From Cycloclasticus sp. 46_120_T64 (GTDB lineage Bacteria; Pseudomonadota; Gammaproteobacteria; Methylococcales; Cycloclasticaceae), in the NCBI GenBank assembly GCA_002162695.1, contig MAAM01000006.1, positions 244,065 through 308,064 on the forward strand: 64,000 nucleotides of DNA. The letters run 5' to 3'. Positions within the stretch are counted from its first letter, which is position 1, and every line of letters starts with the position of its first letter. The notes beneath the pieces were generated by a model. That model was not told where the DNA came from and did not search any database. It saw only the letters and a program-made list of their open reading frames with translations. Position numbers and translations under genes: made by a program. Below are positions 1-64,000 of this stretch, in pieces.

Positions 1-55
1 CACTGGCAGAGTAAAAACCCTAAGGGTTATAAAAACTAGACGCTACGCTAGCGTT

Positions 56-84
56 ACTCAGCCTCAAATATGCTGAGGCTGAGT
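56..84 (-). terminator. Hairpin downstream of the acyl-CoA ligase gene
   Basis: A perfect 11-bp inverted repeat (arms 56-66 and 74-84, 7-nt loop) lies 25 bases past the stop of the leftward ligase gene. Read leftward, no T-run follows directly; the nearest T-rich stretch is about 20 bases further on. It could be a rho-independent terminator of weak type or an mRNA-protecting hairpin. Confidence 0.4.
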
Positions 85-108
85 TGACAAAAAAAGGTTT
101 CCGCTCGG

Positions 109-1785
109 CTAGCCCATTCTGGCCAGCATATCTTCGCGCATTTTGAACTTTTGAATTTTGCCGGTCACCGTCATTGGGTAGTCATCAACAAAGTCGATAT
201 AACGTGGGATTTTAAAGTGAGTAATTTGCCCCTTACAAAAGCCCTTCACCCCCTCAACATCCATATCCTCCCCTTGCAATAGTTTTATCCAAGCACACAC
301 CTCTTCCCCCATTTTATGGTCTGGAACCCCAAAAACTTGCACCTCCTGTATTTTAGGGTGGGTGTAAAGAAACTCCTCAATTTCCCGAGGGAAAATATTC
401 TCACCACCGCGAATGATCATATCCTTAATCCGCCCAACAATTCTGACATAACCATCACTGTCCATTTCCCCCAAGTCCCCTGAATGCAACCAACCCCCAG
501 CATCGATAGTTTCCTGCGTTTTTTCTTTATCCCCCCAATAACCCTGCATCACCGAGTAACCGCGCGTACAGACTTCACCTTTATCCCCTACGGCGACCAC
601 CCGCCCCTCCTCATCTATAATTTTTATCTCTACCCGTGGAAAAGCACGCCCCACCGTTTCTAACCGCCTTTCGACGAGATCATCGGGGCGAGTAATATGA
701 TTCAAGGAACTTACTTCAGTTTGCCCATAACCAATTAAAATATGTTCCATATGCATATCACGCATAACCCGTTTCATCACCTCTTCGGGACAGGGCGAAC
801 CCGCCATAATACCGGTTCGTAAATGGCTCAAATCAAACGTTGAAAAATCTGGGTGATCCAGCTCGCTGATGAACATCGTTGGCACCCCGTGTAGGCCGGT
901 ACACTTCTCGGCCTCGACAGCCTCCAAGGTCAACTGGGTATCAAATATTGCACTGGGTAGCACGGCTGTCGCTCCGCTAGCGACGCAGGCGAGACTGGCC
1001 ATCACCATGCCAAAACTGTGATAAAGCGGAACCGGTATACAAAGCCTGTCTTGATCGGTAAACCGCATCGCCTCAGAAATATAAAAAGCGATATTTAAAA
1101 TCCCACCATGCGTCAACGTCGCCCCCTTAGGACGCCCCGTTGTCCCACTGGTAAATTGAATATTAATCGCATCGTCAGGACTTAGCTCCTCTTTTAACGC
1201 GAGCAAACGCTCCTCCTCCTGCGCCCCTCCCATCTCACACACCTCTGCAAAATTCAACATGCCAGCGGTCTTCTCTTCACCCATGCGAATAATCATCTCA
1301 AGTTGGGGCAATGCCTCAAGTTGCTGCTGATAGGGGTCACCATGGCTCAATTCAGGCGCTAGCGTTTGCAGCATTGTCAGGTACTCACTATCCTTAAACA
1401 CTTCATCGGTGATAATGACTCGGCAGCCTACCTTGTTCAACACGTATTCCAATTCATACGTACGGTACGCAGGATTAATGCAAACCATAATCGCACCAAT
1501 TTTGGCCGTGGCGTATTGCGTTAGGCTCCACTCGGTACTATTAGTGCCCCATATACCCACCCGATCCCCCGGTTCGACCCCAAGCTTTAATAAACCGCTC
1601 GCTAGTTTATCAACCTTTTCTTTATACTCTCGATAGCTCCAGCGTATGTCTTGATGACACACCACCAATGCATCGTTATCAGGGTGTTTTTCTGCAATGT
1701 CATCAAAATAATTCCCTATCGTGCTATAAATTAATTGCCCGTCTGCATCACCGCAAATATAACTTTTTGTTAACTTCCCCATCAT
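109..1785 (-). CDS. AMP-forming acyl-CoA ligase (FadD/ANL family)
   Basis: 558-residue member of the ANL superfamily, which activates a carboxylic acid with ATP to an acyl-adenylate and then the CoA thioester. Visible motifs: the P-loop-like FTSGTTGRPKGATLTH, GYGQTE for adenine binding, GWLHSGDLG with the ribose-binding Asp, the hinge region GRIKDMIIRGGENIFP, and the C-terminal catalytic Lys in TVTGKIQKFKMRE. Length is normal and no membrane segment is seen. The ATG at 1785 has a GGGGA ribosome site seven bases upstream. It is the last gene of the mutase operon, 109 bases after the GTPase gene, so the likely job is to make the CoA ester that the mutase rearranges. Substrate cannot be read from sequence; a branched or hydroxylated short acid is an inference from context. 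Confidence 0.93.
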   Translation of the reverse strand: MMGKLTKSYICGDADGQLIYSTIGNYFDDIAEKHPDNDALVVCHQDIRWSYREYKEKVDKLASGLLKLGVEPGDRVGIWGTNSTEWSLTQYATAKIGAIMVCINPAYRTYELEYVLNKVGCRVIITDEVFKDSEYLTMLQTLAPELSHGDPYQQQLEALPQLEMIIRMGEEKTAGMLNFAEVCEMGGAQEEERLLALKEELSPDDAINIQFTSGTTGRPKGATLTHGGILNIAFYISEAMRFTDQDRLCIPVPLYHSFGMVMASLACVASGATAVLPSAIFDTQLTLEAVEAEKCTGLHGVPTMFISELDHPDFSTFDLSHLRTGIMAGSPCPEEVMKRVMRDMHMEHILIGYGQTEVSSLNHITRPDDLVERRLETVGRAFPRVEIKIIDEEGRVVAVGDKGEVCTRGYSVMQGYWGDKEKTQETIDAGGWLHSGDLGEMDSDGYVRIVGRIKDMIIRGGENIFPREIEEFLYTHPKIQEVQVFGVPDHKMGEEVCAWIKLLQGEDMDVEGVKGFCKGQITHFKIPRYIDFVDDYPMTVTGKIQKFKMREDMLARMG

Positions 1786-1894
1786 ATTAATTCCCCGCTA
1801 TTGTAGAGATTCAATCGCCGCCCGAGAAAATAGAGCCGGCGCATTATTGAGATGTATCAACTGATATCTTTATGCCTGCATATCAAAACTAAAT

Positions 1895-2860
1895 TCATCC
1901 GCACCCCGCCTGCGCATACCGCCTAGACATCAGCTTCACCGTGGCCTCTTCATAACCGTATTCACCCGCAAGAATGCCTTCAAACAAAGCAAGCGTTGCT
2001 GGGTTCTGGTCACCCAGTATCACTTGCTTAGCTTGCGCCGCCGCCTCTTGCGCCACTAGCCGGCGCACCCGATCGAGAAGCCGTTTATTCTTACTAGACT
2101 TAAATTTGGTACGCGTTAGCTCGGTAATCGCCGACAGCAATACATCGATACCGTCACCGGTTGTCGCCACGGTATTAATCACCGGCACATTAGCCGACTC
2201 CTCTCGACGCAATTGGAGCATCGCTTTGAGTTGTCGTTCCGTACGTTGCGCTAACGGCGAGTCCGCTTTATTCACCACCAACACATCGGCGATTTCCAGA
2301 ATCCCTGCCTTAATAGCCTGCACGTCATCACCCAGACCTGGCGCATTCACTACCACATTAATATCCGCGACTTCAGCCACTTCCGTTTCAGACTGCCCCG
2401 CACCCACCGTTTCCAGTAGCACCACATCCCAGCCTGCCGCATCAACCAAATCAATTATTTTCAGAATGCTCGCAGACAACCCCCCTAAATGCCCCCTCGC
2501 CGCGAGCGAACGAATAAACACCCCTTTATCGCTGGTGTGCTCGCCCATCCGTGTACGATCGCCTAATACCGCACCGCCAGTGATCGGGCTAGACGGGTCA
2601 ACTGCAACCACCGCCACCCGCTTATTGTTGTTACGAAATGCAGCAACCAGTGCATTCAACAAGGTCGACTTGCCTGCGCCGGGTGGCCCAGTAATACCAA
2701 TCACTTCGGCTTGGCCCGCATAAGGACGCACCGCTCGATGTATTTGTGAACCTAGCTCCTCACGAGAATCCACCAAACTAATCGCTCTGGCCAACGCCGC
2801 CACCTCCCCAGCACGTAGCCGAGTAGCCATATGACTTGCCTGTGTCGTTAGATCGCTCAT
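1895..2860 (-). CDS. meaB: MeaB/ArgK-type G-protein chaperone of a B12 mutase
   Basis: P-loop GTPase of the MeaB family (321 residues from the chosen start). Proteins of this family gate cobalamin loading and protect or reactivate acyl-CoA mutases. Walker A is GITGPPGAGKSTLLNAL, a DPSSP switch I motif follows, then ETVGAGQSE and the guanine-specificity motif NKAD. I chose the ATG at 2860 (MSDLTTQ) because a GGGGGCGAGAG ribosome site precedes it and it falls 10 bases after the mutase stop; a TTG six codons upstream would overlap the mutase. Its place directly behind the mutase large subunit is typical for the dedicated chaperone. An annotation as lysine/arginine transport ATPase (ArgK) would be the outdated name. 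Confidence 0.93.
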   Translation of the reverse strand: MSDLTTQASHMATRLRAGEVAALARAISLVDSREELGSQIHRAVRPYAGQAEVIGITGPPGAGKSTLLNALVAAFRNNNKRVAVVAVDPSSPITGGAVLGDRTRMGEHTSDKGVFIRSLAARGHLGGLSASILKIIDLVDAAGWDVVLLETVGAGQSETEVAEVADINVVVNAPGLGDDVQAIKAGILEIADVLVVNKADSPLAQRTERQLKAMLQLRREESANVPVINTVATTGDGIDVLLSAITELTRTKFKSSKNKRLLDRVRRLVAQEAAAQAKQVILGDQNPATLALFEGILAGEYGYEEATVKLMSRRYAQAGCG

Positions 2861-2870
2861 CTCTCGCCCC

Positions 2871-4580
2871 CTATGCAATAATCAGTGGATGACCAAAACC
2901 CAGTTCTGTTCGCAAGCAGCTAATGATCTCGCCGTGCGTCACTCCCGCGCCCGTCGCCTCAACGACACTGGCAAACACATTCTCGTCATCACTATTCGCG
3001 GCTCGCGTTAAATTATCCAAAGCCTTCGCAACAGCTTGTTGACTACGATTTTTCTTAAATGCCTTAAATTCATCAATATGTTTCTGCATCAAGACGGGAT
3101 CTGGACGTGTCGTTTCGACCTCTATTTTTTCTTCTTCCTCATCTTGGTAACAATTAACCCCAACAATTCTTTTCTTGCCGGATTCAATCAACTCTTGGTT
3201 TGCCATAGATGATTCCCCGCACATCGCTTGCACTAGACCAACCTCAACAGCTTTGTACATCCCTCCCGCCGCATCAATCTTCGCCATCACCGCTAATGCC
3301 TCTTCCTCCATTTGATCGGTCAAGCGCTCAATATAATAAGAGCCCCCCAAAGGGTCGATCACATCGCATAGGTGCGCTTCTTCACGGAGGATATTTTGTG
3401 TTGCCACCGCAATTTTTGCGGTCTTTGCTGTCGGCGTAGTAAAAGGCTCATCGTAAGCATCCGTATGCATTGATTGCAGACCACCAAAAATTCCCGCCAT
3501 CGCTTGTACTGCTGTACGCGCTATATTATTAAGTGGTTGCTGCGCAGTTAGATCAACACCTGAGGTCTGCGCATGAAACTTCAAACGCCAAGACTTGGGG
3601 TCTTTTGCCCCCAAGCGGTCCCGCGCAATACGCGCCCAAATCCGACGTGCTGCACGAAATTTAGCCACCTCTTCAAAAAAGTTGATCGACACATCAAAAA
3701 AGAAGGTAAAACGTGGCAAAATTTCATCAGGATCCATTCCGCGAGCCAGACAGTCTTCGGCGTGTTGAATAGCTGATGAGAGCGTGAAACCAACGGTTTC
3801 AGCTAAGGTAGCGCCCGTTTGCTGAATATGTTGACCGACAACCGACATCGGGTTCCAGTTCGGTACATGTTCGCGACAAAACTCAATATGGTCGACCAAT
3901 ACACGACGTGAACCCGCTAGCGACAATCGATAAAACATATGATTAGCTACAAAGTGTGAGATATAGTCACTTTGATTAGAGGTACCTGTTATTTTATCCC
4001 AGCTAATACCCCGTCGTTTTGCCACATTGAGCATAAAAGCAAACAGGGTAAACGGTGACGGATCATTCATTGCGGCGGATATTTGATCTATAGGCACCTG
4101 CTCAAGACAGGTATCCATATGGTCAACATTGTTCACCACCGTGCCGCAGGTACCCAATAAAGGCAGCGGAACCACATCACAATCCACCCCGCGGAAACCT
4201 GAATTACAAGGCAATAGACTAATCGCATTAGCCCCAAGTTCCAGCATCGTCCGTACACGTTTATTGTAATCTGCCGGCGTTCCAAGACCCACAAGCTGAC
4301 GTTGTGTCCATGTTTTACCTCGATGCATAGTCGAGTAAATGCCACGGGTATAAGGAAATTGCCCAGGATAACCCGATTGTTTTAAATACGCGTCGGTATC
4401 CTTAATATTATCCGGTGTATACAAGGGATCGACCGTAATCCCCGACATATTCTTAATCTCTTGATTATTAGCACCAATCTGTTTTGCGTAATCCTCTTTC
4501 CATTGGTTTTCCGCCGCATCTAACGATGGCTCCCCCGCGTCCTGCAAGCGGAAGCTCTGTTCGTTCAATGACGCACTCAT
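2871..4580 (-). CDS. B12-dependent acyl-CoA mutase, large (substrate) subunit; divergent clade
   Basis: 569 residues, the TIM-barrel substrate subunit of the methylmalonyl-CoA mutase family without the fused B12 domain. Family landmarks are present: PYTRGIY (76-82), [15 protein letters not shown] with the conserved active-site His251, [31 protein letters not shown], and [13 protein letters not shown]. The specificity region is unlike true methylmalonyl-CoA mutase. The TMY tyrosine that contacts the substrate in that enzyme is a His here (TMHRGKTW, residue 86), the loop FDLPTHRGYDSD is replaced by [14 protein letters not shown], and the TIQND loop is TSNQSD. The C-terminus (last ~100 residues) carries the linker [18 protein letters not shown]. 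The start overlaps the small-subunit stop by ATGA, indicating coupled translation. Plausible reactions are isobutyryl-, 2-hydroxyisobutyryl-, pivalyl- or another carbon-skeleton isomerisation; which one is not decided. Confidence 0.9.
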
Positions 4581-5032
4581 AATGCTACCGCCATCGCTTT
4601 CTGCTTATTAAGCCTTGCCGCTGCCGCGAGTCGCTGCGCACATTCAATAATTTCCTCACGAGATGAACCAGGGCCAAATATGCCCCCCAGACCAGCCTCA
4701 ATCAACATAGGCCGCTCTTGCTCTGGAATAATCCCCCCAATAAAAACCTCAATCTCCGATAAACCCGCATCACTCAATTTCTGCATCAATTCAGGAACGA
4801 TAAGATGGTCTGTCGCCAACGAGCTGATACCGATCAAGTCGACATCTTCCTGCAGGGCAAGTTGCACCACCGCGTCAATCTCTTGCCAAGGGGGCGTATA
4901 AATAACCTCCATACCCGCATCTCGCAAATATGCAGCAACAATCCGGCTGCCACGGTCATGACCATCAAAACCTATTTTAGTAATCAGTGCTCTTACGGGT
5001 GTTCCGGTGACATTAGGGAATACTTTTTCCAT
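4577..5032 (-). CDS. B12-binding small subunit of acyl-CoA mutase
   Basis: 151 residues from the chosen ATG. It is a Rossmann-type cobalamin domain with the base-off/His-on motif DGHDRG (DxHxxG), then [11 protein letters not shown], the SSLATDH loop and the GGIIPEQE and GPGSS nucleotide-tail motifs. It supplies adenosylcobalamin to the large subunit. The start at 5032 (MEKVFPN) is preferred because an AGAGG ribosome site lies eight bases upstream; the frame is open for 25 more codons but those residues do not look like a B12 domain. The gene is first in the operon, and its stop overlaps the next start by four bases. Stand-alone small subunits occur in isobutyryl-, 2-hydroxyisobutyryl- and ethylmalonyl-type or archaeal mutases, not in the usual fused MutB. 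Confidence 0.93.
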
Positions 5033-5121
5033 AGATTTATCCTCTATATTAAAAACCACAATCATTCTTTTTTGGTTACTCATGAAAAAACCGTCAAAGT
5101 AATCCAAGCAAGCCCACTAAC

Positions 5122-5139
5122 AAAACAACTGTTTGTTTT
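5122..5139. promoter_or_regulatory. Palindrome, candidate TetR operator
   Basis: A perfect inverted repeat AAAACAA-CTGT-TTGTTTT sits 90 bases upstream of the small-subunit start, in the divergent region shared with the tetR gene. Position and symmetry fit an operator for that regulator. The sequence is AT-rich, so chance symmetry is possible. Confidence 0.35.
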
Positions 5140-5487
5140 TTTATTTAATATAGATTGAAACAAGATGTCAATAGCCATTAAAGCTGACAACTAACAATCA
5201 AAACATTTCTTCCTAGTGTCTTCAAATACCCTTATCGTAGGATTCTTCGCCTAGAAAGCTGTCGCAATTGATTAGCCGAAGGAGAAAGGTACGCGTTGCT
5301 ATCGCCAAACACCCCCATGACATATTTAAGCGTCGTTTTTATTGTTATTGATGTAAAACTTGTTAGCATATGCAGCTGTTAATCAGCAAACTTAGCCTTT
5401 TCATTTTGACTAAGCTCGGCAGAAAAACTCACTGTTAACACATAAAATCACACCTCAACTATTTAAGGAAAATCCCGCACAATACTT
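5140..5487. other. Divergent intergenic region between mutase operon and tetR
   Basis: About 350 bases with no convincing open frame on either strand. It must hold the promoters of the leftward mutase operon and the rightward regulator. Apart from the palindrome at its left edge I see no further clear operator, tRNA or riboswitch-like (cobalamin) structure; the B12-box was looked for and not seen. Confidence 0.4.
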
Positions 5488-6087
5488 ATGCAAAACGAAA
5501 GAGCCGATAAACCCAATCAAAAAGTCAAAAGATCTCATAACCGAGAACAACCATTGCTGGATGCTGCCGCCAAGTTATTTGCTAGCAAGGGCTATAAGGG
5601 GACCACCATGCGGGATATCGGCTCAGAAGTCGGCATGCTGCCTGGCTCGATGTACTATCACTTCAAATCAAAACAAGAAATATTACTCGCTGTTTACAAG
5701 CAAGCCGTCTACAGCTTAAAAACGAGGGTTGAAGAGGTCATCGCTGAGCAGGAGAATCCTTGGCGAAGACTCGAAGTGGCCACTAAAACGCATTTAGAAG
5801 CCATCATTAACAAAAATGATTACGCACAAGTAATGACCGAAATCAAACCCCATAAAGCACCTGAAATCCGTAGTGAACTAACTGCTATGAGAAACAGCTA
5901 TGAGGGGATTTTCGTCGACCTTATCAACGAACTGCCGTTAAAGAGTGATGTAAATAAAAAACTTTTTCGCCTCATGCTGATAGGCGCATTGAATTCAGTC
6001 AAAATCTGGTTTCAACCAACAGACATCACACCTGAAGATATTGCATCTGAGTTTGTTCGGTATTTAAGGCAATCTAGCGAAATATAA
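5488..6087 (+). CDS. TetR-family transcriptional regulator
   Basis: 199 residues. The N-terminal TetR helix-turn-helix is clear: LLDAAAKLFASKGYKGTTMRDIGSEVGM followed by PGSMYYHFKSKQEILLAVY at residues ~25-70. The rest is a helical ligand-binding domain (TetR_C, similar in kind to acyl-CoA-responsive regulators such as PsrA, FadR-Bacillus and PaaR). It is divergent from the mutase operon, so it probably represses that operon and is relieved by an acyl-CoA or related intermediate (inference). No strong ribosome site is visible before the ATG (AAGGAAAATCCC lies about 17 bases upstream). Confidence 0.88.
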   Translation: MQNERADKPNQKVKRSHNREQPLLDAAAKLFASKGYKGTTMRDIGSEVGMLPGSMYYHFKSKQEILLAVYKQAVYSLKTRVEEVIAEQENPWRRLEVATKTHLEAIINKNDYAQVMTEIKPHKAPEIRSELTAMRNSYEGIFVDLINELPLKSDVNKKLFRLMLIGALNSVKIWFQPTDITPEDIASEFVRYLRQSSEI

Positions 6088-6114
6088 ATAATTCATTCGG
6101 ATCAATAAGTTTGC

Positions 6115-6163
6115 TCAAGGCTAGAGGGTCTGAACCTTCAGACCAGCAGTACCGCGTACAGGT
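6115..6163 (-). other. Degenerate tRNA-Pro 3' fragment (probable att remnant)
   Basis: These 49 bases align with the 3' part (T-arm, variable region and anticodon arm) of the intact tRNA-Pro at 8768-8844, same strand, with about 12 mismatches and one indel. It cannot fold as a tRNA. Its orientation is right for the distal attachment repeat left by an element that integrated into the tRNA 3' end: the stretch between the two copies carries the toxin-antitoxin pair and an integrase remnant. The high divergence implies an old event. Confidence 0.55.
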
Positions 6164-6522
6164 TCACCTTCAGTACAAACAGTTGATTTAATAGGAAATA
6201 ACTCACCATCCCGTCTAACCTAGACTTAATTTAGCCCTTATATTAATCAATAACTTACAATTTTAGGTTAGACACTTTTTTAAAACGCCTCCACCCTTAA
6301 CCGGCTTTCGCTCACCACTCGTCTTCATTTAGACGCTCCAACAAAAAACCATATTACAGTCCCAAAACAACGTATAGGCACATCAGTCAATCCCTCGGCT
6401 GTAGAGCAAGGTCAATAGCGATTATTATGTCGCCATCGTTGCCGTTTATTGTGTTAAAAATTCTGAATCCATAGTTTAAACTCGGTTATATGGGTTTGAA
6501 AATAAATTAAGTTTTATACCGA
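6164..6522. other. Gene-free region inside the left end of the tRNA-Pro island
   Basis: About 360 bases, AT-rich, with no open frame worth keeping. I see no tRNA, inverted repeat with a T-run or repeat shared with elsewhere in the window. It is probably decayed element DNA. Confidence 0.4.
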
Positions 6523-7761
6523 TTAAACATTAAATGCATTTCCCATAAATTGCTGCTCACTTCGGCTAATCTTTATTGAGTTCGCTACCATTTCCCACTG
6601 TGCAACACTTGTTAACACCTCATCCTTTATCTGATCTGCTTCAGGCTTACTAAGCTGAAAAAAGGCTATCACATCCATCGCTAGCTCATAATTAAGACTA
6701 TTGTCATCATCACTAATATTCAAGTGAAGACCATTCGCCGGTGTTACCGGGTTAATGTCGTACGCAGGCGAGAGTACCCAGCCACCATTACTGTAAATAA
6801 AGCCATGATTCCTTAAATGATCATCCGTATTTGATACCGCAATATTAAAAACAATACGCCGCCATAGCTGAGCTAGGTCTGCTTTCGTATTAGCACCCTG
6901 CTCAGTAAGAAACTGCGCCAATTCTAAATAACTCGCTTCGTAGTCACCATCGTAATAACCTAGCTGCGTCATAGCCGATGTAAAATGCAATCGGCTATCC
7001 CTTGTTCGGTCAAATCGCTTAGTTAAAAAAGTATGGTGATGACCATTAAATTTTTCCACTCGGCATTCAGACATCGTAACCCCGGCAGAGATTGCCAGCT
7101 TGTATACAACAAACTCCCATGCAGCAATATCGTGTTCATCATATCGACTGGGGAATTTTGCAATCCACAGCTGATTATTCTCATCAACCACACTCGCTTT
7201 AGGCCTTGCACCTCCTAAAGACGACCCTGGCGACATCAACATGTTTAACCACTTCAAATATTCAGGGTTATCAATATCAACATTATTTTCAACCTGTTGT
7301 GCGGCGTATTCCAAATCGCGTAATGATGAAATCGGTGGTGCTGCGAATTTCTCATTGTCATCTAAAAACGCACCGTTCAAATCACGCTTAAACCTCAATG
7401 CACCCAAACGATACAAGTCATGCACGCCCAGTAAATAATCTACCTCATTAAGCACTCTCGGACGGCGACCTTCTTGCCGAGCAAGCACCGCCTCACGCCG
7501 TTTCATTAACAGTCTTCCCCACCGATCAGGGCAAGAATCCAAAAAGGTGCGAAAATTGTTAGAGCCTTCACTGTGCTGCTCACCAAAATATAGCTCTAAA
7601 CCTGGGTCTATCTTTTGCGCATAGGGAGACTGCAACCAATCAGTATCGTAGCTAAAACTGAAATGCTCTTTATTTTTAATGACTGAAGATCGTAAGCTGC
7701 CAACAAGAGCTGGCTCTTTAAACTCTTCCCAATCAGCAAAAACATAAACTTCCGTACTCAT
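6523..7761 (-). CDS. hipA: HipA-family serine/threonine kinase toxin
   Basis: 412 residues from the ATG (MSTEVYVF); a GTG three codons upstream is possible, but AAGGTGG sits at the right distance from the ATG. The HipA N-terminal domain (N-term to ~150) is followed by the kinase core: the G-loop-like SPGSSLGGARPKA with conserved Lys, catalytic NTDDHLRNHGF, and SPAYDINP as the metal-binding DFG equivalent. All catalytic residues look intact. Characterised HipA kinases phosphorylate aminoacyl-tRNA synthetases and cause persistence. It sits 10 bases behind the HTH gene, the normal antitoxin-toxin order, within a tRNA-borne island. Confidence 0.9.
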   Translation of the reverse strand: MSTEVYVFADWEEFKEPALVGSLRSSVIKNKEHFSFSYDTDWLQSPYAQKIDPGLELYFGEQHSEGSNNFRTFLDSCPDRWGRLLMKRREAVLARQEGRRPRVLNEVDYLLGVHDLYRLGALRFKRDLNGAFLDDNEKFAAPPISSLRDLEYAAQQVENNVDIDNPEYLKWLNMLMSPGSSLGGARPKASVVDENNQLWIAKFPSRYDEHDIAAWEFVVYKLAISAGVTMSECRVEKFNGHHHTFLTKRFDRTRDSRLHFTSAMTQLGYYDGDYEASYLELAQFLTEQGANTKADLAQLWRRIVFNIAVSNTDDHLRNHGFIYSNGGWVLSPAYDINPVTPANGLHLNISDDDNSLNYELAMDVIAFFQLSKPEADQIKDEVLTSVAQWEMVANSIKISRSEQQFMGNAFNV

Positions 7762-7771
7762 ATTAGCCACC

Positions 7772-8089
7772 TTATCCTTTACTCAGCAGTTTAATATCCT
7801 GAAGCTTACGACCCAACTCATCATCACTAGCCACCTTAGTGAAGTCTTCAGTCAAGCCAAGCACAGCGAGTACCGCCACATAATGCCCAATAGAAACACT
7901 AGAATCACCCTGTAATACTCTACGGATGGTTAAGCGGCTTAGCCCCGTTCGTTCAGAGATTAAAACTTGTGTGTAGCCACGCCGCTTACAAGCAAGCTTT
8001 ATGTTCGCACCCAGTTGCTCTAAAACCTTCTTGTTTTTGGGGAATACAACCGCACTACGCTTTTTATTCTCTTTACTCATTGAACACAC
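7772..8089 (-). CDS. XRE/HipB-like helix-turn-helix antitoxin
   Basis: Up to 105 residues with a Cro/CI-type HTH: LGANIKLACKRRGYTQ, ISERTGLSRLTIRRVLQGD, and SIGHYVAVLAVLGLTEDF. The partner of the downstream HipA kinase; such proteins neutralise the kinase and repress their own operon. Start choice is open: a GTG at 8089 has GGAA at good spacing, whereas the ATG at 8080 lacks a good ribosome site. The AT-rich upstream stretch near 8085-8107 has weak symmetry (TATATTCCATATA) that could be an operator. Confidence 0.85.
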   Translation of the reverse strand: MCSMSKENKKRSAVVFPKNKKVLEQLGANIKLACKRRGYTQVLISERTGLSRLTIRRVLQGDSSVSIGHYVAVLAVLGLTEDFTKVASDDELGRKLQDIKLLSKG

Positions 8090-8408
8090 TATATTCCATA
8101 TACCCTGTTTTTGGTAATTATAGTATTCAATAATAAAACATCAAGTTTCGGAGAGCTTTCTTAAATTTATGACTTAGGCTTATGCTTGAGTTAAATTCAA
8201 TCAACTCAATTTATCGCCTAAATATAGAACCGAAATAGTCCATTCATGGCCCTGCTGCACTTAATACATGGGGTTTTCCTACCTCAGACCAGCCAACCTC
8301 AGGTGAAGGAGAAACAGAATGATTGGGCCTCGAAGATATTGAACGTTTTTACAAAGGCGATGAATATCTACCCGGTGACGACGAACCAAATTAATGAACG
8401 CCTGTTAA
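8090..8408. other. Decayed island DNA upstream of the antitoxin
   Basis: About 320 bases with no full gene. On the plus strand a short in-frame peptide (LEDIERFYKGDEYLPGDDEP, ending near 8395) reads like the C-terminal tail of a lost small protein. I do not recognise it. The rest is non-coding to the eye. Confidence 0.35.
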
Positions 8409-8699
8409 ACGAAGCCCGATACTAAAGCAAAAACGCTCAGAAAAGTCACTTCATCAGTCTGTTTGATTTGTAATTCAAAAGGACAAGCCTATACATCTAG
8501 CGGCTTTAAGTCGATGTGGCAAAAAGCAATGAATAAAGCACTTGAAAATGATGTTATTCAAGAACGCTTCACCTTTAGAGGTTTACGTCCAAAAGCAGCC
8601 TCTGACCATGATGGAACCAAGCTACTGGCTCATACAGATGCCAAAATTACGAAGAAGTATTACCTGAGGAAAGCCATTGAAGTGACACCTTCACGATAA
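8409..8699 (+). pseudogene. C-terminal remnant of a tyrosine-recombinase integrase
   Basis: An open stretch encodes the end of a phage-type integrase: CNSKGQAYTSSGFKSMWQKA, FTFRGLRPKAASD (the R of box II region), LLAHTDAKITKKYYLRKA with the nucleophilic Tyr, and a basic tail. The N-terminal catalytic and arm-binding parts are missing, and stops lie just upstream (8406). It lies about 70 bases from the 3' end of tRNA-Pro, the usual place for the integrase of a tRNA-targeted island. Confidence 0.75.
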
Positions 8700-8766
8700 A
8701 AGGTTAGACAATCACTAACATCGTGATGTCGCTGACAACCTAAGGTATTGATAATAAAATATAGAA

Positions 8767-8844
<78 letters not shown>

Positions 8845-8858
8845 ACATATTTGATGTA

Positions 8859-9212
8859 TTACTTGAGGATTTCTAAAATTTCTTGAAGCTCGGCTTTTAT
8901 CTGCTGAATTTCTATTTTCGTTTGGGTGGTATCTTGCTGCGCATGGTCACCCGATAGGTGCGATCTTGCACCGCCAATGGTGTAACCATCTTCATACAGC
9001 AAGCCACGAATTTGCCGAATAAGGATAACATCTTGACGTTGATAATAACGTCTATTTCCCCGCCGCTTCACGGGTTCTAACTGAGGAAACTCTTGCTCCC
9101 AATACCTTAACACATGTGGTTTAACAGCGCATAACTCACTCACTTCACCAATGGTGAAATAGCGTTTTGCCGGAATAGCAGGCAGTTCGTTATTATGGCT
9201 GGGTTCCAGCAT
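8859..9212 (-). CDS. MerR-family transcriptional regulator
   Basis: 117 residues with a MerR winged helix at the N-terminus: [26 protein letters not shown] and [13 protein letters not shown] at residues ~17-70. A short coiled-coil C-terminus ([18 protein letters not shown]) takes the place of a ligand domain. Its start overlaps the ihfA stop by 20 bases, so the two are co-expressed. This small MerR gene next to ihfA is conserved in many gammaproteobacteria and of unknown effector. Confidence 0.93.
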
Positions 9213-9492
9213 AGGCTTCTACTCGTTCTTTAAGTTTTTGTCCCGTTCTAAGGGTCACCACTCGTCTCGCTGAGATGGCAACATCTTCCCCTGTTTTAGG
9301 GTTACGGCCCGGTCTCGCCTCTTTATCTTTTAATTCGAAGTTACCAAAACCAGAAATCTTAACCTGCTCACCTTTTTCAAGAGAAGCTTTGATAGCCTCG
9401 AACATTTGCTCAACAATTTCCTTTGCCTCGCGCTTATTAAGACCTAACTCGTCAAATAATTGCTCGGTTAAGTCAGCTTTCGTTAATGACAT
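9193..9492 (-). CDS. ihfA: Integration host factor subunit alpha
   Basis: 99 residues, the full length for IHF-alpha. The HU/IHF fold is clear: [20 protein letters not shown], the [13 protein letters not shown] strand and the DNA-intercalating arm [19 protein letters not shown]. It forms a heterodimer with IhfB, bends DNA and supports sigma-54 promoters and site-specific recombination. It follows pheT by five bases, the classic pheT-ihfA order. Confidence 0.97.
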
Positions 9493-9497
9493 CTTGG

Positions 9498-11876
9498 TTA
9501 ATCCCTTAGCTGAGCATTGAATTTTGTATCTAGATTGTTAAGCAACTCAGTTAAGGCCTCATCAATCTCAAGGTCGACTAGTGTCTTAGATTCACCCTGT
9601 AAAATCAAGCCTAAAGCGATACTTTTTCTACCATTTTCAACGCCTTTACCTTGGTAGATATCGAAAACTAATACGTCTTTTACAATACCGCCTGACTGAC
9701 AAATATAGTCGCTAATGTCAGCGACCGCTTGTTTTTCGTCAACGATAAGTGCCAAGTCGCGTCTAACAGATGGATATTTAGAAACCGCTTCAAACACCGG
9801 AATCTCACGCGTTTGAATTAACGATAGTTTTAACTCCACCAAATACACCGGCTTTTTGATATCGAATGCACTTTCCAAGCCTGGGTGGATTAAACCAATA
9901 TAACCCAGTTGCTCACCCGCTTTATTAGTAACCTCAGCCGTTTGCCCGGGGTGTAGTGCATCATGACGCGATGCCTTGAACTGGTAATCAGACGCTAAAC
10001 CATTTAATGCAAAGATCGCTTCAACATCATTTTTCACATCATAAAAATCAACCGCTGCTGTTGGCTCCGCCCATTGTTCAGGTTTCGCCTTACCGGTGAC
10101 GAGCAATGAAAGCATTTGCTCCTGCTGCAATTCCCCATCAACAACGACAAAGCGTAAACCCGTTTCAAAAAACCTAACACTGTCTTCGTTACGTTTGATA
10201 TTGCCATCCATCGCTTTAAGCAAACCCGCCCAAAGGGTGGTTCGCATCACCGACAAGTCAGCTGAAATAGGGTTTTTCAGACGGTACACTTCGGCATCCG
10301 GCGTCAACAACTTCAGCGCAGCCTCGTCCGTAAAACTATAGGTAATCGCTTCTTGGTAACCGCGATCAACCAATAGGTCTTTAATTCTGTCTAAGGGCTG
10401 GATTTTTTCTTCAAGCAACGCCAGTGAGCCGGAAATGTTAAGACTGTTTTGTGGCAAATTATCGTAGCCATATAAACGCGCCACTTCTTCGATTAAATCC
10501 GCTTCAATAGCAATATCAAAACGATAGCTCGGCGCGGTTACCAGCCATTCAGCAGCTGTTTTTTCAACCACCATCCCGAGACTATGGAAATACCCCTCAA
10601 CCACCGCTTCATCAAGCTGAATGCCTAACACACGCTCAACGCGTTCAAAGCGTAAAGCGACTTTGTTTATTGCTGGTAAGGCATCACTTGAGCTCACATC
10701 GGTTAATGGGCCAACCTGTCCACCAGCAATATCGGTTAATAACTGAACCGTTCGAGCCAACGCTCGGTAGCATAGTTCGGGATCAACACCACGCTCAAAA
10801 CGGTGTGAGGCATCGGTATGTAAACCATACTTTCTTGACTTGCCTGCGATAGTAAGCGGGGTAAAAAAGGCACACTCAAGAAAAATGTCTTGGGTATCAT
10901 CATTCACCGCCGATGATTCACCACCCATAACACCCGCAAAAGCCAATGCCTGCTGCTGATCGGCAATAACTAATACGTCATCATCCAGCTCGATGCTTTG
11001 TTCATTTAATAAGACCAACTTTTCATCTTGACGCCCACGCCTCACGACAATATCGCCATCAATCTTAGTCAGGTCAAAAGCGTGCAATGGTTGACCCAGC
11101 TCTAATAATACGTAATTCGTAACGTCGACCAACGGCCCTAAGCTTCGTTGACCGCAGCGCCTTAACTTTTCTTGCATCCAAATAGGTGTGGTCGCTGTAC
11201 GATCCAGACCTTTAATGACACGGCCTAAATAACGTGGGCAATCTTGTGGAGCATCAACCACGACATTCACCACATCATCGGTATTTACATCGATCTGTGG
11301 CGCAGTTTGTGGCAGCCACGGCTGTTCAGAAAAACATGATATTTCACGTGCAACACCTTCAATACTTAAGCAGTCGGCACGGTTAGGGGTTAAATCTACT
11401 TCAATAATCGTGTCATCTAATTGCAGATAATCACGAATATTGTCACCAATAGGTGCATCTGCAGGCAGTTCCATCAAACCATCGGCAGATTCAGCCAAAC
11501 CCAGTTCAGCCTCAGAACACAACATACCGTGAGACGGTTCGCCGCGTAATTTTGATTTTTTAATCTTAAAATTGCCAGGCAACACCGCACCAATAGTCGC
11601 CACAGGGATACGTAAATCAACCCGCACATTACTCGCACCACAAACAATATCGATTAACTCTTCAGCACCGATTGAAACCTTACACAAGCGTAGCTTGTCG
11701 GCATTCGGGTGTGCTTCAACGGAGGTCACTTGGCCAACAACGACACCACTAAAATCAGCGGCTGCTGGATTAACCGAATCGACCTCAAGACCCGCCATGG
11801 TCAACTTTTCGGTTAATAACTCGGTCGGCATTGAATAATCAACAAATTCTTTAAGCCATGCTTCATTAACTAACAT
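9498..11876 (-). CDS. pheT: Phenylalanine-tRNA ligase beta subunit
   Basis: 792 residues, normal for bacterial PheT. Domain order is visible: N-terminal [14 protein letters not shown], the tRNA-binding EMAP-like domain (residues ~40-150, with [12 protein letters not shown] and [11 protein letters not shown]), the B3/B4 editing domain, the B5 domain, the catalytic-like core ([20 protein letters not shown]) and the C-terminal anticodon-binding FDX-ACB domain ([16 protein letters not shown]). It forms the alpha2-beta2 enzyme with PheS, which lies 18 bases upstream. Confidence 0.97.
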
Positions 11877-11894
11877 TTTTAATCCCTACCTAGC

Positions 11895-12926
<1,032 letters not shown>

Positions 12927-12938
12927 TTACTTGATCCA

Positions 12939-12972
12939 AATAAATAAGGGAAAGATCAGCAGACCTTTCCCT
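12939..12972 (-). terminator. Hairpin between rplT and pheS (terminator/attenuator)
   Basis: Read leftward, AGGGAAAG (12972-12965) pairs with CTTTCCCT (12954-12947) and is followed by TATTTATTT. It sits between rplT and pheS and could limit read-through into pheST. A second perfect hairpin, CTGAGTA-TTTAT-TACTCAG, lies just after the rplT stop near 13017-13035. No Phe-rich leader peptide is visible. Confidence 0.6.
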
Positions 12973-13047
12973 CATGACTAACTCTTAGTTTGTAATAGTT
13001 ACTAACCGTAACTACCTGAGTAATAAATACTCAGAAACCAGTCTTAT

Positions 13048-13401
13048 CTACAGTTTTGATTTTGCAGTTGTTACTAACTGCGAAAATGCGTCTTTATCAA
13101 ATACTGCAAGATCAGCCAAAACTTTTCTGTCTAAGCCAATTGATGCTTTCTTAAGGCCATTCATGAAGCGGCTGTAAGACAAACCACAGCTACGTGCACC
13201 GGCATTAATACGAGCAATCCAAAGCGCACGGAATTGACGTTTTCTTTGACGACGATCTCGGTAAGCATATTGACCCGCTTTGATAACCGCTTGTTTAGCT
13301 ACACGGTAAATACGACTACGTGCACCGTAATAACCTTTTGCTTGTTTTAATACTTTTTTGTGTCTTGCTCTCGCAACTACACCGCGTTTTACTCTAGGCA
13401 T
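13048..13401 (-). CDS. rplT: 50S ribosomal protein L20
   Basis: 117 residues, full length. Typical L20 sequence: [58 protein letters not shown]. It binds 23S rRNA early in assembly and in enterobacteria represses its own operon by binding the rpmI leader. It follows rpmI by 23 bases. Confidence 0.98.
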
Positions 13402-13424
13402 TTCTTATCCTCAAAAAATCTAAA

Positions 13425-13622
13425 TTAGCTGTAAGGCAACATACGTGTTGCGCTTTTCATATCTGATGCATGAAGCACTGATGCCTTACGCAATTGACGT
13501 TTTCTTTTAGTGGTCTTTTTGGTCAAAATATGACGCAAATGAGCTTGCTTACATTTAAATGCGCCGCTTCCCGTTCTTTTAAAACGTTTAGCTGCACCAC
13601 TGTTTGACTTCATCTTGGGCAT
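13425..13622 (-). CDS. rpmI: 50S ribosomal protein L35
   Basis: 65 residues with the L35 signature [20 protein letters not shown] and a very basic centre. It lies between infC (12-base gap) and rplT, the invariant operon order. Confidence 0.98.
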
Positions 13623-13634
13623 TACTGTACTCCG

Positions 13635-14153
13635 TTAATTAATTTTCTTTGGTGCCATTACCATGACCATCTGGCGACCTTCAAACTTTGGTCGTTGTTC
13701 GACCACCGCTAATTCTTCTAAATCTTTCTCGACGCGTTTTAACAACTCCATACCAAGCTCTCTATGGGCCATTTCTCTACCGCGGAATCTTACTGTGATT
13801 TTGGTTTTATCACCGTGCTCTAAAAATGAGCGCAGGTTACGTAGTTTTACGTTGTAATCACCAATATCGGTACCAGGACGGAATTTAATTTCCTTCACCT
13901 GGATATTTTTTTGCTTCTTTCTTGAGGCTTGTAATTTCTTACTCGCTTCAAATTTAAATTTGCCGTAATCCATGATTCGGCAAACCGGAGGAGATGCTGT
14001 TGGTGACACTTCAACCAAGTCTAAGTCCACGTCAGCCGCCATGCCTTTCGCTTTTTCCAACGAAACGATGCCTATTTTTTCACCATCTTGATCAATAAGC
14101 CTGATGTTTGCTATCGTAATGTCGTCGTTAATTCTTACTTTTTTTGTTGCGAT
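13635..14153 (-). CDS. infC: Translation initiation factor IF-3, with AUC start codon
   Basis: The protein is 172 residues. An ATG-initiated frame would begin only at [12 protein letters not shown] and lose the conserved N-terminus. Reading further upstream gives [20 protein letters not shown], the true IF-3 N-terminal domain, beginning at an ATC codon (14153-14151) with a perfectly placed GGAG eight bases before it. IF-3 discriminates against non-AUG starts, so a rare start (AUU or AUC) on its own mRNA gives negative autoregulation in enterobacteria. The C-terminal domain ([29 protein letters not shown]) is complete. The gene is 75 bases downstream of thrS. Confidence 0.95.
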
Positions 14154-14228
14154 GTCACAATCTCCGAATATTAAAGATAAATAAGTCGGTTTCGCTAATT
14201 TGACTTATCTACTACGTGTAAAAAACTC

Positions 14229-16151
14229 TTAAGACTCTAACTTAGAGCACTCAGCAACATTTGTTGCTATTAGTGCGATAAATTCCTCAGGAGTGAAGTT
14301 ACCCATGTTTTTACCACTTAAAGAACGCACCGCTAATTCGTTACTTTCGACTTCTTTATCACCGAGAACAACTAGGTACGGAATACGCTTTAATGTGTGC
14401 TCACGAATTTTAAAGCCGATCTTCTCATTTCTCAAGTCTATTTTGACTCTGATTCCTTGTTTTTGAAGGATTTTTGCAATTGAGGCCACATATTCGTCAT
14501 TTTTATCAGTAATTGACATTAAAACGACTTGTGTTGGTGCTAACCAAACTGGAAATTTACCCGCGTACTCTTCGATCAGAATTCCAATAAATCGTTCCAA
14601 AGAACCCAAAATGGCTCGATGTAACATCACCGGTGATTGGCGAGAGCCGTCTTCCGCAATATATTGTGCGTCGAGGCGATCTGGCATAGAAAAATCAACC
14701 TGAATGGTCCCACACTGCCATACACGATCCAAACAATCTTTTAACGAGAACTCTATCTTAGGGCCATAAAACGCACCTTCACCCGGCTGTAAGTCCCAAT
14801 CGAGGTCTTTTGCATTCAATGCATCCTCTAAGGCTTTTTCAGATTTATCCCATACCTCATCTGAGCCAACACGCTTTTCGGGGCGGGTCGATAACTTAAT
14901 AATAATATCGGTAAAACCAAAGTCTGCATACACTTCATATAACAAGTCAATAAAATCAGACACTTCAGACTGAATTTGCTTTTCAGTACAGAAGATATGC
15001 GCATCATCTTGAATAAAGTTACGTAAACGCATCAAACCATGCAAGGTGCCAGACGGCTCGTTACGGTGGCAAGAACCAAACTCAGCCATTCTTAATGGCA
15101 AGTCTCGGTAACTCTTTAAACCTTGGTTGTAAATTTGTACGTGGCAAGGGCAATTCATCGGTTTAACCGCATATTCACGGCTATCAGAATCCACCGTAAA
15201 CATATCGTCGCGGAATTTATCCCAATGACCCGACTTTTCCCATAAGGTTTTATCGACCAATTGCGGCGTACGTACTTCTACGTAATTATTAAGCTCTAGC
15301 TTGCGACGAATGTATTGCTCAATAGTACGGTATATCGTTAAACCCGCATCGTGCCAAAAAATCATTCCTGGCGCTTCTTCCTGTAAATGGAATAAGTCCA
15401 ATGCTTTTGAAATTTTACGGTGATCACGTTTTTCGGCTTCTTCGATGCGGTGCAAGTACTTCTTAAGCGCCTTTTTATCGCCCCAAGCCGTGCCGTAAAT
15501 ACGTTGTAACATTTCATTATTGGCATCACCACGCCAGTAAGCACCCGCTAACTTCGTGAGTTTAAAGGCTTTGCAAAAAGACATATTGGGCAAATGCGGG
15601 CCACGACACATATCGGTATATTCTTCGTGCTGATAAAGGCCAACGTTGACCACCTCATCACCCATATCATCAATCAAACGCATTTTATAGGCTTCACCAC
15701 GCGACTCAAATAAAGCTCGAGCCTCTGCTTTTGGCACCATCGTTTTCACAACGTCATAAGCCGTTGCCGCCAACTCTGCCATGCGTTTTTGAATCACTTC
15801 AAGGTCATCCGGTGTAAACCGGTGTTCACTTTGCACATCGTAATAAAAGCCGTTATCGATAACCGGCCCAATAACCATTTGGGTACCGGGGAATAATTGT
15901 TTAATAGCGTGACCCAGCAAGTGAGCTGTTGAGTGACGAATAATCTCGACACCTTCTTCATCACGCCCAGTAACAATAGATAAACTAGCATCTTGCTCTA
16001 TTAATTGGCAGGCATCAACCAACTCACCATTCACTTTACCAGCAACGGTAGCCTTTGCTAGGCCAGCACCAATATCTGCTGCGACCTCGAGTACACTTAC
16101 TGCTTGTGAAAACTCGCGCTGACTTCCATCCGGTAATGTAATAACTGGCAC
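14229..16151 (-). CDS. thrS: Threonine-tRNA ligase
   Basis: 640 residues, full length, starting at GTG ([11 protein letters not shown]) with AAGG at good spacing. The domain order TGS (1-62), editing N2 domain ([19 protein letters not shown] with HxxxH, and MCRGPHLPN), class II catalytic core ([10 protein letters not shown] with the zinc Cys, [17 protein letters not shown]) and C-terminal anticodon domain ([13 protein letters not shown]) is intact. It heads the thrS-infC-rpmI-rplT-pheST cluster. Translational self-repression by a leader mimic of tRNA-Thr is known in E. coli but cannot be judged here, where the leader is short before tRNA-Val. Confidence 0.98.
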
Positions 16152-16204
16152 GTTAGGACCTTAATAATTTTTAATAGAGGGTATATAAAGAGTTTCCAGT
16201 AGAT

Positions 16205-16281
16205 TGGTAGGCACGAGTGGATTCGAACCACCGACCTCATCCATGTCAAGGATGCGCTCTAACCAACTGAGCTACGCGCCT
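16205..16281 (-). tRNA. tRNA-Val (anticodon GAC)
   Basis: Complete cloverleaf with acceptor stem AGGCGCG/CGTGCCT (one G-U), D-arm with TTGGTTA, anticodon stem CATCC/GGATG with loop TTGACAT (anticodon GAC), T-arm GGTGG-TTCGAAT-CCACT, discriminator A and encoded CCA. It lies 53 bases upstream of thrS on the same strand. Confidence 0.96.
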
Positions 16282-16363
16282 GCTATTCAATCATCTGAAG
16301 GTCGAGCATTGTACTGAAAACACGCGAGATAGTGAAGCACTCTAAGCAAATTATTTTATATCC

Positions 16364-18364
16364 TTATGCACCCAACACCAGCATGTCATTTAACTGGCTT
16401 ATTTCATCACGTACTTTAGCCGCTTGTTCAAACTCCAAGTCCCGCGAATGCTGATACATTGTCGCCTCTAATTTTTTCACCGCCTTCTCGATGTCAGCCG
16501 GGCTATAAGCCTGGTACTTGGCGGCCTGCTCGGCCACCAACTTCATATCACTGCGTTTTGCCCGCACCGACCCCTCCATGATATCAGCCACCTTTTTCAC
16601 AATACCCTTCGGGGTGATCCCATGTTTTTCATTATGCGCTTGCTGCATTGTTCTACGGCGAGCGGTCTCATCCATCGCCCGCTGCATAGAGCCGGTTATT
16701 TTATCGGCATATAATATAGCCTTGCCTTTCACATTCCTCGCCGCACGACCAATGGTTTGAATCATCGACACCTCAGAGCGTAAAAAACCTTCTTTATCGG
16801 CATCTAGAATGGCCACCAATGAAACCTCTGGGATATCCAAACCTTCACGTAATAAGTTAATGCCGATCAGCACATCGAACACACCTAGGCGTAAATCACG
16901 AATAATCTCTACCCGCTCGACGGTGGCAATATCGGAATGCAGATAACGCACCTTCACCCCGTGCTCCATTAAGTAGTCGGTTAAGTCCTCTGACATACGC
17001 TTGGTTAACGTGGTCACCAGCACCCGCTCCTCCAACCTGACCCGCGCATTAATCTCCGACAATAGATCATCGATCTGAGTGGTCGCTGGCCGCACTTCAA
17101 TAAGGGGGTCTAACAAGCCCGTTGGCCTAACTACCTGCTCCACCACCGCACCCGAACGCTCAATCTCGTACTTCGCTGGAGTTGCCGAAATAAAAACCGT
17201 TTGCGGCGCCTTCGCTTCAAACTCTTCAAACCTCATCGGCCTATTATCTAACGCCGACGGCAGACGAAAACCATATTCCACCAAAGTCTCCTTACGCGAA
17301 CGATCGCCCTTAAACATCGCGCCAACTTGCGGCACGGTGACATGCGACTCATCGATAAACAACAAGGCGTCATCCGGCAGGTAATCAAACAAGGTGGGCG
17401 GGGCCGCACCAACATCACGACCCGATAAGTAACGCGAATAATTTTCAATGCCCGAACAATAACCGATCTCACGCATCATCTCCAAATCAAATTTGGTGCG
17501 CTCTTCTAAACGCTGCGCTTCCACCAGTTTATCCATAGACCGGAGCTGCTGTAGGCGGCTCGCCAGCTCTAGCTTTATCTTATCAACCGCCGCCAAAATC
17601 GTTTCCCGTGGTGTCACATAGTGTGAAATAGGGAAAATGGTGTAACGTGGCAGGCGCTGAACAATCTCACCCGTCAGCGGATCGAATAAAGAAAGTCGCT
17701 CAATTTCATCATCGAACAACTCAACCCTTACCGCACATTGATCCGATTCCGCAGGGAATATATCGATCACATCACCACGCACTCGGTAAGTCGCGCGCAA
17801 TAACTCCACATCATTACGCTTGTACTGCATATCCGCCAATTGCCGAATAATATCCCGCTGGCTCAGCCGCTCACCCCGCGAAAGGTGCAAGATCATACTG
17901 AAATATAATTCTGGATCGCCCAAACCATAGATGCACGACACACTGGCGACAATAATCGCGTCATCTCGCTCCATTAACGCCTTCGTCGCCGACAAACGCA
18001 TTTGCTGAATATGTTCATTGAGCGAGGCATCCTTATCAATGAAGGTATCCGATGCCGGCATATAAGCCTCTGGCTGATAATAATCATAATACGACACAAA
18101 ATACTCAACCGCGTTATCGGGCAAAAACTCTTTTAACTCACCATATAATTGTGCAGCCAGGGTTTTATTGTGTACCAGCACCAATGCCGGACGCTGCAAT
18201 TTCGCGATGGTATGCACCATCGTGAACGTTTTACCTGACCCCGTCACCCCCAATAATGTCTGTTGAGACTCCCCATTTTCAATCCCTTCGACCAAGGCTT
18301 TAATGGCCCCAGGTTGATCTCCAGCGGGTTGAAATGAAGAATGAATATGGTATTTTTTTTTCAT
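16364..18364 (-). CDS. uvrB: UvrABC excinuclease subunit B
   Basis: 666 residues from the chosen ATG. UvrB carries out damage verification in nucleotide excision repair. Walker A is [12 protein letters not shown], the beta-hairpin region [15 protein letters not shown] is intact, helicase motif II is LLFIDESHV, motif [11 protein letters not shown], and the C-terminal UVR domain ([18 protein letters not shown]) that binds UvrC is present. I start at 18364 ([11 protein letters not shown]) because it aligns with the E. coli N-terminus; the frame is open nine more codons. Ribosome site is weak at all candidates. It is divergent from the aminotransferase. Confidence 0.97.
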
Positions 18365-18496
18365 AGGGATTTTGCATACACGCCGCATCAAGTAGAATGC
18401 TAGGCTTACTATTAATAATAACGATCAATTTTATTCTAAAAAGTTAGCCAACACCTACTTTGGCTGCGTTTTTATTACCGAGATAACAAACACACT

Positions 18497-19687
18497 ATGG
18501 ATATGAAACTTTCACAACGCGTTCAACGCATCAAGCCTTCACCTACCTTAGCGGTTACCGCAAGAGCCGCGGCTTTACGTGCCGCCGGTCAAGATATCAT
18601 TGGCTTAGGCGCTGGCGAACCCGATTTTGACACCCCAGAGCACATCAAGCAGGCCGCTAGAGATGCGATCAATGCGGGCAAAACAAAATACACCGCCGTC
18701 GACGGCACCGTTGAACTCAAAACCGCCATCATCAACAAGCTTAAAAATGACAACCAATTGTCATACCAAGCCGACCAAGTATTGGTTTCCTGTGGTGGCA
18801 AGCAAAGCTTCTTCAACCTAGCACAGGCACTACTCGACGATGGCGATGAAGTCATCATCCCGGCACCATACTGGGTTTCATACCCCGATATGAGTCTATT
18901 AGCCGGCGGCGTTCCCGTCATTGTTCAAGCCAGCCAAGAGCAGTCATTCAAAATGACCCCTGAGCAACTTGAATCGGCGATTACCGAAAAAACCAAACTC
19001 GTTGTCATTAATAGTCCATCTAACCCTAGCGGCAAAGCCTATAGCAACGATGAGCTAGTAGCCCTAGGCGCGGTATTAAAGAAACACCCTAATATACTGA
19101 TCGCCACCGATGATATGTACGAACATATCCTATGGTGTGACGAACCTTTCAGTAATATTGTGATGGCCTGCCCAGAACTCTATGATCAAACCATCGTATT
19201 AAATGGCGTATCAAAAGCCTACTCGATGACAGGCTGGCGCATTGGTTATGCCGCTGGGCCAGTAAAACTGATCAAAGCGATGAAAAAAATCCAATCGCAA
19301 AGCACCTCAAACCCAACATCAATCTCGCAATATGCCGCACAAGCCGCATTGGAAGGCGATCAAAGCTGCATCAGTGAAATGTTGGTATCGTTCAAGGAAC
19401 GTCACGATTATGTCGTCGACAAACTTAACGACATCGAAGGCATTAGCTGCATTCAGTCTGATGGCACCTTCTACTGCTTCCCAGACTTCAACCCTATCTT
19501 AAATCGCATGAGCGAGATGAGTAACGACGTAGACCTTGCTGAATACATTCTTGAAAAAGCCGGGGTCGCACTGGTACCCGGCTCAGCATTCGGCCTAGAC
19601 GGGCATATGCGTATTTCAATCGCCACCAGCATGGACAACCTCGTCAACGCGATGGATAGAATCGCCAAACTGTTGAACGACAAATAA
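18497..19687 (+). CDS. Aspartate-type aminotransferase (class I, PLP-dependent)
   Basis: 396 residues, fold-type I aminotransferase of the I-gamma kind (thermophilic AspC/Sinorhizobium AatA-like). Seen: GAGEPDFDTPEHI, the PLP phosphate region SCGGKQSFFNL, INSPSNPSGKAYS, the internal aldimine Lys in NGVSKAYSMTGWRIGYAAGP, and a C-terminal substrate-carboxylate Arg in GHMRISIATS. Expected reaction: aspartate plus 2-oxoglutarate to oxaloacetate plus glutamate. The pairing of this gene head-to-head with uvrB is common in pseudomonad-like gammaproteobacteria. An ATG at 18503 is an alternative start. Confidence 0.93.
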   Translation: MDMKLSQRVQRIKPSPTLAVTARAAALRAAGQDIIGLGAGEPDFDTPEHIKQAARDAINAGKTKYTAVDGTVELKTAIINKLKNDNQLSYQADQVLVSCGGKQSFFNLAQALLDDGDEVIIPAPYWVSYPDMSLLAGGVPVIVQASQEQSFKMTPEQLESAITEKTKLVVINSPSNPSGKAYSNDELVALGAVLKKHPNILIATDDMYEHILWCDEPFSNIVMACPELYDQTIVLNGVSKAYSMTGWRIGYAAGPVKLIKAMKKIQSQSTSNPTSISQYAAQAALEGDQSCISEMLVSFKERHDYVVDKLNDIEGISCIQSDGTFYCFPDFNPILNRMSEMSNDVDLAEYILEKAGVALVPGSAFGLDGHMRISIATSMDNLVNAMDRIAKLLNDK

Positions 19688-19756
19688 TTCATTTAAAAAG
19701 AAATTATTGATTGACCAACAGAGCCGCGTTACGTATTATACGCGGCTTGAAACAAT

Positions 19757-19832
19757 TCCTCTGTAGCTCAGTCGGTAGAGCAAATGACTGTTAATCATTG
19801 GGTCACTGGTTCGAATCCAGTCGGAGGAGCCA
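19757..19832 (+). tRNA. tRNA-Asn (anticodon GTT), first copy
   Basis: Complete cloverleaf: acceptor TCCTCTG/CGGAGGA, D-arm with AGTCGGTA, anticodon loop CTGTTAA (GTT), T-arm ACTGG-TTCGAAT-CCAGT, discriminator G and encoded CCA. A TATTAT -10-like element lies about 20 bases upstream. Identical in sequence to the copy at 27360. Confidence 0.97.
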
Positions 19833-19841
19833 TATACGAAG

Positions 19842-19867
19842 AAGCCAGCTTAATCGCTGGCTTTTTT
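19842..19867 (+). terminator. Rho-independent terminator of tRNA-Asn
   Basis: AAGCCAGC pairs with GCTGGCTT around a six-base loop and runs into TTTTTT. It lies nine bases after the tRNA. Confidence 0.9.
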
Positions 19868-20077
19868 GTGCTTAGGGTTTACTGAATTTAGTAGGGTTCG
19901 ACCTCTAAACACCCTATTCTATGAGAGGTGCTTTTTAATTGTGGACCGTATGTTCTATACGCCACCTCTTTTTTTTGCTGATAGTTTAATTAATTATCTA
20001 GGTACGAGATAGTGTAACCATTCCATACCCACGCTTCGCAGACGGCTGTTAAGATCATCCGGGCAGTAGCATCATCT

Positions 20078-23000
20078 TCAGCTATCAGTCATTTCCTTGA
20101 GCTTTTCCTGCATTGTGGTTTTTAGGCTGGTAAAACTATTCTCTAATATGGGTAAATAACTACTGACACTATCCATATCATTTGCTTTGCTTGCGATTTC
20201 TATTTTTAAGGCTAGCTCACTAAGCTCAAGGCCACCAACGCTCGCAGAAGCGCCTTTGATTGTGTGGCCGATGACACCGGCTAGTTCAGTATTGTTTTGT
20301 TCAATGCTTAACTTAAGCTCGTTTATCTGCCCATGTAAGTCGATGTAAAACTGCTCTGAAACGGCCTTCATTAACGCAGGTTTATGCATTAAACGTTTGC
20401 TCATGTCATCAAAATCGAATATTAGTTTTTTGCTTTCAGTGTCAGGTTGCTCTGCCGGTAATGAATTTGTTGAGACTTTTCTCCTGATACGCTCAGGAAG
20501 CCAATGCTCGAGCATGTTAGCTACTTTTTCGGGGTCAATGGGTTTAGCAATATAGTCATCCATGCCGGCGCTTAAACATTTTTCTTTATCACCGGCCATC
20601 GCATTGGCCGTCATGGCAATCACGGGAATCGCCGGGTTTGCTAAACCGGTGCCTGCTTCTCGAATTTTAGTGGTGGCAATATAACCATCCATCACCGGCA
20701 TTTGACAATCCATAAACACCAGGTCGTGATGATTGCCTCGCTGTAAGGCCGCAATGGCCTCTTCACCGTTAGCGGCTAAATCAACCGATAAACCAAAGTT
20801 GCTAAGTAAGCCTTGGATGACCAGTTGGTTAGTGACGTTATCTTCAACGACTAAAATATGACCTTTAAATTGATATTTTTCACGGCTGGTAAAACGAGTG
20901 ATTAATTTTTTAGAACTATCGCTAAGTCCCGACACTTGCACAACAACATCAAACAATTCGGACTGATGAATGGGTTTAGTAAGGTAGCCATTAAAACCGG
21001 CCGCCTGCATTTTTTTGGCATCACCTCTTTGCGCATGTGATGTTGCCATAATCAACTTGACCCCTTGGAGCGCGGGGCTGGCATGAATCACCTTGCTAAG
21101 CTCAAGACCGTCCATTTCTGGCATATTCATGTCTAAAATGACGAGGGTATAAGGAGCCCCTGAGGTTGCGGCTGCGCTTAATTCAATGAGTGCCGCCTTA
21201 CCGCTGGCAGCCAAGGCATGTGGAATACCCCAAATATCATGTAATTGATGCATCAAATCACGGTTAGTGGCGTTGTCATCAACGATCAATAGTTTTTGTT
21301 TATCTAAGTTATCAATGCTCAACTTTTCTTCGCCAAAGTGTTCGGCGGCGTCTAAATCTAAGCTGAACCAAAAGTTAGACCCTTGGCCAAGGGTACTATG
21401 GACACCGACCTCACCGCCCATTAACTCGACTAATTTTTTGCTGATGGATAAGCCTAAACCAGTTCCGCCATATTTTCGAGTGGTTGAGGTATCGGCTTGA
21501 GAAAACTGATCAAATAGTTTTTTTTGCTGCTGCTGATCAATACCAATGCCGGTATCTTTTACTTCAAAAAGCACCTGTTTACGCAGCCCTTGGTCTTCAA
21601 TACTGACAAAAACAGCCACTTCACCTTGGTCAGTAAACTTAATGGCATTGCCAATGAGGTTGGTTAAAATTTGACGAATTCGTCCAGGGTCAGCTTTTAC
21701 CCATTGTTGAATGATGGGGCTGGCCGGGCAAATAAGCTGTATGCCTTTATTGTCGGTTTGAAAAGACAATGTGTTGCCTAAGTCCTCCACCAATTGGCCT
21801 AGGTTAAAGTTGAGGTACTCAAGGTCTAACTTACCCGCTTCAACTTTTGAGAAGTCGAGAATGTCATTAATAATGCCGAGTAAACTTTCACCCGATGATT
21901 TAACCGTTTTGGCTAATTTATGCTGCTCTGCTGACAGCTGAGAGTCTAACAATAAATTGGTCATGCCGATAACACCGTTCATGGGGGTGCGTATTTCGTG
22001 GCTCATATTGGCTAAAAAGTCAGTTTTACTGATATTGGCCACTTCTGCTTCGGCCTTAGCAATAGCCAGCTTTTCAATGGTTTCTTTTTGAGTAGTGATA
22101 TCGGTTCTTATGGAGGTGTAGCCGATTAACTTATGGTCGATGTCGTGATTGGGAACAATGGTGGTATCGACCCAGTAGTAATGGCCATCTTTAGCGGTGT
22201 TACGCACCTCGTCATGCCAGGGTTGACCTTTAGAGACGGTTAAATACATCTCACGCCAATAGTCTTTAGGCTGATTGGCGGAGTTTAATAGGCGATGGTT
22301 TTGGCCGATCAGTTCCGCTTCGCTATAGCCACTGACCTCGATGAACTTTTTATTCACCGATATAATGTTGCCTTTGATATCGGTCATCGTGGAGGTGTAG
22401 CCGATTAACTTATGGTCGATGTCGTGATTGGGAACAATGGTGGTATCGACCCAGTAGTAATGGCCATCTTTAGCGGTGTTACGCACCTCGTCATGCCAGG
22501 GTTGACCTTTAGAGACGGTTAAATACATCTCACGCCAATAGTCTTTAGGCTGATTGGCGGAGTTTAATAGGCGATGGTTTTGGCCGATCAGTTCCGCTTC
22601 GCTATAGCCACTGACCTCGATGAACTTTTTATTCACCGATATAATGTTGCCTTTGATATCGGTCATCGACACCAAGGAGTGTTCGTTTAAGGCAAGCCGG
22701 GCTGTTTCTGCTTGCTTCAGGGCTGTTTCTGCTTGCTTCAGGGCTGTTTCTGCTTGCTTCAGGGCTGTTTCTGCTTGCTTCAGGGCTGTTTCTGCTTGCT
22801 TCTGGGCATCTTCTGCTTGCTTCTGGGCATCTTCTGCTTGCTTCTGGGCATCTTCTGCTTGCCTCTGGGCATCTTCGAGTAGCGCTGCATTTTCTTTTGA
22901 TTGGCTGATATCGGTTCGAATGGAGGTGTAGCCAATTAATTTATGTTGGTTATCGAAATTGGGAACAATGGTGGTATCGACCCAATAGTGATGGCCATCT

Positions 23001-24055
23001 TTGGCGGTGTTACGCACTTCGTCATGCCAGGGTTTACCTTTAGAGACGGTTAAATACATCTCGCGCCAATAGTCTTTGGACTGGTTGGCGGAGTTTAATA
23101 GGCGATGGTTTTGGCCGATCAGTTCCGCTTCGCTATAGCCACTGACCTCGATGAACTTTTTATTCACCGATATAATGTTGCCTTTGATATCGGTCATCGT
23201 GGAGGTGTAGCCGATTAACTTATGGTCGATGTCGTGATTGGGAACAATGGTGGTATCGACCCAGTAGTAATGGCCATCTTTAGCGGTGTTACGCACCTCG
23301 TCATGCCAGGGTTGACCTTTAGAGACGGTTAAATACATCTCACGCCAATAGTCTTTAGGCTGATTGGCGGAGTTTAATAGGCGATGGTTTTGGCCGATCA
23401 GTTCCGCTTCGCTATAGCCACTGACCTCGATGAACTTTTTATTCACCGATATAATGTTGCCTTTGATATCGGTCATCGACACCAAGGAGTGTTCGTTTAA
23501 GGCAAGCCGGGCTGTTTCTGCTTGCTTCAGGGCTGTTTCTGCTTGCTTCAGGGCTGTTTCTGCTTGCTTCTGGGCATCTTCTGCTTGCTTCTGGGCATCT
23601 TCTGCTTGCTTCTGGGCATCTTCTGCTTGCCTCTGGGCATCTTCGAGTAGCGCTGCATTTTCTTTTGATTGGCTGATATCGGTTCGAATGGAGGTGTAGC
23701 CAATTAATTTATGTTGGTTATCGAAATTGGGAACAATGGTGGTATCGACCCAATAGTGATGGCCATCTTTGGCGGTGTTACGCACTTCGTCATGCCAGGG
23801 TTTACCTTTAGAGACGGTTAAATACATCTCGCGCCAATAGTCTTTGGACTGGTTGGCGGAGTTTAATAGGCGATGGTTTTGGCCGATCAGTTCCGCTTCG
23901 CTATAGCCACTGACCTCGATGAACTTTTTATTCACCGATATAATGTTGCCTTTGATATCGGTCATCGACACCAATGAGTGTTCATTTAAGGCAAACTGCG
24001 CGGCCTCAGTTTTTCTTTGCGCTTCTTCGAGCGTGGTTTTTAACAGCATGCTCAT
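20078..24055 (-). CDS. Hybrid sensor histidine kinase with five PAS repeats, two receivers and Hpt
   Basis: 1325 residues, no membrane segment seen, so probably cytoplasmic. Order: short N-terminal coil; PAS1 (~27-135); heptad coil 1 (~136-183); PAS2 (~184-285) fused directly to PAS3 (~286-390); heptad coil 2 (~391-455); PAS4 (~456-557) fused to PAS5 (~558-655); HisKA with phospho-His 686 (NMSHEIRTPMNG); HATPase with NLIGNAIKFTDQG and GTGLGLSIS; receiver 1 (Asp975, VILDMNMPEMDG); receiver 2 (Asp1116, VFMDCQMPVMDG); and a C-terminal Hpt with His1264 (GHTIKGASASVGG). It is a full BarA/ArcB-style phosphorelay. The PAS domains are almost identical and share SVNKKFIEVSGYSEAELIGQ, which suggests recent duplication. 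The gene is 33 bases behind the REC-GGDEF-EAL gene, so they are likely one operon. The cognate output regulator is not visible. Confidence 0.95.
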   Translation of the reverse strand: MSMLLKTTLEEAQRKTEAAQFALNEHSLVSMTDIKGNIISVNKKFIEVSGYSEAELIGQNHRLLNSANQSKDYWREMYLTVSKGKPWHDEVRNTAKDGHHYWVDTTIVPNFDNQHKLIGYTSIRTDISQSKENAALLEDAQRQAEDAQKQAEDAQKQAEDAQKQAETALKQAETALKQAETARLALNEHSLVSMTDIKGNIISVNKKFIEVSGYSEAELIGQNHRLLNSANQPKDYWREMYLTVSKGQPWHDEVRNTAKDGHYYWVDTTIVPNHDIDHKLIGYTSTMTDIKGNIISVNKKFIEVSGYSEAELIGQNHRLLNSANQSKDYWREMYLTVSKGKPWHDEVRNTAKDGHHYWVDTTIVPNFDNQHKLIGYTSIRTDISQSKENAALLEDAQRQAEDAQKQAEDAQKQAEDAQKQAETALKQAETALKQAETALKQAETALKQAETARLALNEHSLVSMTDIKGNIISVNKKFIEVSGYSEAELIGQNHRLLNSANQPKDYWREMYLTVSKGQPWHDEVRNTAKDGHYYWVDTTIVPNHDIDHKLIGYTSTMTDIKGNIISVNKKFIEVSGYSEAELIGQNHRLLNSANQPKDYWREMYLTVSKGQPWHDEVRNTAKDGHYYWVDTTIVPNHDIDHKLIGYTSIRTDITTQKETIEKLAIAKAEAEVANISKTDFLANMSHEIRTPMNGVIGMTNLLLDSQLSAEQHKLAKTVKSSGESLLGIINDILDFSKVEAGKLDLEYLNFNLGQLVEDLGNTLSFQTDNKGIQLICPASPIIQQWVKADPGRIRQILTNLIGNAIKFTDQGEVAVFVSIEDQGLRKQVLFEVKDTGIGIDQQQQKKLFDQFSQADTSTTRKYGGTGLGLSISKKLVELMGGEVGVHSTLGQGSNFWFSLDLDAAEHFGEEKLSIDNLDKQKLLIVDDNATNRDLMHQLHDIWGIPHALAASGKAALIELSAAATSGAPYTLVILDMNMPEMDGLELSKVIHASPALQGVKLIMATSHAQRGDAKKMQAAGFNGYLTKPIHQSELFDVVVQVSGLSDSSKKLITRFTSREKYQFKGHILVVEDNVTNQLVIQGLLSNFGLSVDLAANGEEAIAALQRGNHHDLVFMDCQMPVMDGYIATTKIREAGTGLANPAIPVIAMTANAMAGDKEKCLSAGMDDYIAKPIDPEKVANMLEHWLPERIRRKVSTNSLPAEQPDTESKKLIFDFDDMSKRLMHKPALMKAVSEQFYIDLHGQINELKLSIEQNNTELAGVIGHTIKGASASVGGLELSELALKIEIASKANDMDSVSSYLPILENSFTSLKTTMQEKLKEMTDS
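22700..22876 (-). repeat. 21-bp heptad microsatellite, longer array
   Basis: Each 21-base unit encodes seven residues of coiled coil. Reading the protein: one DAQRQAE, three DAQKQAE, four TALKQAE, then TARLALNEH. The copy number differs from the second array, so length changes in steps of exactly one heptad and never breaks frame. Confidence 0.93.
23508..23651 (-). repeat. 21-bp heptad microsatellite, shorter array
   Basis: Same units as the other array but with only two TALKQAE units: one DAQRQAE, three DAQKQAE, two TALKQAE, then TARLALNEH. It links PAS1 and PAS2 of the kinase. Confidence 0.93.
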
Positions 24056-24088
24056 AATCCCTGATAGAGGTGATAGTTATACAATCGT

Positions 24089-26206
24089 TTACCCTGTTTG
24101 CTGTTCATTCAGCAGCAACTGCTTCATCTCGTTAGCTGGCAAAGGCTTACTGTATAAGTAACCTTGGTAAGTATCGCACTTCATTTCATTGAGTATAGCC
24201 AGCTCTGATACGTTTTCAACGCCCTCGCAAAGTACTTTCATTTTGCTAAAGCCATGAGCCATGTGAATGATGGCACTGACCATGTCTTTGTATTGTGGCT
24301 GAGTTAAGAGGCTATGAATAAACACTTGGTCGATCTTGATAACATCGATAGGAAAACGCAGCAAATAACTGAGTGCAGAATAGCCTGTGCCAAAGTCATC
24401 GAGCGATATTTCACAGCCCATGTCATGCAATTCCCTAAGGTTATTTTCAACTTGCATGGTTGATTCCATAAACAGGGTTTCGGTAATTTCGATGCCAAGC
24501 TTATCGGGCGTTAAACCATGTTCACTCAGGGTGGCTTTAACATAGTCTGGCAAGCCTTTTTCAGTAAACTGTTTAGCTGAAACATTAACGGAAATGCAGG
24601 GCACCTCTAAGCCTTCTTGTTGCCATTGTTCAGCTTGTTGACACGCTTCTTTAATCACCCAAGCGCCGACTTCTTTGATTAAGCCCGTGCTTTCTAATGT
24701 AGGTAAAAAATCTAACGGGGGTACTAAGTTTTTTTCGGGATGATGCCAGCGTATCAAAGCCTCCATACCGATTATTTTTCCACTATGAACATCGACTTGA
24801 GGTTGGTAATAAAGACAAAATTGTGAGTCTGTTATGGCTTGAATGAGTTCCTTATCGAGACGTATTTTTTGATTAAGGCTCTCACGCATCGACAGGTCAA
24901 AAAAGGCCGTGCGATTTCCGCCTTGTTTTTTTGCTTCACACAGTGCCAAGTCCGCATCACTTAACATGCTCGTTGGGTGGATATTGGGGCCTAAGTTAGT
25001 GGATGTAATACCGATGCTGGCACTCACTTTATATTCTTCATTATTGATATTAAAGGGCTCTGACAATAATCCGAGAATGCGTTCGGCCGGCAGCTTTAGC
25101 ATGTCGATATCGTCAATGTCCTCGAAGAGGATGCTAAATTCATCACTTCCTAGTCGACATAATGTTTCTGAGTCGCGCAAGGCCGTTTTGAGACGCTCTG
25201 TTACCATGCGCAATATCTTATCGCCCACATCACGACCGGCTGAGTCATTTAGCTGTTTAAAACTATCTAAACCAATGAGCATGATGGCTAAGTGATTTTT
25301 ATTACGTTCATAACGCGACGCGGCGGACTTTAACCTATCTTCAAAAAAGCGCCGGTTGGGGCAGGTGGTTAGCGGGTCGTGAAAGGCTTGATATGCCATT
25401 TCTTGCGATAAAGAACGAAGGCTACTGATGTCATGGAAAATGAGTACCGTTTCTTCTGTTGAGGCGCTCTTGCCACGTAGCGGTACCACTCTAAATTCAT
25501 ACACATAATTATTGGATGATTTAGGCGAGGCGAAAGTCAGTTCGACGGCGTGTGCCTGTTCAGGTGGTAGTTGGCTAGATTCAGCTACGATTTTTTGGAT
25601 CTGTTTTAAGTTCTCTGGTGAGAATATAAAAAGCTCAACCAGTGATTTACAAGCCTTGGTGTGGCCAAATACTTGAGCTAAAGAGGTGGCGGTTTCGTTC
25701 ATATAAACAATACGATTGCCAATTACTGTAATAACAGGATCGGGGATGGCGCTAAGGGTAATTTCGGTTTTGTGCTGCTGGTTTTGTAAGGCTTGTTTTT
25801 GCTGGTGTAACTCTAAAAACACATTCACTTTGGCTAACAGATAGTCTGGGTTTACCGGTTTTTCTAGGTAATCAACGGCGCCAACGTCGTAGCCTTTTTG
25901 TTTATATTCTTCTTCTTTAAAGATAGCGGTGACAAAAATAATAGGTACTTTTTGGGTGCGTACATAAGATCGTAAATGGACGGCTACTTCATAACCATCC
26001 ATGTTGGGCATATGGATATCAAGCAGAATGAGTGCAAAGTCGTGATCTAATGCGAGGGTCAGCGCTTCATTGCCTCCACTGGCCTGATGAACCTCTGCAT
26101 CAAGATCCTCTAAAATGCCTTTTAATACCAGCAAATTACTAGGCACATCATCGACGATTAAAATTTTGGGTTTTTCATCGAAATTAATTGTTTCAGCCAG
26201 ATTCAT
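24089..26206 (-). CDS. Response regulator with PAS, GGDEF and EAL domains
   Basis: 705 residues. An N-terminal receiver (1-135, ILIVDDVPSNLLVLKG, phospho-Asp in LILLDIHMPNMDG), a PAS-like sensor (145-265), a GGDEF domain (270-425) and an EAL domain (440-695). The GGDEF signature reads GSDEF and the upstream inhibitory site is RDSE instead of RxxD, so cyclase activity is doubtful. The EAL half keeps the metal and catalytic residues: EALIRW, SVNVSAKQF, EITETLF, DDFGTGYSALSYL, VIKIDQ and CEGVEN. The likely net role is a phosphorylation-controlled c-di-GMP phosphodiesterase with GTP as possible allosteric ligand. First gene of a two-gene operon with the hybrid kinase, a probable phosphodonor (inference). 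Confidence 0.93.
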   Translation of the reverse strand: MNLAETINFDEKPKILIVDDVPSNLLVLKGILEDLDAEVHQASGGNEALTLALDHDFALILLDIHMPNMDGYEVAVHLRSYVRTQKVPIIFVTAIFKEEEYKQKGYDVGAVDYLEKPVNPDYLLAKVNVFLELHQQKQALQNQQHKTEITLSAIPDPVITVIGNRIVYMNETATSLAQVFGHTKACKSLVELFIFSPENLKQIQKIVAESSQLPPEQAHAVELTFASPKSSNNYVYEFRVVPLRGKSASTEETVLIFHDISSLRSLSQEMAYQAFHDPLTTCPNRRFFEDRLKSAASRYERNKNHLAIMLIGLDSFKQLNDSAGRDVGDKILRMVTERLKTALRDSETLCRLGSDEFSILFEDIDDIDMLKLPAERILGLLSEPFNINNEEYKVSASIGITSTNLGPNIHPTSMLSDADLALCEAKKQGGNRTAFFDLSMRESLNQKIRLDKELIQAITDSQFCLYYQPQVDVHSGKIIGMEALIRWHHPEKNLVPPLDFLPTLESTGLIKEVGAWVIKEACQQAEQWQQEGLEVPCISVNVSAKQFTEKGLPDYVKATLSEHGLTPDKLGIEITETLFMESTMQVENNLRELHDMGCEISLDDFGTGYSALSYLLRFPIDVIKIDQVFIHSLLTQPQYKDMVSAIIHMAHGFSKMKVLCEGVENVSELAILNEMKCDTYQGYLYSKPLPANEMKQLLLNEQQTG

Positions 26207-26399
26207 ACACGTGATTTAATCTTTAAGGTTGATACCTTTTTTATAGCAGATTTTACTTAATTTGCTGTAAATTTTTACTGTTTAAGCTGTTATTACGCAT
26301 CACCAAGTACTCCCACTCAACAATCAATATCAATGTTATTCAAGAGGGTGATGCCTGTTGGAGATGCAGACATAAAAGTGTTCAGCGATTACAAGAGTC

Positions 26400-26762
26400 C
26401 TTAGCAAAGGAGCTAATAAGCGATACGAGCGCAGAAGAAAGCAAGGCATGTCAGTACATTGGGGGTCTTAAGTAAATTAGGCACTAAAGGTAAACATGCG
26501 GCCCTCTTTGTAAACCCACGTACGAATAGGCCGCTTACAAACATTCAAAAAGGCTGGCAAAGTGTCCGTGATAAAGTAGGCCAGATCCACCTTAGAATTC
26601 ATGATTTGAGTCATTCATTTGCAAGTCTACTGGTGAGCAATGGCCAGACATTGCATTCCGTACCAAGGTTACCTGCTCATGCATCACCTAACACGACCTT
26701 TCGCGATGCCCCGTGAGCACTAAATCATGACAGTTCGTCGCTGATAGCGCTTCAGATTGTAT
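26400..26762 (+). pseudogene. Tyrosine-recombinase integrase pseudogene
   Basis: The frame encodes a XerC/phage-type C-terminal catalytic domain in ruins: ALFVNPRTNRPLTNIQKGWQ, then RIHDLSHSFASLLVSNGQTL (family HDLRHSFAS; the catalytic Arg is Ser) and LPAHASPNTTFRDAP (family LLGHASPNTTxRYAH; the Tyr is lost). Past the TGA at about 26714 the frame continues with DSSSLIALQIV, and upstream the similarity is broken by small shifts. It lies near the right edge of the tRNA-Asn-bracketed region. Confidence 0.75.
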
Positions 26763-27186
26763 AGAACAGGCATTGAGGAAAGTATCGTAACAACACTTGC
26801 GCAATCAATGGAAGTTCACGTTTTCGTTGATTGGCCTCCCTTCCCTTATTTTTTTGAAATCTCACCCCAAACCCAACTCGCCCCACTCTCGCCCCCTGTC
26901 AGCAAAAATCAAGCTGGGGATAACGGCGGCCATCCAGCGTAGAAAAGTACCGAGAAATGGAGGTTCTGAAAGATGGGCTAAGCTGAAAATCGCTCCCTAT
27001 TTCGGTATAGCTTCGATGTTCGGTTTTAAAAATCCCTGACCATTCTTCAGCTTACCAAGCGTAAAACTGAATACGCATAAACAAAAGTTCGATATAGAGT
27101 CGGATAGCTACATTTTGCTATCGAATAAACAACAAACTACTTAGCTCTCTTCTGGTTACTTCCAGCATAAAACTCACATTCTGCTT
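26763..27186. other. Gene-free right end of the tRNA-Asn region
   Basis: About 420 bases. Short open frames exist on the plus strand, but their composition and lack of any known motif argue against genes. I see no tRNA, terminator or inverted repeat of note. Confidence 0.4.
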
Positions 27187-27231
27187 CTGTTAATCATTGG
27201 GTCACTGCTTCGAATCCAGCCGGAGCAGCCA
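27187..27231 (+). other. Partial tRNA-Asn (3' half), probable attachment site remnant
   Basis: 45 bases match the intact tRNA-Asn from the anticodon loop through CCA with three mismatches, but the 5' half is absent, so no functional tRNA can form. This is the segment that tRNA-targeting integrases use as their core. It lies in direct orientation to both full copies. Confidence 0.75.
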
Positions 27232-27359
27232 TATTAAAAAGGCTTAGGTTTTATCTAGCTCTTTTTTTTGCCTAAAGTTTAACACCCAGCCCAGTATATT
27301 AAGCCCAAGTCACTTGACCCTAAGAGCCCTGTTCCGTATTATACGCGACTTGAAACAAT

Positions 27360-27435
27360 TCCTCTGTAGCTCAGTCGGTAGAGCAAATGACTGTTAATCA
27401 TTGGGTCACTGGTTCGAATCCAGTCGGAGGAGCCA
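27360..27435 (+). tRNA. tRNA-Asn (anticodon GTT), second copy
   Basis: Base-for-base the same tRNA as at 19757, with acceptor TCCTCTG/CGGAGGA, anticodon GTT and encoded CCA. Its promoter-like upstream stretch is retained, so it is probably functional. Confidence 0.95.
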
Positions 27436-27445
27436 TATATCGAAG

Positions 27446-27471
27446 AAGCCAGCTTAATCGCTGGTTTTTTT
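27446..27471 (+). terminator. Terminator of second tRNA-Asn
   Basis: AAGCCAGC pairs with GCTGGTTT (one G-U) and is followed by a run of T. Same hairpin as after the first copy. Confidence 0.85.
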
Positions 27472-27909
27472 GTGCCTAGAATTTACTGAACTTAGTAGGG
27501 TTCAACCTCTAAACACCCTCTTCTATTCATAAGCCCGCTATAGGAACCTCAACATAACCAATAACGGCATACATGTTGCCTTAGCTTGCTCAACAACAAT
27601 ATTAGGCATACCGTCAATAATAAGCTGAACGTGATAGCGTTTGTCGTCACCCGTCGGCCATTAGTATTAGATAACCTGAAATAACTGACTGGAAGCATTC
27701 GTCAAAAGGAGAAAGCGCCAAGGCCGCTCTTATCCTCACAAACAATTTGAGCGGCCGACTTAATTTAAATGAACCTGTTAATAGTTGAGTCTGCATTGAC
27801 TACTAAGTTAACGAATGAGGCATTAATAATGCCGATATTAAAGAGTCGAAATAGTTAGATAAAATCGACTCTTTCTATTACACTCATCGTAAATATCGAG
27901 CTATTGAGA
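27472..27909. other. Intergenic region upstream of nhaR
   Basis: About 440 bases. The first 55 belong to the tail of the duplicated tRNA segment. The rest has no convincing gene; it should contain the nhaR promoter. A weak plus-strand symmetric element (GAGTCG...CGACTC) occurs at about 27844-27871. Confidence 0.45.
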
Positions 27910-27915
27910 ATGACA

Positions 27916-28809
27916 ATGCTTAACTATAAACATTTACACTATTTCTGGGTTGTCGCTAAAGAAGGCAGTATTGCAAAGGCTAGTGAACGGCTCCATATCA
28001 CACCACAGACAATTAGTGGTCAATTAAGCCGATTGGAAGAAAATTTAGGTGTAAAGCTGTTTGTTAAGTCCGGTCGTAATATAGAAATCACAGAAACAGG
28101 CCGGTTAGTTTTAAATTATACCGATGAGATTTTCTCTCTCGGTAGCGAGTTGGAGCAGATGCTTCAGAATGAGCCAGAAGAGCGCCCCCAGCTATTTAGA
28201 GTAGGTATTGCAGACGTTGTTCCAAAATCTATTGCTCAAGGGATTCTACTGCCCGTATTGCAGACACGAAAGCCGACACGATTGATATGCAAAGAAACAG
28301 GCCTTGATACCTTGCTCGCTGATTTAGCGGTACACCGCCTTGATCTAGTTATTGCTGACCGGCCAATTCCAAGCACGGTTAGTACACGCGGGTTCAATCA
28401 TAAGCTTGGTGAGTGCAGCATCAGTTTTTTTGCTAAAGAATCAATTATTAATCGATTTAACGGGGATTTCCCACAATGCTTAAGTGGTATGCCGATGTTA
28501 TTACCGACCAGAGGTACGCAATTGCGATCAGATATTGACCAATGGATAAGTAAAACGCGTATTCACCCAAAAATAGTTGCTGAGTTTGACGATAGCGCAC
28601 TAATGAAATCTTTTGGTCAAAAGGCTGCAGGCGTTTTTATAGCGCCAACAGTGCTTCGCAAAGAGGTTGAGGACCAATATAACGTTAAATCTATTGGAGA
28701 GGTTAGTGAGATAAAAGAAGCTTTTTATGCCATATCCGTTGAGCGGCGTGTTACAAATGCAATTACCGCTACCGTTATTAAAGCTGCAAATAACATGTTA
28801 TTCAACTAG
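27916..28809 (+). CDS. nhaR: LysR-family activator NhaR
   Basis: 297 residues from the chosen ATG. The N-terminal winged helix is NhaR-like: MLNYKHLHYFWVVAKEGSIAKASERLHITPQTISGQLSRLEE. The rest is a periplasmic-binding-like effector domain. NhaR activates nhaA in response to sodium in E. coli. Three possible starts exist (TTG 27904, ATG 27910, ATG 27916); the last has GAG at a fair distance and matches the family N-terminus. The gene lies 20 bases before nhaA. In E. coli the order is nhaA-nhaR, so the regulator-first order here differs. Confidence 0.9.
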   Translation: MLNYKHLHYFWVVAKEGSIAKASERLHITPQTISGQLSRLEENLGVKLFVKSGRNIEITETGRLVLNYTDEIFSLGSELEQMLQNEPEERPQLFRVGIADVVPKSIAQGILLPVLQTRKPTRLICKETGLDTLLADLAVHRLDLVIADRPIPSTVSTRGFNHKLGECSISFFAKESIINRFNGDFPQCLSGMPMLLPTRGTQLRSDIDQWISKTRIHPKIVAEFDDSALMKSFGQKAAGVFIAPTVLRKEVEDQYNVKSIGEVSEIKEAFYAISVERRVTNAITATVIKAANNMLFN

Positions 28810-28829
28810 GGAAAGTAGGAGAACAAACC

Positions 28830-29996
28830 ATGCTAGATGAATTTATAAAGAAAGAATCGGCCGGTGGCATATTGCTTGTTTTTGCAACAATATTCGCGCT
28901 ACTCTTTAGCAATACATTCATGTCACCTGTCTATGAGTATTTCTTACATATTCCTGTGGAAATTAAGATAGGCCCATTGGAACTCAACAAATCGCTTTAT
29001 CATTGGGTTAATGATGGGTTAATGGCCATCTTTTTTTTACTGATTGGCCTAGAGGTTAAGCGTGAAATTTTAGAGGGGCACTTGTCATCTATACGACAAG
29101 TGGCGCTGCCTAGTTTTGCGGCTATTGGAGGCATGGTTGTTCCCGCCATGATTTATCATACCTTTAACGGGAACAATGAGCTCGCTGCAGGTGGCTGGGC
29201 TATACCGACTGCGACAGATATTGCTTTTGCACTAGGCATCTTATCGTTGTTAGGAAATCGAGTGCCACTTTCTCTGAAAGTGTTTTTAATGGCCCTGGCT
29301 ATTATTGATGATTTAGGCGCAATCGTTATTATTGCTATTTTTTATACGTCGGATTTATCAACTCTTTCAATTACCGTTGCAGCACTGTCACTAGCAACAT
29401 TGGTCGCTCTTAATATATTTAACGTGTCTAAAAAGGCCGCGTATTTTATTGTTGGGTGGATATTATGGGTTAGCGTTCTCAAGTCCGGCGTTCATGCCAC
29501 ATTAGCCGGTGTTGTTCTGGCATTTACCATACCCATGAAGGGTAAAAATGAAAATGGCGAATCATTCTCGCCGCTTAAAGAGATTGAACACGGCTTGCAT
29601 TTTTGGGTGGCATTTTTCATTTTGCCATTATTTGCGTTCGTTAATGCAGGCGTGAATGTGACGGATATATCCTTAGAGCAAATGTCGGGCCCTGTGCCCG
29701 TTGGCATCATGCTCGGGCTATTTTTTGGCAAACAATTAGGCGTATTTGGCTTTAGTTGGTTAGCCATAAAGTTAAAGCTTGCCACCTTGCCTGATGAGTG
29801 TAATTGGATTCAATTATATGGCGTATCTATTTTAACAGGCATCGGCTTCACGATGAGCTTATTCATTGTTTCGCTGGCTTTTGTAGACGACAGTTTATTC
29901 CAGTACACCGATAAACTGGCCATTCTCGTCGCTTCGTTTACCTCTGGAATTGTTGGCTACATGATTCTAAAATTTTGCCGAAGACCTACCTCATAA
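28830..29996 (+). CDS. nhaA: Na+/H+ antiporter NhaA
   Basis: 388 residues, full length with about 12 membrane segments. The ion-binding pair of aspartates lies in ALAIIDDLGAIVIIAIFYT, and the first segment reads SAGGILLVFATIFALLFSN; PTATDIAFALGIL and the unwound TM XI region GIGFTMSLFI are family hallmarks. Expected stoichiometry is two protons in for one sodium out at alkaline pH. AGGAG precedes the ATG. Confidence 0.97.
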   Translation: MLDEFIKKESAGGILLVFATIFALLFSNTFMSPVYEYFLHIPVEIKIGPLELNKSLYHWVNDGLMAIFFLLIGLEVKREILEGHLSSIRQVALPSFAAIGGMVVPAMIYHTFNGNNELAAGGWAIPTATDIAFALGILSLLGNRVPLSLKVFLMALAIIDDLGAIVIIAIFYTSDLSTLSITVAALSLATLVALNIFNVSKKAAYFIVGWILWVSVLKSGVHATLAGVVLAFTIPMKGKNENGESFSPLKEIEHGLHFWVAFFILPLFAFVNAGVNVTDISLEQMSGPVPVGIMLGLFFGKQLGVFGFSWLAIKLKLATLPDECNWIQLYGVSILTGIGFTMSLFIVSLAFVDDSLFQYTDKLAILVASFTSGIVGYMILKFCRRPTS

Positions 29997-30013
29997 CGTT
30001 GCATTAAAAGACT

Positions 30014-31693
30014 ATGTCATCAGTGTACCTGACCGATCTAATTATTCTTCTATCAGCGGCTGTTGTCGTTGTGCCGGCATGCCAAGCTATTAAGTTAGGC
30101 GCGGTTCCAGGGTTCTTAATCGCGGGGCTAATTGTTGGTCCTGCAGGCCTAGGCTTGATTAACAGTATTAATGAGATCAGTAGCCTCGCCGAAGTGGGTA
30201 TTGCCTTTCTTTTATTCGTCATTGGTATAGAGCTCAAACCTTCTCGCCTTTGGCAAATGAAGAAAATGGTCTTTGGCTTAGGCACCCTGCAAGTCATGCT
30301 AACCGCTACGGCGCTGACGGCTATCGCCTATTACCTATTTAGCTTACCTCTGCGAGCGGCTGTCATCATTGGGCCAGCGCTAGCCCTGTCATCGACCGCG
30401 TTCGTGTTGCAGTTACTTAGCGAACAACGTTTGCTCAAATCACCGTATGGCCGAACAACGTTCTCTATTTTGTTATTGCAAGATTTAGCCGTGGTTCCCT
30501 TATTAGCGCTCGTTTCATTTTTAGCAATACCCGAACTTAGCATCAGTGATGATATTGGCTTTGCACTGGCTGAAGCGTTAATCATTCTATTATTAGTCAT
30601 TTTATTGGGTCGCTATTTTCTACACCCCATCCTTCATCGCATTGCGCAAACCAAAATACCCGAGGTGTTTACAGCCTCAGCCATTTTAATCGTTCTGGGT
30701 ATTTCTTTAATTGCAGAGCACATCAACTTGTCTATGGCGATGGGCGCATTTATGGCTGGAATGCTGATGTCAGACTCGTCATACAAGCATCAAGTCGTGT
30801 CAGAAATAAAACCCTTTAGGGGTTTATTATTAGGGCTTTTCTTTATGTCGATGGGGATGTCGTTAAATTTACATCTGCTACTTGAAAAGCCCCTACTTTC
30901 ATTAGGTTTGGTCGCCCTGCTCATTGCCGTTAAAATAATAATCCTTTTCCCGTTGGTCTATTTGTTTGGCTTGAATAAAAACAAAAGCCTGGCTGTCGCT
31001 GTCATTTTAGCGCAAAGCGGTGAGTTTGCTCTTGTCTTGTTTTCCTTGTCCGTGCAGTCTGGCGTTTTAGATACCGCCGTACATCAACAACTACTACTCG
31101 TTATTTTACTCAGCTTACTGGTGACGCCTGCCTTAGCAAACTGCGCACGCGGGATTCTAAACAATAATAAATTAAGGGACTCAATTGACTTTGAGCCGCC
31201 TAAATTAGGCCCGACGGTTATCGCGGGGTTTGGTCGAGTCGGCCATCGGGTTGGAGATATACTGACCCAAGCTGGGCAACCTTTCGTAGCAATCGATATC
31301 GACCCTGCAATCGTTAATAAATCAATAGCGCACGGGCACCCTGTGTTTTATGGTGATGTCTGCGATAAGGCATTATTAGATTCTGTCGGCGCAGAAGATA
31401 CATCCACGATTATCATCACTATCAACGATATTCAGGCGTCTAAATTAATTGTTTCGTCATTGCGAGGTTCAAACCCTGACTTGTTTATCTATGTGAGGGC
31501 GAGAAATTCATCGGAGTGTGTTGAACTTCAAAAGCTCGGCGCGTCGGGAGTCGTGTCAGAAAATATAGCAGCAAGTATTGAGCTAGCCCGAATGTCTTTA
31601 ACGGTAAAAAACACCGTGTCAAAAACCAATAAAACTCTGTTGGAAGAGTATGCCAAGAAGTATTACCAGAAAATAAAGCTTACTCTTAAATAA
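30014..31693 (+). CDS. CPA2-family cation:proton antiporter with RCK domain (KefB/C-like)
   Basis: 559 residues. About 12-13 membrane segments (residues 1-380) of the Na_H_Exchanger fold, then an RCK_N nucleotide-binding Rossmann domain from ~395 (TVIAGFGRVGHRVGDILTQA, FVAIDIDP, VFYGDVCDKALLDSVGA). The family members are glutathione-gated K+ efflux systems or YbaL-type exchangers. The gene is 17 bases after nhaA, so it probably shares NhaR control, which couples Na+ and K+/H+ exchange. The ribosome site is poor, consistent with coupling. Ion specificity is not decided. Confidence 0.9.
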   Translation: MSSVYLTDLIILLSAAVVVVPACQAIKLGAVPGFLIAGLIVGPAGLGLINSINEISSLAEVGIAFLLFVIGIELKPSRLWQMKKMVFGLGTLQVMLTATALTAIAYYLFSLPLRAAVIIGPALALSSTAFVLQLLSEQRLLKSPYGRTTFSILLLQDLAVVPLLALVSFLAIPELSISDDIGFALAEALIILLLVILLGRYFLHPILHRIAQTKIPEVFTASAILIVLGISLIAEHINLSMAMGAFMAGMLMSDSSYKHQVVSEIKPFRGLLLGLFFMSMGMSLNLHLLLEKPLLSLGLVALLIAVKIIILFPLVYLFGLNKNKSLAVAVILAQSGEFALVLFSLSVQSGVLDTAVHQQLLLVILLSLLVTPALANCARGILNNNKLRDSIDFEPPKLGPTVIAGFGRVGHRVGDILTQAGQPFVAIDIDPAIVNKSIAHGHPVFYGDVCDKALLDSVGAEDTSTIIITINDIQASKLIVSSLRGSNPDLFIYVRARNSSECVELQKLGASGVVSENIAASIELARMSLTVKNTVSKTNKTLLEEYAKKYYQKIKLTLK

Positions 31694-31846
31694 CGCCTTG
31701 TTGCTGGTAGCCCGCTATGACTAGATGCCAAGCACTGCTTAACCGTGGAAAAAAGCAAACCGTTAACCCCGTATAACCTTCGGTACGAATACATCCGCCC
31801 TTTTCACCTATACTCTGTAGAGCAAACAGTGGTTAAGGAAGCGGAT

Positions 31847-34800
31847 ATGAGCAAGCCACACAAGACAACGGCAGAACAGGTATTACGTGCAGCGATTGAT
31901 GCCAGCTACCTAGCCGATGAAACTGAGACAATAAAAGCACTGGCGGCTAGCTGCGACGAGCTTCAATATTCCGTAAGCCGAGAGCAAGCACAGCGGCTGA
32001 TCAATCACAGTCGAGAATTTAACAACGCCCCTCTGCTGACTCATTTTATGCATGAGTTCTCCTTATCATCCGCCGAAGGTATCGCTTTGATGTGCTTGGC
32101 GGAAGCGCTATTACGCACCCCTGACCCCGCAACCCAATCACGCTTAATTCGAGACAAGCTAAGCGTCGCCGATTGGCAACAGCATATCGGTCATAGTCCC
32201 TCGCTCATGGTTAACGCCTCGGCTTGGGGCTTACTGCTCAGCGGAAAACTGCTGAGCGAGGATTACCGCAAACAACTCAACAACGGTCAGCTGCTAAAAG
32301 CAATGTTCCAACGCTTGGGAGAACCGGCCATACGCAGCGCTATGCAACAGGCGATGCGCCTACTGGCAAAACAGTTTGTCGCCGGCGAGACCCTCCAGCA
32401 AGCCATCCAAACCTGCCGCGAACTTGCTACGCCCAATAGCGCTTACTCCTTTGATATGTTGGGAGAAGCCGCTATTTGCGCCGCCGATGCCCAACACTAC
32501 CTCAGCCGCTATCGCAGCGCGTTAATTCAATTGGGAGAACACAAATCGCAACAGCCAAACGGAACAACTCAGCGTATATCGATCAAGCTTTCCGCCTTAC
32601 ACCCACGTTTTGAGCCCAGCCAAGGCCTACGGGTTAAAAACGAATTAATCCCCAAGCTCATTGAACTGGCGCAACTAGCAAAACAATTTGATATCGGTCT
32701 AACCATCGATGCCGAAGAAGCATCGCGCCTAGAGTTATCACTCGATTGCTTCCACGCCGTGTTCACCCACCCTACGCTAAAAAACTGGCATGGACTGGGA
32801 TTGGCGGTACAAGCCTATCAAAAACGCGCCTTACCCGTACTGCACTGGTTACGACAATTAGCCTCTTCGCAGCAAAAAGTCATTCCACTTAGACTCGTTA
32901 AGGGCGCTTACTGGGATAACGAAATAAAATTCGCACAAAGCCAAGGCCTAGCCGGTTACCCCGTCTTCAGCAGAAAACAGGCTAGCGATATCTCCTACCT
33001 CGCCTGCGCACGCTATCTACTGGCGCATACGGCAGCCTTCTTTCCGCAGTTTGCCAGCCATAACGCGCTCACCATCGCCAGTATTCAACAATTGGCTAAA
33101 CCCACACAAGATTATGAGTTCCAACGTTTATACGGCATGGGTGAAAATTTATACCGCGCATACCAGGCGCAGCAACAAGCGAAAAACTGTTGTGTCTATG
33201 TGCCCGTGGGCCGGCATATTGAGTTACTGCCTTATTTGGTACGCCGAATGTTAGAAAACGGTGCCAATACGTCGTTTGTCTACCAAACTGGCAATCCTGA
33301 AGTGGCGATAGAAACGCTGCTCGCCGACCCGTTTGCCGACATTAAACGCTGCCACTTTAGCCCCCACCCCGCTATCGCGTTGCCGTCACAAATTTACCCA
33401 GCGCGAAAAAATTCCAGCGGTATCAACTTCGACAGCCCAAGCGAGCTGAACGATACCCTACGAGAATTAAGCCGCGCCGCGAAAACCGAGTATATCGCCG
33501 AAGCTTTGTTACATAACACGCCTGCACGGCAAGGCCGTGGGCGAGATATATCCAGCCCTGCCGACCAACGCAACATCATCGGCCAAGTTTACGATACCCC
33601 TCCCTCGTTGATAAGCGGCGCAATTGATGATGCCGCTAGAGCACAAACCGCTTGGGCACAAACCCCAGTTAATAAACGCGCGGAGATACTTGAAGTGGCG
33701 GCCAATTTATTCGAAGAACATCAATCCACGCTAAGCTACCTTTGCATACACGAAGCGGGACGCTGTTTACGTGATGCGCAAGCTGAAATACGCGAAACGG
33801 TCGATTTTTGCCGTTATTACGCCCAGCAGGCCCGCCAGCTTTTTAATGCCGAACAAACATTTCAAGGCATCGTCGGCGAGCAAAATAAAGGGTTATGGCG
33901 AGGCCGAGGTGTTTTCCTCTGTATCAGCCCGTGGAATTTCCCACTGGCGATATTTACCGGACAAGTCGTCGCTGCCTTAGTGGCTGGAAATAGCGTCATT
34001 GCAAAACCCGCCTCGGCAACCCCCTTGTGTGGCATGCAGATCATAAAATACCTACAGCAAGCAGGCGTACCCAGCGACGTCCTGCAATTTGTCCCCGGCC
34101 CCAGCGAGCTACTCGGACAACAACTCAACAGCGATGTTCGAATCAGCGGACTCGCTTTTACCGGTTCTATCAACACCGCACAGCGAATTAACCGGCAATT
34201 AGCAGCCCGTGACGCCCCCCTAGCCAGCGTCATTGCCGAAACGGGCGGGCAAAACGTGATGATTGCCGACAGCAGCGCACTCCCCGAACAACTGGTAAAA
34301 GACGTGATTCGTTCGGCGTTTAATAGCGCGGGGCAACGCTGCTCCGCGTTACGGGTGCTTTTTATCGCCGAAGAAATTGCCGACGACACCGTGACTTTAT
34401 TGAAGGGCGCGATGCAGCAACTCAGCATCGGCGACCCCAGCGATGAATCGGTCGATATCGGGCCGCTTATTGACCAGCAAGCCGTTGAGAAATTAGAACG
34501 TCATATCGAATATTTAAGCTCAATACAAGCGCCCGTATTCCAACTAACTCTCACAGAAAAAACCGCTCACGGTCATTTTTTCCCCGCCACCTTATGTGAA
34601 CTAGAAAACATACAACAATTACCCGAGGAGGTCTTTGGCCCTGTCCTGCACCTTATCCGCTATCGCCACGAACAGCTAGAACAACTCATCGACTCAATCA
34701 ACGGTATGGGGTACGGCTTAACCCTAGGCATTCATAGCCGAATCCAAATGACCATTGATGAGATTTGCCAGCGTGCCAAGGTCGGTAATATCTACATCAA

Positions 34801-34984
34801 CCGCGATATGATCGCTGCGGCTGTCGGCAGCCAGCCCTTTGGTGGATGTGGCCTATCGGGCACCGGGCCCAAGGCAGGTGGGCCTCACTACCTAAGCCGC
34901 TTTGCCACCGAGCTTACGGTGTCAGAAAACACCGCTGCCATCGGCGGTAATGCGTCCTTATTGATGTTAGATGAACAACAGTAA
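31847..34984 (+). CDS. putA: Bifunctional proline dehydrogenase / P5C dehydrogenase (short PutA)
   Basis: 1045 residues from the ATG at 31847 (AAGGA six bases upstream); the frame is open 34 codons further to a GTG but that part is not conserved. Proline is oxidised with FAD in the N-terminal half (RLVKGAYWDNEIKFAQ, NALTIASI, RRMLENGANTSFV), and glutamate semialdehyde is oxidised with NAD in the C-terminal half (ISPWNFPLAIF, AETGGQN with the catalytic Glu, and SAGQRCSALRVLF with the catalytic Cys). The ribbon-helix-helix repressor domain of E. coli PutA is absent, so this is a non-regulatory form. The thin C-terminal domain of long PutAs is also missing. Confidence 0.96.
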   Translation: MSKPHKTTAEQVLRAAIDASYLADETETIKALAASCDELQYSVSREQAQRLINHSREFNNAPLLTHFMHEFSLSSAEGIALMCLAEALLRTPDPATQSRLIRDKLSVADWQQHIGHSPSLMVNASAWGLLLSGKLLSEDYRKQLNNGQLLKAMFQRLGEPAIRSAMQQAMRLLAKQFVAGETLQQAIQTCRELATPNSAYSFDMLGEAAICAADAQHYLSRYRSALIQLGEHKSQQPNGTTQRISIKLSALHPRFEPSQGLRVKNELIPKLIELAQLAKQFDIGLTIDAEEASRLELSLDCFHAVFTHPTLKNWHGLGLAVQAYQKRALPVLHWLRQLASSQQKVIPLRLVKGAYWDNEIKFAQSQGLAGYPVFSRKQASDISYLACARYLLAHTAAFFPQFASHNALTIASIQQLAKPTQDYEFQRLYGMGENLYRAYQAQQQAKNCCVYVPVGRHIELLPYLVRRMLENGANTSFVYQTGNPEVAIETLLADPFADIKRCHFSPHPAIALPSQIYPARKNSSGINFDSPSELNDTLRELSRAAKTEYIAEALLHNTPARQGRGRDISSPADQRNIIGQVYDTPPSLISGAIDDAARAQTAWAQTPVNKRAEILEVAANLFEEHQSTLSYLCIHEAGRCLRDAQAEIRETVDFCRYYAQQARQLFNAEQTFQGIVGEQNKGLWRGRGVFLCISPWNFPLAIFTGQVVAALVAGNSVIAKPASATPLCGMQIIKYLQQAGVPSDVLQFVPGPSELLGQQLNSDVRISGLAFTGSINTAQRINRQLAARDAPLASVIAETGGQNVMIADSSALPEQLVKDVIRSAFNSAGQRCSALRVLFIAEEIADDTVTLLKGAMQQLSIGDPSDESVDIGPLIDQQAVEKLERHIEYLSSIQAPVFQLTLTEKTAHGHFFPATLCELENIQQLPEEVFGPVLHLIRYRHEQLEQLIDSINGMGYGLTLGIHSRIQMTIDEICQRAKVGNIYINRDMIAAAVGSQPFGGCGLSGTGPKAGGPHYLSRFATELTVSENTAAIGGNASLLMLDEQQ

Positions 34985-35028
34985 GACATAAGCAACGAGG
35001 CTAACAGCGGGACAGACTGAGGCCCTAT

Positions 35029-35823
35029 TTACTGGCTGCCACCCTTGTCATCGCCAGCGATTGTTTTACTCAATGAATTAAGGAAATCAAAGGGTATCGG
35101 AAACACGATCGTCGACGACTTCTCTCCGGCAATTTCAGTGAGGGTTTGCAAGTAACGTAATTGTATCGCCTGCGGCTGCTTTGCCAATACCTGGGCGGCG
35201 GCCAGTAGCTTTTCTGAGGCTTGAAATTCACCGGCAGCATGAATCACCTTGGCACGCCGTGTTCGCTCAGCCTCCGCTTGTTGGGCAATCGCACGAATCA
35301 TACTTTCATCGATATCGACGTGCTTAATTTCCACATTCGCCACCTTGATGCCCCAAGCATCCGTTTGCGCATCGAGCAAGGTCTGAATATCAACATTGAG
35401 CTTATCTCGTTCGGCTAACATCTCATCGAGCTCGTGCTGACCCAACACCGAACGCAAGGTCGTTTGCGCCAGCTGACTGGTCGCCTTGTAATAATCTTCT
35501 ACTTGAATAATCGCCTTTTCTGGATCGATCACTCGAAAATAAACCACTGCATTAACCTTTACCGATACATTGTCTCGCGAGATCACGTCTTGGGTGGGTA
35601 CATCCATCACGATAGTACGCAGATCGACCCGTACCATTTGCTGTAAAAAAGGGATGATGATAATAAAACCCGGCCCCTTTACCCGATAAAAACGCCCCAG
35701 TAAAAACACCGTACCACGCTCATATTCACGCAAAATTCTGACCGCACTGAAAATTAAAACAAGCGCCGTCAAGCCAAAAATGGACAGAAAAGAAAATGTT
35801 ATATTAAATCCTTCGATTGTCAT
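35029..35823 (-). CDS. SPFH/band-7 protein, slipin type
   Basis: 264 residues. One N-terminal membrane segment ([20 protein letters not shown]) precedes a stomatin-like SPFH domain: [52 protein letters not shown], and [18 protein letters not shown]. Slipins form membrane microdomain scaffolds and are cut by their NfeD partner in studied archaea. Its ATG overlaps the nfeD stop by four bases. Confidence 0.95.
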
Positions 35824-37184
35824 TGCTCGTTCTCCCTTGAGCGCTCAGGCCCAATATCTAGAATCAAACCATTAATCGCAAGCACCGTCGCCTTTTCACC
35901 CTGCTGCATTGGAGCCTGCGAACGCGCGTTCCAAACCTCACCATGAATTCGCACCCGACCTTGATGCTCAAAAGTGTCCATCACCTCACACACCCCGCCG
36001 ATCATTTCCTCCTGCCCAGACACGATAGGCTGCCGTCGTGCCTTAAAAACCAGCCCAAATGCGAGACTAAAAAAGATCGACGACGATACGGCGAAACCGG
36101 CAATCAGACCTAAATTAACGCCATAACCCGGCAAAACATTGGTATCTATTAAAATGATCGAACCGATAACAAACGCCACCACCCCACCCAGACCCAATAC
36201 TCCAAAACTCGGCTGAAAAGCTTCCGCCGTCATTAAGCCAATACCCAATAAGATCAATACTAGGCCGGCATAGTTCATCGGTAAAACCTGAAATGCAAAC
36301 AGTGCCAGCAATAAACAAATTGAGCCCACCGTACCGGGCACAATCGCACCGGGATTGGCAAATTCAAAAAACAAACCATAAATACCCGCTAACATCAGAA
36401 TATATGCAACATTGGGATTACTGATGACCGCTAGCAATTTATCTCGCCAGTCCGGCGCAAGCTTTTTCAACAGCAAACCCGTCGTCAGCAGTGTTTTTTC
36501 CACCCCAGATACATCGACCTTGAGACCATTCAATTGCCGCAACAAGTCCGCCTGATCGACCGCCAGTATATCGATAACGTTTTGTTGCAAAGCCTCCTTA
36601 GCCGGCAAGCTGGCCGCTGATCTAACCGCTTTTTCGGCCCATTGCTGATTACGCCCCCTCAGCTCAGCCAAACCACGAATATAAGCCACCGCATCATTCA
36701 ACACTTTTTTGCCCATCGCATCAACGGGTTCAGCCGGCGGTTCTTTTTCCGTTGAAGGTTTGCCCTTAGCCGGGCTAATGGCGGGGATGATTGATACCGG
36801 AGTAGCCGCCCCGAGGTTCGTCGCAGGTGCCATCGCAGCGATATGGCTGGCATACAAAATATACGTTCCCGCACTGGCGGCGCGAGAACCACTCGGGCTC
36901 ACATAACTAACCACCGGCACCGTGGAAGCGATTATTTTTTTGATGATGTCACGCATAGATACACCCAGTCCACCCGGTGTATCTATGGTTAATAATACAA
37001 ATTCCGCATCGGCTTGTTGAGCCTGCAGCAATGAGCGAGAAAAATAATCTGCCGTTGCCGGCCCGATAACGCCGTCTATTTCGAGTATGAACACCTGTTT
37101 CGCTGGGCGAGTCTCAGCAACAGCCAGTGGCCCCGCCAACAGTAAACAAATAACACTCAATACCAGGTAAGTAAGCCTCATCAT
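35820..37184 (-). CDS. NfeD-type membrane serine protease
   Basis: 454 residues, long NfeD. A signal peptide ([22 protein letters not shown]) leads into a ClpP-like domain (~30-230) with [16 protein letters not shown], the nucleophile region [10 protein letters not shown] and a downstream basic dyad residue. There follow about five membrane segments (~250-380) and a C-terminal OB fold (~390-450, [12 protein letters not shown]). Partner of the downstream slipin in one operon. Expected to act in the envelope as a membrane protease. Confidence 0.95.
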
Positions 37185-37570
37185 TAAATACCTTCAGCTA
37201 GCTATAACCCCAAGTAGAATCCTCCCGAGACGCTACATTTTTCTTTTGACGCGGCTTACACCACCTCTAGCAGCATCGATTGTTTGGCCGCCACAGCCAG
37301 CAGAAGTTCAGTTTTAAAACCCGAGCTGAGCTTACCGTCATTGACTCAACCCTAAGCTCGGAAACCTAAGAGCAGTTGATGATTATTTTATACTGGCTGA
37401 AATAACCCAAAACTGACCCGAAGATCGTAACAATAGAATAACAATGACCGCTCACGTCGATGAAGTTTGCAAGCATTTTTTATCAGCCAAAATCCAACCC
37501 TGCTTACTCAAGGTTTCTCTAATAAAAAGACTCATCATTGACCGAATGATCAATTTGCAATCACCCACAA
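37185..37570. other. Intergenic region upstream of the NfeD operon
   Basis: About 385 bases without a credible gene. It should contain the leftward promoter of nfeD-slipin. I see no repeat or RNA structure beyond the thiolase terminator at its right edge. Confidence 0.4.
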
Positions 37571-37608
37571 AAAAAGCCCGAATGCTTGTTCAACATTCGG
37601 GCTTTTTT
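37571..37608 (-). terminator. Terminator after the thiolase gene
   Basis: A perfect 14-bp stem (AAAAAGCCCGAATG with its complement, 9-base loop) flanked by A-run and T-run, 22 bases past the thiolase stop. Works in both directions in principle; only the leftward thiolase gene reaches it. Confidence 0.95.
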
Positions 37609-37629
37609 ATCCGCCTTTAAAATAAGGCT

Positions 37630-38829
37630 CTAGCTTCGTTCAATAACCATCGCGATGCCTTGGCCAACACCGACACACATAGAGATCAACGCATAACGCC
37701 CACCCGTCCGTTGTAGCTGACGAGCGGCCGTTAAAGCAATACGTGCACCCGAGGCCCCCAAGGGGTGACCCGCCGCAATAGCGCCGCCATTAGGATTCAC
37801 CCGAGGATCATCTTCGGCCAAACCCAATTGTTTTAAATTGCCCAGCACTTGTGCAGCAAATGCCTCATTAATCTCAATAACGTCCATTTGTTCGAGCGTT
37901 AAACCTAAACGCTTGAGAATCTTGCGACAAGCTGGCACGGGGCCCAAACCCATCATCGACGGCTCAATACCCGCGGTGGCACCCCCTAATACGCGTGCGA
38001 TAGGTTGCAAGTCGTGTTTTTCACCAAAACCACGGCTACCCAGCAATACCGCCGCCGCCCCATCATTAACACCCGAGGCATTCGCCGCCGTCACCACACC
38101 ACCCTCAAATAAAGCTCGCATCGTCGCCATTTTTTCCAATGAACTCGCGCGTGGGTGTTCATCACTATCGACTACGACATCGTCCTTACCGCGTTTTTGA
38201 GGAATATTAACGGCAATAATTTCTTCCGCAAAATAACCATTTTTTGTCGCGCTGGCCCACTTTTCTTGTGACGCTAAGGCAAACTGGTCGCATTGTTCGC
38301 GGCTAATATCTTCAGCCACCGCTACATTATCAGCTGTTTGCGGCATCGCTTCATGGCCGTATTGTTTGCCAATCTTCGGATTAGGAAAACGAACACCAAT
38401 CGCACTATCATATATTTTAATATCTTTACTAAAAGCACTGCCGGCCTTATTCAGGGTAAGCGGCGCACGAGTCATGCTTTCCACACCACCCGCAATGAAC
38501 ACCTCACCCTCGCCACAGGTAATCGCCCGCGCAGAATCCAGAATCGCAGCCAAACTACTGCCACACAATCTATTAACCGTTTGCCCGCTCACTTCCACCG
38601 GCAAACCCGCCAATAAACTCGCATAACGAGCAACATTACGACTGTCCTCTCCCGACTGACAGGCACAACCAAGAATAACGTCATCAATCAATAAAGGGTC
38701 GAACGAGTTGCGTTCAACCAAGGCCTTAATAACCGCTGCCGCCAAATCATCAGGTCTCACTGGCGCAAGCGCACCACAGTACTTGCCGAACGCGGTTCTA
38801 GCGCCATCATAAATATATGCATCTAACAT
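37630..38829 (-). CDS. Thiolase (acetyl-CoA / 3-oxoadipyl-CoA type)
   Basis: About 399 residues from the ATG with GGAGAATAAG just upstream; a TTG four codons earlier lies inside the ribosome site. The catalytic Cys is in NRLCGSSLAA (most family members have NRLCASG), the His in NGGAIAAGHPLGASGAR, and the second Cys in SMCVGVGQG. Overall pattern (VRPDDLAA, GEDSRNVAR, LAGLP, GQYGHEAMPQTADNVA) is closest in my memory to PcaF-like 3-oxoadipyl-CoA thiolase, yet no other beta-ketoadipate gene is near. Degradative thiolysis of a 3-oxoacyl-CoA is expected. Stand-alone gene with its own terminator. Confidence 0.93.
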   Translation of the reverse strand: MLDAYIYDGARTAFGKYCGALAPVRPDDLAAAVIKALVERNSFDPLLIDDVILGCACQSGEDSRNVARYASLLAGLPVEVSGQTVNRLCGSSLAAILDSARAITCGEGEVFIAGGVESMTRAPLTLNKAGSAFSKDIKIYDSAIGVRFPNPKIGKQYGHEAMPQTADNVAVAEDISREQCDQFALASQEKWASATKNGYFAEEIIAVNIPQKRGKDDVVVDSDEHPRASSLEKMATMRALFEGGVVTAANASGVNDGAAAVLLGSRGFGEKHDLQPIARVLGGATAGIEPSMMGLGPVPACRKILKRLGLTLEQMDVIEINEAFAAQVLGNLKQLGLAEDDPRVNPNGGAIAAGHPLGASGARIALTAARQLQRTGGRYALISMCVGVGQGIAMVIERS

Positions 38830-39075
38830 CTTATTCTCCAAATTAGCTTAAGTTTTATTCTAGTTTTAAATAGGGTTTGAACAAATAGCCGCTCGAATAA
38901 CAGCCCGAGTATTAATCATGAATTAATTATGCGGAACACTCCCTTGCCCCCATTATATGGATAAATGGACCATCACGTTGTTATACCGGCCAAACGTTTG
39001 ATCTTAGACCTAGCAGCACAACCAATGAATCACCTTGTCTGCTAGCTCAATGCTTTCGAGCACGATCACGATTCG

Positions 39076-39906
39076 CTAGCGGCGATCTTCCATCATCTGT
39101 TTTAACTCGAACAACTGCTGCTGTAAATCACGTAGGGTGGGCTCGCCCGAAGCCTCCGCCTTCTTGTCACGTTCGCGCTGATGCTCTTCTTCCAACACAT
39201 TCACCACGATACCAATAATCATGTTTAAAAAGGCAAATGCAGTAAAAAAGATAAACGTGATATAAAAAATCCAACTGGAACCATACACTTCCATGGTTTC
39301 ATACATCACATCGGTCCAGTCTTCGAAGGTCATCACCCGGAACAAGGTCAGTAAGCTCACCGCAATATCGCCCCATAACTCGGGGTTAATGCTGGCAAAA
39401 AAGGTCGACCCCACTGCCGCGTAAATATAAAAAATAATGAACATCATTAACGCCACATAACCCAACTGCGGCATGGCCTTAACCAATGAGTTCAAGAGCA
39501 TTCGCAACTCTGGAATAAGCGACACCATACGCAATACACGGAAAATCCGCACCAAGCGGCCAATCAACGCCAACTCGCTATCCTCAATCGGAATCAAACT
39601 CACGATCACGATCAGACTATCAAACACATTCCAAGCCGAGTGGAAGAAACGCCGCTTATCGGGCTCACCGATAAAACGCACAATAATTTCAAACAAGAAT
39701 ATTAAGGTAATCAACACATCTAACATCCCCACCACGTCTATCAGCAAGGGAGGTAAATCATACGTGCGGGCACCAATAGTTACCGCCGAAAACACGATAA
39801 TACTCACAACAAATAACTCAAATGCCTTATTCGACCTTAAATTAAAAAAGGCAGTCTGTAGTTTATTACTGGCCAGTGTTGTTTCCAGCGGTTCACGGCG
39901 ACTCAT
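39076..39906 (-). CDS. Bacterial voltage-gated cation channel (NaChBac family) with acidic filter
   Basis: 276 residues, six membrane segments as in NaChBac/NavAb. The S4 sensor is RLVRIFRVLR (Arg117, 120, 123, 126, every third residue). The pore carries the selectivity filter TFEDWTD at residues 193-199. NavAb has TLESWSM there, so Glu177 is kept, while Ser178 and Met181 are both Asp, as in calcium-selective engineered forms. The C-terminus has a neck and a coiled coil (LRDLQQQLFELKQMMEDRR) that should hold a tetramer. Single-gene unit. Ion preference (Na+ or Ca2+) is an inference from the filter only. Confidence 0.93.
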   Translation of the reverse strand: MSRREPLETTLASNKLQTAFFNLRSNKAFELFVVSIIVFSAVTIGARTYDLPPLLIDVVGMLDVLITLIFLFEIIVRFIGEPDKRRFFHSAWNVFDSLIVIVSLIPIEDSELALIGRLVRIFRVLRMVSLIPELRMLLNSLVKAMPQLGYVALMMFIIFYIYAAVGSTFFASINPELWGDIAVSLLTLFRVMTFEDWTDVMYETMEVYGSSWIFYITFIFFTAFAFLNMIIGIVVNVLEEEHQRERDKKAEASGEPTLRDLQQQLFELKQMMEDRR

Positions 39907-40087
39907 ACGATATCTCTCTATAAAATTAGTTCAAGCAAACGCCCAAGAAACAATCGTCTCTCGGGTATATTATTTCGTTTTAGCTGAGGGGGAGGTAGAA
40001 AATTTACGCGCTAGCAGTCTTTTGTAGCTCATCTTGTCAAGGCGTCTACCCTACTGGCCTGAACGGCCAGCATTAACGGGGTATTTA

Positions 40088-40513
40088 TTAATCCAATACC
40101 TGTGCAACATAGGCCGCGGTAAAGGCCGCTTCTTGGAAGCCCTTTAAACCGGTCTCGGAAAACGTAACCGGTAAGCGGTTTTCCGACAGCGCGAGTTTAA
40201 TATCTTTTTGCGACAATATCTGCACATCAACACCGCTAATCAACTGAATCGCCGCTTCTAATTTAAAACCAATGGCACCACCGGCAAACTTACCCTTCAG
40301 CGCCCGTTCTTTAATAGCAACCTTATCAATCCCGTAGTCGCTCATCAGTTTTGCAAAGGTTGCTTGGAAATGCTGAAGATCTTCACGCGAGTGTTCTTTC
40401 GGCAACGTCAATTTACGCACTCGGCAATCCGGTAGATTAAAGTGTTGTTGTTCTAACTGAAGCAAACAAACAACCGCATCGTTACCGGTTAGCTCTACAC
40501 CACATATTTTCAT
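40088..40513 (-). CDS. DUF3010-family protein
   Basis: 141 residues, matching what I know of DUF3010: MKICGVELTGNDAVVCLL at the start, VAIKERALKGKFAGGAIGFKLEAAIQL in the middle, FQEAAFTAAYVA near the end. The N-terminal strand and central motif look like an RNase-H-like/RuvC-type fold, but no function is established. AAGGA precedes the ATG. Stand-alone and divergent from the arginase gene. Confidence 0.85.
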   Translation of the reverse strand: MKICGVELTGNDAVVCLLQLEQQHFNLPDCRVRKLTLPKEHSREDLQHFQATFAKLMSDYGIDKVAIKERALKGKFAGGAIGFKLEAAIQLISGVDVQILSQKDIKLALSENRLPVTFSETGLKGFQEAAFTAAYVAQVLD

Positions 40514-40788
40514 GTTTATTCCTTAATAAATATTTCAAACGCCTAATTGCTGATTCGCTCCCGTACTCCAAGAAACTCGGCATCAAGTCGCGACACTATA
40601 AGCCTCTATTATACAAGTCTCTGAATATTCCAAAGAGTTTATTCGGCAAGGAATCATAAAACATTGCTACAGCTAAACCCTCCTTTCAAAAACAGGGCTG
40701 ATCAAACAAACCTCCTCCTTTGCTGTGTTCGCAAGAAATACCGTAAAGACCGACTAAACTGCTAATAGGTGCAGAAAAAGGCTCAGAA

Positions 40789-41724
40789 ATGAATTCGAAC
40801 CAAATTAACACGGTTATTACGACCTTTGGTGTTGCCAGCTGTTTTGGTGGCTCGCAGGAAACCTGTGCGAATGCACCTTACGTTATCCGTCATTCAGCAT
40901 TCAATGAATATTTAAGCCATAAAAATTTAGAATTATCCTGGAAGATAATCAACAGCCCCATTCATTGCCCTGCAAACTCGTTAAACTGCCTGCGTCAAAT
41001 GAGTCATCAGATTTCCACTCTAACCTATCAATACAGCCGAGAACACTTCAATAATAACCGCGTAGAACAGCCATTTTTGCTTGTCTCTGGTGAGCACTCA
41101 AGTGCTGTTGGTACTTGGTCTGGCGTGATGCAGGCCATCGAGACAAAAACCCTAGGCCTGATATGGATAGATGCCCATTTAGATGCACATACCCTAATCA
41201 CTTCACCCACAGGGAATTTACACGGCATGCCGCTCTCAATTTTATTAAACAAAGCCGATAAAGACTTACAAGCTAGCTATCCGAAATTAACAACAAACAA
41301 ACCCAAAGAGGCTCGCTACCTATTGGGTGAAAACCTATCCTTATTAGGTACCCGCAGTTATGAAGCCGAGGAATACGCATTGCTGAAAGGGGCCAAGGCA
41401 CAGATTTGTAATATGCAGCAGCTCTTACAGAATCCAGCTCCCTCGGAGCAGCTCAATGCCCTAGCCGCAGAATTATTAACACGCTGTGACCTGATTGGCA
41501 TCAGCCTAGACCTAGATGCGATTAACCCCGACGATGCGCCAGCGGTTGAAACCCCGGTGAAAGATGGAATTTCAGGCGATATGATGATTGCCATGTTGCA
41601 GGGTTTTGCTTATAAGCAGCAGTTAATTGGCGTTGAAATAACCGAGTTTAACCCCGTCAATGATAGTCAACAGAGGACAGAAAAACTGATCCTGCGTTTA
41701 ATCAGCGCCATATTTAGCCGTTAA
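40789..41724 (+). CDS. Arginase/ureohydrolase family enzyme
   Basis: 311 residues. The binuclear Mn site is complete but with unusual wording: GEHSSAVGTW (usual GGDHSxxxG), IDAHLDAHT (usual DAHxD) and SLDLDAINPDDAPAV (SFDxDxxDP). Expected reaction is hydrolysis of arginine, or a related guanidino compound, to urea plus the amine. The 3' end overlaps that of the convergent ornithine cyclodeaminase by three to four bases, which suggests the pair converts arginine to ornithine and then proline. Agmatinase or formimidoylglutamase activity cannot be ruled out. Confidence 0.9.
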   Translation: MNSNQINTVITTFGVASCFGGSQETCANAPYVIRHSAFNEYLSHKNLELSWKIINSPIHCPANSLNCLRQMSHQISTLTYQYSREHFNNNRVEQPFLLVSGEHSSAVGTWSGVMQAIETKTLGLIWIDAHLDAHTLITSPTGNLHGMPLSILLNKADKDLQASYPKLTTNKPKEARYLLGENLSLLGTRSYEAEEYALLKGAKAQICNMQQLLQNPAPSEQLNALAAELLTRCDLIGISLDLDAINPDDAPAVETPVKDGISGDMMIAMLQGFAYKQQLIGVEITEFNPVNDSQQRTEKLILRLISAIFSR

Positions 41725-42737
41725 TTCTTGGCATTTAACAAACCAAATAAATTTTTCGGATCATCCAGCTGGGGAATCAAATTGACCTCTTCACCCAAGT
41801 TCATTTGTTTGGCTAATTGATACACGAGCTTTAGGGTTGAAAAATCCTCCAGTGCAAAACCAACCGAATCAAAAAAGGTCAGCTCTTGGTCATTTAGCCG
41901 ACCGTCTTTTTTTCCCGTAATCAGCTGCCAAAGTTCGGCATACACCAAGGACTCATCACCCTGCTGGATCTCACCTTCGTGTTTAGTCTGCGGAATATAT
42001 TCAACCACCACCTTACATTGCTGCAGAAGCTCCAGTGAAAACTCTGTTTTCCCCGAGCAATCGCCCCCCATCGCGTGAATATGCACACCGGGTTTCAATT
42101 GATCAAAGTCAAACAACGCTACCTGTTGTCTGGCTGCCGTCGCCGTCACAATAACATCCGCAGCCGAAATCGCCTCGGCCACGCTGTCGCACGGTAACAA
42201 CTCAACATCAAGCGAGGCCATATTATGCGCAAACTTATCCATCGCAGACGGGTCAACATCGAAATAACTCAGCTGCTGAATAGGTAGTTGCGCCCGCATC
42301 GCGTGTATCTGAAACTCGGCCTGCGCGCCCGTCCCAATGATCGCCAAATGCCGGCTATTTTTTCGTGCCAAATACTTAGCCCCCAAGGCTGCAACCGCCG
42401 CCGTTCTCAGTGCGGTTAATAAGGTCATTTCGCACACCATTAAGGGATAACCGTGTTGAACTTCAGCCAATAGCCCCATCGCAACCACGCACAGCTTGCC
42501 CTCGCCAGTATTAGCTGGGTGCCCGTTCACATATTTAAAGCTATAGAATTCATCATTCGCACAGGGCATTAACTCAATCACCCCGTGAGGGTAAGTGGTC
42601 ACGTGCCTAGGAGATTTTTGGAAGTTTTCCCACTGAGCAAAATCGCCTTCCAAACGTTCCAGCAATTGCACATTAAAACGTTCCAAGCCCGTTCGGCTAA
42701 TCATCTTCGCTAAGGTATCAATATCAATGAGCATCAT
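41721..42737 (-). CDS. Ornithine cyclodeaminase family enzyme
   Basis: 338 residues of the OCD/mu-crystallin family. The dinucleotide site reads LAIIGTGAQAEFQIHA, the substrate region has FKYVNGHPAN, and the catalytic Asp sits in HAMGGDCSGKTE. The length and this motif fit true ornithine cyclodeaminase (ornithine to proline plus ammonia) better than alanine dehydrogenase or the siderophore enzyme SbnB. Convergent and overlapping with the arginase gene. Confidence 0.92.
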   Translation of the reverse strand: MMLIDIDTLAKMISRTGLERFNVQLLERLEGDFAQWENFQKSPRHVTTYPHGVIELMPCANDEFYSFKYVNGHPANTGEGKLCVVAMGLLAEVQHGYPLMVCEMTLLTALRTAAVAALGAKYLARKNSRHLAIIGTGAQAEFQIHAMRAQLPIQQLSYFDVDPSAMDKFAHNMASLDVELLPCDSVAEAISAADVIVTATAARQQVALFDFDQLKPGVHIHAMGGDCSGKTEFSLELLQQCKVVVEYIPQTKHEGEIQQGDESLVYAELWQLITGKKDGRLNDQELTFFDSVGFALEDFSTLKLVYQLAKQMNLGEEVNLIPQLDDPKNLFGLLNAKN

Positions 42738-43104
42738 ATCTATAGGCCTCTTAACTAATAAATATTAACGTTATCCCAGCATACCACCCCCATTCACTTG
42801 GTGGTTTAAACAAATCAGCAGCCAGCAATATTTATCAACAGCAGAAATACGAGCAAACCGTCCCTCCCCTTATATTCAGCATAGACGTTAATCCTTTGCA
42901 GAAGAATATGCCCCCTGTTTGAGCGTTACGAGTTATTCCCAACATAGAACAAGCACTTAAGTCTTACGAGTAACCAACACTGTTATTTATCACGGTTTCA
43001 TGTAATCGAACATGACGGGTGCGTAGACCCTGTATTCATAAAGCTCATCGCTTTAGGATATGAGTAAAAAAATGAGCCATTGGGGCAACTGAATAAAATA
43101 AGAA
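42738..43104. other. Intergenic region between nrt operon end and ornithine cyclodeaminase
   Basis: About 370 bases without a gene-like frame. It must contain the leftward promoter of the ornithine cyclodeaminase gene at its left end. No repeat shared with the rest of the window was seen. Confidence 0.4.
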
Positions 43105-43144
43105 CTGCGTTGATAGTTGTTTGATTAGGCAACCATCAACGCAG
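43105..43144 (-). terminator. Terminator of the nitrate transport operon
   Basis: A 15-bp stem with one mismatch (CTGCGTTGATGGTTG against CAACTATCAACGCAG, 10-base loop), followed leftward by TTCTTATTTTATT. It lies about 26 bases after the stop of the ATPase gene. Confidence 0.85.
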
Positions 43145-43169
43145 CTTGCTAGTTTATTTTAAATCTCGC

Positions 43170-44855
43170 TTAGTGTTCATCACATTCCGCTAAAAAAGTT
43201 AATAACTCTTCACGGTATTTATAATAATCTGGGTGTGCCACCAGAGCTTTACGTGTACGTGGCCTAGGCAAATCAACGCTCATTACTTTACCCACTTTTG
43301 CATTAGGCCCATTGGTCATCATCACCACTCGATCAGCTAACAGAATCGCTTCATCTACATCGTGGGTCACCATAATGGCAGTCACTTTTGTACGTGTCCA
43401 AACTTCCATGAGCACTTCTTGCAGTTCCCAGCGCGTGAGTGCATCTAGCATACCAAAGGGCTCGTCTAACAATAAAAGCTTCGGTGACAAGGCAAAAGCA
43501 CGTGCAATGCCTACACGTTGTTTCATACCATTGGAGAGCTCTGCGGCTTTCTTATTGAACGAGTTACCCAAGCCTACTTTACTGAGATAATACTCAACAA
43601 TATCATTGCGCTGCGCTTTTGAAGCATGTGGATAAACACGTTCAACCCCAAGCGCGACATTTTCTTTGGCACTTAACCAAGGGAAAAGACTCGGTGCTTG
43701 GAAAACAACAGCACGATCAGGGCCCGCAGCGTCAATCTCTTTTTTATCCAGTACGATACCGCCATCACTGACCTCCGTTAAACCCGCCGTCATTGATAAG
43801 ACCGTCGACTTCCCGCAACCCGAGTGCCCAATGATGGATATAAACTCGCCTTTCTTGATATTAATATTAAAGTCGTCAACAACCGTTAATGGGCCTTTAG
43901 GTGTTGGGTAAACTTTAGTTAGATTGAAATATTCGAGGTACTTTTTATCACCTATGCCCTGCTGGTAAGGCTTTAAAGCACTCGGTTCCCCCTCTTCATT
44001 TAAAGAAAAATCACTCGCAGTATTTGGCTTAACATTCGGTAATTGATAAACATTGTTTTTTGATTGTGAGGAATCGCTGATGCCAACATTCATTAAATAT
44101 TGAGTAATATCGCTGCGTAGCTTCTTGAACTTCTCGTCATGATTCATGGCCGTTCTATCACGCGGCCTGGCTAGGTCAACAATAAACTCTGGACCAAATG
44201 TTGCGTTAGGCCCGGGGTTCAATGGAATGATCCTATCGGCCATAATAAGGCCTTCATCGACATCATTGGTAATCAGCACAACTGTTTTCTTTTCATGCTG
44301 CCAAATACGAATAATTTCATCTTGAAGGTTAGCGCGGGTTAATGCATCTAAGGCACTCAGCGGCTCATCCAACAATAACACTTGCGGGCTTGCCGCTAAT
44401 GCACGTGCCACGTTAACTCGTTGCCTCATCCCACCGGAAAGCTCCGACGGATGACGGTGAGTCGCATGAGATAAACCCACCATGTTGATATATTTTTCGA
44501 TCCGTTGTTGTCGCTCCGTTGCCGATAAATCTTTAAATGCTGAATCCACCGCGAGGGCGACGTTACCAAACACCGTTAACCATGGCATCAATGAATAGCT
44601 TTGAAAAACCACGCCGCGTTCAGAACTTGGACCGGTGACCTTTTTTCCACCCATAATAATCTCACCACTATCTGGCTTAATTAAACCGGCAATGGTTGAA
44701 ATAAGGGTGGTTTTTCCTGTCCCTGAAAAACCAACGATGGCAACGAACTCCCCCTCCTTTATATCTAAGTTTATATTGCTCAATACCTCTGATTTATTGT
44801 TTCCAGAGCCGTAGGATTTACTGATGTTTTTAAGTGTTAAAAATGACATATTCAC
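43170..44855 (-). CDS. Nitrate ABC transporter, two-domain ATPase
   Basis: 561 residues containing two complete ABC ATPase domains in tandem. Domain 1 has Walker A GFSGTGKTT (42-50), signature ELSGGMRQR and LLLDEPLSALD; domain 2 has GHSGCGKST, signature ELSNGMKQR and LLLDEPFGMLD. Cyanobacterial transporters use separate NrtC (ATPase plus sensor domain) and NrtD; here one chain provides both nucleotide sites and the NrtC solute-binding tail is absent. It is the last gene of the operon, six bases behind the permease. Nitrate is the likely substrate given nasT; cyanate or bicarbonate relatives exist. Confidence 0.93.
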   Translation of the reverse strand: MNMSFLTLKNISKSYGSGNNKSEVLSNINLDIKEGEFVAIVGFSGTGKTTLISTIAGLIKPDSGEIIMGGKKVTGPSSERGVVFQSYSLMPWLTVFGNVALAVDSAFKDLSATERQQRIEKYINMVGLSHATHRHPSELSGGMRQRVNVARALAASPQVLLLDEPLSALDALTRANLQDEIIRIWQHEKKTVVLITNDVDEGLIMADRIIPLNPGPNATFGPEFIVDLARPRDRTAMNHDEKFKKLRSDITQYLMNVGISDSSQSKNNVYQLPNVKPNTASDFSLNEEGEPSALKPYQQGIGDKKYLEYFNLTKVYPTPKGPLTVVDDFNINIKKGEFISIIGHSGCGKSTVLSMTAGLTEVSDGGIVLDKKEIDAAGPDRAVVFQAPSLFPWLSAKENVALGVERVYPHASKAQRNDIVEYYLSKVGLGNSFNKKAAELSNGMKQRVGIARAFALSPKLLLLDEPFGMLDALTRWELQEVLMEVWTRTKVTAIMVTHDVDEAILLADRVVMMTNGPNAKVGKVMSVDLPRPRTRKALVAHPDYYKYREELLTFLAECDEH

Positions 44856-44861
44856 TACTCC

Positions 44862-46004
44862 TTACATTGCGTCGCCGTATGAAAAATACTTTTGTAGCGT
44901 CAACATAATACGATCGAGCATAAAGCCGATAATACCGATGGTGAACACAGCAACCATTATTTTACCGAGGGAGTGCTGACTACCATTTTGGAACTCATCC
45001 CAAACAAATTTTCCTAAACCTGGGTTTTGCGCCAACATTTCTGCTGCAATCAATACCATCCAGCCCACCCCTAGCGACAAACGCAAACCGGTAAATATCA
45101 TTGGCAAAGAGCTAGGCAATACAATTTTAGTCACTGTTTTCCACCAGCCAAGCTGCAATACTTTTGACACATTCATTAAGTCCTTATCAATGGTTGCAAC
45201 ACCCACAGCGGTATTAATGAGTGTTGGCCATAACGAACATAAGGTAACGGTAATGGCTGACACGAGAAATGATTTGCTAAAAGAAGCGTCGCCATCGGCG
45301 GTATATAAAGCACTAACAATTAACGTCACAATCGGTAACCACGCTAACGGTGAAACGGGTTTAAATATTTGAATAATCGGGTTAATCGCCGCATTAAAAG
45401 ACGGGCTTAAACCACATACCACACCCAGCGGAATAGCAACAACGGATGCTAAGATAAACCCTGCAAATACAGTCCATAGACTGGTGATTATTTGCTGGGG
45501 GTAGGTCGCTTTACCGGTGTAACCACGAATTTTTATAACTGCATCAGGGTTTTTCTCAAGCTTTTTAGCATTCCTAAGCTCTTGTCTTTGATAAAACGCG
45601 ACTTCTTTATCCTTTTCTTTGTAATGGTCGGCGGCCAGGCTTTTAGTTTCTTGCCAAACGGCGACTGGCCCAGGAATTGCGCCCAAACTGGTGTGTATTT
45701 TTGACGCACCCCAGCCCCAAAAACCTATAAAAATTAGCATCGCAAGTACCGGCACGCCGATAATTTTTAATATTTCTTTAAATTGCTCTGCTGGGTTTTC
45801 GCCAGCCAATAGCTTAACGATCGGAATAAACCAGGTGAAACCAATCAGCTCAAGAAAGTTATTAATTCTGAGTGATACCTTAACGCCTTCTTTAGCGCTG
45901 TTTTTATCCGGTACCGGCTTAGTGTTTACTTGAGATTTAGCGTCCTCGATACCCGTGGCTTTGTTTTCCATACTTCCTTCTTTTACTGCTGTATTTACAG
46001 ACAT
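44862..46004 (-). CDS. nrtB: Nitrate ABC transporter permease
   Basis: About 380 residues from the ATG with GAGGG upstream (46004). A hydrophilic N-terminus of ~65 residues leads to an early membrane segment (VLAMLIFIGFWGWG) and then the usual NrtB/SsuC-type block of five to six segments with SLWTVFAGFILASVVAIPLGV and the EAA-like loop GWWKTVTKIVLPSSLPMIFTGLRL. Forms the membrane pore with the two-domain ATPase. Confidence 0.94.
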   Translation of the reverse strand: MSVNTAVKEGSMENKATGIEDAKSQVNTKPVPDKNSAKEGVKVSLRINNFLELIGFTWFIPIVKLLAGENPAEQFKEILKIIGVPVLAMLIFIGFWGWGASKIHTSLGAIPGPVAVWQETKSLAADHYKEKDKEVAFYQRQELRNAKKLEKNPDAVIKIRGYTGKATYPQQIITSLWTVFAGFILASVVAIPLGVVCGLSPSFNAAINPIIQIFKPVSPLAWLPIVTLIVSALYTADGDASFSKSFLVSAITVTLCSLWPTLINTAVGVATIDKDLMNVSKVLQLGWWKTVTKIVLPSSLPMIFTGLRLSLGVGWMVLIAAEMLAQNPGLGKFVWDEFQNGSQHSLGKIMVAVFTIGIIGFMLDRIMLTLQKYFSYGDAM

Positions 46005-46074
46005 TTTAATACCCTCTTTTTGATACCAATGAACACTCGCAACCTCACGAGTGTTCATTGTTTATTGACGAGAC

Positions 46075-47466
46075 TTACTTAACGCTATCGCTACCTTTAA
46101 GACCAATATCGAATTTTTCTAAATAGGCATTAGGGGTGTGCCCATCAAACGTGATGTTGTCGATAAAGTGAGTTTGTGGTGCACGGTAACCGTCGGTATC
46201 CCATGGCATGTCTTCTTTAGAAATTTTGCCCTCACCCAGTAATTCTTTAGCGGCCGCTAAATAAACGTCTGGGCGATATACTTTTTTAGCAATCTCGTGA
46301 AACCATTGATCCGACTTCTCATCCGTTATTTGTCCCCAACGACGCATTTGCGTTAAGTACCAAATAGCATCTGAGTAATACGGGTAGGTGGCGTAATAAC
46401 GATAAAATACGTTAAAGTCTGGCAACTCTCTTTTGTCACCTTTTTCGTATTCAAACGTGCCGGTCATGCTATTTGCAATCACCTCATAATCAGCACCCAC
46501 GTATTCAGATTGAGAAAGAATTTTTACCGCCTCAGGGCGGTTGGCATCGTTATTGTCATCTAACCATTTAGCCGCGCGAATCAGCGCCTTAATCACCGCT
46601 ATATGGGTGTTTGGGTTAGCTTTAGCCCATGCCGCACTCACACCAAATACTTTTTCTGGATTGTTTTTCCATATTTCATAATCAGTGACAACCGGCACAC
46701 CGATACCTTTGAAGACAGCCTGTTGATTCCACGGCTCCCCTACGCAATACCCAAAAATAGTACCGGCTTCCAAGGTCGAAGGCATTTGCGGAGGCGGAGT
46801 AACCGATAAGAAGGCATCCGCATCAATTTGCCCGGTGATATCTGTTTTAGAATAAAAACCTGGGTGAATACCGCCGGCGGCTAACCAGTAACGTAGCTCG
46901 TAGTTATGGGTTGAAACAGGAAAAACCATACCCATTTTGAATTGCTTGCCCTCTTCTTTAAATCGATCAACAATCGGTTTCAAGGCATCCGCTTTAATCG
47001 GGTGAACAGGTTTACCGTTAGCATCTTTGGCAATGTTGGGTTTCATTTCAGCCCATACATCATTAGATACCGTAATCGCGTTTCCGTTTAAGTCCATGCT
47101 AAAGGCGGTCACGATGTCAGCTTTTGTACCGAAACCAATGGTTGCCCCTAACGGCTGGCCTGCCAACATATGCGCGCCATCTAACTCACCATCAATAACA
47201 CGGTCTAAGAGAACCTTCCAGTTAGCCTGTGGTTCGATGGTGACGTAAAGCCCCTCGTCTTCAAAAAAGCCTTTTTCATAGGCTATCGCCAAGGGAGCCA
47301 TGTCGGTTAACTTGATAAAACCAAATTTCAACTCGTCTTTCTCAAGCTCGCCAACGGCATAAGAGTTTGATAGTCCACCGGCCACTGTTAATGCCAAACC
47401 GGCTAAGCAGCTCTTAAAAAGAGCCCTCATATCCGTGTTAATCAATGCCTTTTTCTCATTATCCAT
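46075..47466 (-). CDS. nrtA: Nitrate-binding periplasmic protein NrtA
   Basis: 463 residues. A signal sequence ([22 protein letters not shown]) precedes a NrtA/CmpA-type binding fold: [49 protein letters not shown], and [13 protein letters not shown]. The signal peptide argues against its being the cytoplasmic sensor NasS, which has the same fold. AAAGGAAAATAA precedes the ATG. A terminator hairpin lies between nasT and this gene. Confidence 0.94.
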
Positions 47467-47491
47467 TTATTTTCCTTTGTGTTTAAAAATC

Positions 47492-47545
47492 AAAAAAAAA
47501 CGTCCACAGCTCGCTTATCTCAAAAGAGAAAGGAACTGTGGACGT
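47492..47545 (-). terminator. Leader terminator upstream of nrtA, candidate NasT antitermination target
   Basis: Read leftward: ACGTCCACAG (47545-47536), a 26-base loop, CTGTGGACGT (47509-47500) and then nine T. It lies within the transcript between nasT and nrtA, only 26 bases before the nrtA ATG. Upstream on the same RNA are two small hairpins, CCCAA-TG-TTGGG (47602-47591) and GATC-ATTAA-GATC (47571-47559). ANTAR proteins bind paired hairpins and prevent such terminators from forming. The exact hexaloop signature of ANTAR targets is not clearly seen, so the link is partly inferred. Confidence 0.75.
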
Positions 47546-47622
47546 CGTTGTCCAAAATGATCTTAATGATCGGGTTATTTTTTTTACCGCCCCAACATTG
47601 GGTCATACTACTGACTCATTCT

Positions 47623-48207
47623 TTACTTCATTAATTCACTCGCTGAGATTACGCTTTGGGCTAAATCGGCCATCTTAATGTTTTTATCCATCGCCATTTT
47701 ACGCATGGCTTTATAGGCGGCGTCTTCAGTAATGTGTGAACGCTACATCAAGATGCCCTTGGCTCGATCAATTAACTTTCGTTCATTGAGGGTGTTTTTA
47801 GCTTTCTCAAGCTCATTTTTAATACTCTGTTGCTCGTTAAAACGAAAACGCGCGGTATCTAAAATAGACGACACCCGTTTAGCTTGAAGCCCATCAACAA
47901 TATAAGCACTCACACCCGCTTTAATCGCTAACTGAATAACATCCCTGCTATCGTCATAAGTAAAAATGACCACTGGAATGGGGTGATGCAAATTAATCTG
48001 CTGTACACAGCTAAATAATTGATCAAAGCGTTTATCAGTAACAGCCATCACAAGATCCACCGTCCCCGCAAGCGAGACTCGACTGACCTCACTTAACTCA
48101 GGTGTCACCACGACTATGTCGTAATTCGTGGCCGATAAGCGCTCTTGAATATCAACCAAATCATCAGCCGTTGTGTTGAATAATAGAATTTTGCTTTTCA
48201 TATCCAT
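47623..48207 (-). pseudogene. nasT: ANTAR response regulator NasT interrupted by an in-frame TAG
   Basis: The frame encodes a NasT-type protein: an N-terminal pseudo-receiver (KILLFNTTADDLVDIQERL, VVIFTYDDSRDVIQLA), a coiled linker and then the ANTAR domain starting RKLIDRAKGILM. There a TAG (47745-47743) stops it at residue 154. Past the TAG the same frame continues with RSHITEDAAYKAMRKMAMDK and on to SASELMK and TAA at 47625, all typical ANTAR sequence. Total length with the TAG read through is 194 codons plus stop, normal for NasT. A CAG (Gln) or AAG (Lys) to TAG change explains it. The truncated product lacks most RNA-binding helices. NasS, the usual partner, is not present in this window. 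Confidence 0.9.
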
Positions 48208-48240
48208 CTATTATGTGTTGTTAGTCATTTACTGGAGACT

Positions 48241-49524
48241 CTAAAACTTAGCCTGTACAAATGCCCAAACTTTTGTGACATCGTTAACTGCCGCTGTATT
48301 TAAGCTGTTGTTATCGGCCTTAAAGTCAGCATACTTAAGGCCAACCGTGTAGTTTTTGGCGACTTTCTTCGTTGCTAGCAGATTAAATTCGGTGCCATAA
48401 TCGTAACTGCCTTTGTCTGAACCAAACTGATGAAAAGCTGTTACAAACTTCACCCCATAGGCTTTTGCAACCGCGGTGATATATATATCTTCCAAACCAT
48501 CACCTGGGGTTACTAAGAACTGATCAGACCAACCTTGGTACGCATGGTTAGTACCCAAAATTGTCACGAAACGATCTTTGCCACCATGACCTTCTTGTAG
48601 TTCATAACTGGCCTTCACTAATAACATCTTAATAGGGCCGTCGAAGGTCATTTTTGCACCCGCTTCGGCTAACCAATAATCTGCATCAATAGAGTCTGGA
48701 TTATCAGCCGCATCTGACTGGTTGGCATATTCAGCAGTATAAATAGCCTTCACTCCATCTGCTACTGGCGTCCCACCACTCGCTCTTAAGCCGTAAGTGT
48801 TGGTTGAAAAGGTATCAGCATTTTTAAAGTCATATAAATAAGCGTAGGCTTCAAGTTTTACCGGCTTAAAACCGGTGTATTGAAGGTTGAATAAGTTAGA
48901 TGCGCTATCGAAATCATCCCATGCCGCCGATGCATCTTCACCGAAGATACGGTTAACATTCCATACATAAGCGTAACTAATGGTTGTGTCTTTGATCGAT
49001 GTATTGATAACAGACAGGGCATCCAACGTTTGCCAATTTTGCCGCCATGCAACGGTACCGACATGCCTATGAAATGGTGCATCACGGTAAGTCAGTGCTT
49101 GTCGACCTAGCTTAATCGAGGTATCCGCCAGACCTGTATATTGCAGGTAACCTTGGTTTAGCTCGGTTTCATTTGGATCTGCAATAACAGGGTACTTCGC
49201 CCCTTTTGCTTGAGACTTATGTGCGTAGTTATTACTAAACAAGCTATGGACACTTTCAATTTCAGCAAAAGCAGAAAAACCGTAGTAACTAGCTGTTTTG
49301 TATGTCGCCGTTAACCTAGCCGTATAGGCATTCGCTTCTTCTGGTTTATTTTCTTGATCTACATTTTCATAACGTAAGCGCGCGCTGAAACTCGCTTTGC
49401 CATTTGTTAACGCATTAACAAGCGACTCTTCCGCACTGGCGGTGGGTGCAGCACTGATCGCCATAGTACCCGCTAAAAAACTTAACAATGCATTTGTTTT
49501 AGGGCTGTTTTTTTTAATTTTCAT
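48241..49524 (-). CDS. Outer-membrane porin (alginate-export/porin family) of the nitrate operon
   Basis: About 427 residues from the ATG at 49524 (AGAG upstream). Signal peptide TNALLSFLAGTMAISAAPTASA, then a beta-barrel pattern with alternating aromatic strands: FSARLRYENVDQ, YTARLTATYKTA, LGRQALTYRDAPFHRHVG, and a C-terminal ...VWAFVQAKF ending in Phe, the BAM signal. It is likely the outer-membrane pore for nitrate import, since it is the first gene behind the sigma-54 promoter and 33 bases ahead of nasT. Substrate specificity is inference. Confidence 0.87.
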   Translation of the reverse strand: MKIKKNSPKTNALLSFLAGTMAISAAPTASAEESLVNALTNGKASFSARLRYENVDQENKPEEANAYTARLTATYKTASYYGFSAFAEIESVHSLFSNNYAHKSQAKGAKYPVIADPNETELNQGYLQYTGLADTSIKLGRQALTYRDAPFHRHVGTVAWRQNWQTLDALSVINTSIKDTTISYAYVWNVNRIFGEDASAAWDDFDSASNLFNLQYTGFKPVKLEAYAYLYDFKNADTFSTNTYGLRASGGTPVADGVKAIYTAEYANQSDAADNPDSIDADYWLAEAGAKMTFDGPIKMLLVKASYELQEGHGGKDRFVTILGTNHAYQGWSDQFLVTPGDGLEDIYITAVAKAYGVKFVTAFHQFGSDKGSYDYGTEFNLLATKKVAKNYTVGLKYADFKADNNSLNTAAVNDVTKVWAFVQAKF

Positions 49525-49563
49525 GTTGAAATCTCTAAAATTAATTAATACAAACCGTATAAA

Positions 49564-49599
49564 TAAAAAAAGCCAACTCAAATAATATTCAAGTTAGCC
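49564..49599 (-). terminator. Leader terminator upstream of the porin gene
   Basis: Read leftward, GGCTAACTT pairs with GAGTTGGCT (9 bp, three G-U) over an 11-base loop and runs into seven T. It sits 40 bases before the porin ATG and about 85 bases after the predicted sigma-54 start point. Another small hairpin, TTGCAT-TCTTT-ATGCAA, lies at 49676-49660. The layout mirrors the nrtA leader, so the same antitermination may act twice. Confidence 0.75.
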
Positions 49600-49695
49600 T
49601 CGTTGCTTTTATTTATGCTGATTTGTTTCGTATTCACTGCGCCGTTACAGTTGTGGACATTGCATAAAGAATGCAAAAACACATAATGGAGATAG

Positions 49696-49711
49696 AGCAA
49701 CTTACATGCCA
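49696..49711 (-). promoter_or_regulatory. Sigma-54 promoter of the porin-nasT-nrt operon
   Basis: Read leftward: TGGCATGTAAGTTGCT, against the consensus TGGCACGNNNNTTGCW. The GG and GC doublets are at the exact spacing and only one consensus base differs. The predicted start point is near 49684, just ahead of the leader hairpins. Confidence 0.8.
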
Positions 49712-49804
49712 AATATAATTACCCACCAAATAACAAATGCTTACGACAAATAAAATTATTTAATAATACTTCATTCCGCCTGAGTACGCCGTACCAACCA
49801 GCTC

Positions 49805-49823
49805 CCGCACCAAAGTAGTGCGG
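49805..49823. promoter_or_regulatory. NtrC-like enhancer site
   Basis: The palindrome CCGCAC-CAAAGTA-GTGCGG contains GCACY-N5-RGTGC, the NtrC consensus. It lies about 100 bases upstream of the sigma-54 promoter, the usual distance for an enhancer. Only one clear site is seen; NtrC sites are often paired. Confidence 0.65.
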
Positions 49824-49935
49824 AAATATCATTGGCCATAACTAAGTTCACTTGAGCCAGAAAACAACGTTGAGTGAAGCGGCGGTTTTACGGTTGAAGT
49901 TGAGCTATTGCTTACACATGATGATCCGCAATACC

Positions 49936-50238
49936 TTAGCCCGGCTTGTTTAGCAGTAAAATAATAATTGCGGATGCATGTATTAATGTTATTGAAACGG
50001 CTAATGCCCTAGGTTTTTCACTACGCAAAGTCCCTATTAACCCAAGGGTCAGCCCGAGGACAAGAGAAACTACCAGGATGGCAATAGCAACACCCAATCC
50101 ACCATACCCCGTATAGTCTTCTTTCGGTGCAAACCATTCCGCACCAAACCTAGCCAAAGGCAAACTAGAGACCGCGCAAACGGCCGATAAAATGGAACAA
50201 TAAGGCATCTTTTTCTCTACGGTGATTTTATTCTGCAT
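49936..50238 (-). CDS. Small membrane protein, unknown
   Basis: 100 residues with about three hydrophobic segments: YCSILSAVCAVSSLPLA, GLGVAIAILVVSLVLGLTLG and ALAVSITLIHASAIIILLL. No family recognised. The ATG at 50238 lacks a good ribosome site; the internal Met in MPYCSIL (GAGA upstream) is an alternative. It is 74 bases downstream of the lipoprotein gene and may be co-transcribed. Confidence 0.6.
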   Translation of the reverse strand: MQNKITVEKKMPYCSILSAVCAVSSLPLARFGAEWFAPKEDYTGYGGLGVAIAILVVSLVLGLTLGLIGTLRSEKPRALAVSITLIHASAIIILLLNKPG

Positions 50239-50312
50239 AACGCTGCTAGCTCCTGTCCGTGAAGGCGAAGCTGGGATTTATAAAAACTCGACGCACTGCC
50301 TTATTAATTGGC

Positions 50313-50735
50313 CTACTTGTAAGCTTTACGTTCAAGCCTTCTGTCCCATTCGCCTGCAAACTGTTCGCTGTTGAAGTACTCCACCGTGGCTTCATCTTCA
50401 TCAATATGGAACATAATGGCACTCTCACCTTCAACCATCGATAGGTGAGAAAGGTCTATAACTGATTGTCTTTTATTACCGTTAGAATTTTTCCAGCTTA
50501 TCTTGGCTTCTTTGGGTACCGGGTTGTTTTTTGTATCAAGGTCGTTAGCTTTAAACCCACCAACATCTATCATGGAGAAGCTAATTCGCTTCATGCCATC
50601 CGGAGAGGGGTACTGGATCTTAAGTTTTATTTGGCTGTGACTCGTATTATTGTAAACACCTACACTATAGGTTTGCTTGTCACTACAAGAGGCGAGGGAT
50701 ATGCTTATTAAGACTATCAGTATCAAACTTCTCAT
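50313..50735 (-). CDS. Predicted lipoprotein, unknown
   Basis: 140 residues. Lipoprotein signal peptide with lipobox LASC (MRSLILIVLISISLASCS), so it should be lipid-anchored in the envelope. The rest is a soluble beta-rich stretch with no known motif. AGGA six bases before the ATG supports the start. Confidence 0.75.
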   Translation of the reverse strand: MRSLILIVLISISLASCSDKQTYSVGVYNNTSHSQIKLKIQYPSPDGMKRISFSMIDVGGFKANDLDTKNNPVPKEAKISWKNSNGNKRQSVIDLSHLSMVEGESAIMFHIDEDEATVEYFNSEQFAGEWDRRLERKAYK

Positions 50736-51037
50736 TTGTATTCCTATTTTTTAGTCAATGATAAGGCCGCTAACGACAGTGGGACTTTAGGGCCTTTGGT
50801 GTAACCGATGTTGGCATAAAGATGGGCATGAAAAAACTGACTGTTTTTAAAGCGTTTGATGCGTATCCATACGGCTTAAAACTAAGTTTACCCCTATAAG
50901 GTAAGAACTAAAAATAACTTTAGTCTTGCTCCCCAGTAGCCAACCGTTAACTGACTTTTCCTGCTTATAACTAACCTCAATGATTGCCCTTCACCTTCAC
51001 GGAAAAATACAGGTCACAACGATTCATTATTTCCGTG
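50736..51037. other. Intergenic region with dispersed repeat
   Basis: About 300 bases, no gene. Roughly 50778-50875 resembles 53220-53310: both contain, on the minus strand, GGATACGC-TCAA, GTCAGT-TTT, GCCC-TC, ATGC-AA-A-CGG-TAC and a GTTAGCGG or CGCTAAC core. See the finding on this repeat pair. Confidence 0.45.
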
Positions 51038-51406
51038 CTACTGGTAACTACATGCTGGTTCGCCTGCACGGGCTTGTTTTGAAATGCCTTGAAGACTTTG
51101 AGTCACCCAGCTACCATCCGTCGATTTAAAGCGCACTAAATCATGTGTTGCTAAGGCTTTATTTTTCTTGAGGAAAGTTTCAACGCTATGGTTAAATTGA
51201 CTGATGTTGTCTTTGTTTTGACACAAACAAGCCGCATGTTCATCGCCAGATTCAAGACAAGCCATCACCGAAGCAGAGACCTTATCTAGGTTTGATTGAA
51301 TAGTATTTAACTGCCCCACTATATTTGGATTTTCAATCAACACCTCTTCATTGGCGAAAGCGACACTGCTAAACGCTAATACGTAGATAAACATTAATTT
51401 ATTCAT
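51038..51406 (-). CDS. Small secreted cysteine-containing protein, unknown
   Basis: 122 residues. Signal peptide MNKLMFIYVLAFSSVAFA, then a helical protein with four cysteines (MACLESGDEHAACLCQ, and PACSYQ at the end). No family recognised. AAGG precedes the ATG. It lies 13 bases behind the P460-like cytochrome gene and is probably in its operon. Confidence 0.7.
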   Translation of the reverse strand: MNKLMFIYVLAFSSVAFANEEVLIENPNIVGQLNTIQSNLDKVSASVMACLESGDEHAACLCQNKDNISQFNHSVETFLKKNKALATHDLVRFKSTDGSWVTQSLQGISKQARAGEPACSYQ

Positions 51407-51419
51407 ATGACTGCCTTGT

Positions 51420-51923
51420 TTATTTTAGCCGTGGAAATTCTGCCGCTTCGGTATACACCCAGTCGCGATTTTTTACCGGTGTATGACAGGAGATGCAAAC
51501 TTGCGCGCCTTGGTTAAAGGGTTTTTGATTAACACCTAACCAACGAGCCCAGCCCCAGCCATTAGTTCCACTATATTTATCGGCATCTTTAAACATAAAC
51601 TCCGTGTGTATCAGCTTATCGGGCACAGTGGCTGACTTCCAACTTGATAACTCAGTATCTTTCCAAACAACCTTGCCTAGAATTGCGCCGTTAGGCCAAG
51701 GATTTGTTTCACCTAATCTAGCGGCTTCAACCGCCACCTTATTACCTAATATGACACGTAGTGTCTTATTATCCGTTCGATGTGAAACGGCAATAGTCGA
51801 CCAGTCTTGCCAACCGGCAGGGTAGCTTATTTCATGAGACTGAGCCGGCAACGCATCGGATGCGTTGCCCAGAGATACCGTACCCACAAAAAGAAACGAA
51901 ATTAAATATTTATTAATGAACAT
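51420..51923 (-). CDS. Cytochrome P460-like haem protein
   Basis: 167 residues from the ATG at 51923 (GAGG six bases upstream; the longer frame has no signal peptide in place). A signal peptide (YLISFLFVGTVSLGNA) exports it. The mature part reads YPAGWQDWSTIAVSHRTDNKT and ILGNKVAVEAARLG, then PWPNGAILGKVVWK, and has one haem-c motif CISCH near the C-terminus. This is the P460/cytochrome c'-beta pattern. Such proteins bind NO or oxidise hydroxylamine in other bacteria. The crosslinking Lys that separates catalytic P460 from c'-beta cannot be assigned with certainty. Confidence 0.85.
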   Translation of the reverse strand: MFINKYLISFLFVGTVSLGNASDALPAQSHEISYPAGWQDWSTIAVSHRTDNKTLRVILGNKVAVEAARLGETNPWPNGAILGKVVWKDTELSSWKSATVPDKLIHTEFMFKDADKYSGTNGWGWARWLGVNQKPFNQGAQVCISCHTPVKNRDWVYTEAAEFPRLK

Positions 51924-52164
51924 CTTTACCTCGTTAGATGTGGTTTTAAAACGAATGCTAATGTTTACTAACGGGCAAATAAACGTACCTCCCCGCCCAT
52001 TGAATACATCACACACTAACAGACCTAAAAACTTCGGATTTACTGACATTTAATATCGTAAAACGAAACGCCTTTTAGCTAACCTGTTTAAATGAGTTAA
52101 ACGCGGCCATTAAAGGGCACTGTATAAAAGCGGTATTCACAGCATCCTCGCTTAGATCTATCGC

Positions 52165-52527
52165 CTATTGAATAGACAAACGATGATCATCGCACCCTTC
52201 CAGTAACCATTCATATGGGTTCAAATATAGCTGAAAATCATCCGTAATGACTTCAACTTTAGCATTATCCAAGCGGCTTGAAGGGACTCCCTCAATACCC
52301 TCCATGTGTGATTTTTTACCTGGGTATATACGGACACAAGAAACGGCACTCCATGGAACTACTTTTCGAGTAGCAGAAAAGCCATTGGGTATATCTCTTG
52401 CTAGCAGTGGAAGTTTGTATTCAAAACAATTATTGTCAATTTTTATGTATGCTGAAGATCTAGAATTTGCCGATATAAAGATGAGTGGAATGGTCGAGAC
52501 TAGAAGTGTGAATAATATTAAAAACAT
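52165..52527 (-). CDS. Membrane-anchored protein, unknown, possibly 3' half of a split gene
   Basis: 120 residues. One hydrophobic segment (MFLILFTLLVSTIPLIFISA) and a PH-like or beta-rich soluble part (FEYKLPLLAR, VVPWSAVSCVRIYPG, VEVITDDFQLYLNPYEWL). The start overlaps the end of the upstream small frame by 10 bases. Together the two would give a two-segment membrane protein with a cytoplasmic domain. No family name supported. Confidence 0.55.
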   Translation of the reverse strand: MFLILFTLLVSTIPLIFISANSRSSAYIKIDNNCFEYKLPLLARDIPNGFSATRKVVPWSAVSCVRIYPGKKSHMEGIEGVPSSRLDNAKVEVITDDFQLYLNPYEWLLEGCDDHRLSIQ

Positions 52528-52712
52528 TTGTTGCTCGGTATATAGGTAATAAAAAAATCACTGATATTTTCTGCGCTGCTTACCTGAATGATAGATTCCC
52601 AGACCACATATACAGCCCCTACGATTAGCGGAGACATAAACAAAAGCACGGTTAAAGAGATTGTTTTATGCTGGTCAATTTTATATATGCCGGACGATAA
52701 ACTAAAGGTCAT
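52518..52712 (-). CDS. Small membrane protein, unknown, possibly 5' half of a split gene
   Basis: 64 residues from the ATG at 52712 (GGTGAG just upstream; the frame is open to a GTG at 52769). One strong hydrophobic segment, ISLTVLLFMSPLIVGAVYVVW. Its last ten bases overlap the next frame in a different phase. Either overlapping cistrons or a frameshifted single gene. Confidence 0.5.
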   Translation of the reverse strand: MTFSLSSGIYKIDQHKTISLTVLLFMSPLIVGAVYVVWESIIQVSSAENISDFFITYIPSNKCF

Positions 52713-52805
52713 AATCTCACCAATTAAATAGTTGAAAACAGGAATGCCTAAGACCTCAATAACCGGCACGCTTTAACGCGTAATTGATCGACGTGTTATG
52801 TGCTT

Positions 52806-53138
52806 TTAGCATGGAACAGCGTATTCAATTTTTTGCTCTGCAATATTAATAGAAAAATGGCATTCATAGCTTTTACTGGTTCTGTGATGTAAACACTGCA
52901 TCTCACCAATAGTTTTTGACATGGCACCGGTGCAATCATCTTTTTTAGCTGCCACCTTCATGGAATTGAATAAGTCTTTTGCGCTTTGACCTTTCAGTTG
53001 AATTTTATAGTGAGAGTTGTCTACTGGGCTGACCATATCTTTTGCAGTAACAGCATAAATGCCCTCCACTTTTTTCCATTCAGCCGAGTAAGCATGCAAC
53101 GACAGTGTTATGGCTATGATTAATAATACTATTCTCAT
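52806..53138 (-). CDS. Small secreted cysteine-containing protein, unknown
   Basis: 110 residues from the ATG at 53138, which has AAGGAG six bases upstream; the longer frame starts without a signal peptide. Signal peptide MRIVLLIIAITLSLHAYSA, then EWKKVEGIYAVTAKDM and a C-terminal part with four cysteines (DDCTGAMSK, EMQCLHHRTSKSYECHF, AVPC), likely two disulfides. No family recognised. Confidence 0.7.
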   Translation of the reverse strand: MRIVLLIIAITLSLHAYSAEWKKVEGIYAVTAKDMVSPVDNSHYKIQLKGQSAKDLFNSMKVAAKKDDCTGAMSKTIGEMQCLHHRTSKSYECHFSINIAEQKIEYAVPC

Positions 53139-53609
53139 TCTTTCTCCTTTATCAGCACATAAGACCAAAGTTAAAGGCCGTGCAGATTCTGATCTGCCTA
53201 TTTTTAACGCTTTGTTAGCGGTAGGAAACGTAGCCGGTATTAGCATGATGACGGGCCTAAAGACTGACCATATTTCAAGCTAGTTGACGCGTATCCACAC
53301 AAATACCACGCCTGCTTGAAATTTAGTTCAAGCTACTAAAAATTAAGGGGTAAACATATTTAATCTCTCGACCCTGAGTCAGCAAACTTTAATTTATTCT
53401 ACTGGCATCTCCCTTACCGCAGCCTCTTCAAAAAGGTGACGAAATGGCCGCTAATGCTTAAATCAACACCCGTGCAAATCAATCGAGCCTGCCCCCATTT
53501 GTTTTACAGCCTTAACTTTTTAATACGCTTTACCCCTCAGCCACTTAAACCCTCGTATTGCAGATTACACATAAGGTAAAATCACAAAAAACAATTAAGG
53601 GTCACGGTA
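53139..53609. other. Intergenic region with dispersed repeat
   Basis: About 470 bases between a leftward and a rightward gene, so promoters for both must lie here. 53220-53310 shares blocks with 50778-50875. A further inverted pair, TTCAAGCTAG and TAGCTTGAACT, is at about 53275-53335. No gene seen. Confidence 0.45.
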
Positions 53610-54359
53610 TTGCCTGAGTATACAAAAAACATAACGTTATCGACTCTGCACAAAATAATAAGCCTCACACTCATTGCTTTACTCGTCGGTTGCGCCAGCA
53701 CCCCAAAAGTTAACTTGCCGCCTCCAGCACCCAAACCTGATGGCATTGACCAAACAACTAAAGCCCGCATTCAAGCTTGGAAGCAACTAATCGATACAGG
53801 CTCCAACTGGTCGGATGCGAAAAAACTCATCACCGTGAATGATTTTATTAACGAAGTCAGATTCGTTGACGATATTGATCATTGGGGAAAACACGACTAT
53901 TGGGCAACCCCCTTGCAGACCGTCGTCACCAACGGTGGAGATTGCGAAGATATATCTATTGCCAAGTTCTTTACCCTAACTGCCATGGGCATGGAGGAAA
54001 AGAAACTACGTTTAACTTACGTGAAATCTTTATCAACCAATAAACCACATATGGTTGTCAGCTACTTTAAAACACCCCGCAGCATGCCTTTGGCACTTGA
54101 TAACCTAAACCTTTCCATCTTGCCCGCCTCCCAACGAGACGACTTAGTACCCGTATACAGCTTTAATGGCGTCGGTTTATGGATAACAAAACGAGGTCAG
54201 ATGGACACCTACCTAGGTGGAACCGAGCGTATAAGTTTATGGCAACAGCTGTTAAACCAAATGAATGTTGAAGCCGCCAATGAACCCGCGATGACTTGTT
54301 TATATCAATATTATGATCTGCCCGAGTCCACCGCAAAAAACTTTTGCCCCAGCGACTAG
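53610..54359 (+). CDS. LapG-like transglutaminase-fold cysteine protease (BTLCP), lipoprotein
   Basis: 249 residues, starting at TTG with AAGGG upstream. A lipobox (LIALLVGCAS) suggests a lipid anchor. The bacterial transglutaminase-like Cys protease triad is visible: Cys in NGGDCEDISIAKFF, His in KPHMVVSYF, Asp in LPASQRDDL. LapG cleaves the N-terminus of giant surface adhesins when released by the c-di-GMP receptor LapD. Neither LapD nor an adhesin is next to it, so the partner lies elsewhere or the role differs. Lipid anchoring is unusual for LapG (usually a soluble periplasmic protein). Confidence 0.85.
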   Translation: MPEYTKNITLSTLHKIISLTLIALLVGCASTPKVNLPPPAPKPDGIDQTTKARIQAWKQLIDTGSNWSDAKKLITVNDFINEVRFVDDIDHWGKHDYWATPLQTVVTNGGDCEDISIAKFFTLTAMGMEEKKLRLTYVKSLSTNKPHMVVSYFKTPRSMPLALDNLNLSILPASQRDDLVPVYSFNGVGLWITKRGQMDTYLGGTERISLWQQLLNQMNVEAANEPAMTCLYQYYDLPESTAKNFCPSD

Positions 54360-54477
54360 GAATCGCCAGGGAAGGCTATCAGGCTTGCTACATACTTAAT
54401 GTGAAAACATCAGAAAACCCGCCCTCCGCTATTCTTGACGGCGATGAGACCTGCAATCCCCCCCACTAATTCATCTG

Positions 54478-54726
54478 TTATGAAACTTTATCTTCCGCCT
54501 TTTTAACACGTATTTTATTGTTACCAACCTCTTTGTTATTTAGCTTTTTGATGGCAATTTTTGCCTCACCCGACTTAGGCATCTCAATAAAACCAAAGCC
54601 TTTAGACTCGCCGCTCTCTCGATCCATCACCAAATCACAAGATTGAACTGTGCCAATTTTTTCAAACAAAGCTTTCAGCTCATCTACTGTCGTTGATCGA
54701 TCTAAGTTACGTATTAATAATTTCAT
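54478..54726 (-). CDS. RRM-domain RNA-binding protein
   Basis: 82 residues, a single RNA recognition motif. RNP2 is LLIRNLD, RNP1 is KGFGFIEM, ending in basic IRVKKAEDK. It resembles the short bacterial RNA-binding proteins (Rbp type) found in cyanobacteria and gammaproteobacteria, often cold-induced. I start at the ATG at 54726 since it begins the RRM; the frame is open upstream to 54804 but that part is not RRM-like. Confidence 0.9.
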   Translation of the reverse strand: MKLLIRNLDRSTTVDELKALFEKIGTVQSCDLVMDRESGESKGFGFIEMPKSGEAKIAIKKLNNKEVGNNKIRVKKAEDKVS

Positions 54727-55121
54727 ATATATTCCGAATGGAGTTAAGTGGGCTGAGTTAATGAAGGGAGAATAGAGACGTCGAGCCGTTGTTTGCGTTA
54801 ACAACTCGCCCTTATCATTAAACCCTTAGAGTTCTTTCTAATTTAGAACGTAATTTTATCAAAAAAACAATCACCACCACAAGGCAAGCCTTTCCCCAGC
54901 CCCCTTCATTTTTGACGCTAAGAGCACTATGCTTATTATTCCTTTACCCTCATAGGACATAAAGACGAACAAAAGAAATGAATACCCTTACGGCAACGAA
55001 AAGTTGAATATAGACTATGTTCGGTTACTTAACCTTAACCAGTAACTATCAAACTCGCTGACCCCGTCGCTTTTTAAAAAGTATCAATCAACAGCTTACG
55101 AAGCTAGGTTTCTGCTACTGA
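54727..55121. other. Intergenic region with dispersed repeat copy A
   Basis: About 395 bases. It contains the leader of the RRM gene and the dispersed repeat at 54914-55020. No gene seen. Confidence 0.5.
54914..55020 (+). repeat. Dispersed intergenic repeat, family 1, copy A
   Basis: About 107 bases resembling 59944-60051. The best-conserved block is CGAACAAAAGAAATGA; before it both have GAC-N2-TAAGAG-N3-ATGCT, after it CCCT, CG-CA-CG and GTT-AATA. Estimated identity 65-75 percent. Neither copy is coding. Confidence 0.65.
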
Positions 55122-55646
55122 TCAATCATTGTAAATATTATCAGCTCTTAAAAAAACACTATCATCATGAAAACACATTGCTACTTCAGCCCAAGTAATG
55201 ACTGCATCCAAGTCGCGTATCGTGTTGGCTCTAGGAGAATATTTTGATGAACAAATTCATACAAGATGGACCTTTTCAAAAGGTAACTGTCTACTTTTTT
55301 TAATTTTTTCTGCTGCATCAGCCATATAACGAACTTGCTTAGGCGAGAACCCTTGATGAGCTTTTGCCTCTATAAGTACGACTGTATTCTCTGAGAAAAT
55401 AAACACGTTATCAAAAGTTTGTTTTTCAAATGATGCGTTTTCACGATTAATATACCCTTCCTTTGCAAAGTCCCTGAAAAAACAGACTTCGTGGCCGCTA
55501 TCAGTGATTACCTCCGTTTCTTCCAAGCCAAGTTTACTGATCAAAAGTGACTCGATAGCATCTTTATTCTTGATACATGCATGATATAAAGACCCAGTAA
55601 AAAAGACTTCAGTTCTTGTAATCTCGCTTAATTTTTTTATTTCCAT
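55122..55646 (-). pseudogene. Nuclease-like gene (D-EAK motif) interrupted by in-frame TGA
   Basis: The first part, 129 residues, reads TFDNVFIFSENTVVLIEAKAHQGFS, the D...ExK arrangement of PD-(D/E)xK nucleases, so a restriction-like fold is a reasonable guess. A TGA at 55259-55257 ends it after KVHLV. The same frame then continues with ICSSKYSPRANTIRDLDAVITW and AEVAMCFHDDSVFLRADN to TGA at 55124. This tail looks genuinely coding, so the gene was about 174 residues and has acquired a nonsense codon (GGA or CGA to TGA). No partner methylase is near. Function not established. Confidence 0.65.
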
Positions 55647-56008
55647 AAATTTAACACCTCCAAATACACGAAAAATGGGATCACGAAAAACTGATAAACA
55701 AGGGCTTTATTCTTGTAATGAACCTGAATAACCCTACTAATTGTTAAGTAATGTAAACCATAACAGTCACCTTATGCCCTTTAAGGTGTACCCGTCAATT
55801 CTATGAACCATAACAATAGATGCATTCCGTTTTTTTGCTAGCTTGTCATATTCAAAAAATAACCCTTACAAAAATAAAAACCGGCCTCTTGACCGCAGCC
55901 CTCCCTTTAATACACAGCGTGTATTACGTTACCTAGCCCCTGCCCTCTATTGACACGGACAGAATTGAATTCAATATTTCGTGTTAATAAAGGATGTACA
56001 CGCCATAC
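55647..56008. other. Intergenic region upstream of the TonB receptor
   Basis: About 360 bases with the second dispersed repeat family at 55779-55883 and the promoter region of the receptor. No gene seen. Confidence 0.5.
55779..55883. repeat. Dispersed intergenic repeat, family 2, copy A
   Basis: Matches 63121-63226 in the same orientation, about 80 percent by eye; conserved blocks are ACAATAGATGCATTCC and TTTGTCATATTCAA-like GCTTGTCATATTCAA. On the minus strand both copies read EYDKLAK..NASIVMV..xxGYTLK, so the family derives from a coding sequence or keeps one. Confidence 0.7.
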
Positions 56009-56036
56009 ATAATGTAATAATATAACATTACATTAT
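56009..56036. promoter_or_regulatory. zur: Zur operator
   Basis: A perfect 28-base palindrome: ATAATGTAAT-N8-ATTACATTAT. Its centre, TGTAATAATATAACA (56013-56027), differs by one base from the Zur box core TGTTATAATATAACA. It lies 21 bases upstream of the receptor start, overlapping the likely promoter, so zinc-loaded Zur would block transcription of receptor and zur together. Confidence 0.85.
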
Positions 56037-56057
56037 TAGACTTATAAGGCTTTCCAG

Positions 56058-58040
56058 ATGTTTCCTCAATCGTATTTTTCACTCCTTTTGCTGATTGTTT
56101 GTTGCTCGGCAAATGCTGCGCAGATAGTAACGCTAGAACAGATAGTGATTACCTCAACCCCTTTCCAGAAAAAAGAAGCTGAAACAGCCCAGCCTATAAA
56201 TATTTTGACTGGAAAAGATTTAGCACTAAAACAGGGCACCACCATTGGTGATACATTGAAACAAGAACTGGGTATCCATAGTAGTTCGTTTGGTTCTAGC
56301 GTCGGCCAACCCGTTATTCGCGGGCAATTTGGCGCCAGAGTTCAAGTATTGCAAAATGGCATAAGCAGCCTTGATGTCAGCGGTGTTAGTCCTGATCATG
56401 CAAACAGCACAGAAGGCTTGTTTGCCGAACAAATTGAAGTGCTGCGCGGCCCCGCAAGCCTGTTATATGGCAGTGGTGCTATTGGTGGTGTGGTCAATGT
56501 CATTGATAATCGTATCCCTCTTTATGTTCCTGAATCTCCTATTTATTCTTTTGAGCAGCGCTATAACTCCGTCTCCGATGGCTGGAGCAGTGCATTAAAA
56601 CATGAAGGTGGCATAGACAAGCTGGCTTGGCATATCGATGGTTTTATTCGTGAGAGTCAATCTTACGATGTGCCGAATGGGGGGAATGAATCGGGTGTTA
56701 TAGACAATACAGATGCACAAAGCTGGAGTGGCACCTTTGGCTCTTCATGGATTGATGACTGGGGAATGATCGGCTTTTCTATCAATCACCTTGATAACAA
56801 TTATGGTGTGCCACCTGTCGATGAATTAGTCCGAATTGATTTACAACAAACGCGTTATGATTTAAAAGCCGAATTTTATGAGCCTTTTGCCAAGGTAGAA
56901 AGTTTGAAATTTCGTTTTGCTTACAATGACTATCAACACGCTGAGCTGGAAGGTGGGGTCACTGTTGGAACAGAGTTTGACAATAAAGGGCTAGAGGGTC
57001 GAGTGGAATTAGTGCACCGAAAACTGGGGTTAGTTGATCATGGAGCCATTGGCTTGCAAGCGCAACAGAAAGATTTTTCAGCAACGGGAGAAGAAGCCTT
57101 TGTTCCGCCATCCACCTTACAAAGCTATGCTATTTTTGCAGTCGAAGATATTCATGTAGGAGATATAACGTACGAAGCGGGGCTGCGTATAGAACATCAA
57201 CAAATTGATGCTAAAGGATTCAACTCTACAAAACATACACCGGTTAACGCCTCCCTTTCTGCACTCTGGCATGCAAGGGATGATATGTTTTTAAGCTTGG
57301 CATTGTCGCGTGCGCAACGCGCACCAGACATACAGGAACTTTTTTCTAATGGTGCTCATTTTGCAACGCAGAGCTATGAACTGGGTGATAAAGAGCTAAA
57401 AGTAGAAACCTCATATAATCTAGAGCTGGGCTTTAAAGCGAAATTTAACGGGCTTTCTACGGAATTAAACCTATTTCATAATTGGAGTAAAGATTACATT
57501 CTTCAACAAAGAACGGGGCAATCCTTTAACCTAGACACTGAGCAAATTAATACGGCCTGTATCGGTGACTGTCTACCGGTCTATCAGGCTGTGCAGCAAG
57601 ATGCTCGATTTTATGGTTTCGAATCTCAAGTTTCATTCCCTCTATGGGATTCTAAAAATGCCAAACTAGAGGGCCAACTGTTTGCTGATTATGTTCGTGG
57701 GCAACTAGATGCTGGCGGAGATCTGCCACGATTACCCCCTCTACGTTATGGCGTGCAATTGGATTACACCCGCGATAACGATTTTGCTGCTGGATTAAGA
57801 CTCACCCGTGCAGAAAAACAGGACCGGATAGGTGATAATGAAACGCCGACACAAGGTTATTTGTTACTGGATGCAAATATTAATTATAACTGGCAGATTT
57901 CAAGCAGTAGTCAGGCGCTGTTTTTTGTGAAAGGTACTAACTTGTTGAATGAAACCATTCGGAGTTCAACGTCATTTTTAAAAGATCATGCCCCCGAACC
58001 AGCACGGGGTGCAGAGCTAGGTGTAAAAATAACATTCTAA
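56058..58040 (+). CDS. znuD: TonB-dependent receptor, zinc type (ZnuD-like)
   Basis: 660 residues. Signal peptide MFPQSYFSLLLLIVCCSANA, TonB box-like EQIVITS, plug domain (LKQELGIHSSSFGSSVGQPVIRG, EVLRGPASLLYGSGAIGGVVN) and a 22-strand barrel ending ARGAELGVKITF with the terminal Phe. Plug wording (SVGQPVIRG, RVQVLQNGISSLDVSGVSPDHA) is that of the ZnuD group. The zinc assignment rests mainly on the Zur operator and the zur gene that starts two bases after its stop. AAGG precedes the ATG. Confidence 0.92.
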   Translation: MFPQSYFSLLLLIVCCSANAAQIVTLEQIVITSTPFQKKEAETAQPINILTGKDLALKQGTTIGDTLKQELGIHSSSFGSSVGQPVIRGQFGARVQVLQNGISSLDVSGVSPDHANSTEGLFAEQIEVLRGPASLLYGSGAIGGVVNVIDNRIPLYVPESPIYSFEQRYNSVSDGWSSALKHEGGIDKLAWHIDGFIRESQSYDVPNGGNESGVIDNTDAQSWSGTFGSSWIDDWGMIGFSINHLDNNYGVPPVDELVRIDLQQTRYDLKAEFYEPFAKVESLKFRFAYNDYQHAELEGGVTVGTEFDNKGLEGRVELVHRKLGLVDHGAIGLQAQQKDFSATGEEAFVPPSTLQSYAIFAVEDIHVGDITYEAGLRIEHQQIDAKGFNSTKHTPVNASLSALWHARDDMFLSLALSRAQRAPDIQELFSNGAHFATQSYELGDKELKVETSYNLELGFKAKFNGLSTELNLFHNWSKDYILQQRTGQSFNLDTEQINTACIGDCLPVYQAVQQDARFYGFESQVSFPLWDSKNAKLEGQLFADYVRGQLDAGGDLPRLPPLRYGVQLDYTRDNDFAAGLRLTRAEKQDRIGDNETPTQGYLLLDANINYNWQISSSSQALFFVKGTNLLNETIRSSTSFLKDHAPEPARGAELGVKITF

Positions 58041-58041
58041 T

Positions 58042-58524
58042 ATGAAAAAACTTGTCGACGAAAAAGCTTTACAGCAACCACATGATCATCAACTCTGCAT
58101 GACCCAAACATTATTGTCTGCAGAGAAAATTTGTATGGATCAAGGTGCGCGCTTAACCGCTATTCGTCGACGTATTTTGGAACTGGTTTGCTCAAGTCAT
58201 AAAGCAATCGGCGCCTATGAATTACTGGATTTATTTCGCGAAGAAGATACTAAAGCGAAACCCGTAACCATCTATCGCGCCTTAGACTTTTTGATTGACG
58301 TTGGGTTAGTCCATAAAATTGAATCACTGAATGCCTTTATTGGCTGCCTACAAGCTGAAAAAAAACATCAATCGGTTATTTTAATTTGTGATGACTGTAA
58401 AAATGCTTACGAACTAGATGCCGCGCCTGTTTATCAGTCCGTATTTGAAATGGGCAAAAAAATACAGTTCACCCCCAGATCTTTAACGATAGAGTTACAT
58501 GGCTTATGTGCTTCTTGCGCTTAA
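58042..58524 (+). CDS. zur: Zinc uptake regulator Zur (Fur family)
   Basis: 160 residues. Winged-helix part QGARLTAIRRRILELVCSS and KPVTIYRALDFLIDVGLVHKIESLNAF (the LVHRIES-type wording marks Zur rather than Fur). Structural zinc cysteines are in ICDDCK and LCASCA; the N-terminus has a His-rich DHQLCM. One base separates it from the receptor stop, so the two genes are coupled and self-controlled through the operator at 56009-56036. Confidence 0.95.
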   Translation: MKKLVDEKALQQPHDHQLCMTQTLLSAEKICMDQGARLTAIRRRILELVCSSHKAIGAYELLDLFREEDTKAKPVTIYRALDFLIDVGLVHKIESLNAFIGCLQAEKKHQSVILICDDCKNAYELDAAPVYQSVFEMGKKIQFTPRSLTIELHGLCASCA

Positions 58525-58558
58525 ACTTAATTGGAGTACATAACACCCAAGTAAACCG

Positions 58559-58605
58559 GCCCAATTAGACTGTGCTAGGCTTTTTCAAGCACAGCTTAAT
58601 TGGGC
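58559..58605. terminator. Convergent hairpin between zur and the methyltransferase gene
   Basis: 18-base arms (GCCCAATTAGACTGTGCT and AGCACAGCTTAATTGGGC, two mismatches) with an 11-base loop. It is followed by a small GCGCC-TTATTA-GGCGC hairpin. There is no T-run, so termination is likely but not certain. It lies between convergent genes. Confidence 0.6.
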
Positions 58606-58645
58606 GCCTTATTAGGCGCGTATGAGCAATAAATAAACGATGGTA

Positions 58646-59188
58646 TCATGTTGTGGTGTTAACTTTTAAGCGGTTGTTGGTATCGCGGCTGGTTTTGATA
58701 AGCGCATTATTATCCTGCCCTTGATGACTATACGCATACGATTTTGCCATCCGATCATAAAGCAACACATTAACGGAGGCGGATAAATTCATACAGGAAA
58801 TGGTGGGCACAAAGACAACATGGTCGGCTTTATCAATAACCCCCTGTTCGATAGAGCCATCTTCAGGGCCAAAAATATACAGTGCTTGTTCAGGGTGGGT
58901 AAACTCTGGCAAGGCCATCGCACCTTCGGCAAACTCTATACAGACTATTTTTACATCGTTAGTGACCGCTTCAAGCAGGCAATCAGCTTGCGTGATGGGA
59001 ATATCTTTACCCAGTTTACGGCTCATATCGACCGAACGCCCCGCGCGCTTTAACGCTTGAGGGTAGCGAGTACCGGTATAAAACACGCTATCAACCTGAT
59101 AATTAGCCGACGCACGCAAAATAGCGCCCACATTATCAGGGCTTTTAGGGTTGATAAGCCCAATACTCAACTGTGTTTTGTTCATCAT
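58646..59188 (-). CDS. SpoU/TrmH-family RNA 2'-O-methyltransferase
   Basis: 180 residues. SPOUT knot motifs are visible: NPKSPDNVGAILRASANY (motif 1), ALYIFGPEDGSIEQGV (motif 2) and VPTISCMNLSASVNVLLYDRM (motif 3). It uses SAM to methylate a ribose in tRNA or rRNA; the exact target is not decided. Its start overlaps the stop of the metallopeptidase gene (ATGA). Confidence 0.93.
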   Translation of the reverse strand: MMNKTQLSIGLINPKSPDNVGAILRASANYQVDSVFYTGTRYPQALKRAGRSVDMSRKLGKDIPITQADCLLEAVTNDVKIVCIEFAEGAMALPEFTHPEQALYIFGPEDGSIEQGVIDKADHVVFVPTISCMNLSASVNVLLYDRMAKSYAYSHQGQDNNALIKTSRDTNNRLKVNTTT

Positions 59189-59694
59189 GGGTATAAGCTG
59201 CCAACGCGATCTAAATGGGTGAGATATAAACGGGTATCGAATTCTAATTGATGATAGTCGGGTAACATATGGGTGCAGAGTTTATAAAACGCCTTATTAT
59301 GCTGCTTCTCTTTGAGATGTGCTAATTCATGTACGCTAATCATCATTAAAAAAGCATCCGGGGCGCGTTTGAATACAGCGCCAATACGGATCTCATTTTT
59401 TGCTTTTAACTTGCCCCCTTGCACACGAGAAACAAAGGAGTGCAAACCGAGTGCTTGCTGTAAAACGTTCAACGTATCATCATAAATCACCTTGCTGAGT
59501 GGATTAGATTTTCGCAGGAATTGGTTTTTTAAAGCCATCACATAATGATAGAGCGCTTTGTTATTACTAACCGTGTGCGCGGTTGGATATTTTTGCAGTA
59601 AAAAGTCTGATAACTGATTGTCAGCAATCAGACCTTCTACTTGAGATTGTGTCGTTGCAGAATAAGCTGCGAGGTAATTGAGTACGTTTGCCAT
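59185..59694 (-). CDS. YgjP-like zinc metallopeptidase (M48-related)
   Basis: 169 residues from the ATG at 59694. The zinc site is SVHELAHLKEKQHNKAFY (HELAH plus the downstream H). YgjP/DUF45 proteins carry this pattern and lack membrane segments. The substrate is unknown. Translationally coupled to the RNA methyltransferase. Confidence 0.85.
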   Translation of the reverse strand: MANVLNYLAAYSATTQSQVEGLIADNQLSDFLLQKYPTAHTVSNNKALYHYVMALKNQFLRKSNPLSKVIYDDTLNVLQQALGLHSFVSRVQGGKLKAKNEIRIGAVFKRAPDAFLMMISVHELAHLKEKQHNKAFYKLCTHMLPDYHQLEFDTRLYLTHLDRVGSLYP

Positions 59695-60115
59695 TGTTCT
59701 TTTTATCGCATTTAAGAGTTTTTTATTATCGAAATAGTCTGCGCCTTGTTTGCGCGTAGCGGGTTTATAAACACCGCTAGGCGCTCTAGTAGAACAATGC
59801 ACAAGGACAGGAAGTCCGCAGATAGAATAACGCAGGAGCCGTTATCGAGGAACCATTGCCGAGCGCGCAGCCGATCATAAATAAATATTTTCGATTAAGG
59901 CGTCCTATTCATTGATTCGTTTTGAGTCGAAGGCTTATTATCCGACATTAAGAGACCGATGCTGCAGGTGTTTTACACCCAAAGGGTATACAGGCGAACA
60001 AAAGAAATGAGTGCCCTCGCGACAGCGCAACGTTAAATAAAAGCTATCTCGGCTTTAAGCTTAATTACACCATATGACAATGCAAACCGGCCTCCTCTCT
60101 TATAAATGAGGCCTA
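59695..60115. other. Intergenic region with dispersed repeat copy B
   Basis: About 420 bases. The first ~110 are an open but unconserved extension of the metallopeptidase frame. The family-1 repeat follows at 59944-60051. No other gene seen. Confidence 0.45.
59944..60051 (+). repeat. Dispersed intergenic repeat, family 1, copy B
   Basis: Second copy of the element at 54914-55020, same orientation; shares CGAACAAAAGAAATGA and the flanking blocks. Confidence 0.65.
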
Positions 60116-61093
60116 TTAACTCTTCTTTGTTAAAACGGTAAATGCGTCCGCATAAATCTCTTTAAGTGAGGCGCCCGCAAGATAGGCTTTTTTCTGAGTC
60201 TCTTTGACCATATCAGGATGACCACAAAGAAAAACACGCCAGCCTTGGAGTTTAGGGTGTGCTTTCAGAGCCTCCACGTGAACGCGTCCCGCAGTGTATT
60301 CCAAAGGGGTATCTGAGCCAGAAAGGCAGGGGTGATAACTAACATTAGCATGGTTCTCTGCCAGCGCTTTCATTTCATCAACCCAATAAAGGCCAGCAAT
60401 ATCACGACTACCATGAAATAGATGAATAGGCCCCGTATGCCCCTGCTTAAGCGCATCACGAACAATTCCAGCAAGTGGCGCTAAGCCAGTTCCGGTGCCA
60501 ACAAGTAATAGTGGTTGATCAGGTTTTCCAGATATATAAAAACAGTCACCCGCCGGTTCTTGCAAAGAGACCACATCGCCGCTATTCAAGTGATCATGGG
60601 CCCACTCACTAAACCCGCCATTGGGAAGTTTACGAATATGAAATTCAAGACGTTTTTCAGCAGAAGGTAGGTTAGCGATAGAATAACTACGCACCAAACC
60701 ATCGTCCCGTTTAAGATTAATAAATTGCCCAGGTTTAAACGTTAACTCATCTTTATATTCAAGCACCAGCTCAATCGTCTCAGGGTTGAGAGGTTTTAAG
60801 CTAACCACCGTTGATTCAATAAAACGTGCCTCTTCAGGCACCAAGGCAAGCTCCATATCTTCCGTAGGTTTGCACTGACAGGCTAAAAAATAATTTTGCG
60901 CTTGTTGCGTTTCTTTAAGCCCTTTTTGTGCATCAATCGGTGGTGTTTGGTTCAAAGAACGAATCAAACAACTCTGGCAATCGCCCTGCTTACAGCCATA
61001 AGCAATATCAACTTTATTAGTCAGTAAGGTATCTAAAACGGTTGCACCAGCATGACAGAGATAAGTTTGGTTATTTAAGGTTAGCTTAGGCAT
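60116..61093 (-). CDS. Ferredoxin-type NAD(P)H-flavin reductase, probable globin reductase
   Basis: 325 residues from the ATG at 61093; a TTG upstream gives five more. N-terminal plant-type [2Fe-2S] domain (CKQGDCQSC plus the distal Cys in FLACQC), then an FNR-like FAD domain (RSYSIAN) and NAD(P) domain (LLLVGTGTGLAPLAGIV, CGHPDMV). The layout is that of oxygenase reductases and CDP-deoxyhexose reductases. It sits 75 bases behind a truncated haemoglobin on the same strand, so it probably supplies electrons to that globin (inference). Confidence 0.9.
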   Translation of the reverse strand: MPKLTLNNQTYLCHAGATVLDTLLTNKVDIAYGCKQGDCQSCLIRSLNQTPPIDAQKGLKETQQAQNYFLACQCKPTEDMELALVPEEARFIESTVVSLKPLNPETIELVLEYKDELTFKPGQFINLKRDDGLVRSYSIANLPSAEKRLEFHIRKLPNGGFSEWAHDHLNSGDVVSLQEPAGDCFYISGKPDQPLLLVGTGTGLAPLAGIVRDALKQGHTGPIHLFHGSRDIAGLYWVDEMKALAENHANVSYHPCLSGSDTPLEYTAGRVHVEALKAHPKLQGWRVFLCGHPDMVKETQKKAYLAGASLKEIYADAFTVLTKKS

Positions 61094-61167
61094 AAGTCTG
61101 TTATTCAATGATTTGCACCTGAAAAAGCCGTCATAGCAACCGTGACGGCTTTTTAGTTAGGAAAAAC

Positions 61168-61536
61168 TTACTTCCCTAGAATATCATGTCGAGTGGGTTC
61201 GCAAACGGCAACCACTTCAGCAATTAACTCGCCAGAAACGCCTAGCTCAGTCAGTGTTGCACCTAGGTTTTCAACAACGGCATCAAAATGACTATCATTT
61301 AAACCACGTTTAACAAGATGCGCATGACCTTCGCGCATATCAGTGCCGGTATAAGTATTTGGACCACCAAAAGCCATTGTCATAAACGCTTTTTGCTTAG
61401 CCGCCTGCTTATCCATATCGACATCATCAAAAAAGCTATTGATTCTGTCATCTGAAAGAACTTTACGGTAAAAAATGTCAACCGCCGCCTCTACAGCCGT
61501 TTCGCCACCTAGTTTTTCATACAATGATTCGCTCAT
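61168..61536 (-). CDS. Group 1 truncated haemoglobin
   Basis: 122 residues, normal for TrHb-N. SLYEKLGGETAVEAAVDIFYRKV carries the family start with the B10-type Tyr, MAFGGPNTYTGTDM the glycine motif, and REGHAHLVKRGLNDSHFD the proximal His. Group 1 globins turn over NO with O2 to nitrate when re-reduced. Gene order globin then reductase fits a two-part NO dioxygenase. Confidence 0.94.
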   Translation of the reverse strand: MSESLYEKLGGETAVEAAVDIFYRKVLSDDRINSFFDDVDMDKQAAKQKAFMTMAFGGPNTYTGTDMREGHAHLVKRGLNDSHFDAVVENLGATLTELGVSGELIAEVVAVCEPTRHDILGK

Positions 61537-61614
61537 GTTAGTCCTCGTTTGAGTTAGTAAATGATTGTTTCGTGATAATTATAGACAACTTATCTGAAAA
61601 CATTTTGCAACGAA

Positions 61615-62500
61615 TCAAAGACCCCTCTTCATATTCACCTTGTCTGCTGAGGGAATTTTTTCCAAGATAACGGTAAACTCATCTCCAGCCAATCGAACGA
61701 TTATATTCGTATCGCGCACGTTATTTTGTGCCCGTCGAGTCACTTCAATTAAAATTGAAGTCAGCAAACTCATGGCCAAACGTGTCGTTAACGGCTTTAA
61801 ATCGACCTAGTCAATAAAGAGGGTGGCAAATAGCCGATTCTCCCTAGACTCAATAAGTTGGCTCATAAAATTCCTGCGATGAGGAATTCCTGTCAGTGAA
61901 TCGATATAAGAGAGTTTATGACGTTCAATAATACCGGCGCTGGTTTTTGCGCTGGCACTTAAAAAGTTTTGTGCTAACTTCGTTTGATTGTGCCCATGTG
62001 TTACATAGAGATTTAGCACGCTCAGGGTATTTCCGTCAGAAACAATTGGCATATTGTCGTAACCGTGTGGCTGGATGCCTTCAGGACAAATCTCATGATC
62101 GATACAATCACGAAAAATTAACGACGAAGAATTAGCCGCTTTGTCGCACAAACATTGTGCCAAGTGGGATCTAACTACAGATGCTTAACAACGGCTCATC
62201 AAGGTTGTGACGAGTAACCATCTTGAGCCCTGTAGCTGATTCATCCGTTAGAAAGACACCGCCTTTCTTTTTCAAAGAGAGCCAAGGCATATTTAGAACG
62301 ATCAATCATATCTTTTCCATTGGCTCATTCAATGGGATCTGCATGAGGGAAATGTTAAGCATTTCATTCAGAGTACCTTGAATATCGCTGCGTTGTTGTA
62401 ACTCGAACATACCCTGCTGATAAGTTACAATTTGCTTTTGGAGGTCAGCAATTTCTTACTGGAGTTCGGTGTTCTGATTATTCATAGAGCGTTCGCTCAT
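61615..62500 (-). pseudogene. GAF-GGDEF diguanylate cyclase pseudogene
   Basis: Pieces of one protein can be read in order across several stops and shifts: a coiled N-terminus (MSERSMNNQNTELQ, then TAA, then EIADLQKQIVTYQQGMFELQ), a GAF domain (ESATGLKMVTRHNLDEPLL; IFRDCIDHEICPEGIQPHGY; SVLNLYVTHGHNQTKLAQNF), and a GGDEF domain (HKLSYIDSLTGIPHRRNFM; FKAVNDTFGHEFADF in a shifted frame; DTNIIVRLAGDEFTVILEKI). At least three stops and two frameshifts rule out a full product. Remaining codons are well conserved, so decay is fairly recent. Confidence 0.88.
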
Positions 62501-62600
62501 GCCCTGTAAAATCACGTACGATTTCAGTGTAGTCTGAAACGAAAGAATAGCCGTTTCCAGTCTTTAAAAGGGGTGCCATGAAGTCCCCTTAAACTGAGGC

Positions 62601-62664
62601 ATATAACGCCGCCTTCAACGGAACAGGCGCGATAGCGCCTGCCCCGTTAAAAGCATTGTTATGT
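62601..62664 (-). other. Long imperfect hairpin after the cold-shock gene (attC-like)
   Basis: Read leftward from 62664 the outer ends are ACATAAC and GTTATAT, and the inner arms are AACGG-CAGGCGC and GCGCCTG-CCGTT round a TATC loop. Simple core ends TAAC/GTTA, bulged inner arms and position seven bases behind a gene stop are features of integron attC sites. It has no T-run, so it is not a classic terminator. No integron integrase is in the window. Confidence 0.45.
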
Positions 62665-62670
62665 GTGAAT

Positions 62671-62877
62671 TTAAAGTGCAACCACTTTATTTGCACAAGG
62701 CCCTTTTTGACCCTGACCAACTTCAAATTCAACAGATTGACCATCATTCAGCGTTGCGTACTGATCGCCACTTTGAATTTCTGAGTGATGAACAAAAAGG
62801 TCTTTACCACCATCTTCTGGTGTAATAAAACCAAAGCCTTTATCAGCATTGAACCATTTAACTGTACCTTTACTCAT
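62671..62877 (-). CDS. Cold-shock protein (CspA family)
   Basis: 68 residues, one CSD OB fold: [20 protein letters not shown] (RNP1 KGFGFI) and DLFVHHSEI (RNP2), ending [14 protein letters not shown]. Single-strand nucleic acid chaperone. The leader of about 100 bases before the ATG is AT-rich, as usual for thermoregulated csp mRNAs. Note the attC-like hairpin directly downstream. Confidence 0.96.
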
Positions 62878-63274
62878 TTAATTTACTCTATATTGTTGGT
62901 GAAATTGATAACATTTATACTCGAATTCACCGGTTCGAACATAAAAAAATATTTAGTGAATACACATAACCTTTTGCTAAGCGGCAGACAAATTGTTGAA
63001 TTTTTTTGTGCAACCATGAGCGAAGCGAAGGCAAGTCGCTATTCTTGCATAAAACCATGAATAACCCTAATACCCCGTTGAATAAAACCCACTTTTTATT
63101 TAATGAAAACCATCGACTTCCTTTAAAGTGTAACCCTCGCTCCTATCAACCATGACAATAGATGCATTCCAATCTTTTGCTAGTTTGTCATATTCAAGAA
63201 ATAACCATTGCAAAAATAAAGACCTGACCCCGGACTTGACCCCGAATTCACAGCCCCCTAATTCCCCCAAAGAA
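62878..63274. other. Intergenic region with dispersed repeat copy B
   Basis: About 400 bases between csp and selO, holding the csp promoter and leader and the family-2 repeat at 63121-63226. Directly after the repeat the text GACCCCGGACTTGACCCCG occurs, a wording I associate with REP/RAYT-type leftovers in marine gammaproteobacteria (from memory). Confidence 0.45.
63121..63226. repeat. Dispersed intergenic repeat, family 2, copy B
   Basis: Second copy of the element at 55779-55883. On the minus strand it lies in an open frame reading FLEYDKLAKDWNASIVMV and DRSEGYTLKEVDGFH to a stop, while copy A has the same peptide pattern with changes and one stop. Confidence 0.7.
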
Positions 63275-64000
63275 TCACGACGAGCAACTAAGATGGGACA
63301 ATCCACCCACCTCAAAAAACTCAGCCGGTTTCAACCGATAGTATTTATCCTCCACGTCCTTCGACTGCTCGGCATAGGGCTGTGTCATCACGTCCTGCAG
63401 CTCTCGAATTAGCGAGTAATTTCCCGCCGTTGCTTGCTGATAAGCCGGCACAACAAACCACTCTCGCAAAATGTATTTTGGGTTGACGAGCTTCATTTTC
63501 CTAGAGATTCCCTGATGGGATCGAGACGAAATAGCATTCGCATCACTGGAACTGTTGAGGAGCGTTTTCCATTTTTCTAGCCATTCTGCCCAGCGCTTGT
63601 CCATCTCATTGGACTCTGTATCTTGCGCTGAAGTTTTGTAGAAGCTTTTCTTCAGTGGACCAATGTCGTCGGGTATTGACGAGAGCTCGCGGAAGAAAAT
63701 AGTGTAATCGACCGGCGTTTGCAGCATGAGTGTTTCTAGCTCGCTGAACAATTCGCTGAAAAGAGCCTGCTGAGACGCTGTGTTCAACGTGTCTATATCC
63801 AGACCCAGCTTGGCAGCCCACATCTTTTTCATTTGCCTGCGCATGACGGTCGAAAATCCACCTTGAACCTCGTCGAGCGCTAGCAAAGAGTCCTGATTCG
63901 ACGCCAACAAGGGCCGTAACGCCGAACAAAACATCTCGAAGTTGCGTTGCGCTGCGTTGGCTTGGTTCATAAACGAGAAGTGATGACCGCCACCCGTCCA
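63275..64000 (-). CDS. selO: Protein adenylyltransferase SelO (YdiU), 3' part only
   Basis: The C-terminal ~240 residues; the gene continues beyond the right edge of the window, since codons for [10 protein letters not shown] run in frame up to base 64000. The SelO wording is clear: [54 protein letters not shown], and the C-terminus [10 protein letters not shown] with the redox Cys typical of the family. SelO is a pseudokinase-fold AMPylase of redox enzymes. The ATG at 63970 is internal, not the start. Confidence 0.93.

Follow-up and report, generated by a model that had tools for sequence, protein, structure and literature searches.

A probable recent nonsense mutation in the NasT-type antiterminator gene that precedes the nrtABC operon in a Cycloclasticus genome

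Two described systems are close to the locus analyzed here. For NasT of the NasS-NasT system of Paracoccus denitrificans, binding to leader RNA has been shown (PMC3795266). For NasR of Klebsiella oxytoca (PDB 4AKK), SELEX selects a hairpin having a hexaloop with A1 and G4 and a C:G closing pair, and a mutation of W362 severely reduces RNA binding; in the known ANTAR leaders, the second hairpin and the terminator are mutually exclusive (PMC7496416).

We analyzed a window, i.e., the whole stretch of 64,000 nucleotides, from Cycloclasticus sp. 46_120_T64, a marine oil-degrading bacterium in which NasT would be expected to switch on the nitrate importer. Like the Paracoccus protein (PMC3795266), the NasT encoded in this window combines a REC-like part with an ANTAR domain and has no NIT domain, and its gene is linked to nitrate genes and adjoins a leader with a terminator. 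However, it differs from that system in three respects: the gene contains a premature TAG, we found no NasS-like protein, and the target is an nrtABC transporter operon rather than nasA. The ANTAR domain aligns with that of NasR over residues 112–191, and the hairpin has the same closing pair and the same A1/G4 hexaloop (PMC7496416); NasR, in contrast, senses nitrate through its own NIT domain. The stop itself is an ordinary kind of mutation. With an ordinary point-nonsense pseudogene it shares the single stop, the otherwise intact frame and the intact relatives, and only its very recent look sets it apart.

On the minus strand, a porin-like gene is followed by nasT, the leader, nrtA, nrtB and nrtC/D (Table 1). 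As the earlier note had described, with correct coordinates and codon count but no strand, a TAG lies inside the ANTAR domain of NasT and 39 codons follow it; the minus-strand frame translates into 154 residues, TAG, 39 residues and TAA. The TAG falls between the first and the second ANTAR helix: positions 1–21 of the 54 positions of the Pfam ANTAR model match 5′ of it, while positions 23–54 match 3′ of it. Because this match spans both sides of the stop, the frame past the TAG is not a chance open frame, and the 39-residue tail, even when searched alone, matches the model with an E-value of 7.6e-11. Only if the TAG is read through does NasT pass the Pfam cut-off of 27.3 bits: the domain scores 79 bits with the TAG read through ('1 TAG' inside) and 76.7 bits with a glutamine supplied, but 24.6 bits in the 154-residue product as encoded.

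Table 1. Positions, within the 64,000-nucleotide window, of nasT, its leader and the adjoining genes
Feature	Position	Strand	Remarks
Porin-like gene 5′ of nasT	48241..49581	-	Intact
nasT (REC-like + ANTAR)	47623..48207	-	194 codons + TAA, interrupted at codon 155
In-frame TAG (nasT codon 155)	47743-47745	-	Gln/Lys codon in genus orthologues
39 conserved codons 3′ of the TAG (ANTAR helices 2-3)	47626..47742	-	ANTAR positions 23-54, 42.1 bits
Candidate P1-like hairpin	47591..47602	-	CCC-AATGTT-GGG (loop A1, G4)
ANTAR-type P2 hairpin	47540..47553	-	GGAC-AACGAC-GTCC
Intrinsic terminator stem	47499..47546	-	Followed by T run to ~47492
nrtA (NMT1_2 substrate-binding protein)	46075..47466	-	Intact
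nrtB-like permease	44862..46058	-	Intact
nrtC/D-like double ATPase	43170..44855	-	Intact

Matches to nasT were obtained in 39 of the 61 genomes searched, and no copy other than the one studied here contains a stop; at codon 155, none of the 38 other matching genomes has one. The orthologues in six other genomes of the genus are 61–82% identical (82% in the nearest relative, G008) and collinear over their full length, without a gap across the TAG site. All six frames are open there, with Gln in five (CAA in G008, G014 and G005; CAG in G001 and G017) and Lys in one (AAA in G004); the residue is not strictly conserved, as NasR has Thr at this position in the alignment. A single C to T change at the first base of CAG suffices to produce the TAG. 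The lesion is thus private to one lineage whose nasT orthologues are intact, as is the case for recent pseudogenes, although the TAG-bearing species is represented by one genome and its base by the assembly only. These results agree with the earlier note, which had offered a fresh nonsense mutation and a sequencing error among its readings of the TAG and had pointed to Gln or Lys in relatives as a check; the contrary case that it named, loss of the 3′ part from all relatives, does not apply, since the six genus orthologues carry this part.

Furthermore, comparison with G008 revealed no sign of relaxed selection in the 3′ part of nasT. We determined a dN of 0.103 for the 152 codons before the stop versus 0.056 for the 38 compared codons after it, with a dS of about 1.5 on both sides; by parsimony, changes on the own branch affect 10 of the 152 codons preceding the stop and 2 of the 38 that follow it. 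Neutral drift of the tail along this entire branch should have produced about 67 non-synonymous changes, whereas no more than five were seen. Hence, by a rough Poisson estimate in which a saturated dS is halved, a neutral period longer than about 15–20% of this branch is unlikely. With no relaxed selection in the tail, three readings are left: a young stop, a tail that is still translated, or a wrong base.

We consider it probable that one base of this NasT-type antiterminator gene has recently mutated to give a nonsense codon, most likely by a C to T change that turned the Gln codon CAG into TAG. Against this stands the possibility that a sequencing or assembly error has replaced the true base of a Gln codon and that NasT is intact. 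One wrong base would be sufficient, all else from the rest of nasT through the leader to nrtABC is intact and under constraint, and an undamaged tail is equally expected from a wrong base. However, the sequence around nasT looks clean: of 20 genes in the window that have an orthologue in the compared stretches of G008, by a hand count that set aside apparent stops in wrong-strand shadow ORFs, nasT alone contains an internal stop and the other 19 do not. The assembly (2.21 Mb in 15 contigs), moreover, is 99.97% complete, and real young pseudogenes commonly outnumber base errors in such assemblies. A base error is therefore tentative as an explanation and clearly the less likely of the two. With the 19 other orthologous genes stop-free and TAG in use as a normal stop within the window, we rejected both a generally poor assembly and a general change of the genetic code.

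Decoding of the TAG by an amber suppressor, by a near-cognate tRNA or in a programmed event would supply a low dose of full-length NasT. The frame past the TAG is constrained over the branch, as such decoding would predict, and small amounts of an antiterminator might be enough; yet a young mutation accounts for the constraint on the tail equally well. A tRNA family search of the genome recovered 39 tRNAs, none with a CTA anticodon, from a set that is incomplete in having no Ile and no Leu-UAA tRNA, so that a suppressor tRNA could sit in an assembly gap. The genome encodes RF1, which scores over its cut-off, while PylS yielded no match over cut-off (sub-cut-off matches occur likewise in most control genomes), and on these grounds amber suppression was rejected. 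Within the window, TAG serves as a normal stop codon and terminates 11 of 44 non-overlapping ORFs, one of them the truncated nasT (10 without it). Nor do nasT orthologues share an in-frame TAG, as conserved amber recoding would require, the 38 other genomes having no stops. The read-through or suppression considered in the earlier note is thus not supported: we regard read-through as improbable, and slightly more so the proposition that low-level amber read-through limits the dose of NasT, and hence the antitermination of nrtABC, in this species. Finally, the 154-residue form might be a functional variant, e.g., a dominant-negative or partner-binding one, as it retains the N-terminal domain through which other NasT proteins presumably contact their sensor partner. 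But this form is unique to the present genome, the tail is conserved rather than drifting, and no second NrtA-like protein, the possible NasS partner, was found in the genome; we hold such a function to be extremely improbable.

The leader (47490–47605, minus strand) lies directly 3′ of nasT, is followed by nrtA, and is kept with its P2 hairpin and terminator in seven genomes (the present one, G001, G004, G005, G008, G014 and G017). In all seven, A1 and G4 of the P2 loop and the C:G closing pair are invariant, while the candidate P1-like hairpin is clear only in the present genome and in G008, its loop varying in the others. The terminator stem has a folding energy of −30.9 kcal/mol (z −8.1), and a consensus fold was also obtained. 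P2 and the terminator overlap, having one arm in common, which serves as the 5′ arm of the terminator stem and the 3′ arm of P2. Rfam returned nothing useful for the region between nasT and nrtA, and matches to sigma-70-like promoters were at chance level. The exact P2 pattern occurs once in the genome; a second NasT target elsewhere was rejected, as the two matches with one mismatch lie inside coding ORFs and a reversed control pattern gave more matches.

Given a recent nonsense mutation, the consequences for nrtABC can be sketched from this arrangement. In the relatives, family knowledge suggests that full-length NasT would bind the leader and hold P2, so that transcription passes into nrtABC. 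The 154-residue product would retain helix 1 of the ANTAR domain along with the REC-like part but be without helices 2 and 3. In an equivalence read by hand from the alignment, the counterparts of W362 and R366 of NasR fall after the TAG and the counterparts of R340, K345 and K347 before it. Because helices 2 and 3 and the W362 and R366 equivalents are encoded past the stop, the truncated NasT has very likely lost RNA binding, judging from sequence. Such a protein would be unable to hold P2 against the terminator, and nrtABC would be transcribed only at the level of terminator leak-through. On our best reading, then, the stop is a strain- or species-level mutation under which the nitrate importer NrtABC would stay largely switched off. 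The loss of antitermination proposed in the earlier note is supported, as an inference, by the ANTAR-type hairpin and the terminator in the leader that precedes nrtABC.

However, growth on nitrate, which that note had named among its checks, need not fail, as only NrtABC lies behind the leader. A second nitrate locus (L105, 2135–13556, on contig C14) encodes a NarK-family carrier, a PP2C-kinase fusion, NirB and a NasC/NasA-like oxidoreductase. The first of these, an MFS nitrate/nitrite carrier, scores over its cut-off, and nirB is full-length; the molybdopterin oxidoreductase related to NasC/NasA is below the equivalog cut-off and is referred to here as a putative nitrate reductase. A search with the P2 pattern found neither this motif nor a NasT leader at the locus. 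Nitrate would thus also enter through the NarK-family carrier, whose upstream region has no NasT target, and the loss of NasT could be tolerated. In G008, a nirB-like fragment (contig C1, 637425–637802) contains one TAG and one TAA and is perhaps a decayed gene; it lies near a full-length nirB (640532–642898).

The neighbours of nasT match those in G008 at 82–92% identity. Of the 18 genomes of the genus, 7 have nrtA and nasT together and the others have neither, which indicates that members of the genus can do without this importer. Since, in addition, the NarK route has no such leader, a broken nasT should be easy to tolerate. A spare NasT was rejected, the other ANTAR gene of the genome encoding a different protein. 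The latter (225 aa; L002, 1081–1758, on contig C13) has no recognised sensor domain, and its gene adjoins one resembling a gamma-glutamyltransferase gene. With NrtA as the query, each of seven genus genomes gave one match, and no second, NasS-like protein was found in the present genome, although a diverged NasS might escape such a search. In seven Cycloclasticus genomes, nasT thus adjoins nrtA without a recognisable NasS.

If confirmed by reads, the mutation would make this obligate hydrocarbon degrader a natural knock-out of nasT that has kept the leader, the nrtABC operon and another route of uptake intact and that could be used to ask what NrtABC adds beside NarK. The case is also a reminder that the mere presence of the genes is not enough to infer nitrate regulation. 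Elsewhere in the window (20078–24055), a 1325-aa sensor kinase contains near-identical tandem PAS blocks and coiled-coil repeats of the QAEDAQK type; the tandem PAS repeats could be a genuine expansion or an effect of assembly.
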